Positions 1 through 64,000 of a stretch of 64,000 nucleotides of DNA are shown here, piece after piece (positions within the stretch are counted from its first letter, which is position 1; every line of letters begins with the position of its first letter). Origin of the DNA: Cladocopium goreaui (Eukaryota; Sar; Dinophyceae; Suessiales; Symbiodiniaceae). The stretch covers positions 75,453 to 139,452 of the forward strand of contig CAMXCT020004079.1 of the NCBI GenBank assembly GCA_947184155.2, given 5' to 3'. The notes beneath the pieces were generated by a model. It saw only the letters and a list, made by a program, of their open reading frames with translations, searched no databases and had not been told where the DNA came from. The position numbers and the translations under genes were made by a program.

Positions 1-155
1 TAAATGATGGTAAATCTGGTAGCTGGGTGATTGAATCGCCTTCAACTTATGGGGGCAACAAAGGATTGAATAGGTGAACATGATATAATGATAAAGATTA
101 ATATTAAACAGTTGTATCATGGTAAATCATTACTTAACCATGATACAATGATAAT

Positions 156-195
156 CTTACTTTTGCTTAGCGGAATTTTAGAATTTTTTTGGGCC
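156..195 (+). repeat. left terminal inverted repeat of the 3-kb element
   Basis: TTACTT then TTGCTTAGCGGAATTTTAGA and a T-run. The reverse complement of 3088-3126 gives the same core with a 2-bp insertion near the tip and a small difference at the T-run. Confidence 0.75.
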
Positions 196-574
196 TTGTT
201 TTTCTTCAAAGTCAGGGGAGTGGCAGGGGCAGCTAAAAACGAGAATCAAAAATAACTTTGAAAGAAGTAAACGAGAAAACCATGTGTAATAGAAACCTGT
301 TTCCTACCACTGTGCAGACGCATGCCGAACCATCATATATCTCCTATAAGAAATGACGTTTCAATCCCATTAGACTTCGTTTGCTGACCTGATAAACAAA
401 GAAGCTTCAGACGAAACTTGCAAGGTGGGATGCAACCGGTAAATCCATGTACGGAAAAAACACCAAAATAACTTTGCATGGTTTCAACGAGAAATGTTCC
501 TTCGGGGAACGAGGAAAGGAAATAAGTTTCTGAATCTTGAAGCATTGGAACCATTGAGGCTGCACGCGTTTCAT

Positions 575-593
575 TTTAGGCAGAGCAGCTAAA
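575..593 (+). repeat. hairpin with variant loop GCAGAGCAG
   Basis: Arms TTTAG and CTAAA flank GCAGAGCAG, which differs from the CCGGAGCAG loop of the other copies by two bases. It is the weakest member of the family. Confidence 0.45.
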
Positions 594-634
594 TCTGATC
601 CCTAACGTCCCAAAAATGCCAGCACATTGCATGT

Positions 635-664
635 GGCAGGACGGCCGGAGCAGCCAGACCTGCC
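635..664 (+). repeat. constant-loop hairpin, copy 1
   Basis: Loop CCGGAGCAG at 645-653. Inner pair GG/CC and outer arm GGCAGG/CCTGCC are separated by unpaired AC on the left and AGA on the right. Confidence 0.75.
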
Positions 665-722
665 GTCTGCTTGCTGAGCTATCGAAATTTCAAAATTTTC
701 GACTTGCTTTGCCAGTGCATGA

Positions 723-752
723 ACAGGACTAGCCGGAGCAGCTAGTTCCTGT
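723..752 (+). repeat. constant-loop hairpin, copy 2
   Basis: Arms ACAGGA-CTAG and CTAG-T-TCCTGT around CCGGAGCAG (733-741). The ten base pairs are perfect except for one unpaired T four bases after the loop. Confidence 0.85.
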
Positions 753-773
753 CACACATACAAGTCGTACAAG

Positions 774-1193
774 CTAGGCGGCAACCAGCGGGTCCCAAAC
801 GTCATCCTCCTCTTCGTCTCCTTCATTGTTGTCATCGCCATTGCCATCCTGGTTTGTTTTTATTTTTTTAGGCGGAGGCTCCTCAGTCGCCTTGGCTTTC
901 GGCTTGGGCTTCGGTTTCCCAGACGCATTTGCTTTCCTTTTTTTGGTTTCTGTCTTTGCTTTTGGGCCTGGCTTCGGCTTCGGAGTCGGAGTGTGGGTCA
1001 CGACGCCGATGGCTTGCGCATAGTTGTTGTTGAACAAAGGGCTCGACGGGTATGCCATGCTGGTTTGCATCAGGTCAAGTCCCTCCAACAGCTTGCTGTG
1101 GACCTCGTTGTAGGTGACACCAAGGTAGGCCACTCTGTTCTGCAAACAAGCAAAAGCTAGTTTGCCATCTGCTGCCCTCAGATCCACATCCAT
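774..1193 (-). CDS. unrecognised protein fragment with basic, proline-rich tail
   Basis: An open frame of about 139 codons. Residues 1-65 look like a folded segment (for example LAFACLQNRVAYLGV). Residues 70-110 are rich in Lys and Pro (repeated KPKP and PKKIK), resembling nuclear targeting signals, and an acidic stretch (EGDEEEDD) precedes the stop. The frame just upstream on the same strand (1178-1450) runs into this one with a one-base frame change at about 1190, so the two were probably one protein. It lies inside the TIR-bounded 3-kb element. The protein family was not recognised; a decayed element-encoded gene or a captured host gene are both possible. Confidence 0.45.
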   Translation of the reverse strand: MDVDLRAADGKLAFACLQNRVAYLGVTYNEVHSKLLEGLDLMQTSMAYPSSPLFNNNYAQAIGVVTHTPTPKPKPGPKAKTETKKRKANASGKPKPKPKAKATEEPPPKKIKTNQDGNGDDNNEGDEEEDDVWDPLVAA

Positions 1194-1450
1194 CTTCCAA
1201 AGAATGTGTGCAACAGCTCTTCCATCAGCTCAATGGGAGGGCTGAAGAAGCACACTGGCTCTGGCGCGTCCTTCGCACGGTCATTGACCTTGGGCTTGTC
1301 GTCCATATTCGTCCATCCTTCTATTTTGCCTCCCACAGAGATGAGGTGCTTCTTACCATAGAGGTCCTTTTTCTGAGACCATTTCAATGTCCATTCGTCC
1401 GAAAGCCTGGGCAAGAAGTTTTTGGAGAGAGCCTTGGCCGGAGCAGCCAA
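1178..1450 (-). CDS. unrecognised protein fragment, upstream part of the preceding entry
   Basis: About 90 codons with coding-like composition (SDEWTLKWSQKKDLYGKKH, then FFSPPIELMEELLHTFFG). After FFG the frame ends in WMWI-stop, while the +1 frame continues as KMDVDLRAADGK into 774-1193. A one-base indel or an unusual junction at about 1190 would join them. The first in-frame ATG lies within a constant-loop hairpin (copy 3), whose minus-strand reading is MAAPAKA, so the hairpin has either entered the coding sequence or marks an exon edge. The function is unknown. Confidence 0.45.
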   Translation of the reverse strand: MAAPAKALSKNFLPRLSDEWTLKWSQKKDLYGKKHLISVGGKIEGWTNMDDKPKVNDRAKDAPEPVCFFSPPIELMEELLHTFFGRWMWI

Positions 1451-1458
1451 TGGCTCTC
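1427..1458 (+). repeat. constant-loop hairpin, copy 3
   Basis: Arms GAGAGCC-TTGG and CCAA-T-GGCTCTC around CCGGAGCAG (1438-1446). There are eleven pairs and one unpaired T in the same place as in copy 2. Confidence 0.85.
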
Positions 1459-1540
1459 GTGTCCGAGGCAGGGAACGGCCGGGTCAGAAATACCACTAAA
1501 ACAACTGGAGCCAAAAGCGACGACGAACGAGTATTTGGAA

Positions 1541-1613
1541 GCTCCTAAGGAGAGGTCAAATCGTCCTCTCCTTAGGAGCATCGCTAACGATGGCGATGCT
1601 CCTAAGGAGAGGA
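1541..1613. repeat. nested palindromes, first set
   Basis: GCTCCTAAGGAGAGG and its reverse complement flank a 9-bp spacer (1541-1579). The right half then serves as the left arm of a second, 21-bp perfect palindrome (1564-1584 with 1593-1613, loop TAACGATG). A near copy lies at 1681-1752. Confidence 0.8.
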
Positions 1614-1680
1614 CACGGAGAGGACAATGGTATGTTTTGCATGATCGCTTAACGGAATTTCAGTTTCGTCCTCTCCGCGT

Positions 1681-1752
1681 CCTCTCCTTAGGAGCATCGC
1701 CAACGACGGCGATGCTCCTAAGGAGAGGTCAAATCGCCCTCTCCTTAGGAGC
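1681..1752. repeat. nested palindromes, second set
   Basis: A 20-bp perfect inverted repeat (1681-1700 with 1709-1728, loop CAACGACG) overlaps a further GCTCCTAAGGAGAGG palindrome (1714-1752). The loops of the two sets differ by two compensating-looking substitutions (TAACGATG against CAACGACG). Confidence 0.8.
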
Positions 1753-1893
1753 TTGTCAGGGGCAGCGGAGAGGCTCCTAAGAGTCTTTCATCTTGTTTTG
1801 CTGTCATGGATTTCGAGCTCGACGAGCAGCTGGCTTCTGCAAGGCCGCCGCTGTGCAAACAATTTGCTACCATACAAAAATGAGGCTCCCAAG

Positions 1894-1919
1894 CGCCCAG
1901 GCCGGATCAGCCTGTTGCG
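1894..1919 (+). repeat. constant-loop hairpin, copy 4
   Basis: Loop CCGGATCAG (1902-1910), inner arms CAGG/CCTG, outer arms CGC/GCG with unpaired C and TT. Confidence 0.7.
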
Positions 1920-1954
1920 TTCGTCATTGCTGCCTAAGTAAAACTAAGACTTCC

Positions 1955-1986
1955 AAGCGTGCAGGCCGGAGCAGCCTGTCACGCTT
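1955..1986 (+). repeat. constant-loop hairpin, copy 5
   Basis: Arms AAGCGTG-CAGG and CCTG-T-CACGCTT around CCGGAGCAG (1966-1974). There are eleven pairs with the single unpaired T. Confidence 0.85.
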
Positions 1987-2004
1987 CTGCCAGAATTGGC
2001 GATC

Positions 2005-2032
2005 CGAACTCAGCCGGAGCAGCTGATGTTCG
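2005..2032 (+). repeat. constant-loop hairpin, copy 6
   Basis: Arms CGAAC-TCAG and CTGA-T-GTTCG around CCGGAGCAG (2014-2022), with nine pairs and the unpaired T. It coincides with the end of the minus-strand frame at 2010-2583. Confidence 0.85.
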
Positions 2033-2583
2033 ACTTGCCAAAGTCCACATGAAATTCCCCAGTGCGAAGATTAACATCCACACGGCCTTCGTGCACTGCC
2101 ACGAAAAAAAAATCAAACCAGGTGCCCATGTCCAAGTGAACCCCTGCTTGGCTCACTTGCACGAAAAGTGCCATGAGCTCTTCAGCATGAAGAAACTCTT
2201 GCTTGGTATTGTTGGTGAGACCGCATTTAACGCCTTGCATTCGCAGCGGCAACCCTGTGACAATGCGACGGTCTGGGGCTGCATCTAAGTCTGTCAAGTT
2301 GATTGCCGTCAAAATGTCCAAGGCTATCTCCAGGTCCCGCAAACATTTGGCAACGCCGGTGCCATGCAAGTGCTGCCGCATCCAAAAGAACGCATTTCTG
2401 CAATTTTCCACTCTGTCTGGCACTTCATGCAGCGGAAATGCTTTCAGTAATTTAGTGCGAGTTTTGGAAACAAGGGCGAGAAAACTTTCACGTTCATCCT
2501 CAAGCTTTGCAGCCAATCCCCCATGGCTGCCTGTAACCATGACCCAGCCTCTGGGCATGCAGGATCCATGTCCATTTGCTTGA
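2010..2583 (-). CDS. unrecognised protein, probably decayed
   Basis: The most coding-like part of the element: helical, charged sequence (LAAKLEDERESFLALVSK, FFWMRQHLHG, CLRDLEIALDILTAINL, EFLHAEELMALFVQVSQAG) ending DFGKSN just before hairpin copy 6. The frame stays open to 2819, but the upstream part reads poorly in this frame; another minus frame at 2510-2600 (MDAAVKQMDMDPACPEAG) looks better, which suggests a frameshift or an exon border near 2510. No catalytic motif was recognised, so I do not assign a function. Being inside a TIR-bounded element, it may be its former protein or a captured gene. Confidence 0.45.
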
Positions 2584-2619
2584 CAGCCGCATCCATTTGG
2601 ACTTGCCATCGCCAGACCC

Positions 2620-2664
2620 AGCGCATGCAGCCTTGGCCGGATCAGCCAAAGACTGCATGGCGCT
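2620..2664 (+). repeat. constant-loop hairpin, copy 7, longest arms
   Basis: Loop CCGGATCAG (2637-2645). Arms AGCGC-ATGCAG-C-CTTGG and CCAAAG-A-CTGCAT-G-GCGCT give about 16 pairs with small bulges. Confidence 0.85.
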
Positions 2665-2669
2665 GAATG

Positions 2670-2697
2670 TGGCTTTGGCCGGAACAGCCAAAAGCCA
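2670..2697 (+). repeat. constant-loop hairpin, copy 8
   Basis: Loop CCGGAACAG (2679-2687). Arms TGGCT-TTGG and CCAA-A-AGCCA form nine pairs with one unpaired A where the other copies have T. Confidence 0.8.
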
Positions 2698-3087
2698 TCC
2701 GCGGACAAGGACAGGAACTGCAGCAGTTCAGAGCCCAACGCCACGAGAAAAGAAAATAGCGCATGTGCTATCCCTAATAACTTTTCTGCCTTGAAACGTG
2801 TTTCAGAAAGGAGACCCACGAGAAAAACACAAATTACATTGGTGACATAGCTGCTGGGTTGAACCTAACGCTTCCAAACATTAAATTAAGAGTTCAATGG
2901 TCATTTCCCGACTGGAAATCACAGATTGACAGCTGTTTCCAAGTTACCCAGCAAAGTAAAACGCAATGGCGGGTTTACGGGGTCCCTGGTTTTGATGCAG
3001 AAAATAACTTTGCTGAGAGCAAACGAAAAAAGAAAATTAGAAATTTACAAAGAAAAAAAGCAAACATGTTTACACAAAAAGTAGTCA

Positions 3088-3131
3088 AAAAAAAATCTAA
3101 AATTCCGCTAAGCAAAAGCAAGTAATGGGTG
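3088..3131 (-). repeat. right terminal inverted repeat of the 3-kb element
   Basis: An A-run, then TCTAAAATTCCGCTAAGCAA and AAGCAAGTAA. It is the inverted partner of 156-195. Confidence 0.75.
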
Positions 3132-3446
3132 ATGATAATGATAATGGTAATCTACTGTTCATCCATTCATTCTTTGACAAACCATGAGTTCTAGTGGACA
3201 TTCGTGATGGTCCCATCCTGGAGCCAGCCGGATTGAAAAATCCTTCCCTTTTTTGGGGGTCTGATCCCATAGTGGAGATCCGGAAAAAATGTTGGGGATC
3301 TATCTATTTTCAAGATGCATATATATCTATCAGATCTATCTATCTATATGGATCTATCTATTTTCTTGGGGATCTATCTGGTTCTGATCTTGGTGATGAA
3401 AATGGTGATGTACCCTGAATCTTCAAGATGCTCCCTCAGCATCAAG

Positions 3447-3486
3447 GTGAAGGTCTTGGAGGGTTTGAACTTGGACATCCCTGCCA
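3447..3486 (+). CDS. ABC NBD exon 1 (strand before Walker A)
   Basis: Reads VKVLEGLNLDIPA and then the first base of Ser. This matches the family pattern 'xVLxGLNLxIPAG'. Acceptor AAG|G, donor A|GTGCCT (phase 1). Joined to exon 2 it gives IPASQVVALVGPSG, exactly family length. Confidence 0.8.
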
Positions 3487-6400
3487 GTGCCTCGGAAAGC
3501 CGCTGGGTTTCTTGGGATGTTTTTGGTGGATGGTGATCTCCAAAAGATGGACATTTGGGTCACTGATCACCAGGGATACCCTCTGGTAAACATACAAAAA
3601 ACTATGGTAAATCACCATGCTATTAATGGGTTCTATGGCCATTTTCAATAGCTATGTTAGTTTACCAGAGGGTATCTGGATTGGTGGTTTGATGAGTGAG
3701 CTGGCAAATGATGGCTAGTCGTCAGTATCACTTGACATTCGTGGGGACAGGTTGCCACCAGCCATCATGCGGACACTTTCCATTGAACGACATACATAAA
3801 ATTCATGGGATAGACAGCCATTTTAAGCGGCTATTTTTGTACTAAAAATGGAGGAATCCATGGTTCTGACCCATTCCCATTTACTTTTTTGGGGGTTTTA
3901 TTCTTGATGGAGGAATCCATGGTTCTGACCATTCCCAAAAAAATGGAGGAATCCATGGTTCTGACTATCCATGCTTATTCACCCATTCCCATCCTGATGT
4001 TTGTCAATCATAATGTTTATTGTGTATCGGTATTTCTGGGTTATCCCCGACTTCCCAGAATGATGGGAGCATCGGCAGGAAACCTTTCGATTTCATGGCA
4101 ATGGCTTAAGCCATGTTTTCCTGTAGATTCCCCCATCCGTTGATAAGTGATAAGTACAAAAAACCATCGTAATATACCATCAATAGTATGGTATTTGGTA
4201 ATATCTGGGTCAACCTTGGTTAGATACGAACTAGTGCCTTAATCTGTTGCTATCAATGGTAAGATGTACGAACGAGCAAATAGATTTTTTGCCAGGTATC
4301 TAAGATTCACTGGGAGTAATACACCATGAGTATATCATAGTATAATCATTACAACTATATGTCCTCTACAGTATTTGGTAATAGCCATCAATAGCAATAT
4401 ACTATCCATAGTTACCATATAGTGTCTACCATTCACCATTCATTGGTATGTGGTAATATTAATAACATATAGTTCATCTACCATATTTGGTTTATAGTTC
4501 ATCTACCATTTGGCGTCAACATTACTATTATATAATCTACCATCAATTTACTAACATAGTGCCAATGCTGGTAACCACTAATCATTAGTTCATCTAGTAT
4601 CTAATGAACTATACCATTAATAACCATACTAGTTCATTAGATATTCATAGTAGTAATTAATAGTACCATAATAATATACCATGAGATGTTCATTAATAAC
4701 TATACTAGTTTATAACAGTACCATTAATAGTTCATTGGTTAGTTGCCGTGTTGTTCTGAAATGTGCCATGAGTTCCCGGTGCCAAGGCCAAGTGGTAGCC
4801 TTGGTTGGCCCTTCAGGCAATGGCAAGAGCACTGCCACTTGGATCCGATGTGGTGCAGGTTTTTGGGTGAGTTACCCAAGCGAAATAAAGATGAAATTCA
4901 ACCAACTTAATGGGGTTTAATGGCGCTTAATGGAACTTAACAGGTTTCCTTGGGAGCGGTTACTGGAGTTCATGGGGTTTACGAACTGGTTTCCATACTA
5001 CTTTCTTGAAGGAGTTGAAGAATCTCCAAATCCCTGGCCTCACCCACAACTCCATCTCTCGCGTCGCGTTTTGAACAACGCTTATGGCATCCAGCTACTC
5101 GCCACTGCGCGCAGCTCAGCTGAAGCTTCAACAGCCAAGAAGGCACAAGAGGAGAAGCCAATTCGCGAGATGGCGAACCTCGTGAAGAAGAAGAAATCGC
5201 ATGAAGAGGATGGCTGCGAACATCGTGAAGGTTCGTGGAAGGTGAGTTTGGCCAAAAGTCCACATCTTGGAGGGCATTTTGGAGGGCATTTTCCGGAAGT
5301 TCAATTCCGCGTTGGAGGCGACTTCAGGTCCAGAAACTCTCAGTTCTTCCAAGAGGCCGGGGAGTTCGACTGAAGCCGGTGGGGCTTCCTTTCTTTCAGT
5401 GAGATCGGATCTCAGAGTGCACTCACATCACCACTGTAGATATAACCAGCATAACCCTAGCTATTGGAATTATACACTAACTAGCTAACTATTCGGCACT
5501 ACCCTGTAAAGGTGGAACTCAACCGGCAGAAAATGTTGATGTACCTTGCTATAACAGTAGTTGTTTGGCAACAAGCATTTATGTTGGTGCCAGGAAGAGA
5601 TAATGATGGTTGAAGTCAAGAACACTCATTGTGGTTTTGGGATGAAAATTGTTTGGTAATTGAAGACATTGCAAAACCACTGCAAAACCGCAGATGTTGG
5701 TCGCTTTTGGTGTTGAACTATCTCATTTCGGGGTAATCTCTTCCCTCCAATATGAGACACCCTCAAGCACTTGAATTGTAGTGGATCCATTAATCGCTTG
5801 GGGTCCCAAGAATTGTCGATATGTCATATTGTATTCTCATTGTTTGCCTGTTTTATTTTTCTATATATATATATATATTCAATCTGTTTGGGAATATCCC
5901 CGGATATCCCCATTTGCAGTTCTACAAAATCCATGAACATCTGGTTATATCATGGTATACCCTTTTTTGACCGTAAAAAAAACCTTGTCTTTTCGATGAG
6001 TGAAAAGAAACATGAATCCTCCAGTATTCCTTCGATGATATTCCCAGTAGTATACCTATGTGATATTTTGCTTACAGTTATGCACTTATACCCCTTTTTT
6101 GGATTGCTCAATCCCTATTTTGTTGGAATTTCCATAATTATACCCCTCTTGTTGCTGGTGAAAACTCGGATGTTGTATTCCCATTTTGCTGGTATATTAT
6201 CCCCATATAGTGTTATTCCATTCCCAGAAATATATCATATACCATAATATTGCCAGTAATTCCTCACCATAATGTATAACCATAATATACCCATGATACT
6301 GTGGATGAAAGAAATCCTGCACCACCTTGGATGGTTGAAACCCTTTAAATAGTGGGAGAAACTACCTATCAACTGGTGCAGGATTTCTTCCACCCCTCCA

Positions 6401-8957
6401 TTGCCAAACAGCGCTGTTTCACATTAGGTCATCTCTTTGATCAAGCGGCTCTACCATGTCTCAGCAGCTGGGCGATGGTGTGGAATATCATATGGTTCTA
6501 GCTCCAAAAAGGATGGAAATAGCGGTAAAATGGTGGTAAAACCCTGGTGAACCATGGTAAAATGTGGTGAAATCCTATGACGCTAGTGATATATCGTGAT
6601 ATATCTGACATTTGCAAGCCAAAAAGGATAGAAGTGGGTAAAATCCTGCTAAACTCGTTATAAATGAAGCTGGTCAGCCATTCTGCATCTTTTTTCGGCA
6701 TGACAACCATTGGCGGATCAAATGCCATTGCCTGAGGCTGGTGAGATTCTGCTGGATGGAATTCCCATTTGGCATCTCGGTAAGGATCAGCTGCAGGGTG
6801 GGGATTGGACCTACCTTAGCACCAGTTAAACCCAAGCAGTCTTCAGATATACCGGCATCCCCACACTTGGGACCCCATTCAGAGCAGGGCCATGTCGGGT
6901 TGCAACGCTAAATGCCAAAGCAGGGCCATGTCGGGTTCCATGTTAAGGCCCCGGTAACAACCCTTCCTCCAAAGGGCCGAGCCGTGTGAGGCAGTACTCC
7001 CACTGGCACTTCCATCAAGTTGTGTCCATCGTGGGACAGGCGAACAGAGCCGATTGGAACCGGTGCTGGATGTAACCTACAATCCTTGGTGCCCTAGTTT
7101 GGAATCGCTGAGTTGGTGAACATAAACAAAGACATTCACCGGTAGGACATCGCTGAACGAAGGGATCACCCCTATCTCACTTTCACCAGACTTGAAAGTA
7201 ATAAGTGGGGTGCGGATTGTGAGTTCTTGAAATTGCCATTTAGGGGTATGCACCTTGTGACACACCTAAACAACCATCCAAAAATAGCAAGGTTCTGGGT
7301 TTGGTGCTGTTCTTTCTGGTGCATCTGAGTGAATCATCCAGAAAAAACGCCTTGGGGTGATATGTGTTGTTCATGGGGTTGTCTCAAATGTTTGGAACCC
7401 TATGAAAAATCGCATGGCTCAGCTCATGGGCGGGCTTTGGCCCCTAAAATCGCCATCTGTGAAATTGAAGCTCCTTTTTTGATGTGAAATAAGCTTCAAA
7501 TCATCTTGTTGGTTGTATATTATATAGAGAGTGTGTATATATATATATAGTATATCCACCATCCCTGTTCTGCTTTTGCCCCGGCAAAGTGGTGCCCTCC
7601 CAGTTTTGTTTTGTACGAATACAACAGTTATTGGACTTATGTAGATCCCAACTTATGGAAAACCACCTATAAGTTAGCTTACAAACTCCATCCACTACCC
7701 TTAAACCTCCATTAAAACCACTCTTTCGGTGGGATTTGGCACCTTTCCCGGGCATCAAAAAAACCCTCCAGGAGCCAGTCCTCTTCGCCCGCAGCATCCG
7801 CGAGAACATCTTGCTGGGCCTGGCGAATCCCAAGGAGGTGGCCGGGAAAGCCATTCCCGCCAGTGCCGTGGCACATCGTGGCCCCGCGGTGGACCAACAA
7901 GGCCAAGAAGGTACCCCAAAATCCAACCTGTTTGAACATCATCTCGACAATTCTTTCATGGACAGTCACATGGTTAGAGCACTACCCTCTGGTAAACTAA
8001 CATAACTATACATAACTATGGAAAATCATCATTTTTCAATGGGTAAATCAACTATTTCTATGGCCATTTTCAATAGCTATGTTAGTGTACCAGAGGGTAG
8101 CCGTGAACGCCCAGAGTTCAATGACATTCGCATGATATTCAATAGTTTAAGTAGAACTTCATATCAGGGTGATTCTCTATGATGTTCATTTACCATATTT
8201 CATCATGATCTAAAACGTGAACATCAGTGGGGTTGTCACAAAAATGTTGGGAAAAGCTCAAACTTGGATTGCCTTTGATGGTGTTGAACATCGTTCTCTC
8301 TGTAATTTGCTGGGTGTAGTTCATGTCCAGACACACCCACATGACCCTCAAAAATGCTTCAATAGTTCAGGTACGATCTTGAAAAGCCTCCATAGTTTTG
8401 AAATGTCTTGAAAATGTTTTAAAGTCAACAAAGGGGATCAATGTTTTGATGACAGCATCAGTTGGAACATCCATGGCACAGAACCACCACATCATCCCTT
8501 TTTCACCAAAAAACATCCACGGCACGCCGCACGCCGCGGTAGCAAATTGCAAGCGGTTAGACCATGAATGATGGTCTTGGGATAAAAAGCCATGGTCTTG
8601 GAATACATAAATACCATGAATTAGTATGCCTAGAATTTCAATTAAATCATGAATGATTGTCTTTTGAATCATACAAGCCGTCTTGGGATACCCCAACATT
8701 TCAGCGACCCAAAAAGACGTCCAAAAATCTCAGGTGACGTCAATGTGAGCGAGGATGAGATACGAGACTTTGCGAGGAAAGCGAACGCCGATGATTTCAT
8801 CTGCCGGATGAATCAAGGCAGATGGATGGGTTGATCGGAAAACCAATGGACATAAATTGGGCATAACCAGGTAACGACCACAGGTTGGGATACAACATCT
8901 CTAACTATTGATCATTATAATATATATATATACATCGCCACTTAATATGTGGATGGT

Positions 8958-8988
<31 letters not shown>

Positions 8989-11900
8989 GATGATGGTGGA
9001 GTCCGTGTAATTCATGGACTTTATTGGTAATTCTAGTGAAATAGATCCTGTAACATCATATAAATATGTTTTTAGGCGATAACCTTCTGGGGTTGGGATT
9101 TCACCAACAAAAATGAGATTCCATCAAGAATGTGATGCTACAGCCAGTGGGAAACTGATGAGTTACGGGTGGTTCAATACCTAAATGGTCGTCATAAAAA
9201 TAGGGAGGAAGATCATAGCCATCAACACTGGAAATGGGACCTTGTGTTTGGCCCCAAGAAGACATGACGACAGCCACAAGCCCCCTGCCAACCCGATTTT
9301 TGTAGCCAAAGACGTCTGAGATCCACAGTCTTTCTCTGTGCACTGACACGTGCATGAATCAACTGTGTAATGGCACATCCTTTCCCGGTCACTACCTATT
9401 AATCACAGCCTTCAATAATGAGGCAATGGAAAGTTTGTCTTGGAGTGCCGTGGGGTTATCAAGCCTCTTCCAGATCCGGCTTCTGGCAAGACATGGGAAC
9501 TTCAACTGGTTGCTTCCAACATTCCGTTTGTGACTGGGGTCAGCAAAATGTGGGCATGTCATTGTTCCAGAACAAGGAAGGCAAGTGGCGCTGGAGCTTG
9601 AAATGAACGTCTCCGAGTCCGACAGTCCGACCCTGGCTCTGCTAGCATTGCTCTTGGCCCATCTCCACCGGTTTGACACCTGCGAAAGAAGGAAACATGG
9701 CAAAGGGTTAATAAAAACATTGGCATATGGCTGGTAGATTGCTCCTATACTCTATAATAAATTGCTGTGTTTCCCAGTCGGTCCCAGATCCTCAAAAGTA
9801 AGAACCGTGGGCTCACAAGGGAGTCAGGTAACAAAGAGGTCTTGGCAAGTTCGAATGTTGCAAGGAGGTTTGTCGGCTGTGGCGGACACCAGGACTCACA
9901 AGTTGGGGTTCTCTTGGTCACCAGAAGTTTCCATGGGCGAAACTTCCGCGATCCAAAATCGTCAATTTGTGATTTTCCAGCAAATCCAGATCCCCAACAC
10001 AACACCTGGTAATTGAAACCAGTACTACACAATGGGCAGTGTGATTGTCGCTCCTGGCCAGAAGCTTTTCTTCATGTTCAAAATCCTTGACCTGCTGAAC
10101 GCTGCGAGATCATCATCCAGACATCATCCATGGCTTCAAATGCTCTCTATGTGTATATGTTCCATCCCTAAATATTAGATCCATTTTTTTTACAGTAAGA
10201 TGATAGCTCAAACAAAAGCATGGCGGAAAGAATCTGGTCGAGTTGAATTGTCAACCAGATTGGTGCCTGAACGCCTGAACCTTTGCCACCGCGCGGGCTT
10301 TTCGGTGCAGGTTATGATGCCCTGGTGGGTGAGCGCGGTGTGCAGCTTTCAGGAGGTCCGTCCAACTTTTGCGAGGATCTAACCAGCAATGGAAATATCA
10401 TGAGGATACAGGGGTCCCGTTCGTTGTTGCGTTCAGTTGCCTTAAAAGTGGAGAATTCTATGGTTTATGGCACATTTAATTATAGTATTCATGGGGTTTA
10501 TAAGCAAACTTGTAGCAGGGGCACCATCCTGTATAGTCTGGATTAATTATAATGACCTCACTGTGACATCACTGGATGTTTGACAAGGGAAATCACGCAG
10601 TAATGATGCATTTGTTCTGGTTAGTAAATTCGTCTAATTCGGCCAGATATGATGGAATATTCCATATATATATATCTATACATACATAATTGTGGAGGAT
10701 TTAAACCATAAACTATCCATACTTGGGATTTGTCTAAAATCACTGGTGAAACGCGGTGATTCAGCTGACCCTTTTTTGGGGATATAACCAACCAACAGTT
10801 GGTGGGGATATCATCAGGACTACAACATGGTATATAGCGAAGAATTGAGGAGCACCCATCGATAATTGGGGGGGTTCTGATGACATATCGGTTGTAGAAT
10901 AGGCATAATTGGGAATAATACTCGTCTAAACTCTAGCGGAAATGTTGGAAAAGCGAATCTTCACTATCTTCATGGAGATTCACTTTTCTTTCTTCATGTA
11001 GATTCACTGTTCTATCTTTTTGGTGGATGACCATAAGTTTCGCTCCTTGTCATGATCACCAGGGATGATCACCAGTCATTCTCCATGATCGACATCGCCC
11101 GTTGTCACCCGGTTGTAAATGGTGTATCCCAGCTGTGGGACTTAGCAGCTACGATTACTAAACAATATGCTGCATGTCCGGAGGGCTTCCCACTGGACCA
11201 GACAGGAAAACCCAACCAGAGTGACAATTCTTCGCGACTTGATAACTTCATCAGGATTCCAGCCACTGATCACAAAGTCCGTCACGAAAAATTGCTCCAC
11301 CAACTGGATCACCAAGTTGGAAAATGGTAGACAACGCCTCAACGTAGATAAACCAATGTTCAAAGAGGACAAGGAGATGTTCGAAAGGAAATACTTCTTC
11401 GAGAAGCAGAAGAGGTACCCCAGAACGGTCATGAAGGGGCTATATTTCCAGAACTTAGACGCAGCCTTTGAAAACGCCCTGAATGAAGACGAGAACACAC
11501 GAAGATGAACAAAGTCTGGAAAAGCGCATGGTCGCATTTGCAGGCAGCCCTGCCCCTTGTGGCCTTGCTCCACATTGTTCCGTCGGGTGTGTTTTGGCCG
11601 AAGCCTTTTTTGGGTGATTTCCCATTGAAAATCTACCATCTATGAACACTTTCCTGAGGAAACCCGGGGTATCCAGGTCAGAAGCAGCGCATTGCCATTG
11701 CACGGGCGCTTGCCAGGCGGCCAAAGGCCAGGTTCTCACTGTCGAATCGCTGATCACTGATTTAGGGGACAATAATGATTTATAGCCACTTAAATGGTTG
11801 ATATGTCATATGAATATTACATGGTTTATCCAATATTTCATGTGAATATTATATGGTTTATGCAAGGTAGGGGGGCCTAGGTTTTGTTTATTGAACCCAT

Positions 11901-14900
11901 TTGGCTGCTATATCTACCATTAAAAGAAGTTTGTCTGGTTATGTTCACCAAGTTAGCTATCGTTTGGAGGCTCCACCCTATAATATAGAACAATGATGAA
12001 TATGATGGAATCATGCGTGGAATCGAAATGTCTGGTGGAAAAATCAATTTTTATCTATTTGATCATTGGCATAATATGGGAATGAAATGGGAATATAGCT
12101 GGTTTCTTAAATTGGAGACCCCAAAACCCATCAACATTATTCTTTTTTAGTACTTTAGAATAAGCCGTGGTTTGCACAGACCCCAATTTAGAGAAACACC
12201 CAAGCGCAGAAGTTCGTCATCAGGATCTCAACTTGTGGTGACCGTTCAATGTCCAGATCCGGAAGGTTTCGCTGTCGGTCGGCCTTGTCAAGGAGAAGAT
12301 GGACGAACACGCTACGATGGACTTGCCACAGAAGTATACTGTGTGGCTTGATTTGATCATACCTGCAGTTTTTTGTGGATAAAATCAATGATTTTTTACT
12401 ATAAACCACATTTACTACGATACAGCAGAACATATCCGATCTGCTGACTCCGACGGCAGTGAGGCAGGCATTCATTGGACGAGCGGCGAACCTGACGTCA
12501 ATTTCAGGGTTCCATCCATGGAGCGGACATCAAAGTTGGACTTTCATTTTTGCGAATTTGTAGCTTAGCCAGGTGCAGGGATACTGTTTGAAGGTCCCAA
12601 ATTTCGGACCCCCGCCCCCGTTATTTTGAAAGCCGTGTCTGGTCTATATCTCGTTTATGTTGGTTTAGAACCCCATTAAGACCTGATTTCACCAAGAATG
12701 TCGTGTTTTTTACCATCCCATGGTATTTAATACATCACCCGTTTTGTGCTGGTTATTGCAGAATCAGGATATCTAAGATTGGTTATGATTATGGTAAAAT
12801 TCATGGTGACTGTACCAACCATGTTGTGGATGTCAGGATTGGTTCACAACCCCCCCATTTCCCAATGATCGCCGGTCGAATCATGGTCGAATCCGAATCC
12901 CCATCTCTCCAATGGCTGGTAGAGTCTCATGGAATTGACCATGATAACTATGATATGATAATCAGTTGGGATTGTCCAACTTACAACCCCCCCACTATGA
13001 GAATCAGGTTTTCCATGTCCCCATGATATTCCCATGGGTTGTTAGTGATACCCCTATGTTCGATGGTCAAAACCCCATAATTCCTGGCTTATCCCATCTA
13101 TAAATAGCTGAACTAGGTATGGTTATTAACCACTTATTAAGTTTCATGGGTTACTGCCCATATGACTCCCATCTTATGCCCATATCATTATTCCCATATT
13201 ATGCCCATGATATGATTAATATATATATATACTACAATGAGTTATATGATGACTGTGTACCATTACACCATTATTGACTAATTACAGTAAATATATATTA
13301 TTACTTACATACTATATACATCATTGCTGATTACTATAATTAGCCACCATTATATAATATTACTATACATTACACCATTATAATCATACACCATTATAAT
13401 CACTTATTAACCACCCAGTTAAGTTTAATGGTCTATTCACCACGATTCCCGTATTATGATGCACTTATTAACAAGGTATATGTTGGTTGATAGCTATGGT
13501 TATTCACCTTTTATTATGCCCACTTATTACTATAATTATTGCTAGTAATAGACCATAGGCATGATATTATGTGATGGTTATATCCATGATTCTATAGTAT
13601 ATGGTCATTCTTAACCATGGTTATTAACCACTTATAATACCATGACTATTCCCAAATTATGCCCATGATATCTTCTCATTACGTACACTCCAGGTGCTGC
13701 TGCTGGACGAAGCCACCAGTGCATTGGATGCGGAATCGGAGCAACAGGCCACGACTTCGTCGATGACGAAAGCCATGTATTTCTTGGGGGTTTTACCCAC
13801 CCAAAGTGCTGGAAAAGTTGGGATGTTTACCTACCAAAAGGGTGAAAATACTGGATTTGACAGACAGAAAAATTGTGAACTCAGAAAAATGGTGGATGTC
13901 ATGAGGAGAAATTGTGGTTTGACCAAAATGTGGATTTAACTCATCAAAATGTGCGATTTTATTTACAAAAGTCGGGATTTCCATGGCGAAATTATGGATG
14001 TTTTCCAAAGACGGAGACTCACCCTGGTGCGTAAGAGTGATAAGAGATTGGGATGTTAGAATTGATTTCAAGGGTTTTACCCTCTGGTAATTTAACATAG
14101 CAAACTGGAAAATCACCATGCTATTAATGGGTAAATCCACTATTTCTATGATAATTTTCAATAGCTATGTTAGTTTACCAGAGGGTAAGTGTCAACATTC
14201 TGGGGCTATACTTGACACCTGATAATTGGTTGATGGGTCCTTGCGAGTCCTTGCGGGGTAGCCTACCCTTCATATTGGTTGGGGATTATCATACTCCATG
14301 ACCTAGGAATCACCTGTTTCATTGTGGGGACATGTGTTTTTCTGACACTGCTCACTTGAAGAACTACGGGGAAGGAACCATTTGAATGGGGAGAGAGTGT
14401 CCATTTCCCAGCTATGAAAACCAGGGTGCCCGGTTTTGATCCATACCCATACCTTGAAACTTTCACCAACAAAAATATGATGCCCTTCGATCGGAACTAA
14501 TTAGTGATTTCGCATAGTACTTTTCCGCTCCGAAGAATTTGGTGATGTCACCAGCAATCACGCAGAACCACAAACAGGGGCCATGAAACAAGGGAATGCT
14601 GCCAGCAACAATTGAATCCTTTGTATTTTCCATCCTTGAAAACGGAATGCTGATTCAAAGTGACTCATAAGTTTGGATGGATTGAAACCGATTAAATTCC
14701 GGGTCAGAAACTATCGAGTCGAATCAGCGTCACAGAGCAGCGTCACAGAGCAGCGTCCGGAATCAACATCCAAAGGTTCGGATCAGCGTCGCAGAATCAG
14801 CGTCAAAGACGATCCTGGGTCAACATCGTGGATAAATGGTCAGGATTGTCGGGATGGTCGGGATGGTCGGGGTAGTCCGCAAGGTTGCCATCTATACCGT

Positions 14901-16324
14901 CCCGATCCAACCCGCACCCGATTGAATCCATGAGCCAGAAAACCGACAGCAATGGTCTGGCGGGTTCCCAGTGTCTAGAGGGAACGCCAAACAAACAGCA
15001 TGACCAATCATTGCCAAATATGAACGGGGTTATCAACGAACATCCAAATATGTAATATGTACTGTAAAAGAAGTTTTCCAACTGGAACATGTTGCTCTTG
15101 TTCTATGAGAAAGTGCCTTTTGAGGTCTGTTTTGTATTGAATTTCTGCCATGAACCACCCGTTTCACGCTCTGGCACTGAAAACACTGGCAGGTGCAACG
15201 TGCCATCGACGGAATGATTCAGGAAGGCTGGGCCGTGGAATTCCCATGTTGCACGGTGAAAGTCATGATATGAGGGTATACTGCAAAGTGGGGCCCCCTA
15301 GATAGCTAAGTCGGTTTTTAAGTGGCTGAATTCTATGATCTATGGTGGATATGGTATAAAAACCAACTTATAACTGGGAGGCCCCATCCTGTGGTAATAT
15401 TATGGAGTTAATGGGATATAATTTAAAGTGGTATATATGGCGATATACCTTTAATTTGAATTGAACCATCGAAAATGTACATTCAAACCACCAACAATAT
15501 AGGGGACTGAACCAATAGATGATGGAAATGGGTTTTTGTCAGAATGTGCCATACCTAAAATGCCTTTGTTGTTGGGGAACACCATGAGGCATGGTTCATG
15601 TGGGCTCCCCAGTTCGAGACAACGGAAAAGGGAAACAATTAGAGATTTTTTCTAGAGCCAACATGATTTGGATTGCATCAAAATTGATCACAATAAGGAT
15701 AGAATTGTCTGCTTGCTTTGGAACCCTGTCAGATTGCAAGGAGGTAAATAGATCCAAATTTGTTTCCCTGCTAATAGGGTTGCCCAGAGTTTCTCCTGGA
15801 ATGCCATCCCTATTATTAACCCCACTAAAGGTCCATTGGAACTGCCATGGAAATCTCATGGAAATTTCATCCCATCATCCCTGCCCGGTACAGGTTGCAT
15901 GACGGTGGTGATCATCGCCCACCGCCTTAGCACCGTGAAAAACAGCCACAAGATCTGTGTGATCAAAGGTGGACAGGCCACTGGAGAGGGGTTGATCCGG
16001 TGAGCAACATCAGTTTTTTCTTTCCTGTGGGGAACCTACATATACTAGTAGTATACATATATACATATACACATCTCTATTCATTTGCTGTATATACAGC
16101 AAAAACGTATATACATTCATACCTGCGGCACATCCCAGTCTTCCAAGCTCAACCGTAGTTGCATCGCTCAGGTGGTGGAAGAGGGAACCCACGAAGAGCT
16201 GCTGAAGCGTGGAGGGTCCTACTTCCAATTGGTTGAATGTCAGCTGAATGCTGGCGAACAAAGCAGTGGAAAAATCAGCGGCAGAGTTGCTGGTGAATTT
16301 TCCAGAAAGACGAGTGGTTGGTAA
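3447..16324 (+). CDS. ABC transporter, B subfamily (TAP/MDR-like), C-terminal nucleotide-binding domain in 13 exons
   Basis: Thirteen exons total 756 nt and read 251 codons plus stop without a frame break. All NBD landmarks appear in the right order and at family spacing: Walker A GPSGNGKST, LLDG, Q-loop IVGQEPVLF, linker DDFICRM, VGERGVQLSGGQKQRIAIA signature, Walker B VLLLDE, D-loop SALD, H-loop IIAHRLST and tail VVEEGTHEELL. All the usual ATPase residues are present, so the domain looks catalytically competent. The domain would hydrolyse ATP to drive transport across a membrane; the substrate cannot be told. The transmembrane domain and the A-loop exon (YPxRPD) were not found and should lie upstream, perhaps before the window. 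Spacing from LLDG to QEP matches TAP-type proteins. Ten of 12 introns start with GC, and every acceptor is AG followed by G. The last exon ends at a stop 34 residues after the core. Confidence 0.9.
3577..3674. mobile_element. TA-flanked MITE, family 1, copy 1
   Basis: 98 bp including the flanking TAs. Ends CCCTCTGGTAAAC and GTTTACCAGAGGG are perfect inverted repeats; AGCTATGTTAG lies inside the right end. It sits in ABC intron 1. The TA duplication suggests mobilisation by a Tc1/mariner-type transposase. Confidence 0.8.
4787..4833 (+). CDS. ABC NBD exon 2 (Walker A)
   Basis: QVVALVGPSGNGKST; the P-loop Lys is at 4825-4827. Acceptor CAAG|G, donor ACT|GCCACT, a GC site. Reading on past the GC site gives TWIRCGAGF, which does not fit the family; splicing to exon 3 does. 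Confidence 0.85.
4834..6427 (+). other. ABC intron 2, AT-rich
   Basis: 1.6 kb. It contains an open stretch at 4930-5373 and a GC-richer patch at 5080-5250 (AEASTAKKAQEEKPIREM, Lys/Glu-rich) that could be an unrelated or nested exon, but it does not fit between exons 2 and 3. Otherwise simple AT-rich sequence and an inverted repeat near its end (6303-6395). Confidence 0.5.
6303..6395. repeat. short inverted-repeat element in ABC intron 2
   Basis: GAAATCCTGCACCA on the left and TGGTGCAGGATTTC on the right enclose about 60 bp. The arms are 14-bp perfect, typical of a small MITE. Confidence 0.65.
6428..6463 (+). CDS. ABC NBD exon 3 (36-nt exon)
   Basis: Twelve codons, VISLIKRLYHVS, filling the family position 'xxxLLxRxYxPx' after GKST. 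Acceptor TTAG|G; donor TCA|GCAGCT, a GC site. With exons 2 and 4 the distance from GKST to LLDG is exactly 20 residues, as in TAP1. Confidence 0.8.
6737..6771 (+). CDS. ABC NBD exon 4 (LLDG)
   Basis: AGEILLDGIPI and two bases of Trp. Acceptor TGAG|G, donor TG|GCATCT (GC, phase 2). A nearby GT (6780) would break the frame to exon 5 and lengthen the loop, so it was rejected. Confidence 0.8.
6991..7039 (+). CDS. ABC NBD exon 5 (to Q-loop Gln)
   Basis: QYSHWHFHQVVSIVGQ; the final Gln (7037-7039) is the Q-loop residue contacting Mg-ATP. Acceptor TGAG|G, donor CAG|GCGAAC (GC). The 19 residues between DG and QEP equal the TAP1 spacing. Confidence 0.8.
7772..7817 (+). CDS. ABC NBD exon 6 (EPVLF)
   Basis: EPVLFARSIRENILL and the first base of Gly. 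Donor G|GCCTGG (GC). The frame stays open to a GT at 7911, but that would insert about 30 residues absent from the family; the GC site gives NILLGDVNVSEDEI at exact length. Confidence 0.85.
7983..8099. mobile_element. TA-flanked MITE, family 1, copy 2
   Basis: 117 bp with ends CCCTCTGGTAAACTAACATA and its near-perfect inverse, bounded by TA. It lies in ABC intron 6. Confidence 0.85.
8734..8817 (+). CDS. ABC NBD exon 7 (helical subdomain)
   Basis: DVNVSEDEIRDFARKANA then DDFICRMNQ, equivalent to the 'EEEIxxAAKxANAHDFI' stretch. Acceptor TCAG|G, donor CAAG|GCAGAT (GC). Confidence 0.85.
9455..9601 (+). CDS. coding-like insert in ABC intron 7, unrecognised
   Basis: 48 sense codons (VIKPLPDPASGKTWELQLVA onwards) ending in TGA. 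The region is GC-richer than the surrounding intron. A second plus frame and a minus frame (9392-9703) are also open, so the true frame is unsure. It does not belong to the ABC domain, whose exons 7 and 8 join directly across it. It could be a nested gene piece or chance. Confidence 0.2.
   Translation, partial: VIKPLPDPASGKTWELQLVASNIPFVTGVSKMWACHCSRTRKASGAGA
10311..10355 (+). CDS. ABC NBD exon 8 (signature, first half)
   Basis: YDALVGERGVQLSG followed by a split Gly. Acceptor GCAG|G, donor GGAG|GTCCGT, one of only two GT donors. The LSGGQ codons are divided between exons 8 and 9. Confidence 0.9.
11052..11508 (+). CDS. coding-like insert in ABC intron 8, two overlapping frames
   Basis: Two plus frames look coding in turn. 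The first (11052-11330) has QLWDLAATITKQYAACPEGF. The second (best from about 11290 to the TGA at 11506-11508) has RQRLNVDKPMFKEDKEMFER, YFFEKQKRYPRTVMKGLYF and NLDAAFENALNEDENTRR, strongly charged and helical. A frameshift or small intron near 11230-11320 would join them. Its last codon overlaps the start of another frame (ATGA, 11505-11508). The ABC exons on both sides splice across this block. The family was not recognised. A decayed inserted gene is likelier than an ABC part. Confidence 0.35.
11505..11645 (+). CDS. 46-residue hydrophobic frame overlapping the previous stop
   Basis: Starts with ATG inside ATGA, sharing bases with the preceding stop. It encodes MNKVWKSAWSHLQ, then a hydrophobic stretch (ALPLVALLHIVPSGVFW) long enough to cross a membrane, and ends at 11643-11645. 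Start-stop overlap is a coupled-translation layout unusual for dinoflagellate nuclear genes. It may be chance in a 1.3-kb intron. Confidence 0.25.
   Translation: MNKVWKSAWSHLQAALPLVALLHIVPSGVFWPKPFLGDFPLKIYHL
11677..11726 (+). CDS. ABC NBD exon 9 (signature, second half)
   Basis: Completes LSGGQ with QKQRIAIARALARRPK. Acceptor CCAG|G, donor AAG|GCCAGG (GC). The join to exon 10 gives RRPKVLLLDEA, a family hallmark. Confidence 0.9.
11727..13693 (+). other. ABC intron 9, AT-rich
   Basis: About 2 kb, the longest intron of the gene, with GC donor and CCAG|G acceptor. It is rich in ATTA, CCATTA and TATGCCCAT words at 13050-13680. A symmetric pair of open frames lies at 12700-13030. No supported gene was seen. 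Confidence 0.6.
13694..13747 (+). CDS. ABC NBD exon 10 (Walker B and D-loop)
   Basis: VLLLDEATSALDAESEQQ: Walker B Asp at 13706-13708, catalytic Glu at 13709-13711, D-loop SALD after it. Acceptor CCAG|G, donor CAG|GCCACG (GC). Confidence 0.95.
14078..14187. mobile_element. TA-flanked MITE, family 1, copy 3
   Basis: 110 bp. CCCTCTGGTAATTTAACATA at the left and the inverse TATGTTAGTTTACCAGAGGG at the right, bounded by TA, in ABC intron 10. The interior (AAAATCACCATGCTATTAAT) is shared with copy 1. Confidence 0.85.
15193..15226 (+). CDS. ABC NBD exon 11 (34 nt)
   Basis: VQRAIDGMIQE plus one base, matching the family 'VQxALDxxM'. Acceptor GCAG|G, donor GAAG|GCTGGG (GC). Confidence 0.85.
15894..15976 (+). 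CDS. ABC NBD exon 12 (H-loop)
   Basis: CMTVVIIAHRLSTVKNS, then HKICVIKGGQ. The switch His is at 15920-15922. Acceptor ACAG|G, donor CAG|GCCACT (GC). Confidence 0.95.
16172..16324 (+). CDS. ABC NBD exon 13, C-terminus
   Basis: VVEEGTHEELLKRGGSYFQL, then a polar tail rich in Gly, Ser and Lys, ending in TAA (16322-16324). Acceptor TCAG|G. The tail is of the usual length for a B-subfamily protein, so this is probably the real end. Confidence 0.9.
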   Translation: MVEEGTHEELLKRGGSYFQLVECQLNAGEQSSGKISGRVAGEFSRKTSGW

Positions 16325-16444
16325 TCCAAGCTGGCTTTGGAAAAAACGGAAAATTTCCATTCATCGATGGGTTTTCCTACAGCTAGGCCTGTCGTGGATG
16401 GATGTTGTACTGTTTTTTTCATTGAAGAAAATGGTTCTATATCT

Positions 16445-16545
16445 GGAGGTTTCCTAAAATGGTGGTACACCCAAATCATCTCAAATTAGACCATTTTAGT
16501 ACTGAAACCCATGGTTTTGGGTGTAACCCATTTTAGGAAACCCCC
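16445..16545. mobile_element. MITE family 2, copy 1
   Basis: About 101 bp. Ends read GGTTTCCTAAAATGG then GGTACACCCAAA, inverted at 16516-16545. It lies 120 bp after the ABC stop. A relative is at 22260-22359. Confidence 0.75.
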
Positions 16546-18929
16546 AATATATGGCTGAAGGAAGAACAAAATGGCACTTAACGATTCATGATGCTGAGCT
16601 CAACTTGTCACTATTTTGTCATATGGTATTTACAAACTATGATGATGGTCTTTAGCCAAATGATAAAGACCCTTCATATGTAATCACCTACGACCGATTG
16701 TTCAGGACATGTTAGCATAGTTCACTGGAAAATTACACATACTATCAAATTGATACAAATTAAATATGTCCTTGATAAATTGAATGATTCACTGGATAAT
16801 TGGCTAAACGATTATTTTATTTTTAACTTTCACTCAATTGGTTGAAGGGAAAATCTATATACAGAAAACTATTGTCTTCACTATAAAATGTAGGGGGTTC
16901 TGTAAATTGTCCCTTCAACCAATCCATTGATCCTCATATTGCGGGTATATCCCTATATAAATCCGGATCTTTGTTGGCTACCCTCCAGCCATTTCGAATG
17001 GCTATGAAAAATACCATGGCTCGCTCTGGTAATCAAACATGGCTAGCTGGGGAAATCCCCGAATTGATTACCGGTACATCTCATAATGGTCCCTTACTAA
17101 TATAGTAATATTATATATAGTACCATTATATTACTATATTAATAATATCATATATCCCTATAATATAATAGTCCCAGTAATATTCGTATATAGTCCCCGC
17201 GATATACCCTTGATATCCCCATGAAAATTGCTGCTTATATCTCCTATAGAGGCACATCTTCCCACATAATGGGAATTAACTGAACACCATGGGAATTTAA
17301 GCAAAATCATTGGGAATGAAAAATGCTATCCCATCAATCTCATTAATGAACTCCCATTTAATCCACCATAAACCTACATGAAATATTAACATAGACCCTG
17401 AGAATCACCAATTTCACAAACGAATCTTCCAACTCTTATCTGCCAGGGTCTATGTTAATTTACTGGAGGGTACATGATGAGATAAGATATATTGTTAGTA
17501 ATGGCAATGATATATATGTGTATACATAATTATACATTAAACTATATACATATATATTAAACTAAATGATTTTATATGGTTATAATTTAAACCAAACCAT
17601 AAACCATAGTTAATTCAGCCACAACCATAGCAACTGAACGCGAACTCCAAAACCTCCGAGGCTCCTGCGCCCCGGTTGCAGCTCCCAACGGGCGGTGCAC
17701 TCGGTGCTGACGGCCAGTTTGGCTCGGGACACCTGGGGACCACCTGCTGTGGAAACGGTCCACCGGTGTTTTTGGAACGGGTCAACCGGTTAGTAGACTG
17801 AGATAGCTATGGAAAATCCACGATGTTTCATAGGTTTTGTTATTTTTGTGTAAGTCAGCTATAAATAATCCATGTTCCATAGTTATCTTAGTTGACCTGA
17901 GAAAAATCGCGGGGACTTTGACAAGCAGAATGCGTTTTATAATGGCTAAGAATGGTTAATACTTTGGATTAAGAAAACAGAAGTCTGATGGATTCACTTC
18001 ACTTGGGGTGCGGGATTATCTTTGTGGATTCCCTGTTCGTTGATGATTGTGGGGGGGTTAAACTGGAATAGATATGTATACATATATATATATACATACA
18101 CTATAAATATTATTATAGCCAACTACAGATATGTATATACATAGATATATATATAAAAACTATCATTCCATTAGTATATACCATCCAGTATATATAGACT
18201 GGAAAGACAGCGGGTTTCCAGTCCACTGCGCAAATGGGTTTGGAACATGAAAATGTAGGAAGTCCGTCACCACTTCAGTTGTTTCACATCCATATAATTG
18301 AACTGCAACTATGCGTGTAACTGGGGATTTCAAAGCAGAAGTCAATGGTAAATGGAAACGGCGGGATTTGCCAACCATGGGAATTTCATGGGATGTATTG
18401 GCATGTGGGACCTATATTTTTAAGATATTGAGGCAATAATTGGCTTAACAATGGGGTTTAATATCACAGGTGATTTGATGGGCTTTGATAACTAGATTGA
18501 TACTGCCAGCACTGGGTTTGGTGCCTTTTTTTTCACGTTGAAAACTTACCCCGAAGCCCCCCATGGCTTAGAACTTCAGTTTCCTGTTGAAAATTGCCAT
18601 GACCGGGGGCCTACACCGTTTTGAGACAGACCAATTTTCAGGCGATTGTACCAACTAAAATTGGATATGTCGAAGCGATTTCGTGAGAGAGAAGGTGCTT
18701 TGGGCCCATTGACTGGGGTATATATTATGAGGATGACCCCCGTTTTTGTTCTTTAGCTTCCTGTCAACAAGGTGTTTGGGTTTCCAAAGCCGTTCTGGTC
18801 CAGTGCTACTTCTTCCCTTGCAAGCTACTTCACCAATGACAACCTCGGATCACAGCCATAGTTTGTGCGGTTCCATCGTAAATACTCATTGAAATGACTA
18901 CCCCTCTATAAAGCAGTGGAATGATGTTA
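16546..18929. other. AT-rich stretch with inverted repeats, no firm gene
   Basis: It holds a 16-bp perfect inverted repeat at 17385-17459, a pair of GGTAATCAAACATGGCTAGC-type ends near 17030, and a long symmetrical A/T section. One GC-rich island at 17640-17770 (AVHSVLTASLARDTWGPPAV in one plus frame) could be an exon, but no partner was identified. Confidence 0.4.
17385..17459. repeat. inverted repeat ATTAACATAGACCCTG
   Basis: A 16-bp perfect arm at each end, 75 bp in total, followed by TTTACTGGAGGGTA. It resembles MITE family 1, as does a diverged copy at 21337-21460 (TTAACATAGACCC near its left end). Confidence 0.7.
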
Positions 18930-19035
18930 GACCCCGGCGCTGAGGTCAATGATTATCTGCGCCTTCAGAATGCCTTGCGGATCTATGCCGAAAGGCGCCG
19001 AAGTTGGGGAAGCAACAAAAATGACGACTTTGGTT
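18930..19035 (+). CDS. possible isolated exon, unrecognised
   Basis: DPGAEVNDYLRLQNALRIYA then ERRRSWGSNKNDDFG and stop. It is GC-richer than its surroundings and has an amphipathic, charged pattern. No family was recognised, and the acceptor before it (TTAG|A) lacks the usual G. Confidence 0.3.
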
Positions 19036-21120
19036 GAATTACTGGGATTTTATATCTACAAATGCTGGTTTTCCCATGAATATGGATCTCGGATCCCCCT
19101 TTAGATCGGATCTTGGAAATTCAACTTCCACAACGGCGCCACAGGTTCGGCCCGATTGCTGAGGTGCCAGGGCACCTGGTGGCCCCGGGGATCGCCACAC
19201 AGATGCTGGCAGGGGATAGGTCAATATGTGCAGCGCCAAACATCCGACGAAAACCACCGCCCGCTGTGAAAAACCTCGCCAGGTGGGAATGCATTGGAAC
19301 TTAGACAAGGCACGGCCAGTAGATTTCACTGGCTTCAAACGTTGGAGTTTCAACATGTTTAAAGCACCAACGATGAATATAAACCGATAAGCTGCTGATA
19401 ATCCCCAAGAACTGATGCTATCCTCAGAACGGCTTGAGTCTGGATTCAAAGGTCGAGAAAAAAAATCGAAGAAAAAACCGAAGATCTTCAGTTTCTCGGA
19501 TGAAAGCTTTGAAAATTGTCAATGAATCTACGGTTGATGAATGAAATCCTTCAATTTTGTTGCTGATATCCCCATGTTCATCCAGAGACATCCCTCTGTT
19601 GGCAGTCAAGCCGCTATTTTTTCTCGTTCCTGGACTCCTAATATAACATGAAATCATCAATTTTGAGTGAAATCCTCATTTTGGTGAGTAAAATCCACAT
19701 GTTGCCATGTTTCACAGCATTTTCATCCTCTTCCCAGACCTTGGTGGCATCAGCTCAGGACCTGGGATGGTGCCTTCATCGAATGAAGAAAATTCTGATG
19801 GATGTTTCATGGATGTAGAAAAAAATCATCATTTGAATGAATCATGGAGATTGTTTATATGTTTCATGGCTGTGTTACGAGTGATTTTTTGACATGAATT
19901 GGGGGTTCATCCTGGCCCTTTGCCACACACCGAACTTTCAAAGTTGACCCAGCATGGAGAGATGTTTCAGAAATGGATGGTTTGAGACAGAATAGCTGAT
20001 GCTACCATCCAAAGCGGTTATAGAACTAACAGTGATGGATTTGATGATTTGTCCTTTTCTTTCGTGGCTTCCTTTTGCAAGCCGCATCGATTTCAGGTTG
20101 ATGCACTCTATAAGCTTCACAACTCACAGCTTGAAAAACAACGCGGTTTAGTGATTAAAAAAACAAAAGTCTCAAGTTTCATCAGTCCATATGACAGCCA
20201 GGCTTGACACAAAAGTGCGATCATCCCGCATCGTCACAGGAGGGATCCTCCATTCGGAATGAGCAATGCGACTTGGCACAGACCCATGGCTGACCCTAAG
20301 CGATGCTTAGTAAAGAGAATCAATGACTGTACTTTGACCAGACGCTTAGTCAAATTTCCAAGAAAATTCACCTTAGCTATTGAATGTCATTGTGAGCGAA
20401 CATATATATATAATTATACATATACATACAGTTTATACATATGTGTATTCATTACCATCCTCAATTTGACTCTTGTTTACCAGGGCGACGATACCTTGAT
20501 TGACAGTCACTAATATAGCACCATGATTGAGTGCATAAGTATTTTAATGATGAAAATAATGTTCAAAATATCATCATGATAGTCATACTGGTTTTGATCT
20601 TTCCCCCCTCATTGGGTTTATTTTATGAGAGGAAGTGTGTAACCCATTTGCGTGTTTATGCGGCTGAGTAATAAACCTACTCAAACCATTCACATTGAAC
20701 TCTCCCTGGATTACTACTAGATCTATTAAGTGGTCCCACAAAATTGTGGGCATGTGATAGTGTATTCCCACTGATCATTAGTTATATCATTCTTTTTGAT
20801 GGCCAACTTCCTTTGTATCCCCATTTGCAGTTGTATATACCCTTATGTTTGATGGTAAAAACTCTATTTTGTTAGGATGTCCATTGCCATCTAACAGTTA
20901 TACCCCGTTTTAATGATCCCCCATTTGCAGTTCTTGTTCAATTAGAGCTTGATGATATATTTTCTATGTCATGATTAAGCCCCTATTTGATGATTTAGCC
21001 GCATGTGTTCCTGGTAAACACCACACCACATTGCTTGTTATATCTGTGTTTTCCTATAGAAAAAATGTTTGTACGCAAATGCTTCGACAGATACCATCTT
21101 ATACCCCTCATGTTTGACAG
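19036..21120. other. intergenic or intronic stretch
   Basis: A GC-richer patch at 19100-19310 has open frames on both strands (minus frame 19039-19449, 136 codons) without a recognisable domain. The rest is AT-rich with the recurring phrase CCCCATTTGCAGTT (20820, 20920; also 5905), suggesting another dispersed element. Confidence 0.35.
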
Positions 21121-21266
21121 TGCCATGGTATCAACATGAATTTTGGGTGTATATACTATGGTAAACCAGCCTTTTAATACTATACTATGTTATACAATCA
21201 ACAAATTATTAACATGGTATTGGCGTCGATATACCCAAAATTCATGTTAATACTATGGTATAGCAT
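21121..21266. repeat. 145-bp inverted-repeat element
   Basis: The left arm (ATCAACATGAATTTTGGGTG) and the right arm (the inverse, with small differences, 21229-21265) flank an AT-rich middle. It looks like a MITE. Confidence 0.65.
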
Positions 21267-21776
21267 CATTTTTTATTGTCCCCTCTTGTTGATGGTGTTT
21301 ATTGTCCCCTCTTTTGTTGGGATGTCCCTTAGCATTTACCCCTCAGCAAATTAACATAGACCCCAGAGACCCTGCCAGGTAGGGGTTGAAAGATGAGTTT
21401 CAACTAAAAATACATGATTTTCAGAGTCAACAAGTAAATTTACCAGAGTGTAACTGTTGTTAGTTTAGGGATAGCTAATACGATCAATAGATATAGATGT
21501 CTATATATATATATACATACATCATATATCATATATATCATTACAAACAATAGATATTATTTGTAGAGATAGATATAGCATTACTGGTTCATTGCTGGCT
21601 CCTTATTACTAACAATAGATATACCATTTGAATACCCTATGGTAACAGTTAGCCCCTGTAAAATGTGCCTCGCTCCAGGTGACCCCGACCTCTTTGAAGC
21701 GGCCTCGCAGGTAGGTGAGCTGCCCAACGTCCGCACGCCTGGCTTTGCGGACGTTTTGGGGGATTTCTTTGGGATT

Positions 21777-21905
21777 TACCCTCTGGTTATTTAACGGTTA
21801 TTTAACCATGGAAAATGGCCCATGTATAAATGTTTTTGATGATTCATGATGATTTCCCTTTTAAAATGGTGATTTTCCATAGCTACGTTAAATAGCCAGC
21901 GCGTA
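21777..21905. mobile_element. diverged TA-flanked MITE, family 1
   Basis: The left end TACCCTCTGGTTATTTAAC is intact; the right end is degraded (TTAAATAGCCAGCGCGTA). Confidence 0.55.
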
Positions 21906-22259
21906 TGGATGACTTATAAATGGTAATGGTGATGTGTATATATATATATGTATATATTAGTTGGTTTGTACATGATATATAAATGATATGAAATAGTGTT
22001 TTTGGGAAACCTAGTAGTTATTGATGAATAAATGATTTGATTTTATGTTTTAATAATTTGATCATATATGTGGTGTATATATTTTTGGATTGCTGTATAT
22101 AACCCCAACTAACTTTATATATATATACGGATAAATTATAACGACCTCACTACGACCTCACTGGAATCATGAATAGTAAGGGGAATCATCCCCAAATAGC
22201 CTTTTTTTTAGGTGAGTGAAATATTTTAATTTACCCAGAATCATGGTAATGGTGATATC

Positions 22260-22359
22260 GGGGTTTCCTAAAATAGGGGTACACCCAAATCATCCATGTT
22301 AATGTTATTGTCCATTACAAACCATCTATTTTGGGGTACCCCCATTTATGGAAACCTCC
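22260..22359. mobile_element. MITE family 2, copy 2
   Basis: The left end GGGTTTCCTAAAATAGGGG and TACACCCAAAT are inverted at the right end (GGTACCCCCATTTATGGAAA). Same size and ends as 16445-16545. Confidence 0.7.
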
Positions 22360-22379
22360 ATGTATAGATATGGTGATAG

Positions 22380-22570
22380 TATATATATATATAAATAAAT
22401 AAATAAATAAATAAATGATGTACCAGTAGTACAGCACAAGGCGGTGGCGGAAGTTTCAAAAATAGGAAACCTATAGGAGAGGTAGATAGATAGATAGATA
22501 GATAGAAGATAGATAGGTAGGTAGGTAGGTAGAGAGTCAGAGAAAGAGAGAGAAAGAGAGGAGACCTCAA
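22380..22570. repeat. microsatellite cluster (TATA, AAAT, AGAT, AGGT)
   Basis: Runs of TA, AAAT, AGAT, AGGT and AGAG. It is enclosed in the inverted repeat 22421-22687, whose left arm lies between the AAAT and AGAT runs. Confidence 0.9.
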
Positions 22571-22687
22571 GCACCTTTCGGTCCATCAGTGGATTCGCTC
22601 TGCCATCCCGGATTCACAACAACCAATCTCTCCTATAGGTTTCCTATTTTTGAAACTTCCGCCACCGCCTTGTGCGGTACTACTGGT
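22421..22687. repeat. inverted repeat with 60-bp arms
   Basis: Left arm 22421-22483 (TACCAGTAGTACAGCACAAG, then GGCGGTGGCGG, GGAAACCTATAGGAGAGGT). The right arm at 22628-22687 is its inverse with few changes. The right arm plus its flank (TCGGTCCATCAGTGGATTCG) recurs inverted at 37785-37905, so it is a dispersed element. Confidence 0.8.
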
Positions 22688-22751
22688 AAAACCTACTATT
22701 TGGGAGATGGTTTATTATTGTTTTGACCTTTTTTCACATGTTTTTTGCCAT

Positions 22752-22890
22752 GATCAGATGTCAGTTCCACCCCGATTTCCTGCCCAACTGGATCGATTCC
22801 AAGGTGCACTGCCATAGTCCTCGCGATGTGAGCATCGAGTCGCCTGGGCCACCCCCCAACGGTCCCAACGCGAACGGGTGCCTTGGAAAC
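22752..22890 (+). CDS. possible exon, unrecognised
   Basis: A GC-rich island reading CQFHPDFLPNWIDSKVHCHS then PRDVSIESPGPPPNGPNANG. Codon composition differs from the AT-rich flanks and it follows an AG. No domain was recognised and no neighbouring exon could be joined to it. Confidence 0.35.
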
Positions 22891-22980
22891 CACTGGGGAA
22901 ACGGGCGGTTAAAGGATTTTTATGGATTTTGTTGGGGTTGCCAGAAGGGCTGGATTTTTGTTGATGATACCTTTCAGTAA

Positions 22981-25940
22981 TCAAACATGTTTGATTACCA
23001 GCAGGCACCTGTTTGTTGACCCAAGTTCTCCGCTTGGTATTTGGGAAAAAGCAGGCTTGGGGGATGACTCTTTGGTTTCATGAGGATGGGAATCATAGGT
23101 CAGAAGTGCGTTCCGCGTCTTGACCCTGTCACCATGCACAAAAGAGTCAAAAGTTCTTCACATTCTGCAAGTGCAGGACCATCAGTGTATCAGCCCATTT
23201 ACGTCTTGTTTGGTCGCTTAATGGGTCAACTCCATTTTCATCTTGGCAAGTCTCATATGTCCATATATGTCCTGCCATACATCGGATTCACTCGGGGAAC
23301 CCTCTTAAAAAGACCCACTTTTTGATAGCGGGCATCCCCTTCTTACCATCTTCATCTGGATCTTAGGCCTGGTGCTTCGTCAGAAAGGCCCAACTCCACA
23401 ACGAGCGGTGGTCGATGGTTCCCTCAAGATTGGGGCAGCAAAATATGGGGCTGAAACCATGTGAAACCATCAAAACTAGAGGAACTAGAGATATTTTACC
23501 AACACATCCCCTAGCAACTGGATGGCTAACTTAATCCTTGGGTTTTTTGCGAACTAAATGGAAGATAACCATAACCAGCAAAAGATTAATTCTTTGTGGA
23601 CTATGAAAGATTGACCATGAACAATAAATGAGAGTATCATGGGAGTAAACCCAGCCATCAACCTAGCATTTGGAGATGGTTCATACATGTTTATACCCAT
23701 TTGTGGTCATATTGGGGGATGGTTTATGCTTTGGTGTTTACGACAATGCCCGAGTTTCTTGCAGTTTGACTAAGAAAAATGGCGATCCCAGGCTTAAGCA
23801 GGATTTTGATGTCCTAAAGTCATCCCAAAAATGGGATACCCCGTTTTTGGACAGATTCATAGTGTTGGGACACTGCCAGATTCCAGGACTCCATGTTTGA
23901 CGGATCCATGTTTGAGTTGCGTCGATGACCAGGTTCTCCACGTTTTCATCTACTAAAGCTTCATTGAATCCGTGCAAAAAAAGACACCATTCATGCAAGA
24001 AAACCTCATCTTATTCATTATTTTTTGGCCATATTAAATCTAATCAATCAGTATAAATCCTCTTCAATACAATCCTCATCAAAAAAGAGCTTCCAGGTTT
24101 ATCCATGCCACGCTAAGTGAATCTATCTTCGGCTTGCCTTCAGGTCAGGTATGGCCGAGGCTATCTCCAAGACTATTGCCAGTATTGAGGCAACCACCAC
24201 GACCGATTTCAGGGAGTTCCAGTCGTGTTGGTTTATGAAATTAACCAACAATTTTATGTTGATAAAAATTTTGAGGGTATATAATCTGGAATACTATGGG
24301 AGAATGAGATTATATCGCGATATCATATGGAAACCGTAGAAAACAAGGTGTAACCAAAAAGCTAATGGGAATAAAATGGGTATCGGATATTTTACAATGG
24401 GATATACCAAGCCAACAATATGGAAATTTGGGTGTGGCTCAAAATAGAGGATTTACTCCCTACCGCCATCATGATGTTGAAAATCAACATGACCCGGTGG
24501 ATTTATAGGAGAATTGCAGCGTTGATACCGTTGTAAGTAAGGCAGAAGTATGATATTATTATTCTGCAAACCCATTCAAAAAAAGTGAGGTTTATGGCAT
24601 ATCCACCAGGAAACCCTCGTTTCAACAAACTTCTGAATCAACTTAAACTTCACTTGCCTCCCGCTAGATTGCTTTAACAAACCAAAATGATCGGTGATTT
24701 ACCTCGATGATCTACCAACCGCAAGTCAGGGACAGAATGAAAATACAGTGGGATATCGACCGAGAAACCAAACCAGGATGTAAAAAAAAACTATATCAGG
24801 ATGTATCCACCATAAACCTTGCGGACCCACCTATCGGCCAGTCTATGGTAAAGTATTGGAGCACCTTCCAAAGTGCCAAAATGATGGAAAAAATATATGT
24901 ATTCTGTGGTTTCTTGGAGTGCCATGTTAAATCTGCAATCTTTAGCACTTAGTTTGGCAGAATCTAAGCACACAGCTTATCTTCCAGTAAGACCCTTGTG
25001 CAAAAATGGAGTCCTTCAAATGACAAAGCTACAGAAATTGTCGACAGGTTTGCCTGTCTCAGAAATTGTAGTCCATCTAATCCATCAATCCATGGTCAAT
25101 CCGAAATACCCATGGATCATTTCTATATATCCCATTGTACTATGTCTCCGATTTTAAGAAATTATATTGGATTGTACTATATCTCCATTTTAGATATATA
25201 TCCCATTATACCATACTACATCATATTTATTGGATTCTTTTCCCTCAATTCCCTTAGTGTTTTGCAGCCGCCAGGATTCCATGAACCTCCCGTCCTGGCT
25301 GAAACAGATTCGCCACTAATTCGTCCGCGCCACAAGACGTAGCGCGAAGTCAATTCGGTCGGTAGCGCGCCACAAGATGTGGCTCCTCTGGGGGTGTCCC
25401 GGTGTTGTGGAAATAATATACTTGTGTAGATATATGGACATATATACAAATATCAAAATACATCCACATATAGCTATACAGATATTGTATTATCTTTATC
25501 TACATACATGTATATATATATATACATATAATATATATATACATATATATATATATTTTACATATATATGTAATACATATATATATATAATACATATTTA
25601 TACATGTAGTTGTGATATTATGAATCTGGCCATAAGACCGAGTAGTGGCAAAACCACCGGTTCATTGGGATCCTTCCAGGTATGCCAATGACCCAAAATG
25701 AGCCGTGAAAAAGGCAAGGTTTTTTGGGTGACAGGTTGAGCTGGGTCAATGTGGCCGGAAAGAAGGCTGTGCTAAACATGGCCTAAACATCAACTGTTAG
25801 AAATGGATGTTGCCCAGATTTGACCAAGCAAGATCGGGGATGTAGCTAGAAATCGGATTTTGATAGCTAGCTGGGTTGAAGTCTCAAAATAGATGGGTCT
25901 CCAGTGCAGAAATTGAGCATCGGACATGGTTCATAGAGGT
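22981..25940. other. AT-rich stretch, no firm gene
   Basis: It holds scattered short GC-richer patches: 23100-23160, 24150-24230 (MAEAISKTIASIEATTTTDF) and 25627-25680 (RPSSGKTTGS, faintly P-loop-like). Also AT microsatellites at 25500-25610. None has enough support to call a gene. Confidence 0.35.
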
Positions 25941-26082
25941 TGCGCAACAAGACAACGGGATGGCTTGAAACGAAAGGCCAGGAAATTGTGCCCAACAATT
26001 TGAGCCGTGTCCTGAAATCAGAAGCCGTTTGGCTGGCGACGGGTTCCTCCACTTTCCCTTGTGTGGTGCTCCAGTATGGTTG
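25941..26082 (+). CDS. possible terminal exon, unrecognised
   Basis: Plus frame NKTTGWLETKGQEIVPNNLS, then RVLKSEAVWLATGSSTFPC, VVLQYG and TGA. No ATG in this stretch, so it would need an upstream exon. A minus frame (25884-26240) is also open. Unassigned. Confidence 0.3.
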
Positions 26083-27011
26083 ACCACAGAGGCAGGAGCA
26101 CCATCTTGAAGATCCCCAAGCATTCTACGTACTAAACAAGATGATGGCCTGATTCTTTGCATATTTGGAGACTCACTTGAAAGATGATTCACCAGAAAAG
26201 GTTGACAAGTAAACACGGTAGAAAAGCTGATTCTCTCCATCTCCCAGAAATGTCATCCGTCTATCATGATGTTTATCCCCATCCTCATTTATTAAATCAT
26301 GAAACAACACGTTGAGTTCATATTATTTCACTGGGCTATTCAAAATAGTATTCAATTGTTAGTTCTTGATATTATCCAATGTATAACAAAGACATAATTT
26401 CTAAAAAGCACTTTTTCACTATCTTATCATAACCGTGGAATATTATCCATTCTCCATCATCACCAGTTGGACTATCAATGGGGTATGCGCCCCTAACGGT
26501 GTCGATATGTTGCTCTTATTGTCCAGATATTATCAATTGAGTGGATTGATATTATTAACCATTAACCATTAGTAACCACTATATTAACCATAGCAGTAAA
26601 CATATTATGAACCATTAACCAATTCTCGAATGAATGGTAGATACTGTGAGATATCTTGGATTCTCCCGCACACCAAGGTCATAACATTTCTAGAATTGCC
26701 CCGGAAAAAAAAAACTTCACCATCCGCTATTTGTGGGGGATGCCCCAAAGAGATCCGTATTCTGACAATGATAGAATTGATTTCCAGTTATTTTGGGATA
26801 TTGCTATCATTGAAACAATACTGTAATTCTTATGGGATACTATTTTCAATTATTTTCCAATTATTACCTATTGCTATGGTTGCTCACTATTACCTTATAC
26901 ACAAGAATTCCAGCTATCATCCCCAATATATCAATATGATCCATTACCCTTGGGTAATCAAATATGGCTAGCTCGAAAATCCTCATTTAGTTCGGTGATT
27001 GTCCCACATCT

Positions 27012-27042
<31 letters not shown>

Positions 27043-27063
27043 GTATGTACATATATATATATG

Positions 27064-27094
<31 letters not shown>

Positions 27095-28190
27095 GTGTGT
27101 ATATATATATGTATGTATATATATATGTATATGTATATATGTATATATACATTGTATGCCTGTTTGGTTCAGGGGTCTAGCCATGTTTGATGACACCCGA
27201 AGGTAATACTACTGATATCTTCCCCATTCTATTCCCATGAAATACCCCGATAATACCACCATATTGTTGTTGAAAAATGCACATGTTTGATCATGTTTGA
27301 TGATTAAATTTGTTGAGTCCCTACTGTTGATGCTTTACTCCCTATGGTTTGTTGCCAAAGAAATCTCCCGTTGATGGTTCAATTCGCCATGCCGCTATCC
27401 AGGCGATAGCCAGGATGCCTATGAATTTCGCCTACTCCCAGTGTCCTGGCTCGGGATGGGAGTAGAATCCCACGAAACAGTGGTAAAATCATGTCTGGTT
27501 GGTGGTTTGGAACATGAATTTTATGACTTTCCATTCAGTTGGGAATAGTCACCCCAACTGACGAACTCATATTTTTCAGAGGGGTAGGTATACCACCAAC
27601 CAGATGTTCTATCTGGACTGAATGGAAATCGAGGGAGTGGGCTTCTTCAACCACACTCCTGGGAGCCAGGCGATTTGACCAAAAATGCAGTTAGAAAGCC
27701 AACCATCATGATCGTGCTATGGGATATACTAGGACAACCTCCCCCAGGCCAGTGACTCCCCATGACCAGTAGCAGGAGGGCACCGTTTTCGGATGAGCCA
27801 CAACATCCTGAATCTCAAGAGATGTCAAGAAGAAATCACTCATTGAACCCAAGAAATCAGGTGTGGGACTCTTGAGATTTCTTGCCAAGTATCTTCACTT
27901 GGCGTTCTGTCTTGAGCAGAGTCAGCGGGTTGACAGCATTGCGTCACCAGTTTTCATATGTGTGCTTTACATCACCTACTGAAAACTTTTGATACTCAAC
28001 AGTATTTTGTGGACATAGTCTCCAGTGACCATCATTCAATCACCGGAATCTTCCAGAAATCCTAGGAAAATTCTATCCAAAATCTGTTTCCCGAATGCGT
28101 AGCAAAGGGTTCTCCTTTGTCTTTGTGGGACCGGGGGGTGGTGTGCTCGCTTCAAGGCTGTCCAACCGCAACAATTCGCAACGAAGGCGG
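26083..28190. other. AT-rich stretch with TA/TG microsatellite
   Basis: A TATA/TATG microsatellite at 27015-27160 is enclosed by GGTAATCAAATATGGCTAGC (26953-26972) and, inverted, CTAGCCATGTTTGATGACACC (27177-27197), again MITE-like ends. No gene is supported. Confidence 0.45.
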
Positions 28191-28560
28191 TCTGGCTGTG
28201 TCGCTGGCAATGCGTTGTTTTGCGTGGCAGGCGTGGCACTTTGTGACATCAGACGTGTGTGATCATGCGTCGGTATTTTTGGTGTGACAGGCGCAATATT
28301 TTTGAATGGTCTTGATAGGATGACTTTCATCTTTCGTAGTACGCGCAGCACGTAAAATGTTGATGTCCATGTTTCGTAGCAGGCGCAACACTTTAGACGT
28401 GTGATGTTGCACATTGTTTGCAAATCGCCTTGGACCTGCAGCGTCAAGTGCAGACAATGTGAAAACGTATGGCGGGCGCACGAGTGTCACTTTTCGCGGC
28501 AGGTGCAGTACTTGGGACACCTGCAGTATAAAGTGTGTTTGCAGTTTACGCTTGCCCCAT
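28190..28560 (+). repeat. dispersed repeat of about 45 bp (GCGTGGCAGGCGTGGCACTT type), cluster 1
   Basis: Copies at about 28217, 28287, 28375 and 28495 share TGGCAGGCG(T/C)(G/A)GCACTTT followed by variable bases and an ACGTG or GACAT word. All six frames stay fairly open because the repeat lacks stop codons. Further clusters at 43605, 47150, 49925 and 52449. Confidence 0.65.
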
Positions 28561-28679
28561 TGGTGCGGCCGCCCGGGGTGCCATGTTGCACCGGTCTTTC
28601 GTGCCATGTCGCGTGACGCGATATTTGGTCAAGCTGCAACGGCGATGAACAGATTGGCAACGGCATTCAACTCTCAACA

Positions 28680-29110
28680 TTCGAAACTCTACACTCAAGA
28701 CTTTTAAAGTTCACAACTTACATGCCGCACTCTACACTACACACTGCACAATCTACACTTCACACTCTACGCTTTAACTTCCACACTACACTCTGGACCC
28801 CCCATTTCCACTTTTTACACTCCATACTCTACCCTGTACATTCCACACACTACATTCTACACTCCACAATCTGTGCTCTACACTCCACACTCTAGACTCT
28901 ATACTTCATACTCCATACTCTAGACTCGACACTTCACACTCTAGGCTTTACACTTCACACCATGCACTCCTGACTCCACACTCCCCCACTCCACACTGCA
29001 TAGTCTACACTCTGCATTCTCCACTTTCCACTCCACACTCTACACTCCCCAGTCCCCACTCCACACTGTACGCTGTATCTACACTTTGCATTCCACACTT
29101 TACACTCTCC
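28680..29110 (+). repeat. ACACTCTACACTCC minisatellite, array 1
   Basis: Degenerate 7-mer-based units (CACTCTA, CACTCCA, CACTTTA). The same minisatellite, 1.1 kb long, occurs at 52570-53670, also directly after the 45-bp repeat. Confidence 0.85.
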
Positions 29111-29230
29111 ACCCAAAATTGCACAGTCTCAATGGTATGGTGCAAGGGGAAGAATTTGCAAGTCTGTTGCAAGTAGTCGCTTTGGAAAAGCGTCTTAGGT
29201 CATGTGCATTCGGGTCCGTGGTTTGGATCA

Positions 29231-29371
29231 GGTTCTTTTGTGCAGGGAAATTTCACCACCACCCGCAGGATCTGGAGGTTGTGTACCTTGTCCTGGTGAA
29301 AAACACTTTTATCCATGTTGAAGATCCACAGCCCACTGGCGGAGGCCCACGGATGCAACCCGACACGGGTG
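29231..29371 (+). CDS. probable exon, unrecognised
   Basis: An open, GC-richer segment with HPQDLEVVYLVLVKNTFIHV then EDPQPTGGGPRMQPDT. It is bounded by TCAG|G and by a strong donor GTGAGA after CACGG. The frame remains open to 29481. No domain was recognised. It follows the minisatellite directly. Confidence 0.45.
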
Positions 29372-29755
29372 AGAAAAACCTGTTGGTTGATGATTGGTTG
29401 GAGAATTCTACGATTCTCATCACCCATGAACTGGGAAGCTCCTTTAGCCTAACTGTACCAAAGGATGACAGACGGTTTTGAACACTGTTCAAACGGAAAT
29501 GTTGATTCATTATATAGTTTATCTGGCTGGTGGTTTCAAATATGTATTATGATCAAGCATATCAATGACGAACTTCTTCCCTGGGGAAGGCACCACTAAG
29601 TTCCAGCAGTGGCCTGGTACCCTAAGTTGCCGGAAACTGTGTTCCTAGCGCGTTTGACTCGCAATTTTACGGGAATATATCGGAGATATGATGTAGATTT
29701 TTTCTGGTCAAAGGAAGTTTAGAAGTCTAAACTCCGCGATACCGGCAGTGCAAAT

Positions 29756-30090
29756 GTGACAACAATACATCATCACAACAATATGTCATAAGATCAATAC
29801 ACCACCACAACAAAACATCACCACAAAAATACATCACCACAACAATGCATTATCAAAATAACATCACCTTAACAATACATCAGCACAACAATACATTATC
29901 ACACCAGCACATCATCACAACAATACAAATCACAACAACAATGCATCGCCACAACAATGCATCATCACAACAATACACCCTTACAACAATACATCATGAC
30001 ACCAATGCATCATAACAGCAATACATCACTTTAATAATGCTTCACCATAACAATACATCACTACGAGAATACATCACCACAACAATACAA
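29756..30090 (+). repeat. ACATCACCACAACAAT minisatellite
   Basis: About 20 degenerate units of 14-17 bp. It is followed by GAAGAGAGTAGAG-type units at 30100-30215, which recur at 30530-30640. Confidence 0.85.
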
Positions 30091-30215
30091 CAATGGAATG
30101 TAAAGAGAGCAGCAGAGATGTGAAGAGAGTAGAGGTGTGCAGAGAGCAGAGAGAAGTGCAGAAAGTAGAGAAGTGAAAAGAGTAGAGAAGTGACGAGAGC
30201 AGAGATGTGAAAAAG

Positions 30216-31500
30216 TAGACAAGGTTATGTTTGGAGGGTAGGAATCACACGAAACCCTATGTTTTCTCGCATAAAGTGGCTCTCAGCGTCGATGTGGGGA
30301 ACCTTGTTTGTGCGACAGGTGTTGCTTTCGTTCGTTTTGCGCTCGGACGCGTCCTCCACTGTAAAGTTGAGTTCAGGTGTGCTGATTGCAGTGGAATGGC
30401 TGCATCCATGTTGTTGATTGCCGCGGGAATCGAGGTAGTTGTTTTGTGATTTGCAGGTATTTGCAGGCCAGTGATTGCAGATCGCAATGGGCTTGCTGCG
30501 TCAAAGTGATGTTTGGAGGGTAGGAATCGCACGGGAAGTGAAGAGAGTAGGGCACTGAAGAAAGTAGGAAACAGAAGGGAAACAGCAGTGAAGAGAGTAG
30601 GGGGGCGAAGAGAGTAGGGAAAGAATTTTGTCAGGAGAGCAGAGTGGGTCAGGTCGCAGGCTCCTGAGCTGTCAACAAGAAACAGGCTATCAAGATTCAG
30701 AGATGACAACCGCAAACCGGATGGAGAGAAAGTGCGAAAGTGCCATTATCAGAAGAGGAAGTTGAAAGAGAAATGTCAGCAAGAAAACAGACGTCCAGAC
30801 AAACAGCAGGCAACAGGAAGGGTTGTCAAGATTCAAAGATGACAAGCGCAAGCCAGATCAAGAGACAGTGAAATCATCAGACAAAGATGCCGAAAGCAGG
30901 AAATGTCAAGGACCAAGACTTGCAAGAGATCACGGAGTCAACAACCGTGCCAGCCAGGCAGGCAGGGGCCGTTCCTATGGGCTCTTCCTTGTCTTTTTCG
31001 GCTTTTCCCTCTCTCGAAACTTCAGTCACCCGGCTTGCCCGGGCTCTACTTGGAATGATGGCATCTATAAATCAGCAAAATGACTTTCGGTTCATTTGAG
31101 AAGCTGATCATTGCCATTGAAGTTGCCGTTTTTTGGTGCAAATGCTTCGCCCAACGCGAATGTCCAACGCATGTGTGTCTGAAAATGGCATCTACGTATG
31201 GCAAGTTTACTAGAGGGAATGATGGCAAACCATGGAACCCCTTATTTTCAGACAAAGCCAAGGTGCAGGTCTATTGATATGATTTTCAGCCGTCCAGCCT
31301 TTGCATTTTCACATTTGGACGATGTGATGTAATATTTTGACAGTGGCACTCATGCCTTCTGCTCCCATCGGCCAGGCTGCAGTGCCAGATCGCTTATTGA
31401 TCTATATTTCCCAGATAATCCATAGTTTATTGTGACATTCTCTAGGTCATCTCGGATAAGTCTGAAAATTGTGACTTAGATTCTCATGATTTTTTTAGAA
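30216..31500. other. unassigned stretch
   Basis: GTTTGGAGGGTAGGAATC occurs twice (about 30230 and 30510), each beside a GAGAGTAG minisatellite. Open frames at 30230-30450 and 30823-31083 show no recognisable domain. Confidence 0.3.
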
Positions 31501-31800
31501 CTGATTGAATACCTCCTTGTTGGTGAAATCTATCAAATCCTGGTGTTTCTTGGTTATTCATCCCCATGTTGATCGTGCGTTCGACGAAAGGACGAAGGCG
31601 GAAAAAGTCAGCCCCCCCATGCCTGACTTTTGGAGCGCATCAGCCAGAAGGCTGGGTGGTCCATGGATACCTGGGGATGTGAACCATCGAAATTGGTCTT
31701 TCACCAACATAATTGGATATATTGGGGTAAACCCAATAAAGAACCATGGTCGGCAACTATCATCCCCAAATTGTAGGTTATTATTGGTTTCCCCGCATTA

Positions 31801-32130
31801 ATGAATACTCATGATGATCAAACATTGAGTTTTAAAGATGTTTATCTTTCAATTAATGCGGACCAAAAACGGAGATACAAGCAACAATTGTGAGTTTACC
31901 AACAATTCATGCAATTGTACACCAATGATTTGCTGGTTTCAAAACATATGTCTATCTTCAACCCTAGAGATGGGATGATTCTACTGACATATTTTTCAGT
32001 GGTTGGCTCAGCCACCAAGCAGTTACCAATTCCTTTGGGATTACAATCGCCCCACTTTGGCCAGCCAAGCAGATGGGATGCGGCCATCATTTCGGATTTC
32101 TATGATCTGCCGTTAGTGGAAGAAGTCTAA
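31801..32130 (+). pseudogene. decayed coding block with in-frame UGA, unrecognised
   Basis: One frame runs from ATG 31801 to TAA 32128-32130, broken only by a TGA at 31891-31893. Both sides look coding: TLSFKDVYLSINADQKRRYK before and YQQFMQLYTNDLLVSKHMSI after, then SRWDAAIISDFYDLPLVEE. The AT-rich codon use differs from the PPR and ABC exons. The simplest reading is a lost Trp codon (TGG to TGA) in a dead gene. I do not recognise the protein; a viral or element origin is possible but unproven. Confidence 0.4.
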
Positions 32131-32133
32131 CAA

Positions 32134-32293
32134 TGGGAAGAATCTTCGAATTTTGTAAGAAGGGATTTTACTCATTCAATAAGTTGGAAATTAGTGGATC
32201 GTTCAAACAAGAATTGGCCAATCAACCACCCAAATTGCTGATTGAACCAGCACAGGCCGAAGAGTTAACCAAGAAATATGGTTCCGCAATGTG
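32134..32293 (+). CDS. 53-residue frame following the decayed block
   Basis: MGRIFEFCKKGFYSFNKLEI, SGSFKQELANQPPKLLIEP, AQAEELTKKYGSAM and stop. It is frame-shifted relative to the block before it, with similar AT-rich codon use, so it may be a continuation after an indel. The frame of 31801-32130 also continues plausibly (QWEESSNFVRRDFTHSISWK) past its TAA. Function unknown. Confidence 0.3.
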
Positions 32294-33544
32294 AACCAGA
32301 TACACACCACCTCAAACTTGAAATTTCGAAGGCAAGACAACCTGAGCCATTTGAAATCCCTTGGTTGGTTAATATTGGGACTTGTAGACTACCTTGGCGT
32401 GATCTCCCATGTTTTGATGATCAATTCTCGATGGTCAATGGGATATCATCCTTTTAACGCGCTCAGTTGGGTGACATGTTGGGCCAGGGATATGCCAGTT
32501 GAGTTTGCAGTAAGACTGAAATCATTATTTTGGGTGATGTGTCAAGGCTGTACAAAGCCCGGACTTGAAAGTGTGCAGCGGCCACTCCCCAAAGGACTGG
32601 AATCCGTGCAGCTTCCAGGTCCAAAAGATCGATTGGGGATGCAGCAGAAAATCCTGGCACCCAGGCGCCACCACAGCGTTGAGTCCGGGATTTGAGCTGG
32701 TTGTGGGCAACCTCCGGCCCGCAGCCATAGAAAAGTTGGATGAAAATATACGGTGGTGGGTAGTTCTTTCACTAAAGTTTAGTACTGCCATAACTACCAT
32801 ACATGGCAATATGAATCTAACCTCTGAAGAAACATCTGGGCACCTTCGTAACTCAGGGATGGGAGCCTGGCGACCAGAATCATCTCGAAGATTATTGTCA
32901 GGTATCAAAAAAAATTACCAGCCAACCTAAGTGTTCAGTTGTTTTTGCCGGTGACCGAATTTAGTTGTTCAGGTTCTTGTTTCCTGATATCTCTTTGATG
33001 GGCAAAGGAAGTACTTAAGACACATTCCAAAGTCTGGCAAGGAGCATGCCTACAAACCCCTACAATCCCGAAGAAGGGAATGTCAACCTGCAAAACAATC
33101 TACACATCATGCGTAGTAACTGTTTGCTTGCTAAAGGTCACTATGATTAATATTAGTTCTGTTGCGTACTGATATGTAATGTAATAGGAATACAATTTAT
33201 ATATATATATATACACAGCATGTAGTAACTATTAATTTTATCTCATGACCGTTGATTGAATGTGTTGCATGTTCAATCAGAATAGGTATTGAAAATGGTA
33301 CCTACAGTAAAATGAAACATTTATTGCATCCACAAACTATCAGATTAGTCATATATATATAGATAGACATACAGTATATATAAAGACATACAAATATATA
33401 TATATACATATATACACATACATAGTAGCTACTCCCCAAGACCCACCTTTTAAACGGTGAATAACGCCACAAAAAAAAAAAAAAACATATACACATACAT
33501 TTCTTAGTTATCTCGGCAAGAGACCCCAAACAGGGGGGTGGGAG
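32294..33544. other. unassigned stretch
   Basis: An open plus frame at 32291-32695 has repeated LESVQ words (GLESVQRPLPKGLESVQLPG) but no known domain. Sequence after 32930 is AT-rich with TATA microsatellites (33190-33220, 33350-33420). Confidence 0.3.
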
Positions 33545-34130
33545 GATAATGTATGATAATAGTGTTGGTGATGATGATGATGATGAGATGATAGTGTTGC
33601 GGAGGATGATATTGAGGATGATGATGTTGAGGATGATGTGGGGCAGGACGATGCCCAAGACCGGGGGGCCACACTTTGTACGAGCCTGCGCCGTCGAAAT
33701 GCACTTGGACATTTCACAAGAGCCACTTCAGGCTCCGGCATTTTTCCTGTAAGATTCCGCAAAAAAATATCTGTAAGTTCTTGCACAGAATGGCTCTCGT
33801 GAAATGTCCAAGTGGATTTCAACTGCGCAGGCTCTCGCACAAAACGGTTGTCGCGTTCTTGGGATCGATCGGTCCTCCTCCTCCTCCACATCATCATCCT
33901 GAATATCGTTCTCCTCTTCAACATCATCACTCTCAACATCATCATCTTCCTCCCCCTTAACATCATCATCCTCAACATCATCATCCTCCACCTCATCTTC
34001 CGCAACATCATCATCCTCCACCTTATCATCTTCCACTCCATCTTCCGCATGATCATCCTCATCCTCATCCTCATCCTCATCCTCCTCAACATGACCATCC
34101 TCAACATCATCTCCACATCATCAAACCAAG
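33545..34130. repeat. GAT/CAT-rich trinucleotide repeat, in two strands
   Basis: GATGATGAT-rich (33545-33640) and CATCATCCT-rich (33880-34125) sections face each other around two copies of the 105-bp repeat. Together they form a large imperfect inverted repeat. Confidence 0.8.
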
Positions 34131-34565
34131 ACCGCGCCGCACGTTTTGTGCCATCCTGCGCAGTTGAAAATCACATGGACATGTGACAAGAGCCATTTTA
34201 TGCCGAAATTTACAGGTAAAACGCCGGAGGCCAAGACCGCGCCGCACGTTTTCAGCGAGCATGCCGAAGCGAAATGCACATGGACATGTCACAAGCGCCA
34301 TTTTATGCAGAAAATTACAAGTAAAAGGCCGCAGGCCAAGAGCAAGCCAGACCACCGCCGCACGTTTTGCACGACCCTGCGCAGCCGAAATGCACATGGA
34401 CATGTCACAAGAGCCATTTTATGCAGAAATTTTCAGGTAAAAGGCCGCAGACCAGAGCAAACCAAACTCGCACGGCAGACTTTGTGCGAGCCTGAGCAGT
34501 CGAAATGCACATGGACATCTCACAAGAGCAATTTTAGACCCATTTTTTACGAGAATTTACAGGAA
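33665..34565 (+). repeat. 105-bp tandem repeat, with one inverted copy
   Basis: Units carry CGCACGTTTTGTGCGAGCCT, GTCGAAATGCACATGGACAT, CACAAGAGCCATTTTATGC and ATTTACAGGTAAAAGGCCGC. Copies start at about 33665, 34133, 34233, 34350 and 34467; one copy at 33760-33850 is inverted, forming a head-to-head pair with the first. Units lack stops in some frames, which yields long but repetitive reading frames. Confidence 0.8.
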
Positions 34566-35461
34566 AAAACGCGGGAAACCAAAGCGAACACCTCGATCAA
34601 ACACCGGCATCAACCCTTACCGTAAGAAACCCTCAGTGTGGACACACTGTTTGGGGAATTTGAATACAGTAGACAAAAGTAAAGAACAATGTAAAGAGCA
34701 GAGCCCTTTAAAGAAGAAGGATGCCTACAAAATATAGAGCATTCCTCTAAAAATGCAACGTTCCTTTCTGAAGAAGCGAGTCTTACTTCAGAAAATTCCG
34801 CGGCGTTCGCTCAATCATACTGTATTTGTTCGAAATAAAAAGCACTATTCCTGCGAGAAAGAGAGATTAAATACATGCTTTAATGGAGTTCCTTCTTGTC
34901 ATTTTTCTAGTATGACCATTTGTAAGGAAGACTTCACTTCTTCAAAAAAATTGCCTTGAAGACAAGGTATTCCCTTAAACCTTAAATAAGAAAGTTCATC
35001 CTCCCTCTAATTTTCTTTTGCCTGACGTTGTCTTTAAATTAGAGATTTTACTTCTTCAAAATCGTGTTGCCTCTGTTGTTCAGATGTTTCACTCATATGG
35101 AATGGCATTTTTGCATACATACAACCATGACCTGTAACTGTATCTTTCAAAAAATACTCTTCATAGTAGTGTTCTTTGTATTATTGCATGGTTTTCAATC
35201 AAATGGTTCGCTCCCTTGTGAAGGAGGCTTTGCACATACTTGCACCAAGACTGTTTTTTAGGAATACCAAAATCAGTTAGAAACGTTACTTAAGGGCTCC
35301 ATTCTGTCGTAATGCTGTCCTCCTTCACCTCTTAAGAGAGCTTTGCACAGCTGTAAGTCTCTTTGAACACAGTTTTATCTTCATTTCAAACAAATGCTGC
35401 ACTTCTTGATGACTGCTTATGGAGGTCATTCCGAATTTAATTATAGGAATCCCCGGTTTTT
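34566..35461. other. unassigned stretch
   Basis: AT-rich with frequent CTTCTTCA, TTTAAAGAAG and CCTTTAAA words. Short plus frames (34753-34959, 35064-35261) have no recognised domain. Confidence 0.3.
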
Positions 35462-37770
35462 GCCAGGTCAAGTGATGAAGTCGGTGCTGGTAGTTCTCCC
35501 ACTTTGACCGGGAGGGCCCGGAGGTGCACGGCCCCGAAAGAAAACATCGGACAGGGAAGTTCGTTTTTTGCGTTGGATGAGGCTTCACATGCCATTGTAA
35601 CTAATCAGTATATCGAATATAAGTAACCAACTTAATATGATACTTGAGTGCTGCACGAATAATTTCATAAATCACTAACCAAGTATAACTTGTATAACTA
35701 ACCAACTTGATAGTTGATTTCTTGTGAGAACTTGGCAACTGGATCCATGGATAAAAACTGTTTGGGAATCCCCGGCACAGGTGGAGCGACGACTTTGTCG
35801 ATGTCGATTCTCCCCCTGGGGTTATGAGGTGCGCTGTGCACCTCACTATTGGATCAGAAAATTGAAACCGGAAACCCCACAATATATTTGATGCTACAAA
35901 CCATGGTTTTCTCAAGATATTCCTCAGATCAATCCAGTATGAATCTCGAGTTGGCGCCAATGACAGTTCTATCTGGTTAAAGGGGATCTGGTCTTCCAAG
36001 ATGTTTCTTGCTATGAGCCCCCAAGTCCATAGAACCGCGAGGTCAAGTACCACAGCCACTGTCCAAGACCTGATGGCGAGGTACAGCAGAGCTCTGCGAA
36101 GAATTTGCAATGGAAACTGAATGCTGGGTGGTTGATTAATGAAAATCATGAGCCCCGACTGAAAAATCTGATGAAGTCGGTGCTTGTAGTTCTCCCACTT
36201 TGGCCCGGAGGGCCCGGAGGTGCACGGCCCCGAAAGAAAACATCGGACAGGGAAGTTCGTTCGTTGCGTTGGATGAGGCTTCACATGCCATTGTAACTAA
36301 TCAGTATATCGAATATTAGTAACCAACTTAATATGATACTTGAGTGCTGCAAGAATAAGTTCATAAATCACTAACCAAGTATAACTTGTATAACTAACCA
36401 ACTTGATAGTTGATTTCTTGTGAGAATTTGGCAACTGGATCCATGGATAAAAACGGTTTGGGAATCCCCGGCACAGGTGGATCGACGACTTTGTCGATGT
36501 CGATGTCAATTCTCCCCCTGGGGTTATGAGGTGCGCCGTGCACCTCACTATTGGATCAGAAAATTGAAACCGGAAACCCCACAATATATTTGATGCTACA
36601 AACCATGGTTTTCTCAGGATATTCCTCAGATCAATCCAGTATGAATCTCAAGTTGGCGCCAATGACAGTTCTATCTGGTTAAAGGGGATTAATTAATGTG
36701 GTAAACCAAGTAGTAAATCATACTCAAAGTTTGCCATGTGTGTTTTGTTTCTTGGGGACTCAGCGTAAGTTTGCAAGATCGTAGTGTTTGTGATCTGGTC
36801 TTTCAAGATGTTTCTTGCTATGAGCCCCCCAAGTCGATAGAAAGGTAAACAATCATTCATCACTCGTCATTTAAACAGTAGGGAAGCACAGTTCTGTCAT
36901 GTTCTGAAACTTGCACCACTTTTCCCATCTGAAAGTTCTCCGGTCCGTGTGGTCGTCAGGTCAAGCACGACAAGCATCGTCCAAGACCTGATGGCGAGGT
37001 ACAGCTCTGCGAAGAATTTGGAATGGAAACTGAATGCTGAGTGGTTGATTGATGAAAATCATGAGCCCCGACTGAAAAATTTTCGATACCCGCCCGAAAT
37101 GATAATTGTGAGAATTACTTCTGAAAGTTTGCCAGGTCAAGTGATGAAGTCGGTGTTGGTGGTTCTCCCACTTTGCCTGTGAGGTGCACGGGCCCGAAGG
37201 AAAACATCGGACAGGGAAGCTCATTTTTCGCGTTGGATGAGGCTTCACATGACATTGTAACTAATCAGTATATCGAATATTAGTAACCAATTTAATATGA
37301 TACTTGAGTGCTGCAAGAATAATTCATAAATCACTAACCAAGTATAACTTGTATAACTAACCAACTTGATAGTTGATTTCTTGTGAGAATTTGGCAACTG
37401 GATCCATGGATAAAAACGGTTTGGGAATCCCCGGCACAGGTGGAGCGACGACTTTGTCGATGTCGATTCTCCCCCTGGGGTTATGAGGTGCGCTGTGCAC
37501 CTCACTATTGGATCAGAAAATTGAAACCGGAAACCCCACAATATATTTGATGCTACAAACCATGGTTTTCTCAAGATATTCCTCAGATCAATCCAGTATG
37601 AATCTCGAGTTGGCGCCAATGACAGTTCTATCTGGTTAAAGGGGATTAATTAATGTGGCAAACCAAGTAGTAAATCATACTGAAAGTTTGCCATGTGTGT
37701 TTTGTTTCTTGGGGACTCAGCGTAAGTTTGCAAGATCGTAGTGTTTCAAGAATAAGTGCTGCAAGAATAA
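35462..37770. repeat. large tandem repeat, three copies of 0.6-1 kb
   Basis: Copies 35462-36168, 36169-37130 and 37131-37770 share GATGAAGTCGGTG, GAAAACATCGGACAGGGAAG, TATAACTTGTATAACTAACC, TGATAGTTGATTTCTTGTGA, a GCGACGACTTTGTCG hairpin and GAGGTGC-GCTGT-GCACCTC. Copy 2 has about 250 extra bp. Minus-strand frames across copies end in similar YTSYTWLVIYE words; I know such words from repeat-derived predicted proteins in Symbiodiniaceae, so this is probably a mobile-element relic. A fourth, partial copy is at 39401-40080. Confidence 0.85.
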
Positions 37771-37784
37771 GTTCATAAATACCT

Positions 37785-37905
37785 CACCAAGTACCAGTAG
37801 TACCGCACGAGGCGGTGGTGGAAACAAAAATAAGAAACCTTTAGGAGAGGTTGGTTGTTGTGAATCATGGATGGCAGAGCGAATCCACTGATGGACCGAA
37901 AGGTG
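37785..37905 (-). repeat. dispersed copy of the 22.6-kb repeat, inverted
   Basis: TACCAGTAGTACCGCACGAG, then GAAACCTTTAGGAGAGGTTGG and CCACTGATGGACCGAAAGGTG match the reverse complement of about 22573-22687. Confidence 0.75.
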
Positions 37906-37959
37906 GTTGGAGTTGGATGCTATGGCTGCAGTGGTCACCTCACCACAACTGCTGGATGA

Positions 37960-38232
37960 TTTATCTATCTATCTATATTTCTTTCTTCCTTTCTTTCTTT
38001 CTTTTTTCTTTCTTTCTTTCTATATATATATATATTTTTTTTTGGGGGGGGGGTTTATATTTGTCTATCTATCTCTGTCTCTCTCTCTCTCTCTCATTAA
38101 TCTATCTATCTAACTGTCTATCTATCTATCTATGTATCTATCTATCTATCTATCCATCTATCTATCTATGTAACTTTCTAGCTCTCTATCTGTCTATCTA
38201 TCTATCTATCTATCTGTCTGTCTGTCTGTCTA

Positions 38233-38270
<38 letters not shown>

Positions 38271-38400
38271 ATTATCTATCTATCTCTAGCTTTCTATCTA
38301 GCTATCTATCCATCGATCTATCTATCTATCTTATCTTATCTTATCTAATTTCGTCTAATCTAACCTAATCTAATCTCATCTAATCTAATCTAATCTAAGC
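37960..38400 (+). repeat. TCTA/TCTG tetranucleotide microsatellite
   Basis: TATC, TTTC, TCTG and TAATC runs over 440 bp. It is near the repeat copy above, as the AGAT run is at 22.5 kb. Confidence 0.95.
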
Positions 38401-39400
38401 AAGCTTGAAAACGAAGCTATTCTGCGAGACTTCCTCAATTTTTGAACTTGACAACATCAAAAACGAAGCAATTCTGCGAGGCATCCTTCAATAATGGAAA
38501 GTTGAGTGCAGAGCTGACGGCCTTGTACCAATGCATCTTGCGATTTTTCCACTCCACCTGTCTAAAGTGCTGCGCTTGCCGCGAAAAAGTGATGCCTGCA
38601 CCTGTCATGCAAAATCATCTTCCCAGAACTGAAGATCTGATGCTCCAAAATGCAACCCCTCTCACGAATTCAGCGCCCAGACCTCCTAACATCTCTGATG
38701 AACATGTCTCTTGTACTGCGCCTGCCACGGAAAATGTATCTTTGCAGATCCTCTTCAAATGTCCCACACCTGCCAACCCTGTTGAAACTGCTTCCAAACC
38801 CGCACGTTTTGTTTACTTTTGACAAAGTGCACAATCTGAACGTCCAAAAGTGGTCCATACATGGGGTGATTTGTGCATTTCGGAAATGTGCTTCGCGCCA
38901 ACACGGCGTGCACTTTTTCGACATGTCAACTTCCAAAAGTGCTCCAAAAATGGTGTCTCTTGTACACATTTTGGCTTGGAAATGTGCTTCGTGCCACAAC
39001 AGCCTGCACTTTTTCGACTCCAAAAGTGCTGCGAGCATGAGGTGTTTGTGCATTTTGACTTGAAAAGTGCTCCGAGCACGAGGTGTGTTGTACATTTTGA
39101 GTTGGAAATATCCTTCGCGGCACAACGGCGTGCAAGTTTAGTTTCCATCTCTCATCTGGCCAGCTGGCTCCACACCCGCCGCTTTAGCGAGCCTTCTTTT
39201 CGACCCTCCGGAGCCACAAATCATTGGAAAAACATAGTGATCTGCGACTTTTCTACCTTTTCGCGCGCCTGGATCTTCTTTCTTCTGACTCTTTCTCTTC
39301 TCTGATCTGCTCTCTTCTTCTCTTCTCTTCTCTTCTCTGACTCTTCCCACCTCTGCTTTTCCATCGGTCCATCTTGTCAGAAGTTTGACTTCCAAACTTC
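38401..39400. repeat. degenerate repeat of about 90 bp (GTGCTTCGCGCCACAACGGCG type)
   Basis: Between 38850 and 39150 the words GGAAATGTGCTTCG(C/T)GCCA, GCCTGCACTTTTTCGAC and CAAAAGTGCTCC recur three or four times. Open frames on both strands (for example 38670-39125 minus, 151 codons) follow from the repeat and show no domain. 38520-38800 has related TGCGCCTGCC words. Confidence 0.5.
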
Positions 39401-40080
39401 CTTCGATAACTTGTATAACTAACCAACTTGATAGTTGATTTCTTGTGAGCACTTGGCAAGTGGATCCATGGATACAAATGGTTTGGGAATCCCTGGCAAC
39501 AGGTGAAGCGACGACTTTGTCGATGTCAATTCTCCCCCTGGGGTTATGAGGCGCGCGGTGCGCCTCACTATTGGAACAGAAATTGAAACCGGAAACGCCA
39601 CAATATATTTGATGCTACAAAACATGGTTTTCTCAAAACGTTCCTCAGATCACTCCAGTATGAATCTCAAGTTGGCGCCAATGACAGTTCTATCTGGTTA
39701 AAGAGGATTAATTAATGTGGTAAACCAAGTAGTAAATCATACTGAAAGTTTGCCATGTGTGTTTTGTTTCTTGGGGACTCAGCGTAAGTTTGCAAGATTG
39801 TAGTGTTTGTGATCTGGACTTTCAAGATGCTTCTTGCTATGAACTCCCCAAGTCGATAGAAAGGTAAACGATCATTCATCGGTCGGCATTTAAAAAGTAG
39901 GGAAGCACAGTTCTGTCATGTTCTGAAACTTGCACCACTTTTCCCATCTGAAAGTTCTCCGGTCCGTGTGGTCCGTCAGGTCAAGCACGACAAGCATCGT
40001 CCAAGACCTGATGGCGAGGCAGCCCTTCTCAATGAATTGGCACTGGAAACTCACTCACTGCTGAGTGGTTGATGTGGGAA
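39401..40080. repeat. partial fourth copy of the 35.5-37.8 kb repeat
   Basis: Starts at TAACTTGTATAACTAACC and runs through TGGCGCCAATGACAGTTC to CAAGACCTGATGGCGAGG. It lacks the first 200 bp of the unit and matches copy 2 best, including its extra segment. Confidence 0.85.
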
Positions 40081-41934
40081 ATATTTTTCATACCCAACAT
40101 TATTATTGTCGGAATTGCGTCTGCCTAGTGATTTCACTGATTTCTAAATAAGTACCCGTTGGTTATCTCCATACCCGGGATGATCCCACTTTCATATGGA
40201 TGAGTTGACACCAGCAGCCTTTAGAGGAACCCTGGAGAACTTGAAGCCCCACCCGTGGTGACAAGGCGGGGCTCAAGGCACCGAAGTTGTTTCTTGACCT
40301 AGTTTTTAATATACCCAAGTCATATTAAGGGGTCATTAACCTCTCAATGGTGTAAACCCAAAATCACAGACCATCGCAGACCATCACAGACCATCCGATA
40401 AACCAGCAATGGATTGGGAAGAAAGTCCCCGGAGAGTTTCTTGCATGGTGTTTACCACTTGGATCCAGTGAATCATCCCAGCGAATGAGAGCTAAGATCG
40501 TGTTCTTTCCATACTTTGATTTAGTTCTTCAGTTAAGATCGGTACCTCGGCAAAGACATGCTTTTCATATTTCATTACAAATACATTTTGTCAGTGCGGT
40601 TTGACTAGTTTCACCATGGGTTACTTCATATGGGTTTGTCTTGAGAATAGGTACGGCAATACCTACCTGGGGTGATCATTTCCTCGTTGACATGGCCACA
40701 CATCAGGGGCCCATGTTTGGATCATCTCAGTTATAAGAAGTCCAACTCGCATGGAATCCCAATTTTGGCCGGTCAAATCGCATTTTTTTGTTTACATGTT
40801 GATGCTGGTGTGAAGCCATGTGAAATCCATTTTGCTTTTGGTGGTAAAATCTGATTCAAACTGATGTTTCTCATAGACCTAACGTCATTGTCCCAGGTCC
40901 AGCACATCAGACAGGGGAAGAGAGAAGGCATGGTGGATTTGGTGGATGCGGTGGGTTCAAGTTCATTCCGGGGTGATTATTGAGTATAACGGTAGAACTC
41001 TGATTAGAAACCCCTCGAAGTTGGGATATAACCCATACCATGGTGAAATATATCCGCCACCTCCAAGTAGCCATTTACGGGGGGTCATCAATCACTTTGA
41101 AGAATGATTTATATATCCATTGTAGGGACTCCTATTTTGGGATGAATGACCATACCACATACTCAATGTTTAATTCTAGCACATATGGGATTCAAATGAC
41201 CATTTCATGAGGACATGATCGGAAATCGTTGATAAAGTGATTGACTGTGTCCCAATGGGAAACAACATTGGGAATATAACGGCATAGCACTTAGGTCAAC
41301 GATGAAAACGGTTGAAACAATTGAAATATGGATATAAGCAGCCATTCATAGAAATTTGATGGGATTGAAATTGGGACATAAAATCACATCGATAAACCAA
41401 CAATATGATTGGGCTTTGACTGTAAATCAGGCACCCAGAATTCCGATAGATCCTCATTATGTTTCCGGTGATGACAACTTTGGTGTTTCCTGTTGGAAAA
41501 ATTAACGATTCCTGGGCTGCCCCTCCAAGTACACAGCCTGGATTAAAAAAGTGTCGCAAGTTCGGAAAGTGTTGATGTTGAAATCGAACCCCAACATGAT
41601 GAAGCAATCATTGATTTCTGGTCCTTTGGGTTGGAAAATCTGATTCAAACGAAGGCAAAGCATCACCAAGCATCAAGACTCACTATCCTTGAGCTTTGAA
41701 ATGCGTATGGGATCACATATACTTCTTGATATGTGCCCTCTTGTTTTTCAGCTGTGAATCACCAACGGTTTCAAATCTTGGCCCAGACATATTCAAAAAA
41801 CTTCAAACGAACTCAAAGAAGGCCCCCAGCTGTGTACTTGGATATGATGATATGCATCTCCATGCATTGTGGTTCCTTAACCATTGTGCCATAGTCATTG
41901 TCCATCCAGTTTTTGTTTTTCTGTGGCTGCAGGA
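40081..41934. other. AT-rich stretch, no firm gene
   Basis: Contains a short hairpin GAAGCCCCACC...GGCGGGGCTC (40233-40273) and intron-like sequence. No exon could be supported. Confidence 0.4.
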
Positions 41935-42019
41935 AAAGCCCCAGATGGCGGCGCAACATGCCGCTGGAACCTGCCTGTTGGACACCTCAGATTCCACCTG
42001 GTCGCTCACGCTGAACTAA
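41935..42019 (+). CDS. possible terminal exon, unrecognised
   Basis: After GCAG|G: EKPQMAAQHAAGTCLLDTSD then STWSLTLN and TAA. It is GC-rich in an AT-rich surrounding and has a canonical acceptor. It could belong with the zinc-finger exon 300 bp downstream if the stop is spliced out. Confidence 0.35.
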
Positions 42020-42338
42020 GTTTGCTTGTTTGAAATTTCAGGGGCCAAGGAAAACCTTCAAATTTCATGGTTCATCATGATTCATGATCATTTTTCCCAT
42101 GCCATGTTTGGTGTCCACGATTTTTAGACACACCCAGACAAGTATGATTTTATGATTAAGACAAGCTGGAAACTGAGAATCCAGTGCATTCTTCAGCCAC
42201 GTGGACGTAGGAGATTTCAGCAGGACACACAGCCAAGCCCCATAGATGGTTCAATACGATTCACCCGTAGAATTGGTGCAACCAACAACAGTTTGACTTA
42301 CGTCCTATTAGCCCATTCGCCACATGACAATTTTTGAC

Positions 42339-42524
42339 TTTTTTGAGGTCTCCTTGGTCCCATTTCGAGTCCCTGCTGCAGATTTCACCATGCCAAGGCC
42401 TTGCATTTTCTTCATGAAGGTCCCGCCTTGCTGCAAATTTGGCGATGAGTGCACCCATTGCCATCTTTGCACTGTGGACGAAGCGAGAAAACGACGAAAT
42501 CGCATCTCCTACGTCCCTTGGTGA
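42339..42524 (+). CDS. C3H zinc-finger exon
   Basis: Reads MPRPCIFFMKVPPCCKFGDE, then CTHCHLCTVDEARKRRNRIS and a stop. The pattern C-x5-C-x2-CH-x-C after a short aromatic lead, followed by EARKRR, is the single CCCH finger seen in many Symbiodiniaceae proteins ('KPCxFxxKxxCxxGxxCxFCHxC'). Such fingers usually bind RNA. The stretch is open from 42324 and an acceptor CTGCAG at about 42381 would cut just before TTCACCATGCC, so the exon may begin there. Other exons of the gene were not recognised. Confidence 0.55.
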   Translation, partial: FFEVSLVPFRVPAADFTMPRPCIFFMKVPPCCKFGDECTHCHLCTVDEARKRRNRISYVPW

Positions 42525-43308
42525 AACAGACGGCTGTTCTTGCAGGCGAAAGTTGTTTTGCTGTGGATGGCGTTTCTGTCAAGTGCGGTTGGATAGCATG
42601 GAAGTTGGTTCCTACCTGGGAAGTGGCTAGGGACTGAACTGACTAAACCTTGGTGCACCGAGGAAAAACGGAAGGTCAACAGGAAGCTTGCGCATCAGTT
42701 GTGATTCCAAGTTTTTTGAGAGGAGCTTTGTCTCGAGTCTTCTACAATGATTCCATTTCTGGTCGCAGGGAGGCAGGGTCGAAATTGGGAACCCCAAATC
42801 TACAGAAGTGAATACTAAAGATACCCAAGTATACAAGCTCTATGGGTCTAGATGTCTTAAGATTTTGACCCAATATCCCACAATTGGAGTCTTCTGGATT
42901 GGGCAACCGTTGGCTCCAGCATCTCTCCACCGGGCCGCTGCAAAGCATCTGGATCTTGTCGATCGATCACATTGGTTGAAAATCAAAAGCCTACAAGCAC
43001 CTTCAAGATGGCAAGATCCGAGGGTCACTTTTTGAAGCTGCTGGGTTTTCAATCTCAGACGAATCAGCGAATTTCGCCGTCTGCTTCATGCAGGTGCAGA
43101 GGTTGCCAAGATTCAAGACGCCTAGAAATTGGGTATATGCCACTTGTGGTTTCCCGAACATGTGGAAGGCTAGTTTATCACCAAAGCCAGTGGTTTTTTA
43201 TTTTTCCCCACATCTTTGTGTGGGGTTCTTGTTTTTGGTTGTGCACCCCCGTCCGCTCCTCCTGCCTCCTCCTGCCTCCTCCTGCCTCCACCTTCTCCCG
43301 CTCACGCA
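42525..43308. other. unassigned stretch after the zinc-finger exon
   Basis: GC-moderate, with overlapping short open frames on both strands (42808-43035, 42840-43052) and no recognised domain. GCGAAAGTTGTTTTGCTGTG after TGCAG (42544) could start a further exon. Confidence 0.3.
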
Positions 43309-43600
43309 CAACTTACTCACACACAAATCACACACAACTCTCTCACACACAAGAAGAACTCACTCACAACACAACTTACTCACACACAACTCTCTCACAC
43401 ACAACTCACTCACACACAACTCACTCACACGCAACTTACTCACACACACCTCTCACACACAACTCCCTCATACGCAACTTGTTCACACACAACTCTCTCA
43501 CACAAAACTCCCTCACACACAACTCCCTCACATACAACTTTCTCACCCACACAACTCGTTCACACACAGCTTACCCACACACAACTTGTTCACAGACAAC
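43309..43600 (+). repeat. CTCACACACAACT minisatellite
   Basis: About 20 units of 13-16 bp (CTCACACACAACTCTC and variants). Long reading frames across it encode repeated Thr, His and Ser and are not evidence of a gene. Confidence 0.9.
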
Positions 43601-43604
43601 TTAC

Positions 43605-44060
43605 TGGCAGGTGTGACACTTGGCGACATAGACTTTCACTTTGTGTGGCAGGCGTGGCACTTGGCGACAGCAACGTGCATTCTGCATGGCAGGCATGGCA
43701 CTTGGCTGACAGCGACGTTCATTCTGCGTGGCAGGCGTGGCACCTGGCGACATCGACGTGCATTCTGCGTGGCAGGCGTGGCCATCGACCTGCACTTTGT
43801 GGAACAGGCGTGGCACTTATCGCACTGGGCTGGCTCCGGTGGCGCGCTTGGTTCCCGCGTGTCGCCGTGGACAGTGACGCCGGATCTTTTGCGTGGCAGG
43901 CGTGGCACTTGGTGACTTTGACCTTGCTTTAGTGCCATTTGGCGTGGCAGGCGTGGCACTTACAGCACTGGGCTGGCTCTTGTGACGAGCTTGGTCCGCG
44001 CTGGTCGCTGCCGGGGTCTCTTGCGTGGCAGGCGTGGCACTTGGGGACATCCAGTGTCAT
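43605..44060 (+). repeat. 45-bp dispersed repeat, main tandem cluster
   Basis: About nine copies of GTGGCAGGCGTGGCACTTGG with GACA-type spacers, starting at about 43605, 43645, 43686, 43728, 43769, 43805, 43892, 43941 and 44022, so mostly 40-50 bp apart. Minus-strand frames read repeated KCHACHA and LPR words. Confidence 0.8.
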
Positions 44061-45880
44061 TTGGCGTGGGCACACACCCCACCATTCAAAAGCGCCGTGC
44101 GATTGGGTGGTGGGTGGCATGTGTGCCTGTGTGCACCTGCCAAGGGAGCGTAAAGTGGGAGGCCCTCCAATCACACTGCTTGCTTCACTTGCATAGACCT
44201 CGCATCGCACGCATCTCCGTTAGTGTAACTATCACGTGTGCATTATTATTTTTCTACTGTCACCTGTTGCACTTTTTGACCCCTGTTTGTCTCCCCCTGC
44301 CTCTCGTCATGACGTTTCGCTGCCAGGTGCCTTTCCGTCTTCATCGCGCACGTTCTCCCGTCGCTACGTGGCAAGGGGTTGCTCTGACGCGCCTGCAGAG
44401 AATTCCACCATGCCGAGCACATGTCAGCACTGCACCACATGTGTCTAACAGCTGTCCAACCAGTCATGAATCACTGCACCGTTGGGTTCTCAATGCGTGT
44501 CGTTGATGCCTGACTTGCCTGACCTGCCAGGTGCCTCTGCGAACGACGGTTCTCTTGACGGGCCGTGCAAAGAGGCAACCTTTTGCATCCGCCAAGAACC
44601 TGCTGCAGACCGTCCGCTCTCATGACGGTCTGCGCGGGCTGCCCTGCACATGCTGCCAAGACCCGCGGTTGCCATTCACCTCTACTCATGGTGTTGGCAC
44701 GTCGGTTATGGCTACATTACATGATCACCCACCACTTATCCACAACACTTGTACATACAACACGTTAGCACACACTACGTTCTTGCACCACGCCTTTACA
44801 CACACTTCTTTCACCAACAACACCTTTACACGGACCTCTTTCACACACCTTACGTCGACACGCATTTCTTGCACACACCGATCTTCCACCATCTCTTTTC
44901 TCTTTCCTGCCTTTCCCATCCCATTTTCACCTTTCTTTGGCTAAAGCTGACATGTGGGGTTATCTGGTCCTTTTATTTGGAGCTCATAATTTTGGAGCAA
45001 AAGAGTGCGTTTCTGGCAACCTTGGCGCCTGACTAGCTCCGCTCGATGTCTGGTGACGCTTTATGAAAGCTCTTTATAAACAAACAAAGCCTTCATGTAT
45101 GACAGCTTTTTAAACAAACAAAGCCTCGAGTCAGGTGCAACATGCCTAGCCTCAGGCTTTGCCGGGGTCTTCTGGCAGATGAATGCTATAAGGAAAAAGA
45201 GAACCAGAAAGCTGTTTGTTTGTATACATGTACATACACGCCTACATAGATGCATATATCTATGTATATATACATACACATATGTATATCGATATCCAAT
45301 CAGAAGACCCTCTTCCGCGTTCTCGGAGGGTTCCATGCGACAAAGTGGCAAATCCTCGAAGCTCGAAATTTTGGTCCAGCCGCGGGACCCAAATCCAACG
45401 TCTTTGGGCTCCACTCATCCATGGGCTAACAATGGCTCAATGGGTTGAATGAGCATGAATGGGATTCACTGGGGATACAATGATGGTTATAGGAATGATT
45501 TTTAACCGGCAAAATTCATCTGGAGATGACCCTTGTTGAGTACCTCTGCGAGTCAAAAACCAAAAGTGTTCTATAGTTGATCCATGTGGCCTGTTTCGGA
45601 GGGCCATATCTTCAAAACAGCATGGCAGAACACGAATAATGTCCTTGGAAGTGCTGTGAAATCAGCTACTCCTGCGAGGACTTGGTGAGCAAAAAAAAGC
45701 GGTGCACCTGGGGCATGGACAGTGGGGATGGGTTGTTGTGGCAAGGCAGCCGAAAATTATTGAAACTGGACATTTCAAGATGGAAATGGAGCAGCAACCA
45801 ATAGTTGCCCATGTAGCAAAGACATCGCGTGGACTCCACCTAGTGAGTGTGTCATTCATCGACCTATGATGCATTCCCAG
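44061..45880. other. unassigned GC-moderate stretch
   Basis: Has GCCAGGTGCCT words at 44320 and 44528, a short ACACGTT/TTTACACAC minisatellite (44750-44890) and a TACATACA run near 45230. Several overlapping open frames but none with a recognised domain. Confidence 0.3.
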
Positions 45881-45884
45881 TTCA

Positions 45885-46252
45885 AATCCAAAGATACCCA
45901 TGCTCCAATCCCACTCGGCCTGCGGAACACGGCCTGTGATTGCTCCTAAATTGTCGCCGAAGATTGTTCAAGTTCGTGCTTTGGGAACTGCCATCACTGA
46001 CTAGCTTCGCAATACTTTCAGTAGGCTTCTTCCAAGACTTGTCAACAAAGATCCTCATGAATCTCTTCCAGAAATCCTTTCCAAGATAGTCCGAATCCAT
46101 TTCATCAGAGCTTCCCTTAGTGGCCAACATGGCATATGCCCGTGCACCAGACTTTGCGCTGAAGATTGGGCCATGGCTCGGCCACCTCAGCTCCTTTTTG
46201 AAGGTGAAATGCGGGCAGGTTTCTGTTGGCAGTCCAGCAGCACTCTGAGGTC
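45885..46252 (-). CDS. probable exon, unrecognised soluble protein
   Basis: A minus-strand open stretch of about 120 codons: AAGLPTETCPHFTFKKEL, RWPSHGPIFSAKSGARAYA, MLATKGSSDEMDSDYLGKDF, WKRFMRIFVDKSWKKPTESI, then AKLVSDGSSQSTNLNNLRR. The composition is convincingly coding. It runs to a stop at about 45882; a one-base shift there leads into a second open frame (45662-45901, MGIFGFELGMHHRSM), so a frameshift or junction is likely. It begins after CTCAG on the minus strand. No family was recognised. Confidence 0.5.
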
Positions 46253-47335
46253 ATTCTTTTGCTTTTGCGGTGCTGCTGAATTTAGGCCAGGGCCCAAGGT
46301 ACAGGAATTGCTGTAGCGATTCAAGTCATTGAAGTGCAGGACTTGCTGATGTTTGAACTCATGTTGTATGAGCTTCTTTCATTTGTGGGGTTGGGCGAAC
46401 GTGCTTCGTGCGAGTTTTCTGTTCAGTCAGGGAACCTGAGATTGAGCAGCTAGATGACGACAGGCCAGACTGGACAGAGATCGCCATGCCTGCTGTGCCA
46501 TGCTAATTATTTTATCCTTAAAGACCAAATTGGCTCACTTTCATGCAAGAGTTATGTTTCGGAAGATGCAAAACAAAGCGTCACCCTTGTGTGTGCAGAC
46601 TGGACTTGTTTGCGATTAAGTCTATCCAGAACTGAATTGAAAATTAGGAGACAGAATCTTTAGAGGATGTTTTTATTCATTGCATGCTGAGGGCCTTCGA
46701 GCCTCTAGAGAGGCCGCCGACCCAGCTTCAATGATTAGCTTTGGCAAATTTCAGTGCATTCTGAAACCTCTAGAAAAATTCTGAATCATTCCATAACAAC
46801 GGCTTCTCGGATTCTCCGGAAATCGCCCAGGCCATGCTCTTTGAACAATCTTCACGATGAAGAGCAGGGACAGCAGAGATCTCAGATTAGTTCAAATTGC
46901 GGAAGGGTTCTGCATCTCTAATGCTTGCCTTCAACACTTTGAAACCTAGCCTATCATTTTTCCCCAAGCGTAGCAAGGGTTCCCGTTTCACTCTGGAGGT
47001 CTGGGGGTCGAGGCTGTGTTCACCAGATGTTGCGCAACCGTTCGCAACCGTTTGCAACCGTCGGCGTGAGGTCGCTATGGCCGTGCCTGTGGCGAGTTTT
47101 GCAACAGTGGTCACTTTTGGAGGTTTCAGACGTCGTGTAGCTTCGTTTCGCGTGGCAGGCGTGGCACTTTGTGACATTCCAACATGTTTCATAACAGAAA
47201 AGGACGCTGTCAGGTCCCCATTTTTCCACGTTTCTGGGAATGCAGTGCTTCTGCTACATCACGTTCGATCATTTATGTTCATATACCTGTGATGGTATTG
47301 CTAGAGATCCACACAGATTGTCAGACTTCCTCAGG
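46253..47335. other. unassigned stretch
   Basis: One copy of the 45-bp repeat at 47150-47180 (CGCGTGGCAGGCGTGGCACT). CGCAACCGTT words repeat at 47033-47062. No supported gene. Confidence 0.35.
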
Positions 47336-47557
47336 GGTTGCCAAAGGTTGCCAAAGGTTGCCAAAGAATGTCCTTCCCTTAGGGGGAGAGGTGGCCAAGG
47401 AAAAGAAGCAATTTTTTTTTGCTTTTTTCGAGCTTCTCCCCTCTCCTAGCCCTCCTATGTACATAGCCTCTCCCTGATGGCAGGTTGCCAAAGGTTGCCA
47501 AAGAATGTCCAGAGAGTCATGAAGATTCCCAGGGAAAACGAAGGTGAAAAAACAAAC

Positions 47558-47588
<31 letters not shown>

Positions 47589-47880
47589 GGCTTCCCTTAG
47601 GGGGAGAGGTGGCCAAGGAAAAGAAGCATTTTTTTCTTTTTTCGAGCTTCTCCCCTCTCCTAGCCCTCCTATGTACATAGCCTCTCCCTGATGGCAGGTT
47701 GCCAAAGGTTGCCAAAGAATGTCCAGAGAGTCATGAAGATCCCCAGGGAAAAGGAAGGAGGAAAAACAAACATAGTGTGTGTATGCCTTAGGGGAGAGGT
47801 GGCCAATAAAAGGGAGCCATTTTTCTTAAATGAGCTTCCCCCCTCTCCTAGCCTTCCTATATATAGCCCTCCTATATACC
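47336..47880 (+). repeat. 214-bp tandem repeat with microsatellite
   Basis: Units contain GGTTGCCAAAGGTTGCCAAA, GAATGTCC, AGAGAGTCATGAAGAT, AAACATAGTGTGTG, CTTAGGGGGAGAGGTGGCCA and CTTCTCCCCTCTCCTAGCC. CAGGTTGCC starts at 47481 and 47695, giving a period of 214 bp; a third, partial unit precedes them. Confidence 0.9.
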
Positions 47881-48267
47881 CCAGTCCTTAAGATGCCCCA
47901 GCCTTAGTTCCTGCTGAAATATCAGTCAATTCAATGCTGAAAAGCAGTATCGAATCTATCCCAAACCTCAGCTTTGCCGGCGTTGCCGGCGGTGTCCCAG
48001 GTCGGCTCTGAGACGTCTGAGAGGTGTTGAAGCATGGCCGCTGCAGAAAAAAGATGAAAAAAGTTGTTAATGTATATTGTGCTCCCGGTTTGTGTTTTTT
48101 GAAGCCCCTGTAAATGTATATTGGCAGGTCCCCCCCCCAAGGTGCTCAAGGGGCCCCTCGTATTTACATTGATGGACTTGCATTTTCCTAGTAGTAGTAC
48201 TACTGTATGCATCTATGATATGGATGCTACATAAGTAGCGCATAGCAATATGTACACACATTTTCCA

Positions 48268-48492
48268 CATGTACTTTGCATATGTAATGGAATTCTTCCA
48301 GGATTGACTGCAATAAAGACTCTTTGGTTGCAACTGACTTTGCTCGTAAGAGTTGGCACATGGTCAGGGCAGCTCCAACTTACCCTTTCTCCAAAAATAT
48401 GTTTTTTCCTGCATATTTCACAGTAATTTGCTATGCCACTGCATATCTAATCCAGGTACCCTGTTACCATAATTGCTTGGCTGTGCTTTCAT
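48268..48492 (+). repeat. diverged direct repeat, copy 1
   Basis: GCATATGTAATGGAATTCTT, CCAGG, CGTAAGAGTTGGCA, CCTGCATATTTCACAGTAA and TTTGCTATGCCACTGCATAT recur in altered form 750 bp downstream. Confidence 0.7.
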
Positions 48493-49019
48493 GATCTTTT
48501 ATGACAGGATGAGTAACACCTAAAAAGAGGTAAGACTGTTTATAAAACTTGACAGAAAACAGCTATGACACAACACATTGGACTAGGAAGTAGCAGCTCC
48601 CAGAATGCATTCATATGGAAAGGGGTCCCTTCTCCATCCTTTTGATCAATACTCACTCTTGTTTTTAATTCTTTGATCTATAAACTGTATGAAAAGTTTC
48701 AGGGGTTGTTTGTGCTTTAGTGGGTGAATGGTTTCAGCCAATATGCAAGCGCATTGTCACAAGTGCGCAGTATCAGTATATATACAGTAGAAATGGCAGC
48801 TTCGAACATGCACTGATATCTAGAGGGTATTTTGTGATAAAAGCAATATATATTTTGCAGATACCATAGCCATTTGCTGTGTCAACACATCCAAGCTGCA
48901 TTTGCACTTAGAATGCAACTATTTTATATATACATTTTTCTTATATAGTGCATACAGTTATGGAAAGGGTGGCATATAAGTCACCTATGCCCTTACAGAC
49001 ACAAGTTTTCTACATTTTT

Positions 49020-49241
49020 CCTGCATATGCAATGGTATTCTTCCAGGTTTCAATGCAGTAAAAGATCTTGGCTTAAAATATCGATTGATCACAAGAGTTG
49101 CCAAATTCCAGAGGCACTTCTATTTCCCCCTTGCTTCAGAAAAGGCGTTTTTACCTGCATATTCCATGGTAATTTGCTGTGTCACTGCAAATATAACGGC
49201 AGACATTTTATTACCATAAATGTACTCATGGCTGTGGGCAA
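49020..49241 (+). repeat. diverged direct repeat, copy 2
   Basis: GCATATGCAATGGTATTCTT, CCAGG, CACAAGAGTTGCCA, CCTGCATATTCCATGGTAA and TTTGCTGTGTCACTGCAAAT align with copy 1 over about 220 bp. The rest of 48500-49900 is AT-rich without a supported gene. Confidence 0.7.
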
Positions 49242-49902
49242 AACTTAATCTATGTCAGTATAAGTTCATCATGGTAACCAGAAGGGCACAAGACCAAGTA
49301 AAGGAAACACTTAAGCAACCTTACCAAACAACTGTATCTATAGAATGGCTGCCTTGCTTGTGCATTGATGCAGCAAGTTACCATGAAGTATGCCAAAAAA
49401 ATGCAACTACTTGAGGAGGGAGAATAAGTTGGAATTTGCACTTTCATTTGCTAAAAGAGTTCCACTGGAACTATGATGTCAACCAAAAGGCGACCTGGCA
49501 ACCCAATATCAAAAACCACCAATGCAAATACAAAGTGCTATGTATATGTATATATATATATACTGTCTTTGCAATAGCTGTATACCTAGGTAGTACCTAT
49601 AGATTAATATATATATATACATGAAGTACCAACTGACACACTGAATCTCTATGTTTCAAGATGTTGTTGGGCAAAGAACTTTGCCATTCATACACTAAGA
49701 CCACCTATCAAAAAAAAATAGAGCTACAAAAAGCAAGCAACCAAGAATAGAGCTAAGGATTAACAAACCAAAAACAGTACATCTCCCAAGAACTTTGATC
49801 TTTCATATATGATCAAAAGCGGAAAAAGAAGCATAAAATAGTCAAAAAAATACTTAAAACCACGTATTTTTGGGACCTGGTGGCGTCCCACTCTCTTTCA
49901 TA

Positions 49903-50052
49903 ACGTGTCAGAAATCATTTTGTTTGGCAGGCGCAATACTTTTGCATCGCTTTCAGAAGATGAGTTGCAGTTTTCGTGGCAGGCGCAGCACTTTCGCGAC
50001 CTCCATCGTCATTTCGCGTGGCAGGCGCAGCACTTTAGACGTGTCGTGATGC
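49903..50052 (+). repeat. 150-bp direct repeat upstream of the unknown gene
   Basis: CGTGTCAGAAATCATTTTGT through three copies of the 45-bp motif to GCAGCACTTTAGACGTGTCG. It matches 52428-52577 at high identity in the same orientation. Confidence 0.85.
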
Positions 50053-50760
50053 GTGTTTTTTGCGAATCGCAGTGTCAGGGCTGCGTCAAGTGGCCACAAG
50101 GTGCAAATTCCATGGCAGGCGGGGCATTTTGTGAGGTGCGATGAAAATTGACGGAAGCCTCGTACGAAACATCGATTTTGAGGTAGCAAATTTAGAGGTT
50201 CATAAGAAACTCGTAGGAAAACGCCGATTTTGAAGCTGCAAATTGTGAAAATTGGAGGAAGTCTCGCACGAAATGCTCGTTCTGATGCTCCCACGTGTCT
50301 CGTCTCGGGTCACTGGTTTTCCTGTGGCCTCGCCGTGTCTATGGGGGAAGCTGCAAAACTTGTCCTTGTGGAGGGTAGCAAAGCTGGTTGTAATGTCGTT
50401 TTGCGTGGCCAGTGAAGGTACCAGCAAGCGCCGTCCTGCAAATCAGGCCTTTGGGCTGGACCTCACCGTGCGGGAAGCAAACACGATGGCAAAGCTGAGG
50501 CCACTGCGCAGTTTGGGGATGGTTCATGGCACACTCTTTGCATTTGATGCGAGAACCACATCAATGGGCACACGGGCGCACACATACACACACGAACCAC
50601 AGCATGGATGATGCAGACAGCTCCATGCACTTCCTTGCCCAGGTGTGGCGCGTCCTTAGCTGCGGTGTTGCGCCTTCGAGTAGCATCGCAGCCCCCTGCA
50701 ATCAGGCGACGGGATATCTTGGCCACATGTAAAATTATAACGTCATGGCATTGGCTTCAG

Positions 50761-50859
50761 GGCGCTGGCCAGCCCTTGTGCGGATGCAATTTCGACATGC
50801 TGCGCAAGCCAATCGCCGAGGAGCTCTACAACAAGTGCCTCGCAGCCTGCAGGGACCAA
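50761..50859 (+). CDS. unknown gene, putative exon a
   Basis: Phase-0 stretch GAGQPLCGCNFDMLRKPIAE then ELYNKCLAACRDQ, between TTCAG|G and a GC donor (CAA|GCAAGC). It is GC-rich with a helical, Cys-containing pattern. Joined to 50969 it continues EAHEMAPAALPC. Family not recognised; alternatively the frame simply runs on to its stop at 50889. Confidence 0.4.
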
Positions 50860-50968
50860 GCAAGCCAACAATCGTTCAGCTTGCTGTAGCTGCTTCAATT
50901 TTTAACATGTTTGGGAGGTAACGGATGGACGAAAGTAATGCTTTCTGTTTTTGGTCTACTGCCGCCAG

Positions 50969-51170
50969 GAGGCACATGAAATGGCACCGGCGGCGCTGCC
51001 CTGCAGGGAACATCAAAGTCGCTGTCGGGGAGGCCCACGGCAGCCTTACTCCTATGGCCGACCTTACCAAGGCACGGTTGTTGGTCAATGTGTTGCACAC
51101 ACTCCCTGCAGATAGGCAGCGCGCTCGTCGCTCGTTCATGAACATTCCTCGGACATCCCATCACAGGAAG
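50969..51170 (+). CDS. unknown gene, putative exon b
   Basis: Begins after CCAG|G with EAHEMAPAALPC. A second frame is more protein-like from 51000: NIKVAVGEAHGSLTPMADLT, KARLLVNVLHTLPADRQRAR. The two cannot be joined by a normal-sized intron, so the true structure is unresolved. GC-rich and clearly non-repetitive. Confidence 0.4.
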
Positions 51171-51380
51171 AAGAAGAAGCAGGGCCTTCCTGCGCCCTGC
51201 GCGGTACCTGCAATGCGCTGCGCCGTGGCTCTTCTGCAGCCTGGGGCCTGTTGCTTGGATATGATTACTTGCTCCATGTTGCCTGTAGTGCGCACTTGTC
51301 GCTTGTCGATAAGCCCTTATTCATTTGTGCTGCTTGCCATGTCTCAAACCGAAATAAGGCACAAGCAGCTGCCCTGAAAG

Positions 51381-51452
51381 AAGCCCCAACTTAAAATTCC
51401 GGGCATTGGGGCCACCGTCACCGCGTTGGTCGACGTCAGCGGTGAGATCAAG
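51381..51452 (+). CDS. unknown gene, putative exon c
   Basis: KPQLKIPGIGATVTALVDVS, then GEIK, 24 codons in phase 0, ending at a GC donor (AAG|GCAGGG). The join to the next piece gives SGEIKDKTCYLVANGNP, which reads as one smooth beta-rich segment. Confidence 0.45.
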
Positions 51453-51579
51453 GCAGGGTAAAGAAGAAGGGGGCACGGGATCAAGAAAGAGGGGGTAGAT
51501 CGATGCAAGCAAAAAATAAAAAGCAACGCAATGCCTATCATGCATTGAAACTCTTTGCTCTGCTTGTCGCCCAATTAAG

Positions 51580-51624
51580 GACAAGACCTGCTATCTGGTG
51601 GCCAATGGCAACCCTCGCTGGCAA
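51580..51624 (+). CDS. unknown gene, putative exon d
   Basis: DKTCYLVANGNPRWQ, fifteen codons between TTAAG|G and GTGAGC. Short exon size and splice signs match the ABC and PPR genes of the window. Confidence 0.45.
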
Positions 51625-51766
51625 GTGAGCTGTTGGGCGCTGCCCCAGCCAGGCGCCGACGGACATTAAGGCAGGAAAGTTTTCGTTGTCGCTTGGTGCG
51701 GGTGTGTGTGTGTGTGTGCGTGTGTCTGTATTTGTGTGTATTTGTGTGTGTGCATGTGTGGAGCAG

Positions 51767-51888
51767 TGCGTTTTTTCGACCTCAACATGCTCAGCTTCTG
51801 CCCAGAGCTCCTCGCCCTGGCAGAATCAACGGGGCAAGCCGTGGCAGCCGCAAACATGGAAGATGTGGCAGAGGCGCTTTGCAACTGA
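51767..51888 (+). CDS. unknown gene, putative exon e
   Basis: RFFDLNMLSFCPELLALAES then TGQAVAAANMEDVAEALCN and TGA. Strong helical coding character right after a TG microsatellite. The phase of the join to 51580-51624 is not settled. A GC site (GAG|GCGCTT, 51869) may end the exon before the stop. Confidence 0.45.
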
Positions 51889-52049
51889 AGGTTTAAAAGG
51901 CGAATATATTCTGATGGTGCCGAGAGAAAACAGTCGTATTGCTGGTTTGGAATGGAGCTACCATAAACTTAAACTTTTTGTTGCGCAGTGATGCCTGCAA
52001 AAAGAAGTATAATTTTTTATGTGACCTGCCTGGCTGGAAGTAGACACGG

Positions 52050-52340
52050 CGCTGCTGCGAAAAGAGCGGGAGATCGACGCCAAACTTCAGCGCCGGGTCG
52101 CTGGCAACTGCCCGGTGTTTGAATCCGCCTGCCCGAAGGAGTGGCTTTTAGAATCATCTTATGTCATCATGTCTTCCCCTTGGTGCCCGGTGAAAGTGTT
52201 TTCCTTCAGCCCACAAGATCCCCCCAAGCATATCTTGAGGAGCGCACGGCCGCATACGAGCAGTACGTGGCGGAGCTCAAGACTCCTCGCCGCCATGGCA
52301 GAGCGGGCGGCGCGCAAGGCCTTGGAATCTATAAGAGCCC
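52050..52340 (+). CDS. unknown gene, putative exons f and g
   Basis: Two helical, charged pieces: DTALLRKEREIDAKLQRRVA (about 52050-52110, ending at a GT) and YLEERTAAYEQYVAELK (about 52232-52282), followed by a further Arg/Ala-rich piece (MAERAARKALESIR). They look like coiled-coil segments. The direct repeat begins 90 bp later. No family recognised. Confidence 0.4.
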
Positions 52341-52427
52341 TTTGCAGGACAGTGCACTCCGTGCATTGATGCAGTTCACAGTTTATGTTATCAACGAAGA
52401 AGCAAGACATTCTCATGTGTCTGCAAA

Positions 52428-52577
52428 CGTGTCGGAAATCATTTTGTTTGGCAGGCGCAATAGTTTCGTCGTTTTCAGAAAATGAGTTCCATTTTTCGTG
52501 GCAGACGCAGGACTTTGGAGACCTCCATCATCATTTTGCGTGGCAGGCGCAGCACTTCAGACGTGTCGCATTGCGTG
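52428..52577 (+). repeat. 150-bp direct repeat downstream of the unknown gene
   Basis: Same sequence as 49903-50052 (CGTGTCGGAAATCATTTTGT onwards) with scattered substitutions, leading directly into the minisatellite. Confidence 0.85.
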
Positions 52578-53670
52578 CTCTACACTCCACACTCTACACT
52601 CCACACTTTACACTTTACACTCCAAACTTTACATTCCATACTTCACACACTACACTTTACACTCCACACTCCACACTTCACACTCCACACTTTACAATTT
52701 ACATTTTACACTTGGCACTCCACACTTTACACTTTACACTCCACACTCTACACTTTACACTCCACACTTGACACTCCACACTTTACACTTTACACTCCAC
52801 ACTTGACACTCCACACTCTACACTTTACACTCCACACTTTACACTCCACACTCTACACTTTACACTGCACACTTTACACTCCACACTCCACACTTTACAC
52901 TCCACTCTCTACACTCCACACTCCATACACTACACTCCAGACTCCACACTGTACACTTTACACTCCACATTCTACACTTTACAATCCACACTCCACACAC
53001 TACACTTTACACTCCACACTTTACACTCCACACTTTACACTTTACACTCCACACTCTACACTCCACACTCCACACTCCACACTCTACACTCCACGCTCTA
53101 CACTTTACACTCTGCACTTTACACTGTACACTCCACACTTTACACTTTACACTCCACACTCTACACTCTACACTCCACACTCCACACTCTACACTCCACG
53201 CTCTACACTTTACACTCTGCACTTTACACTGTACACTCCACACTGTACACTCCACACTTTACACTATACACTTTACACTCCACACTTGGCACTCCACACT
53301 TTACACTCCACACTTTACACTCTACACTTTACACTCCGGACTCTACACTGCACTCCACACTCCACACTCTACACTTTACACTCCACACTCTACACTTTAC
53401 ACTTTACACTCCACACTTCACAATCCACACTCCACACTTTACACTTCACACTCTACACTTCACAATTTGCTTTTTACACTTTACACTTCGCACTTTACAC
53501 TTTACACTCCACACTTTGCTCCACACTCTAGACTTTACACGCCACACTCCACACTGTACACTTTACACTCCACACTCTACACTCTCCACACTACACTCTA
53601 CACGCTACACTTTACAATCCACACTCCACACTTTGCACTCCACCCTCTTCCACATTCCACAGTCTACAGT
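52570..53670 (+). repeat. ACACTTTACACTCC minisatellite, array 2, 1.1 kb
   Basis: Over 100 seven-base words of the form CACT(C/T)(C/T/A)A. Because the words lack stops in one frame, a 349-codon frame of Thr, Leu, His, Tyr and Ser crosses it; this is a by-product, not a gene. Sub-blocks of 100-130 bp are themselves duplicated (for example 53033-53125 and 53145-53240). Confidence 0.95.
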
Positions 53671-53820
53671 GCACTGGTACGGTAGCAAGGGAAACATGCA
53701 CAAGAATGTTCAATTAACTTGTTTCACAAAAAAGTTCTACGTGACTGCATTCGGGCTCGTGGGCTGCATCTTGTTTTCATCATTTTGTTCTGATTTCTGA
53801 TTTATATTATATCTGATCAG

Positions 53821-53884
53821 GCTGGAGGACGCCTTGCCCAACTTCTCTGGAGAATGGCTCTTGGTGAAGGCCCAAAATGTCTGA
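53821..53884 (+). CDS. possible exon, unrecognised
   Basis: After ATCAG|G: LEDALPNFSGEWLLVKAQNV and stop. GC-richer than its flanks. The stop follows quickly, so a GT (TTG|GTGAAG) or GC (AAG|GCCCAA) donor would be needed. Confidence 0.35.
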
Positions 53885-54460
53885 GAAACCTGGGGGGAAC
53901 CTACAAGAAATAGGGTGATTTGCCACGAAATCAGAGGCTTAAGCTGCTTGAGCAACCATTCTTGGTGGTTGCTCATCTATCCGCATAATAACAACCTCAC
54001 TGCAGCCAAGCCCTGTGCATATCATAGTTAATCTATGGTAGAACCATCCCAAGGGTGGCCCAACACAACAAGTCATTGCGGTTTCTGATGAACTATCCAG
54101 ATTCAATAGCGGATCACCCGCTCCCGCTCATATAATCTTCAAATGTTTCAAGCAACAAAAATGGGGTTATCAGTTTCCATTTAAGTGCATGTGTATGTAC
54201 ATGCATAACATAGATACATATATACATATAGACTGGGCTAACGCCCTGGTGCCGCCCACCCCCTTTCAAGGGTGCGGATATACATGTGTATATATATATA
54301 TATACACGCACACATGATGTTATAATATGCTTATATGGTTTCCGGCTCAGATTTTCACACCTAAACCAATCGATGGAATCCTGTAGCACAAAGCTCCGCA
54401 GAATTTGGGGCCACAGCCGGGCGTTGAGCCATGGGCTGCTCGAGCTCCAAACCGACCGTG

Positions 54461-55140
54461 GCAGGCTTGAACGCCCGTAACAACAGAAGGCTGCGGCCTG
54501 AGTGCCTGGTCGAACAGAGGGCTGTGGCCTGAGTGCCTGGTCGAAGCTGCCGCGCAGGGTTTTAGAAGTTTGAGGGTCTGGGAAACGGCAGGCTTGAACG
54601 CCCTTAACAACAGAGGGCTGTGGCCTGAGTGCCTGGTCGAAGCTGCCGCGAAGCGTTTTAGGGGTTTTAGCCTGGCAAACGGCAGGCTTGAACGCCCTTA
54701 GCAACAGAGGGCTGCAGCCTGAGTGCCTGGTCGAAGCTGCCGCGCAGCGTTTCGGCAGGCTTGAACGCCCTTAACAACAGAGGGCTGTGGCCTTAGCCTT
54801 AGTGCCTGGTCGAAGCTGCCGCAGAGCGTTTTAGGGGTTTGAGGCCTGGCAAACGGCAGGCTTGAACGCCCTTAACAACAGAGGGCTGTGGCCTTAGCCT
54901 TAGTGCCTGGTCGAAGCTGCTGCAGAGCGTTTTAGGGGTTTGAGGCCTGGCAAACGGCAAGCTTGAACGCCAACAGAGGGCTGTGGCCTGAGTGCCTGGT
55001 CGAACAGAGGGCTGTGGCCTGAGTACCTGGTCGAAGCTGCCGCACAAGGTTTTAGGGGTTTGAGGCCTGGCAAACGGCAGGCTTGAACGCCCTTAACAAC
55101 AGAGGGCTGTGGCCTGAGTGCCTGGAACAGCAAAGGCTGA
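54461..55140 (+). repeat. tandem array of about 100-bp units
   Basis: GGCAGGCTTGAACGCCCTTA, ACAACAGAGGGCTGTGGCCT, GAGTGCCTGGTCGAAGCTGC and CGTTTTAGGGGTTTGAGG recur. GCAGGCTTGAACG or a variant starts at 54461, 54588, 54682, 54755, 54856, 54958 and 55078, so the period varies from 73 to 127 bp through internal deletions and duplications of the GAGGGCTGTGGCC block. Confidence 0.9.
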
Positions 55141-55239
55141 TGCACGCCCTGAGAACAGAGGGCTATGCAGTGCAGGCAAAAGTTCCACACCTACGGTGGT
55201 CCCAGGCGCCGCCCCTGCCTTGGCGAAGGCCGGGGTCGG

Positions 55240-55343
55240 CGGATATACATATATATGTTTACATATATGTAAATATATGTGTACATATTTATATATATAT
55301 ATATGCATGCATGCATGCATGCATGCATGCATACATACGTACA

Positions 55344-55375
<32 letters not shown>

Positions 55376-55520
55376 AACATTCATTTACATACATTCATTT
55401 ACATAGACATATACATAGACATATACATAGACATATACATACATTTATATACATATAAATATTTATTTACATATATTTATATATATATATGCATACATGC
55501 ATGCATACATACATATATTT
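55240..55520 (+). repeat. TACA/TATA/GCAT microsatellite
   Basis: ACATATAT, GCAT and ACATAC runs over 280 bp. Confidence 0.95.
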
Positions 55521-55524
55521 AAAG

Positions 55525-55740
55525 GTTTGCCAAGTTCATATCTCCAATCCCGACCCAAAAACGCGGATATGGCGATCACAAGTTCTCTTCGCCAGGCCGA
55601 AGGAGACTGGGATTCATTCCTCAAGGTGCCGAGCCACCCGACTGGGACGGGGAGGAAGTGCCAAGCAACGCCACAAGCAACGTTGGGCTGCCAGGAAATG
55701 GACGTTGGATATATGTCAGAAACTCAGATTTCATCATAGG
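55525..55740 (+). CDS. possible exon upstream of the PPR gene, unrecognised
   Basis: Starts after TTAAAG|G. All three plus frames are open for 60-80 codons; candidates are RQAEGDWDSFLKVPSHPTG and PPDWDGEEVPSNATSNVGL. The frame is undecided. It is GC-rich and non-repetitive and may be the 5' region of the PPR gene. Confidence 0.3.
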
Positions 55741-56015
55741 TGAGCTGATATGAGATTGATTTTCTTTCACGCTGTAACATGCGGAGGACGTCGTGCAGCA
55801 TGCTAACATCCTTTCATTAACAACTGTTTCTCAGTTTTGGCTCGCCTTGACGCGGAAAATGGCGCCATGGCTTCCACGACAAGACGTGACACATGGACAA
55901 AGGCAGGACTGAAATGTGTGAGCAGGTCACCAACATCGTCAGATGTTTCAAACCCCCACAGTGAATCAAAACCTCTATCAAGTTCGCATGTCAATGATCT
56001 GGAGAGTCTTGCAAG

Positions 56016-56081
56016 GACGACTACACCACATCCATCATTCAGGCCAAGCAGTGGCAAACTGCAGTTGATTTGCTGGACAAG
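56016..56081 (+). CDS. PPR exon 1
   Basis: DDYTTSIIQAKQWQTAVDLL then DK: the second half of a repeat. Acceptor CAAG|G, donor AAG|GTGCCA. Confidence 0.65.
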
Positions 56082-58510
56082 GTGCCACATCCATGGGAAC
56101 ATGTTTAATCCAAACGCGAGAAAAAATGTCACTTTCATATACCCTAACCAACCCCAATGAACCCCAATGAGAAAACCAGGTAGAGCAAACTCAAGCTGCT
56201 CATTTCACCCCATCAAACTGTTAGATCGCATCCCAATCGCAGAGAGCCCTCAGGCATGCCACGCGTCCATTTGCCCGAAGCTCCTGGTCTTCAATTCCGT
56301 TATCAACTGCTGTGGCCGGGCAAAGCAATGGAGATATTCCTTGCATGTCTTGGACCAGCTGGGCCAGATGCGGCACAGACCTGATGTCACTTGGCAACTT
56401 CAAAACAATATGATGATAAAGTCCCAATGCCTTAAAAGATTTTGTTTTTTCAACTTCACCCATCATCACGGGCATCCAACCCTGAAACAAATCCATGGTT
56501 AAATCAATACATTATTGAAGAAACTTTTCATCCCTCAGCTTCATCTGGTTCGCTTGGAATTCGCAGGTGATTTCGTTGAGTGCCGCAATCAGCGCCTGCG
56601 AGCGGGGTCAGCAATGGCCAGTGGCCCTGCAGCTCTTCGATACATTCCGCAGTGCCGCGGTGCAGCTGGATCTCATCGCCTGCAACTCGGTGGTCAGCGC
56701 CTGTGACAAGGGAGGCCAGTGGCAAGCTGCGCTGCATCTCCTGCGAGATGCGCTTTGTCCGGAAAATGGAGAAGCATCCGTGTACCCCGAAATAGCCATG
56801 TAATCCGGGAAAATGATGGTAATGGCGATGATGTTGATGATGATGATGATGATGGTGATGATGGTGATGATGATGATGAGGAGGAGGAGGAGGAGCTATG
56901 GGATGGCATTACAAATTTGAGAGACGACTTCAAGTGTGGGTGCTTGGCTCATTCAAGATGGACTTGTTTCGATGTTTCCATGTACATTTAGGCCTTCATG
57001 TATGGTAGAGGCGAACTGCAGACTTCCAGTATGGTTCCATTGGCTGCTTCATTTCCAATCAAGGAGCCTTGCACCACCTGGCATATTGATTTGCTGATAC
57101 TGTCCTGCGTTTCCTCCACAATGCCATTAGGTGAAAGGCAATCATTCCATGCACCTCAATGTCCCCAGGTCCAAGAGCATGATCTTCAACTTGACGCCAT
57201 CAGTTTCAATGCCGCCATCAGCGCCTGTGCCAAGTCGACCACATGGCCATGGGCCTTGCAGTTGCTGGATGGCTTGCAGACTTCGAAGCTGGAAAGTGAC
57301 ACCGTGAGTTTCAACGCAGCCATCAGTGCTGCTGAAGATTGGCAGATAGCTTTCCATTTGCTGGATCAAATGGACCAACTTCAAGTGCAGCGGGACATTG
57401 TCTCATTTAATGCGACTCGGGAAACAAATCGATTCGAAGTCAACTGTGAAGCTTTGAAGTTGCGAAGTCTTTTTTGCTTCTCACGTACCAAGCCGTTAAA
57501 AGTTGTTGAAGTTTTTTACCAAAACCCTAGTGGCCCTTCCTGGCAGCCGCCGCAGGCAGCTATCAGCGCAAGCGATTGGCACCACAGCTTGCTGCTCCTT
57601 GAAAGGATGCGATTTATATCAATGCCTCCACAACTGATCACCTGCAGCACAGCCATTACATCCTGTGGCCTCGGGGGTCGCTGGCAGGACGCCCTCCATT
57701 TGTTCGAAGGCATTCAGAAGCCAGATTTGATCGCCTTCAATGCGTTGATCAGCGCCTGTGAGAAGGGTGGTGCCTGGGAAGCTGCGTTGCAACTGATGCG
57801 AAGTTTGCCACAGGTGTCCTTGCGTGCTAATGTGATCACTTACAACTCAGCCTTGAGCGCATGTGAGAAGAGTCAGCAGTGGCAACAAGCGATTTCCATC
57901 TTGTCTCAGCTGCCACTGAAAGATGGCATCAGTTTCAACGCCTGCATCAGCGCCTGTGGTCGTGCCAGCCAGTGGCAGGCTGCCTTACAGCTGCTATCGC
58001 AGGCCGGCACCGAGGGCTTTGCGGATGTGGTGACCTGCGCGGCCAGCGTCAATGCTTGTTCTGAGGCAGGTCTTTGGCAACAGGCGTGGGTGGTGTGGAG
58101 GGCTGGCATCAGCAGAAAGCAGCGGAAAAGATTTGAGGTCAAAATATCAAACTTGAGAGCTGTACAGAATTATTGCTTTGGATTGTTTCTGGCAATGAAT
58201 CATACACTTCTGGATTGCGACATGTTCGGGGATGAGTGGCCCTTTCAAAAGAAACTCGCTCAGTCAGGCTCTCCTCGTCTTCTTTCAGATGCGAACCATG
58301 GTTGGGACCAATGCCGGGGTCCCCGAGCGCCGGCAGGATCGCAGGTAGACATTCAGTTTCTCAAGATAGGTGAGATGGCCTATTTACTGTGGTAGTGGTA
58401 GTGAAGTGAAATGTTGAGGTTTGCAAAGAAGTTTTTGTAGCTGTGCTTCCGTGGTTCACCCGAGTGGCCCCCGTCAGGTTGTGACCTACGGCGCTGCAGT
58501 CAGTGCTTCG
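56016..58510 (+). CDS. pentatricopeptide-repeat (PPR) protein, seven joined exons
   Basis: Exons 56016-56081, 56254-56385, 56567-56749, 57169-57411, 57556-58101, 58289-58318 and 58478-58510 all join in phase 0 and give 411 codons with no stop. The protein is a chain of roughly 35-residue helical repeats with the dinoflagellate pattern 'xxFNAxISACxKxxxWxxALxLL'. PPR repeats bind single-stranded RNA, one base per repeat, and most such proteins act in plastids or mitochondria in splicing, editing or stability. No catalytic tail was seen here. Donors: GT after exons 1, 2 and 6, GC after 3, 4, 5 and 7; all acceptors are AG|G except the sixth exon (CAG|ATG). The 5' end (start codon, targeting peptide) was not identified. 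More PPR-coding pieces follow up to 61.6 kb. Confidence 0.85.
56254..56385 (+). CDS. PPR exon 2
   Basis: ICPKLLVFNSVINCCGRAKQ then WRYSLHVLDQLGQMRHRPD: one repeat. Acceptor TCAG|G, donor GAT|GTCACT. Confidence 0.75.
56567..56749 (+). CDS. PPR exon 3
   Basis: Two repeats: VISLSAAISACERGQQWPVA and LIACNSVVSACDKGGQWQAA. Donor GAT|GCGCTT (GC). Confidence 0.85.
56819..56895 (+). repeat. GATGATGAT microsatellite in PPR intron 3
   Basis: GATGATGATGATGGT and GAGGAGGAGG runs between two PPR exons. The encoded poly-Asp/Glu is intronic. Confidence 0.85.
57169..57411 (+). CDS. PPR exon 4
   Basis: LDAISFNAAISACAKSTTWP, DTVSFNAAISAAEDWQIAFH and the start of a third repeat, DIVSFN. Donor AAT|GCGACT (GC); the join restores DIVSFNAAISAS. 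The intron keeps an open frame, so without the family pattern it would look coding. Confidence 0.9.
57556..58101 (+). CDS. PPR exon 5, longest
   Basis: 182 codons with about five repeats (LITCSTAITSCGLGGRWQDA, LIAFNALISACEKGGAWEAA, VITYNSALSACEKSQQWQQA, GISFNACISACGRASQWQAA, VVTCAASVNACSEAGLWQQA). Donor AGG|GCTGGC (GC). The frame runs on to 58395 but loses the repeat pattern. Confidence 0.9.
58289..58318 (+). CDS. PPR exon 6 (30 nt)
   Basis: MRTMVGTNAG. With its neighbours it makes a repeat of exactly 35 residues, ending AWVVWRMRTMVGTNAGV. Acceptor TTCAG|A, donor GGG|GTCCCC. Confidence 0.6.
58478..58510 (+). CDS. PPR exon 7
   Basis: VVTYGAAVSAS. Acceptor GTCAG|G, donor TCG|GCAGTT (GC). The next exon was not fixed. 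Confidence 0.6.
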
Positions 58511-58617
58511 GCAGTTGGTTTCCAGCAACTCAGCTGGATGAGCCCTTCAGGAGTTGCATGTAGCATGCGCCTTGTAAATATGCGTTTGTGTACATGACAT
58601 ATTGTCGGGGCGTCACA

Positions 58618-58970
58618 TATATATATATATATATATATTTTATTTATTTATTTATTTATATTTATATGTATATATATATAATCATGTTTTTTATTATTTG
58701 TTTATTTGTTGTATTTTTTGTCTTTTTTTTACATGTATAAATATATATGTCTTTCTATTAATATTGTCGTTTAACTAGCTACTTATTCATTTTTAATTTG
58801 CTGCTTTCATGATAGAACATATCTATTTATATATACTTACATACTTATTTTTATATTTACATATTTTACATTTACATATTTTACATTTACATGTACATAT
58901 ATATTTATATAATTATATTACATATATGTGTATTTATAGGTTTACATATATGCATATACCACGCTCCGGG
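58618..58970 (+). repeat. TATA/TTTA/ACAT microsatellite
   Basis: TA, TTTA and ACATATTT runs; probably inside an intron of the PPR gene. Confidence 0.9.
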
Positions 58971-59149
58971 GCAAAAGTTTCGAGAAAAAAATGAAACAAC
59001 TATAGGAAGAAGATTGCCTAATAAGGAAAGTTGTTGAGATGCTGAGATGCAGAAGCAATGAAATGGTGAAGTTGTGAGATGCATCAACGGATGAGCCAAT
59101 GGTTGTTGAGATGCCAACGACATGACATGAAAGAATCCATGCACAGCTG

Positions 59150-59470
59150 GCCGAATGAATCAATGAACCAATAAAGCAATGAATCAGCAAATCAATGAAT
59201 CAACGAATCAATGAAGCAATGAAACAATGAATCAGTGAATTAATGAACCAATGAATCAATGAATCAATGAACCAGTGAATCAATGAATCGGTAAATCAAT
59301 CATTGAATCAATGAACCAGTGATTCAATGAATCATTGAATCATGAACCAATGAATCAATTAGGAATGACCCAAGGAATCAGTGAACCAATGAGTCTTTGA
59401 CCCAACGAATCAATTGATCAATGAATCAGTCACTAAACAAATGACGAATGAATGAATTGAAAGATGGGTG
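59150..59470 (+). repeat. AATGAATCAATGAACC minisatellite
   Basis: Degenerate 8-bp units (AATGAATC, AATGAACC, AGTGAATC) followed by a GGAT run. Confidence 0.9.
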
Positions 59471-59618
59471 GATGGATGGATGGATGGAGGGATGGGTGAG
59501 CTACTTTTCTTTGTTGAGCTACTTCCTCTTCTCTCAGCTACTTCTTCTCTGAGTCTGCTTTGAGCTGCCTCCCAGCTAGCTCTTCTATAGCATCTGCAGC
59601 CCAATTCTTCTCTTCGCG

Positions 59619-59700
59619 CAGACATGATGACAAGACAGCCCCTGGACATTCGTCCGTAACTCGGAAGTGTTCGAACTAAACTTCCTTTGGTAAATTGCTT
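59619..59700 (+). repeat. left arm of a distant inverted repeat
   Basis: AGACATGATGACAAGACAG, ACATTCGTCCGTAACT and TTCGAACTAAACTTCCTTTG match the reverse complement of 63838-63920 at roughly 75-80 percent. Confidence 0.65.
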
Positions 59701-60026
59701 ATGCTGCTTATTATTTTCGTATGCATATCTGCTATGGAAATTGCGTTTTCCATCCCATCTCTTACAATGATTCGCTTTTTGCATCGCAAAGCCTTAAAGA
59801 TTTGCTGGTGTCATGGCAATTCTTTACCGGATTCGGTAGAGAGCTGGACCGCGGGCTTTTCAGTCCACCTCTTCCTAAAATGCACTTCCTAAGCTGTAGG
59901 AGCTCGGTCTGTTCTCAGAAGCGTTCTCGAAAGCACTTCTAACAAACTAACTGCCATGTATTTGAGATATCCCGGAACGGTTCCAGCACAGACGTCCAGG
60001 GCGTGCAATTTCAAACATGTCAAGAG

Positions 60027-61560
60027 GTGGCAACTTGCCCTGGCTTTGCTTTGGGAATGCTGCATGTTGCACCAATGCTTTAGCGCATCTTGGCGGCAGG
60101 GGGGCCGAGGCAAGGCGTTTCCAAAAATTCCGTGAAATTCTTTTGCTGCGCAGCTGCTGCGTTGTCTTTGGAGATGCCCTGCAAACATGTTATTTGGGGC
60201 GTTGTTTTTATCCAGGTGGTCCTTTTCAATGCTTGCATTGCGGTTTGCGAAAGCTGCCGCCGGTGGGAAGTTGCCCTGGATCTTTGGCGGGAGCTGCGAC
60301 TACGGAGTGGCTTGGAACATCTGGCCTAGTTAAGTTGGCAAACTTGAACAACGAAGAAATTGAATGAACGTCGTTGTGTTCAGCGTTGGGGCGTGAGGGG
60401 TTTTGGGGTGTGAGGGGGGAAGGCTTCATGGTTGTGACCCACGCTCTAGTGACGCAACATGGGTCCATATGTGCCCCTCTACCGCTAGGCTTGGAAGAAG
60501 ATGCCATGACATTTAGCGGGCTCATCAGCTCCTGCAGTGTTTGCGAGCAATGGGCCTTGGCATTTGCCCCAGTTGATCATGTCCAGGTGCACAGCCGTTT
60601 AAGGGCCTGGCTGGAAGGAGCTGCGAGTTTGATGGCATACGTGTTGCTGCCTCCGAGGCAATGGAATTAGTGCAAGAAGTTTTTGCGGCTGGCAATGTGC
60701 AGCCAGATGTTGTCGTGTATAACACGGCAATCAGTGCATGTTCCGAATCCTGGCGGAGGGGAAGCGCTGGACTGTCAATCAGATAGGCTTGCTCCTGGCA
60801 GTTTAAGGAATGATGTTTTGGATTCTAAGATGTGCTTCATTGCAACGATTCTTAGCAAAGCGCCTGCTGAGGAGAGCGGTAGTTGGCAATTGGCTTTGGC
60901 TGTCTTTGAACGCCTTCAGACGGCAACAGTGTTTCTTGGTTACTACAAAGAGGCCACGAAGTTTTTGCTGGAAGGCACAAACGTCGAACGATAAAGGCAT
61001 CAAGCGTCGGCTTGGCGATGATCATGGCGAGCATTGTCATTGCTTTTCAGCATAGAGCGTCGCAACTAAGCAAACCCCACAAAGAGCAGAGATTTGATGA
61101 TGTAGCCCTTCACATGAAGTTGTAGTTCTAATGTAGCAAACGAACGCTATCTGAGCTGAGGCGCGCCGACGTGCCAACCTACAATGCAGCAATCAGCGCA
61201 TGCGAGCCTTGCAACAACAATAGGTTTTAACCATTTTTATGTGCGAACCAGTCTTTTCAAGCACAGTTTTTAAACACACCGGTGGTCCCTTTTGATTCTG
61301 CCCTCCCGCTTCACAGTTTTAGGAACGCAACAGTTCCTGGCAAGGGGCTTTGGTTTTGCTTGGGAAGATGAAGCAAAACATGCTCCCATTGAGCCTGGGC
61401 AAAAGAGTCTTGTGGTTCCTGCAGGAAATAGTGACAATGTTGCGTCAGAACCTCACTTGTACAAATCCGCTTGGTGGCCAGGAATCTCATCACTTGCAGT
61501 GCTGCCCTTCGTTTCTTGCTTGCAAGGAGAGATTTTCCCATTTCTCTGATTCATTGCCAG
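60027..61560 (+). CDS. further PPR-coding segments, joins unresolved
   Basis: Seven pieces keep the PPR pattern on the plus strand: about 60027 (WQLALALLWE), 60216-60315 (VVLFNACIAVCESCRRWEVA), 60495-60575 (EDAMTFSGLISSCSVCEQWA), 60658-60755 (PDVVVYNTAISACSESWRR), 60880-60930 (GSWQLALAVFERLQT), 61163-61230 (RADVPTYNAAISACEP) and 61417-61535 (EIVTMLRQNL and NLITCSAALRFLLARR). Each is preceded by AG|G or AG. They probably continue the gene at 56016-58510, or are a second, partly decayed PPR gene; several pieces hold less than a full repeat and have quick stops. Confidence 0.55.
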
Positions 61561-61639
61561 CTACACCCAAGGTGCCAGCCCTTCCTTTTTCCCCGGAAGC
61601 TCCTGCAAAGGATTCTTCCCAAAGCTGCTACCAGATTTA

Positions 61640-61870
61640 ACTTTTCACTTCATCTACATATCATACATCACCAAGACTTCTACATCCTTTACATCACCTA
61701 CATCATCTACATCAATTGCATCTACATCACATACATCACCGGCAACATATACACCCTTTCATCTACACCACATACATCACCTACAACATCTAGATCACTT
61801 ACATCACCTACAGCATCTACATCTCATCTACCACAAAACTCAAATAAGGTTACACAGACATACGTCATCT
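61640..61870 (+). repeat. CATCACCTACATCATCTA minisatellite
   Basis: Degenerate 6-9-bp units of CATCTA and CATCAC. Confidence 0.9.
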
Positions 61871-62039
61871 ACACCTTCTAACGGTGGCCAGCCTCTACAT
61901 ATCTCCTACAAGACTTTTACGTTGTCAGTTACACACGAGTTCTTACATAGGAGGTCTTAGTTGTAACACAAGAGTTGTTATACAGGAGCTCTTCCAAATC
62001 CAGGTGTTCTCCTTGTATCTGGACTCCGACAAAACTCCT

Positions 62040-62720
62040 TGTATACACTGTTCTACGTAAAAGCTAGTGAGTGTAAAAGTTGCTCCGTGTAAAGGATTCT
62101 GTGTGGAAAATATTCTCTGCGTAAAAGCTTTTGTGTGTAAATGCTTCATTCATTGTGTCAAAGTTGCTATGTGTAATTGTGATTTCTGTGTAAAAGTTTC
62201 CTCTGTAAAAGCTTCTCTGTGTAAAGGCATCTGTGTGTAAAGCCTTTTCTGTGAAAGCGTCTGCGCGTAAAAGCTTCTGTGTGTAAAAGCACCGGTTCGT
62301 AAACGCGTCTGTGTGTAAAAACTGCGCTGTGTAAAAGCTTTTGCGTGCAAAGGCTTCTCTGTGTTTCAAAGCTTCTGTGTGCAAAAGATGCTGCGTGTAA
62401 AAGCTTCTCTCTGTAAAAGCTTCTCTCAAAAAAAGCTTCTTTGCGTAAAGGCATCTGTCTGTGAAATCTTCTGTGTGTAAATGCTTTGTGTGTAAAAAGC
62501 TTCCGTTTGTAAAAAGCTTCTCTGTGTAAATGCTGTTGTGTGCAAAGCTGCCTGTGTAAAAGCTTCTGAGTGTAAATTGTGTGTGTATGTGTTTGTGGGG
62601 ACTTCTATTCGTAAAAGCCTCGGTGTCTACAGACATCCGTGTGTACAAGCTACGGTGTGCAAATGCGTTTGAGTGTTAAAAATTGTTCCGTGTAAAGGCT
62701 TCTCCAGGTAAAAGCTCATT
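62040..62720 (+). repeat. GTGTAAAAGCTTCTGT minisatellite, 0.7 kb
   Basis: About 45 units of 13-17 bp (GTGTAAAAGCTTCTGT and variants). Minus-strand frames across it read repeated AFTQRSFYT words and are by-products. Confidence 0.95.
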
Positions 62721-62834
62721 TTGTATCTGTAAACCATGTGCATTCTTTGCCGTTGCTGCAAGGACGCCAGAGTTGTTTATGCTCACGACGCCCCTACCGG
62801 CCCTGGGGAATTTGACACTTTTTTCTGTATCCTT

Positions 62835-62910
62835 GCCCGTCAGTTAGAAGTATTGCCCGTCAGTTAGAAGTATTGCCCGTTAGTTAGAAGTATTGTACGT
62901 CAGTTAGAAT
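62835..62910 (+). repeat. CCCGTCAGTTAGAAGTATT tandem repeat
   Basis: Four copies of a 19-bp unit, the last diverged. Confidence 0.9.
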
Positions 62911-62975
62911 TTGTACACGCAGGATAGTCTGATTTTTTTGGGGAACCGGGGGGTGGGGGGGCAAGGGGTACGCTG

Positions 62976-63085
62976 TAACATGCTAGACGCTCCTGATGCT
63001 ACGCTGCAACATGTCTCTTGTCACTTGCCAGACGCTCTTGATGCTACGCTGCAACATGTCTCTTGTCACTTGCCAGACGCTCTAC
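62976..63085 (+). repeat. 45-bp tandem repeat
   Basis: GACGCTC(C/T)TGATGCTACGC, TGCAACATGTCTCTTGTCAC and TTGCCA repeat two and a half times. Confidence 0.9.
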
Positions 63086-63095
63086 CTGGTATAAC

Positions 63096-64000
63096 GTCAT
63101 CAGGCAAACAAAGTTGCTGTTTATAAACGTTCACAACAGACTAAAAGGAAAACTTAGAGAAAAAAAACCTACGGATCTAAACCCTACAGCTCTGATCCCA
63201 AAAACGAGGTTCCTGAACGCTGTGCATTTTACGTTGTCACATGTTGTTTTATTTCTACGTTCAAGTAAGTACAGTAAAGCCTGTGATGTTAACATTCGAA
63301 AGCTCAGAATTTCATACCAACTGGTTTGCCCTTCATCGGATCCCTGACATTTTTGTTTCGCTAACAAAATGGGCTCCCAAGGGTAGAGGTTGTTCTCATG
63401 CAACATGGACTGCCTGAGGTGATCTCCATGTCGCATGTCGCATGTCTACACGCTTGTTATGAAAAATTCCATTTTGTTTTGCGTTTAGGAATTGAAGTTC
63501 GTTGGCTACTCAACAAATGTGCAGAACAAGAAAACGCTGTGAGGGTCATGCGAAACACCAAAAAGCAGCGAATGAAGAGGTGAAAAACAGCAGGGCCGTT
63601 ACAGGCGTCGTGACCTTGTTGATTCAAACGCGTACAGAGCAATCAGAAGCAGCACTGTCTTTCAAGATCAGTGGATGTTACCGATTGCCGAAGACTGCTC
63701 CTACTAAACTGCCTTCTTCCTTGGTACGCCCGATGTTTGTTCAAAGCACAATCGCGTTTTCACAAGCCCCTTGCTTGAAGCAAGCTTTGTGTTTGCGGGA
63801 AAAAGCCAAAGTGATGACAGTTTAACTTGGACTTGCGGCTTGTCAAAGAAAGTTTAGTTCGAAAAATTCCAAGTTACGGACAAATGTCTAGGCAGTTACA
63901 GTTTTGTCATCATGTCTCATCATGTCGTCATGTCAACCACAGTCACATCATGCCGGGAACACATGAAGTCACGGGTGAACACTCTCGGGCGCGAAACCCT
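63096..64000. other. unassigned right end
   Basis: A plus frame at 63502-63825 (107 codons) has a Lys/Arg-rich start (RTRKRCEGHAKHQKAANEEV) and no recognised domain. 63838-63920 is the right arm of the inverted repeat paired with 59619-59700. Confidence 0.3.

Follow-up and report, generated by a model that had tools for sequence, protein, structure and literature searches.

Eight hairpins with a common apical motif and differing self-complementary arms lie at 633–2700 of the window, the whole 64-kb stretch of DNA analyzed here. They appear to be RNA elements on the sense strand of a DNA transposon family, one with terminal inverted repeats (TIRs). Judging from the constant tip, the covarying pairing, the strand bias, the transposon context and the conservation in relatives, the probability is about 0.5 that the hairpins serve as recognition sites in the transposon pre-mRNA, read by a putative RNA-binding factor through tip and bulge.

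The Hairpin Array

A preliminary description of this DNA reported eight hairpins with a constant loop and arms that pair with themselves. All eight were verified with the loops it gave, at 645, 733, 1438, 1902, 1966, 2014, 2637 and 2679 (Table 1); the variants are CCGGAGCAG (five copies), CCGGATCAG (two) and CCGGAACAG (one). The array also stood up to the proposed shuffled control. A loop with at least eight of 11 arm pairs was observed eight times; 200 dinucleotide-shuffled versions of the window gave a mean of 0.035 (maximum 1), and 1,000 shuffles of the hairpin block gave 0.004 (maximum 1). A covariance model built from the eight recovers all of them (E ≤ 1.8e-9); beyond these, its search of the 64 kb gave no match better than E = 1.6. 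Rfam at gathering score gave no matches in the whole window. A weaker ninth copy had been suggested at 575, but its fold is unexceptional (z +0.62, with 139 of 200 shuffles as good) and the model does not match it up to E = 10. The arms had also been called completely different from copy to copy. Not all are unrelated: a 40-nt stretch of the copy at 1902 matches that at 1966 at 83%, and a TTGGC/GCCAA inner stem is common to those at 1438, 2637 and 2679.

Table 1. Features of the hairpin-bearing transposon, in window coordinates.
Feature	Position	Strand	Basis and remarks
Left terminal inverted repeat	156..190	+	Repeat comparison; TAAT flank at 152-155
Hairpin c1, loop 645	633..666	-	Motif, fold, covariance model; two upper pairs weak or broken
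Hairpin c2, loop 733	721..754	-	Motif, fold, covariance model; 20 nt past exon C stop
Exon C to stop, predicted	774..1406	-	Frame changes near 1195
Predicted GT-AG intron, 628 nt	1407..2034	-	Joins exons B and C in frame; holds c6, c5, c4, c3
Hairpin c3, loop 1438	1426..1459	-	Motif, fold, covariance model; exon C starts 20 nt further
Palindromic block within predicted intron	1538..1754	.	Common to families I and II, ~67-71% DNA identity
Hairpin c4, loop 1902	1890..1923	-	Motif, fold (z -1.76), covariance model; lower stem weakest of eight
Hairpin c5, loop 1966	1954..1987	-	Motif, fold, covariance model
Hairpin c6, loop 2014	2002..2035	-	Motif, fold, covariance model; at exon B end
Exon B, predicted	2035..2601	-	Frame changes near 2520; 5' edge least certain
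Hairpin c7, loop 2637	2625..2658	-	Motif, fold, covariance model; stem pairing reaches ~2620
Hairpin c8, loop 2679	2667..2700	-	Motif, fold, covariance model; weak pairing in long transcript
Right terminal inverted repeat	3088..3122	-	94% complementary; then TAAT at 3123-3126

Fold and Covariation

The minus strand, which codes for the surrounding gene, gives the better reading of the hairpins: all eight fold better there than on the plus strand. On this strand each site is an RNA hairpin. An NUC triloop caps an upper stem of 7 bp (NNNGCUG/CGGCN'N'N') that includes an invariant U.G, and a single additional base on the 5' side separates this stem from a lower one. All eight tips are GCUG-NUC-CGGC, and GCTGNTCCGGC closes two further pairs over the triloop. 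Wobbles other than the invariant U.G (three G.U and two A.C) do not tell the strand. The extra base between inner and outer stem lies on the same side in 8/8 copies (minus-strand A in five, U in three). The preliminary description had noticed an unpaired T in four copies and an A in another; the base is real, but was understated, being present in every copy (plus-strand T in five, A in three). By our reading of the folds, it has a single possible position in c3, c5 and c6, can shift along the stem in c2, c7 and c8, and is part of an internal loop in c1 and c4; for c8, the opposite register has an equal score.

Across the eight hairpins, 90.8% of 120 cells are paired vs. 66.2% in shuffles, and the covariation score is 0.736 vs. 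0.227, a value reached by none of 500 shuffles. Pairing is local in the fold of each site. When a 2.2-kb transcript is folded, the lower stems of c4 and c8 form poorly (0.03 and 0.17).

The Carrier Transposon and Its Predicted Exons

The carrier of the hairpins is a 3-kb DNA transposon (156–3122). It has the terminal inverted repeats of a TIR DNA transposon (35 nt, 94%), and 4-bp target-site duplications were found by eye in all three copies covered at both ends (window, L201 and L202), differing among the three. The element is dispersed, the exon B protein having 45 genome matches, several of which are pieces of one copy. As for a transposase, a 1022-aa frame gave one sub-threshold zinc-finger match (PF25431, 18.8 bits; cut-off 29.5). 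Pfam gave no match for the window element's three frames or for the exon B relative, and IMG/VR none for the exon B protein patterns or the terminal repeat as an exact 22-mer. An AlphaFold model from one sequence was unusable (mean pLDDT 39.6). The window element appears to be a shortened derivative of a larger one that carries a C5 DNA methyltransferase.

With exon edges that were set when the hairpin positions were already known, none of the eight hairpins overlaps a predicted exon (0.0001 under random placement), and four edges lie within 25 nt of hairpins (chance 0.05, given no hairpin in an exon). The hairpins might serve splicing only by shortening intron ends or holding them, without any protein that reads the tip. 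The predicted donor does fall at hairpin c6, and c3 precedes the predicted acceptor by 20 nt; excerpts of published work describe paired intron ends in Amoebophrya introners and in nonconventional introns of euglenids (PMC7789003; PMC4770533). This purely structural role is nevertheless unlikely: the pairing seen in the folds is local rather than across the two ends of an intron, the constant 11-base tip would be needless, and c1, c2, c7 and c8 lie outside the predicted intron. The introners, from a dinoflagellate lineage, are likewise repeated and carry inverted repeats that can fold into hairpins. As portrayed in those excerpts, however, inverted repeats of 8–20 nt join the two ends of a single intron, whose borders are overlapped by direct repeats of 3–5 nt (PMC7789003), whereas the window has local 34-nt hairpins with a common tip inside a larger transposon.

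A fixed loop on free stems near exon-intron borders is also known from the HAC1/XBP1 stem-loops cut by Ire1 (PMC549064, in part). The Ire1 loop rule given there (C first, G third and sixth of seven; CNGNNGN, closed by Y-G) does not describe the window loops. The string occurs 144 times in the window (150 expected) and twice within the eight segments (c4 plus, c6 minus), neither time in a loop. An Ire1-style loop-to-loop joining of c6 and c3 was considered and rejected, as by our reading it does not bring the coding frames together.

Conservation in Relatives

At 18 loci of relatives with 31–41% protein identity, 139 tips are in sense and none in antisense orientation. The best covariance-model match is in sense at all eight relative loci searched, and diverged relatives keep the same tip and paired upper arms. 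In the genome, TTGGCTGNTYCGGCCAA occurs 116 times vs. once for the reversed pattern, and in all 36 pairs of neighbouring sites within 3 kb the two share a strand. When arms were permuted in families I and II (n = 42), 2.29 of three upper pairs were observed vs. 1.35, with 0/5000 permutations reaching the observed value. The lower stem with the extra base is absent from family II (2.00 of six pairs vs. 1.89; 1779/5000 permutations reach the observed value), and most of the 23 family I sites have the short stem alone. Hairpins of the window's subfamily have the extra 5'-side base between the stems, as do some of those in relatives; the bulge is thus not shared by every family. Some family I tips fall within long open frames (10559, 11563). 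Of two origins put forward in the preliminary description, compensatory change under selection for a folded RNA is supported by the covariation, the single strand, the invariant U.G, and the tip and upper pairing of diverged relatives.

The other was that a core is placed and its flank copied in inverted form, copy by copy, by snap-back or template-switch synthesis. Arms that are self-complementary and differ between sites would follow from such a process. Close transposon copies, however, have nearly unchanged arms at corresponding sites; the hairpins are therefore carried along by the transposon rather than made singly. One extra base on the same side in 8/8 copies is not expected from snap-back either, and in the genome the bare loop CCGGANCAG is not enriched (18,358 vs. 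22,904 for the reversed pattern). This origin is highly improbable for the present copies, though it could have made the arms long ago.

Could the sites act as DNA? A transposase or the replication machinery would then bind extruded hairpins or a repeated directional site, with no role for RNA. Other DNA transposons have repeated internal sites, and the hairpins are restricted to one transposon family, in a single orientation relative to it. Yet a related element more than 11 kb long, which encodes a C5 DNA methyltransferase, carries sites throughout its coding interior and not just near its ends. The conserved U.G, moreover, counts as a pair when read in sense RNA, while the opposite strand has A.C at that place. 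Pairing is also preserved between arms of free sequence, for which a double-stranded DNA site would have no need. There is thus only a small chance that the sites work in this way.

Some tip-reading RNase III enzymes choose their targets by a fixed tip on free stems. A double-strand-specific nuclease recognizing the tips, cutting the transposon RNA and feeding small-RNA control would fit the numerous sites along a single strand. Many stems of families I and II are only ~6–7 bp long, however, and retaining such sites would work against the element; processing or silencing hairpins of this kind are very unlikely.

Comparison With Known Systems

Published systems are compared here as they appear in excerpts of the cited papers. 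The iron-responsive element, a hairpin of ~30 nt, combines a constant tip with an upper and a lower stem, the upper one of defined length, and carries one bulged base on its 5' side (PMC8466369); all these features have counterparts in the window hairpins. In contrast, it has an AGU pseudotriloop with a cross-loop pair where the transposon hairpins have an NUY triloop over U.G, and a bulged C with five upper pairs where the eight have A (five) or U (three) with seven pairs. The bulge in the transposon hairpins is A, U or C, and there are many copies per element. Dispersed packaging signals of viral RNAs provide several stem-loops per RNA, each with a recognition motif in its loop (PMC7612645; PMC7793301; PMC3593212). 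Here the carrier is a DNA transposon with no known coat protein, and packaging is not implied. Symbiodinium LINE and DIRS retrotransposons (PMC5890265) resemble the present family as dinoflagellate mobile elements with a C5 methyltransferase. Unlike these, the window derivative is bounded by terminal inverted repeats and by 4-bp duplications. In ten frames of relatives scanned against Pfam (one of them twice), none matched a reverse transcriptase, and the word "hairpin" does not occur in the main text of that paper.

Look-alike tips in bacterial genomes and viral contigs were chance-like among the matches listed. Among these, 162 exact upper hairpins included none with an offset lower stem (at least five of six pairs) and two with a straight one. 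The best of 43 viral loci by the covariance model (30.4 bits) has a straight stem once wobbles are allowed. In the literature, the uses of the tip string look unrelated, by title, among the matches listed.

A Proposed Model of Transcript Recognition

In the proposed mechanism, the pre-mRNA of the transposon would fold each site into a hairpin with a fixed tip (GCUG-NUY-CGGC), its triloop standing over the invariant U.G. The stem bases would need only to pair, their identity being free, and a site could thus survive drift in its stem; this would account for one tip on many stems. A putative trans-acting RNA-binding factor, perhaps encoded by the element, would read tip and bulge at set spacing; a fixed tip and an extra base between the stems are what such a factor would lead one to expect. 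Since many sites adjoin predicted coding segments, we infer that through them the element may flag its own pre-mRNA for splicing or another kind of processing. A more specific version is less likely than not: the family would possess its own RNA recognition code, in which an element-encoded protein reads the tip and processes the element's own transcripts, with the coding segments bracketed by sites.

Conclusion

Protein-read RNA signals, both in cellular mRNAs and in viral genomes, characteristically have a fixed tip on free stems. The same tip on different stems, always on the gene strand, suggests that something in the cell recognizes it. The array of tips on a single strand of a DNA transposon, kept in relatives at 31–41% protein identity, suggests that the transposon marks or processes its own RNA. 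Since the larger relative encodes a DNA methyltransferase and short derivatives exist, the family offers a concrete, testable system for transposon-transcript recognition in dinoflagellate-type genomes.

Structure and covariation of the hairpins

The eight hairpin sites of the preliminary description (c1–c8, window 633–2700) were confirmed at their positions. Eight hairpins in the window have the loop CGGANCA together with 8 or more of the 11 inner and outer pairs; the same definition gave a mean of 0.035 (maximum 1) in 200 dinucleotide shuffles of the window, and shuffling the block 1000 times gave 0.004 (maximum 1). A second search (7-base loop, perfect 5-bp inner stem, one extra right-side base and no fewer than 5 of the 6 outer pairs) returned seven matches on the plus strand of the 64 kb, six of them from the c1–c8 family. 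The weaker ninth copy that had been proposed at 575 was not borne out by folding or by covariance-model search and was rejected.

Since GCTGNTCCGGC closes two more pairs on the minus strand, which is the coding strand of the surrounding gene, the hairpin is read there as NNNGCUG-NUC-CGGCN'N'N', in which the U.G is invariant. One extra base follows on the 5' side (A in five sites, U in three), and below it lies the lower stem. All eight hairpins fold better on the minus than on the plus strand. In a fold of a putative 2.2-kb transcript, formation of the upper stem (above the extra base) on the minus strand was at least 0.85 for c2–c7, 0.69 for c1 and 0.44 for c8, with weak lower stems at c4 (0.03) and c8 (0.17). 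The plus-strand fold of the 2.2 kb largely failed at c1 (0.05), c4 (0.12) and c8 (0.00). Cells with G.U and A.C numbered 3 vs. 2 with the invariant pair left out and do not tell the strand.

Among c1–c8, 90.8% of 120 cells are paired vs. 66.2% in shuffles, the covariation score is 0.736 vs. 0.227, and two-sided changes occur in 11 of 15 pairs, a number reached by 6 of 500 shuffles; slid structures were 25.8–45.5% paired. When right arms were exchanged among sites (5000 permutations), no permutation reached the pairing of the window hairpins in the upper stem (2.75 of 3 pairs vs. 1.47) or the lower stem (5.38 of 6 vs. 2.30). For L198, a diverged relative, the pairing of its own hairpins was reached by 14 (upper) and 8 (lower) permutations. 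In family I (one locus, n = 23) the upper stem was reached by none (2.52 vs. 1.71) and an offset lower stem by 49 (2.09 of 6 vs. 1.52). In family II (n = 19, from two of its five loci) the upper stem was again reached by none (2.00 vs. 1.13), and the lower stem was at chance level (1779 permutations). Based on these results, the upper stem is a general feature across the tested families, and the lower stem with its extra base belongs to the window's subfamily plus some other hairpins. Adding five relatives' hairpins with other arms (two from L198, two from L193, one from L209), chosen for having lower stems, brought the paired fraction to 91.8% of 195 cells, with two-sided change in 64 cells vs. 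22.0; how many pairs show any double change was unexceptional in this set (reached by 126 of 500 shuffles). In close copies of the transposon the arms are nearly unchanged, which indicates that they are inherited with the element.

Relatives and strand bias

The genome searched comprises 1,165,616,438 bases in 6202 contigs. Within it, the protein of exon B, a predicted coding segment of the transposon, has 45 matches, which fall into close copies or pieces (82–100% identity), family I (39–41%) and family II (31–36%). Fifteen loci of 3.0–3.3 kb were taken around such matches (L192–L206). The hairpin covariance model R1, run on eight of them (L192–L199), gave its best match in sense orientation in every case (E = 0.0016 or better). 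Across these fifteen loci and the window element together, the tip GCTGNTYCGGC occurs 64 + 51 times in sense and never in antisense. A further 12 kb of one family I locus holds 16 sense and 0 antisense tips (131 vs. 0 over 16 loci), and two loci picked by motif hold 8 and 0 (139 vs. 0 over 18 loci). Because many copies are near-identical, the independent weight lies in the three families and the diverged L198 and L209.

Twenty control stretches of 10 kb (16 from contig C1, at CCGGANCAG places or close to them, and four next to the window) contained four tips in all, counting both strands. These four all lack a complete upper stem, and the best of them forms 2 of 3 upper and 4 of 6 lower pairs. 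The model found two weak matches in the stretches (E = 0.016 and 0.31). The window has no tip outside the transposon. Genome-wide, the loop CCGGANCAG occurs 18,358 times vs. 22,904 for the reversed pattern and is therefore not enriched by itself. The corresponding counts are 6816 vs. 2775 for GCTGNTYCGGC and 116 vs. 1 for TTGGCTGNTYCGGCCAA; among the 100 TTGGCTGNTYCGGCCAA places listed, neighbours at most 3 kb apart lie on the same strand in 36 of 36 pairs. A strong straight-stem hairpin with an identical tip and no extra base (30.4 bits) was observed in an IMG/VR contig (L004, 6233–6265), where it is perhaps a terminator.

The host transposon and its large relative

Features of the window element and of the family I locus C164:277252–292251
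Feature	Position	Strand	Remark
Terminal inverted repeats, 35 nt	window 156–190 and 3088–3122		enclose the hairpins
1022-aa frame	C164 locus 2966–6031	same as tips	
C5 DNA methyltransferase	C164 locus 6167–7447	same as tips	PF00145, E = 1.7e-40
Exon B relative	C164 locus 7534–8265	same as tips	
Open frame	C164 locus 9374–10828	same as tips	
Open frame pair (two frames)	C164 locus 11320–13330	same as tips	
Exon C relative	within C164 locus 13384–14418	same as tips	recognised by eye

Both transposon ends were found in three copies (the window element, L201 and L202), whose 4-bp end duplications, read by eye, differ. A minus-strand gene occupies the interior. On this strand, codon scores are high at ~2530–2035 and 1410–775, the training set being taken from the same gene; the frame changes near 2520 and 1195, and a predicted GT-AG intron (2034–1407) joins these two segments in frame. 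The exon B frame stays open beyond the predicted donor, into c6, and a different frame also scores as coding in the region of c7 and c8. None of the eight hairpins overlaps the predicted exons (chance under random placement 0.0001), and the distances from the four predicted edges to the nearest hairpins are 24, 0, 20 and 20 nt. Given zero overlap, the chance of all four edges lying within 25 nt of a hairpin is 0.05, and the test is merely suggestive because the edges were placed with the hairpin positions already known. The predicted intron also contains a palindromic block of GCTCCTAAGGAGAGG-type units (1538–1754). The block is common to families at 67–71% DNA identity, the exon B proteins of these families being merely 31–41% identical, and is perhaps a second structured element.

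In the large family I element all 23 tips (2984–12884) are in sense orientation and none in antisense. Clusters of tips precede the methyltransferase domain and the protein of the 9374 frame and also follow exon B; other tips sit within long frames (10559, 11563). The window element looks like a short derivative of such an element, since only exons B and C have counterparts in it. Its terminal repeat was not found in the large element with up to 4 substitutions. A deletion derivative was also observed (L210, C186:10300–11799), in which two distant parts of the large element, the 1022-aa frame and the sequence following exon B, are directly fused. The C5 DNA methyltransferase within the transposon's large relative was seen at L193 (1–450) and L207 (6167–7000); the published Symbiodinium carriers of this enzyme, in the portion of the source consulted, are LINE and DIRS elements (PMC5890265).

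Elsewhere in the window, a plus-strand PPR-repeat gene (56992–58395) encodes the SACEK motif, and part of its open frame resembles a read-through intron. The motif has been reported, in the part of the source seen, from core dinoflagellates and some heterokontophytes, cryptophytes and haptophytes (PMC12787238). Long frames built from short recurring words (HTQLTHTQ, TLYTLHS and FYTQ type) lie at 42.9–43.9, 52.4–53.8 and 62.0–62.7 kb, and three near-identical stretches around CCGGCACAG lie at 35772, 36468 and 37431 (spacing 696 and 963 bases).

Interpretation and known systems

Rfam gave no match in the window, and no description of such a hairpin array was recognised in the literature searched, which took in a minority of subscription journals. 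Identity with the IRE was rejected, as its tip, bulge and upper helix, in the excerpt available, are unlike those of c1–c8 (PMC8466369). Identity with the Ire1 stem-loop was rejected as well; c1–c8 depart from the loop rule described in the section consulted (PMC549064). The introners of Amoebophrya, as far as the source text extends, are also unlike c1–c8 (PMC7789003). In euglenid nonconventional introns, according to the passages available, the intron's own structure draws its ends together, unlike c1–c8 (PMC4770533).

A constant tip, paired arms of free sequence, confinement to one strand and, in a subfamily, an extra base at a fixed place are consistent with a site recognised by an RNA-binding factor. 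In their mode of action the hairpins may resemble an IRE or a packaging signal. A function at the DNA level and a purely structural role in the intron are less probable alternatives. As many sites adjoin coding segments, we favour a putative role in processing the element's pre-mRNA.
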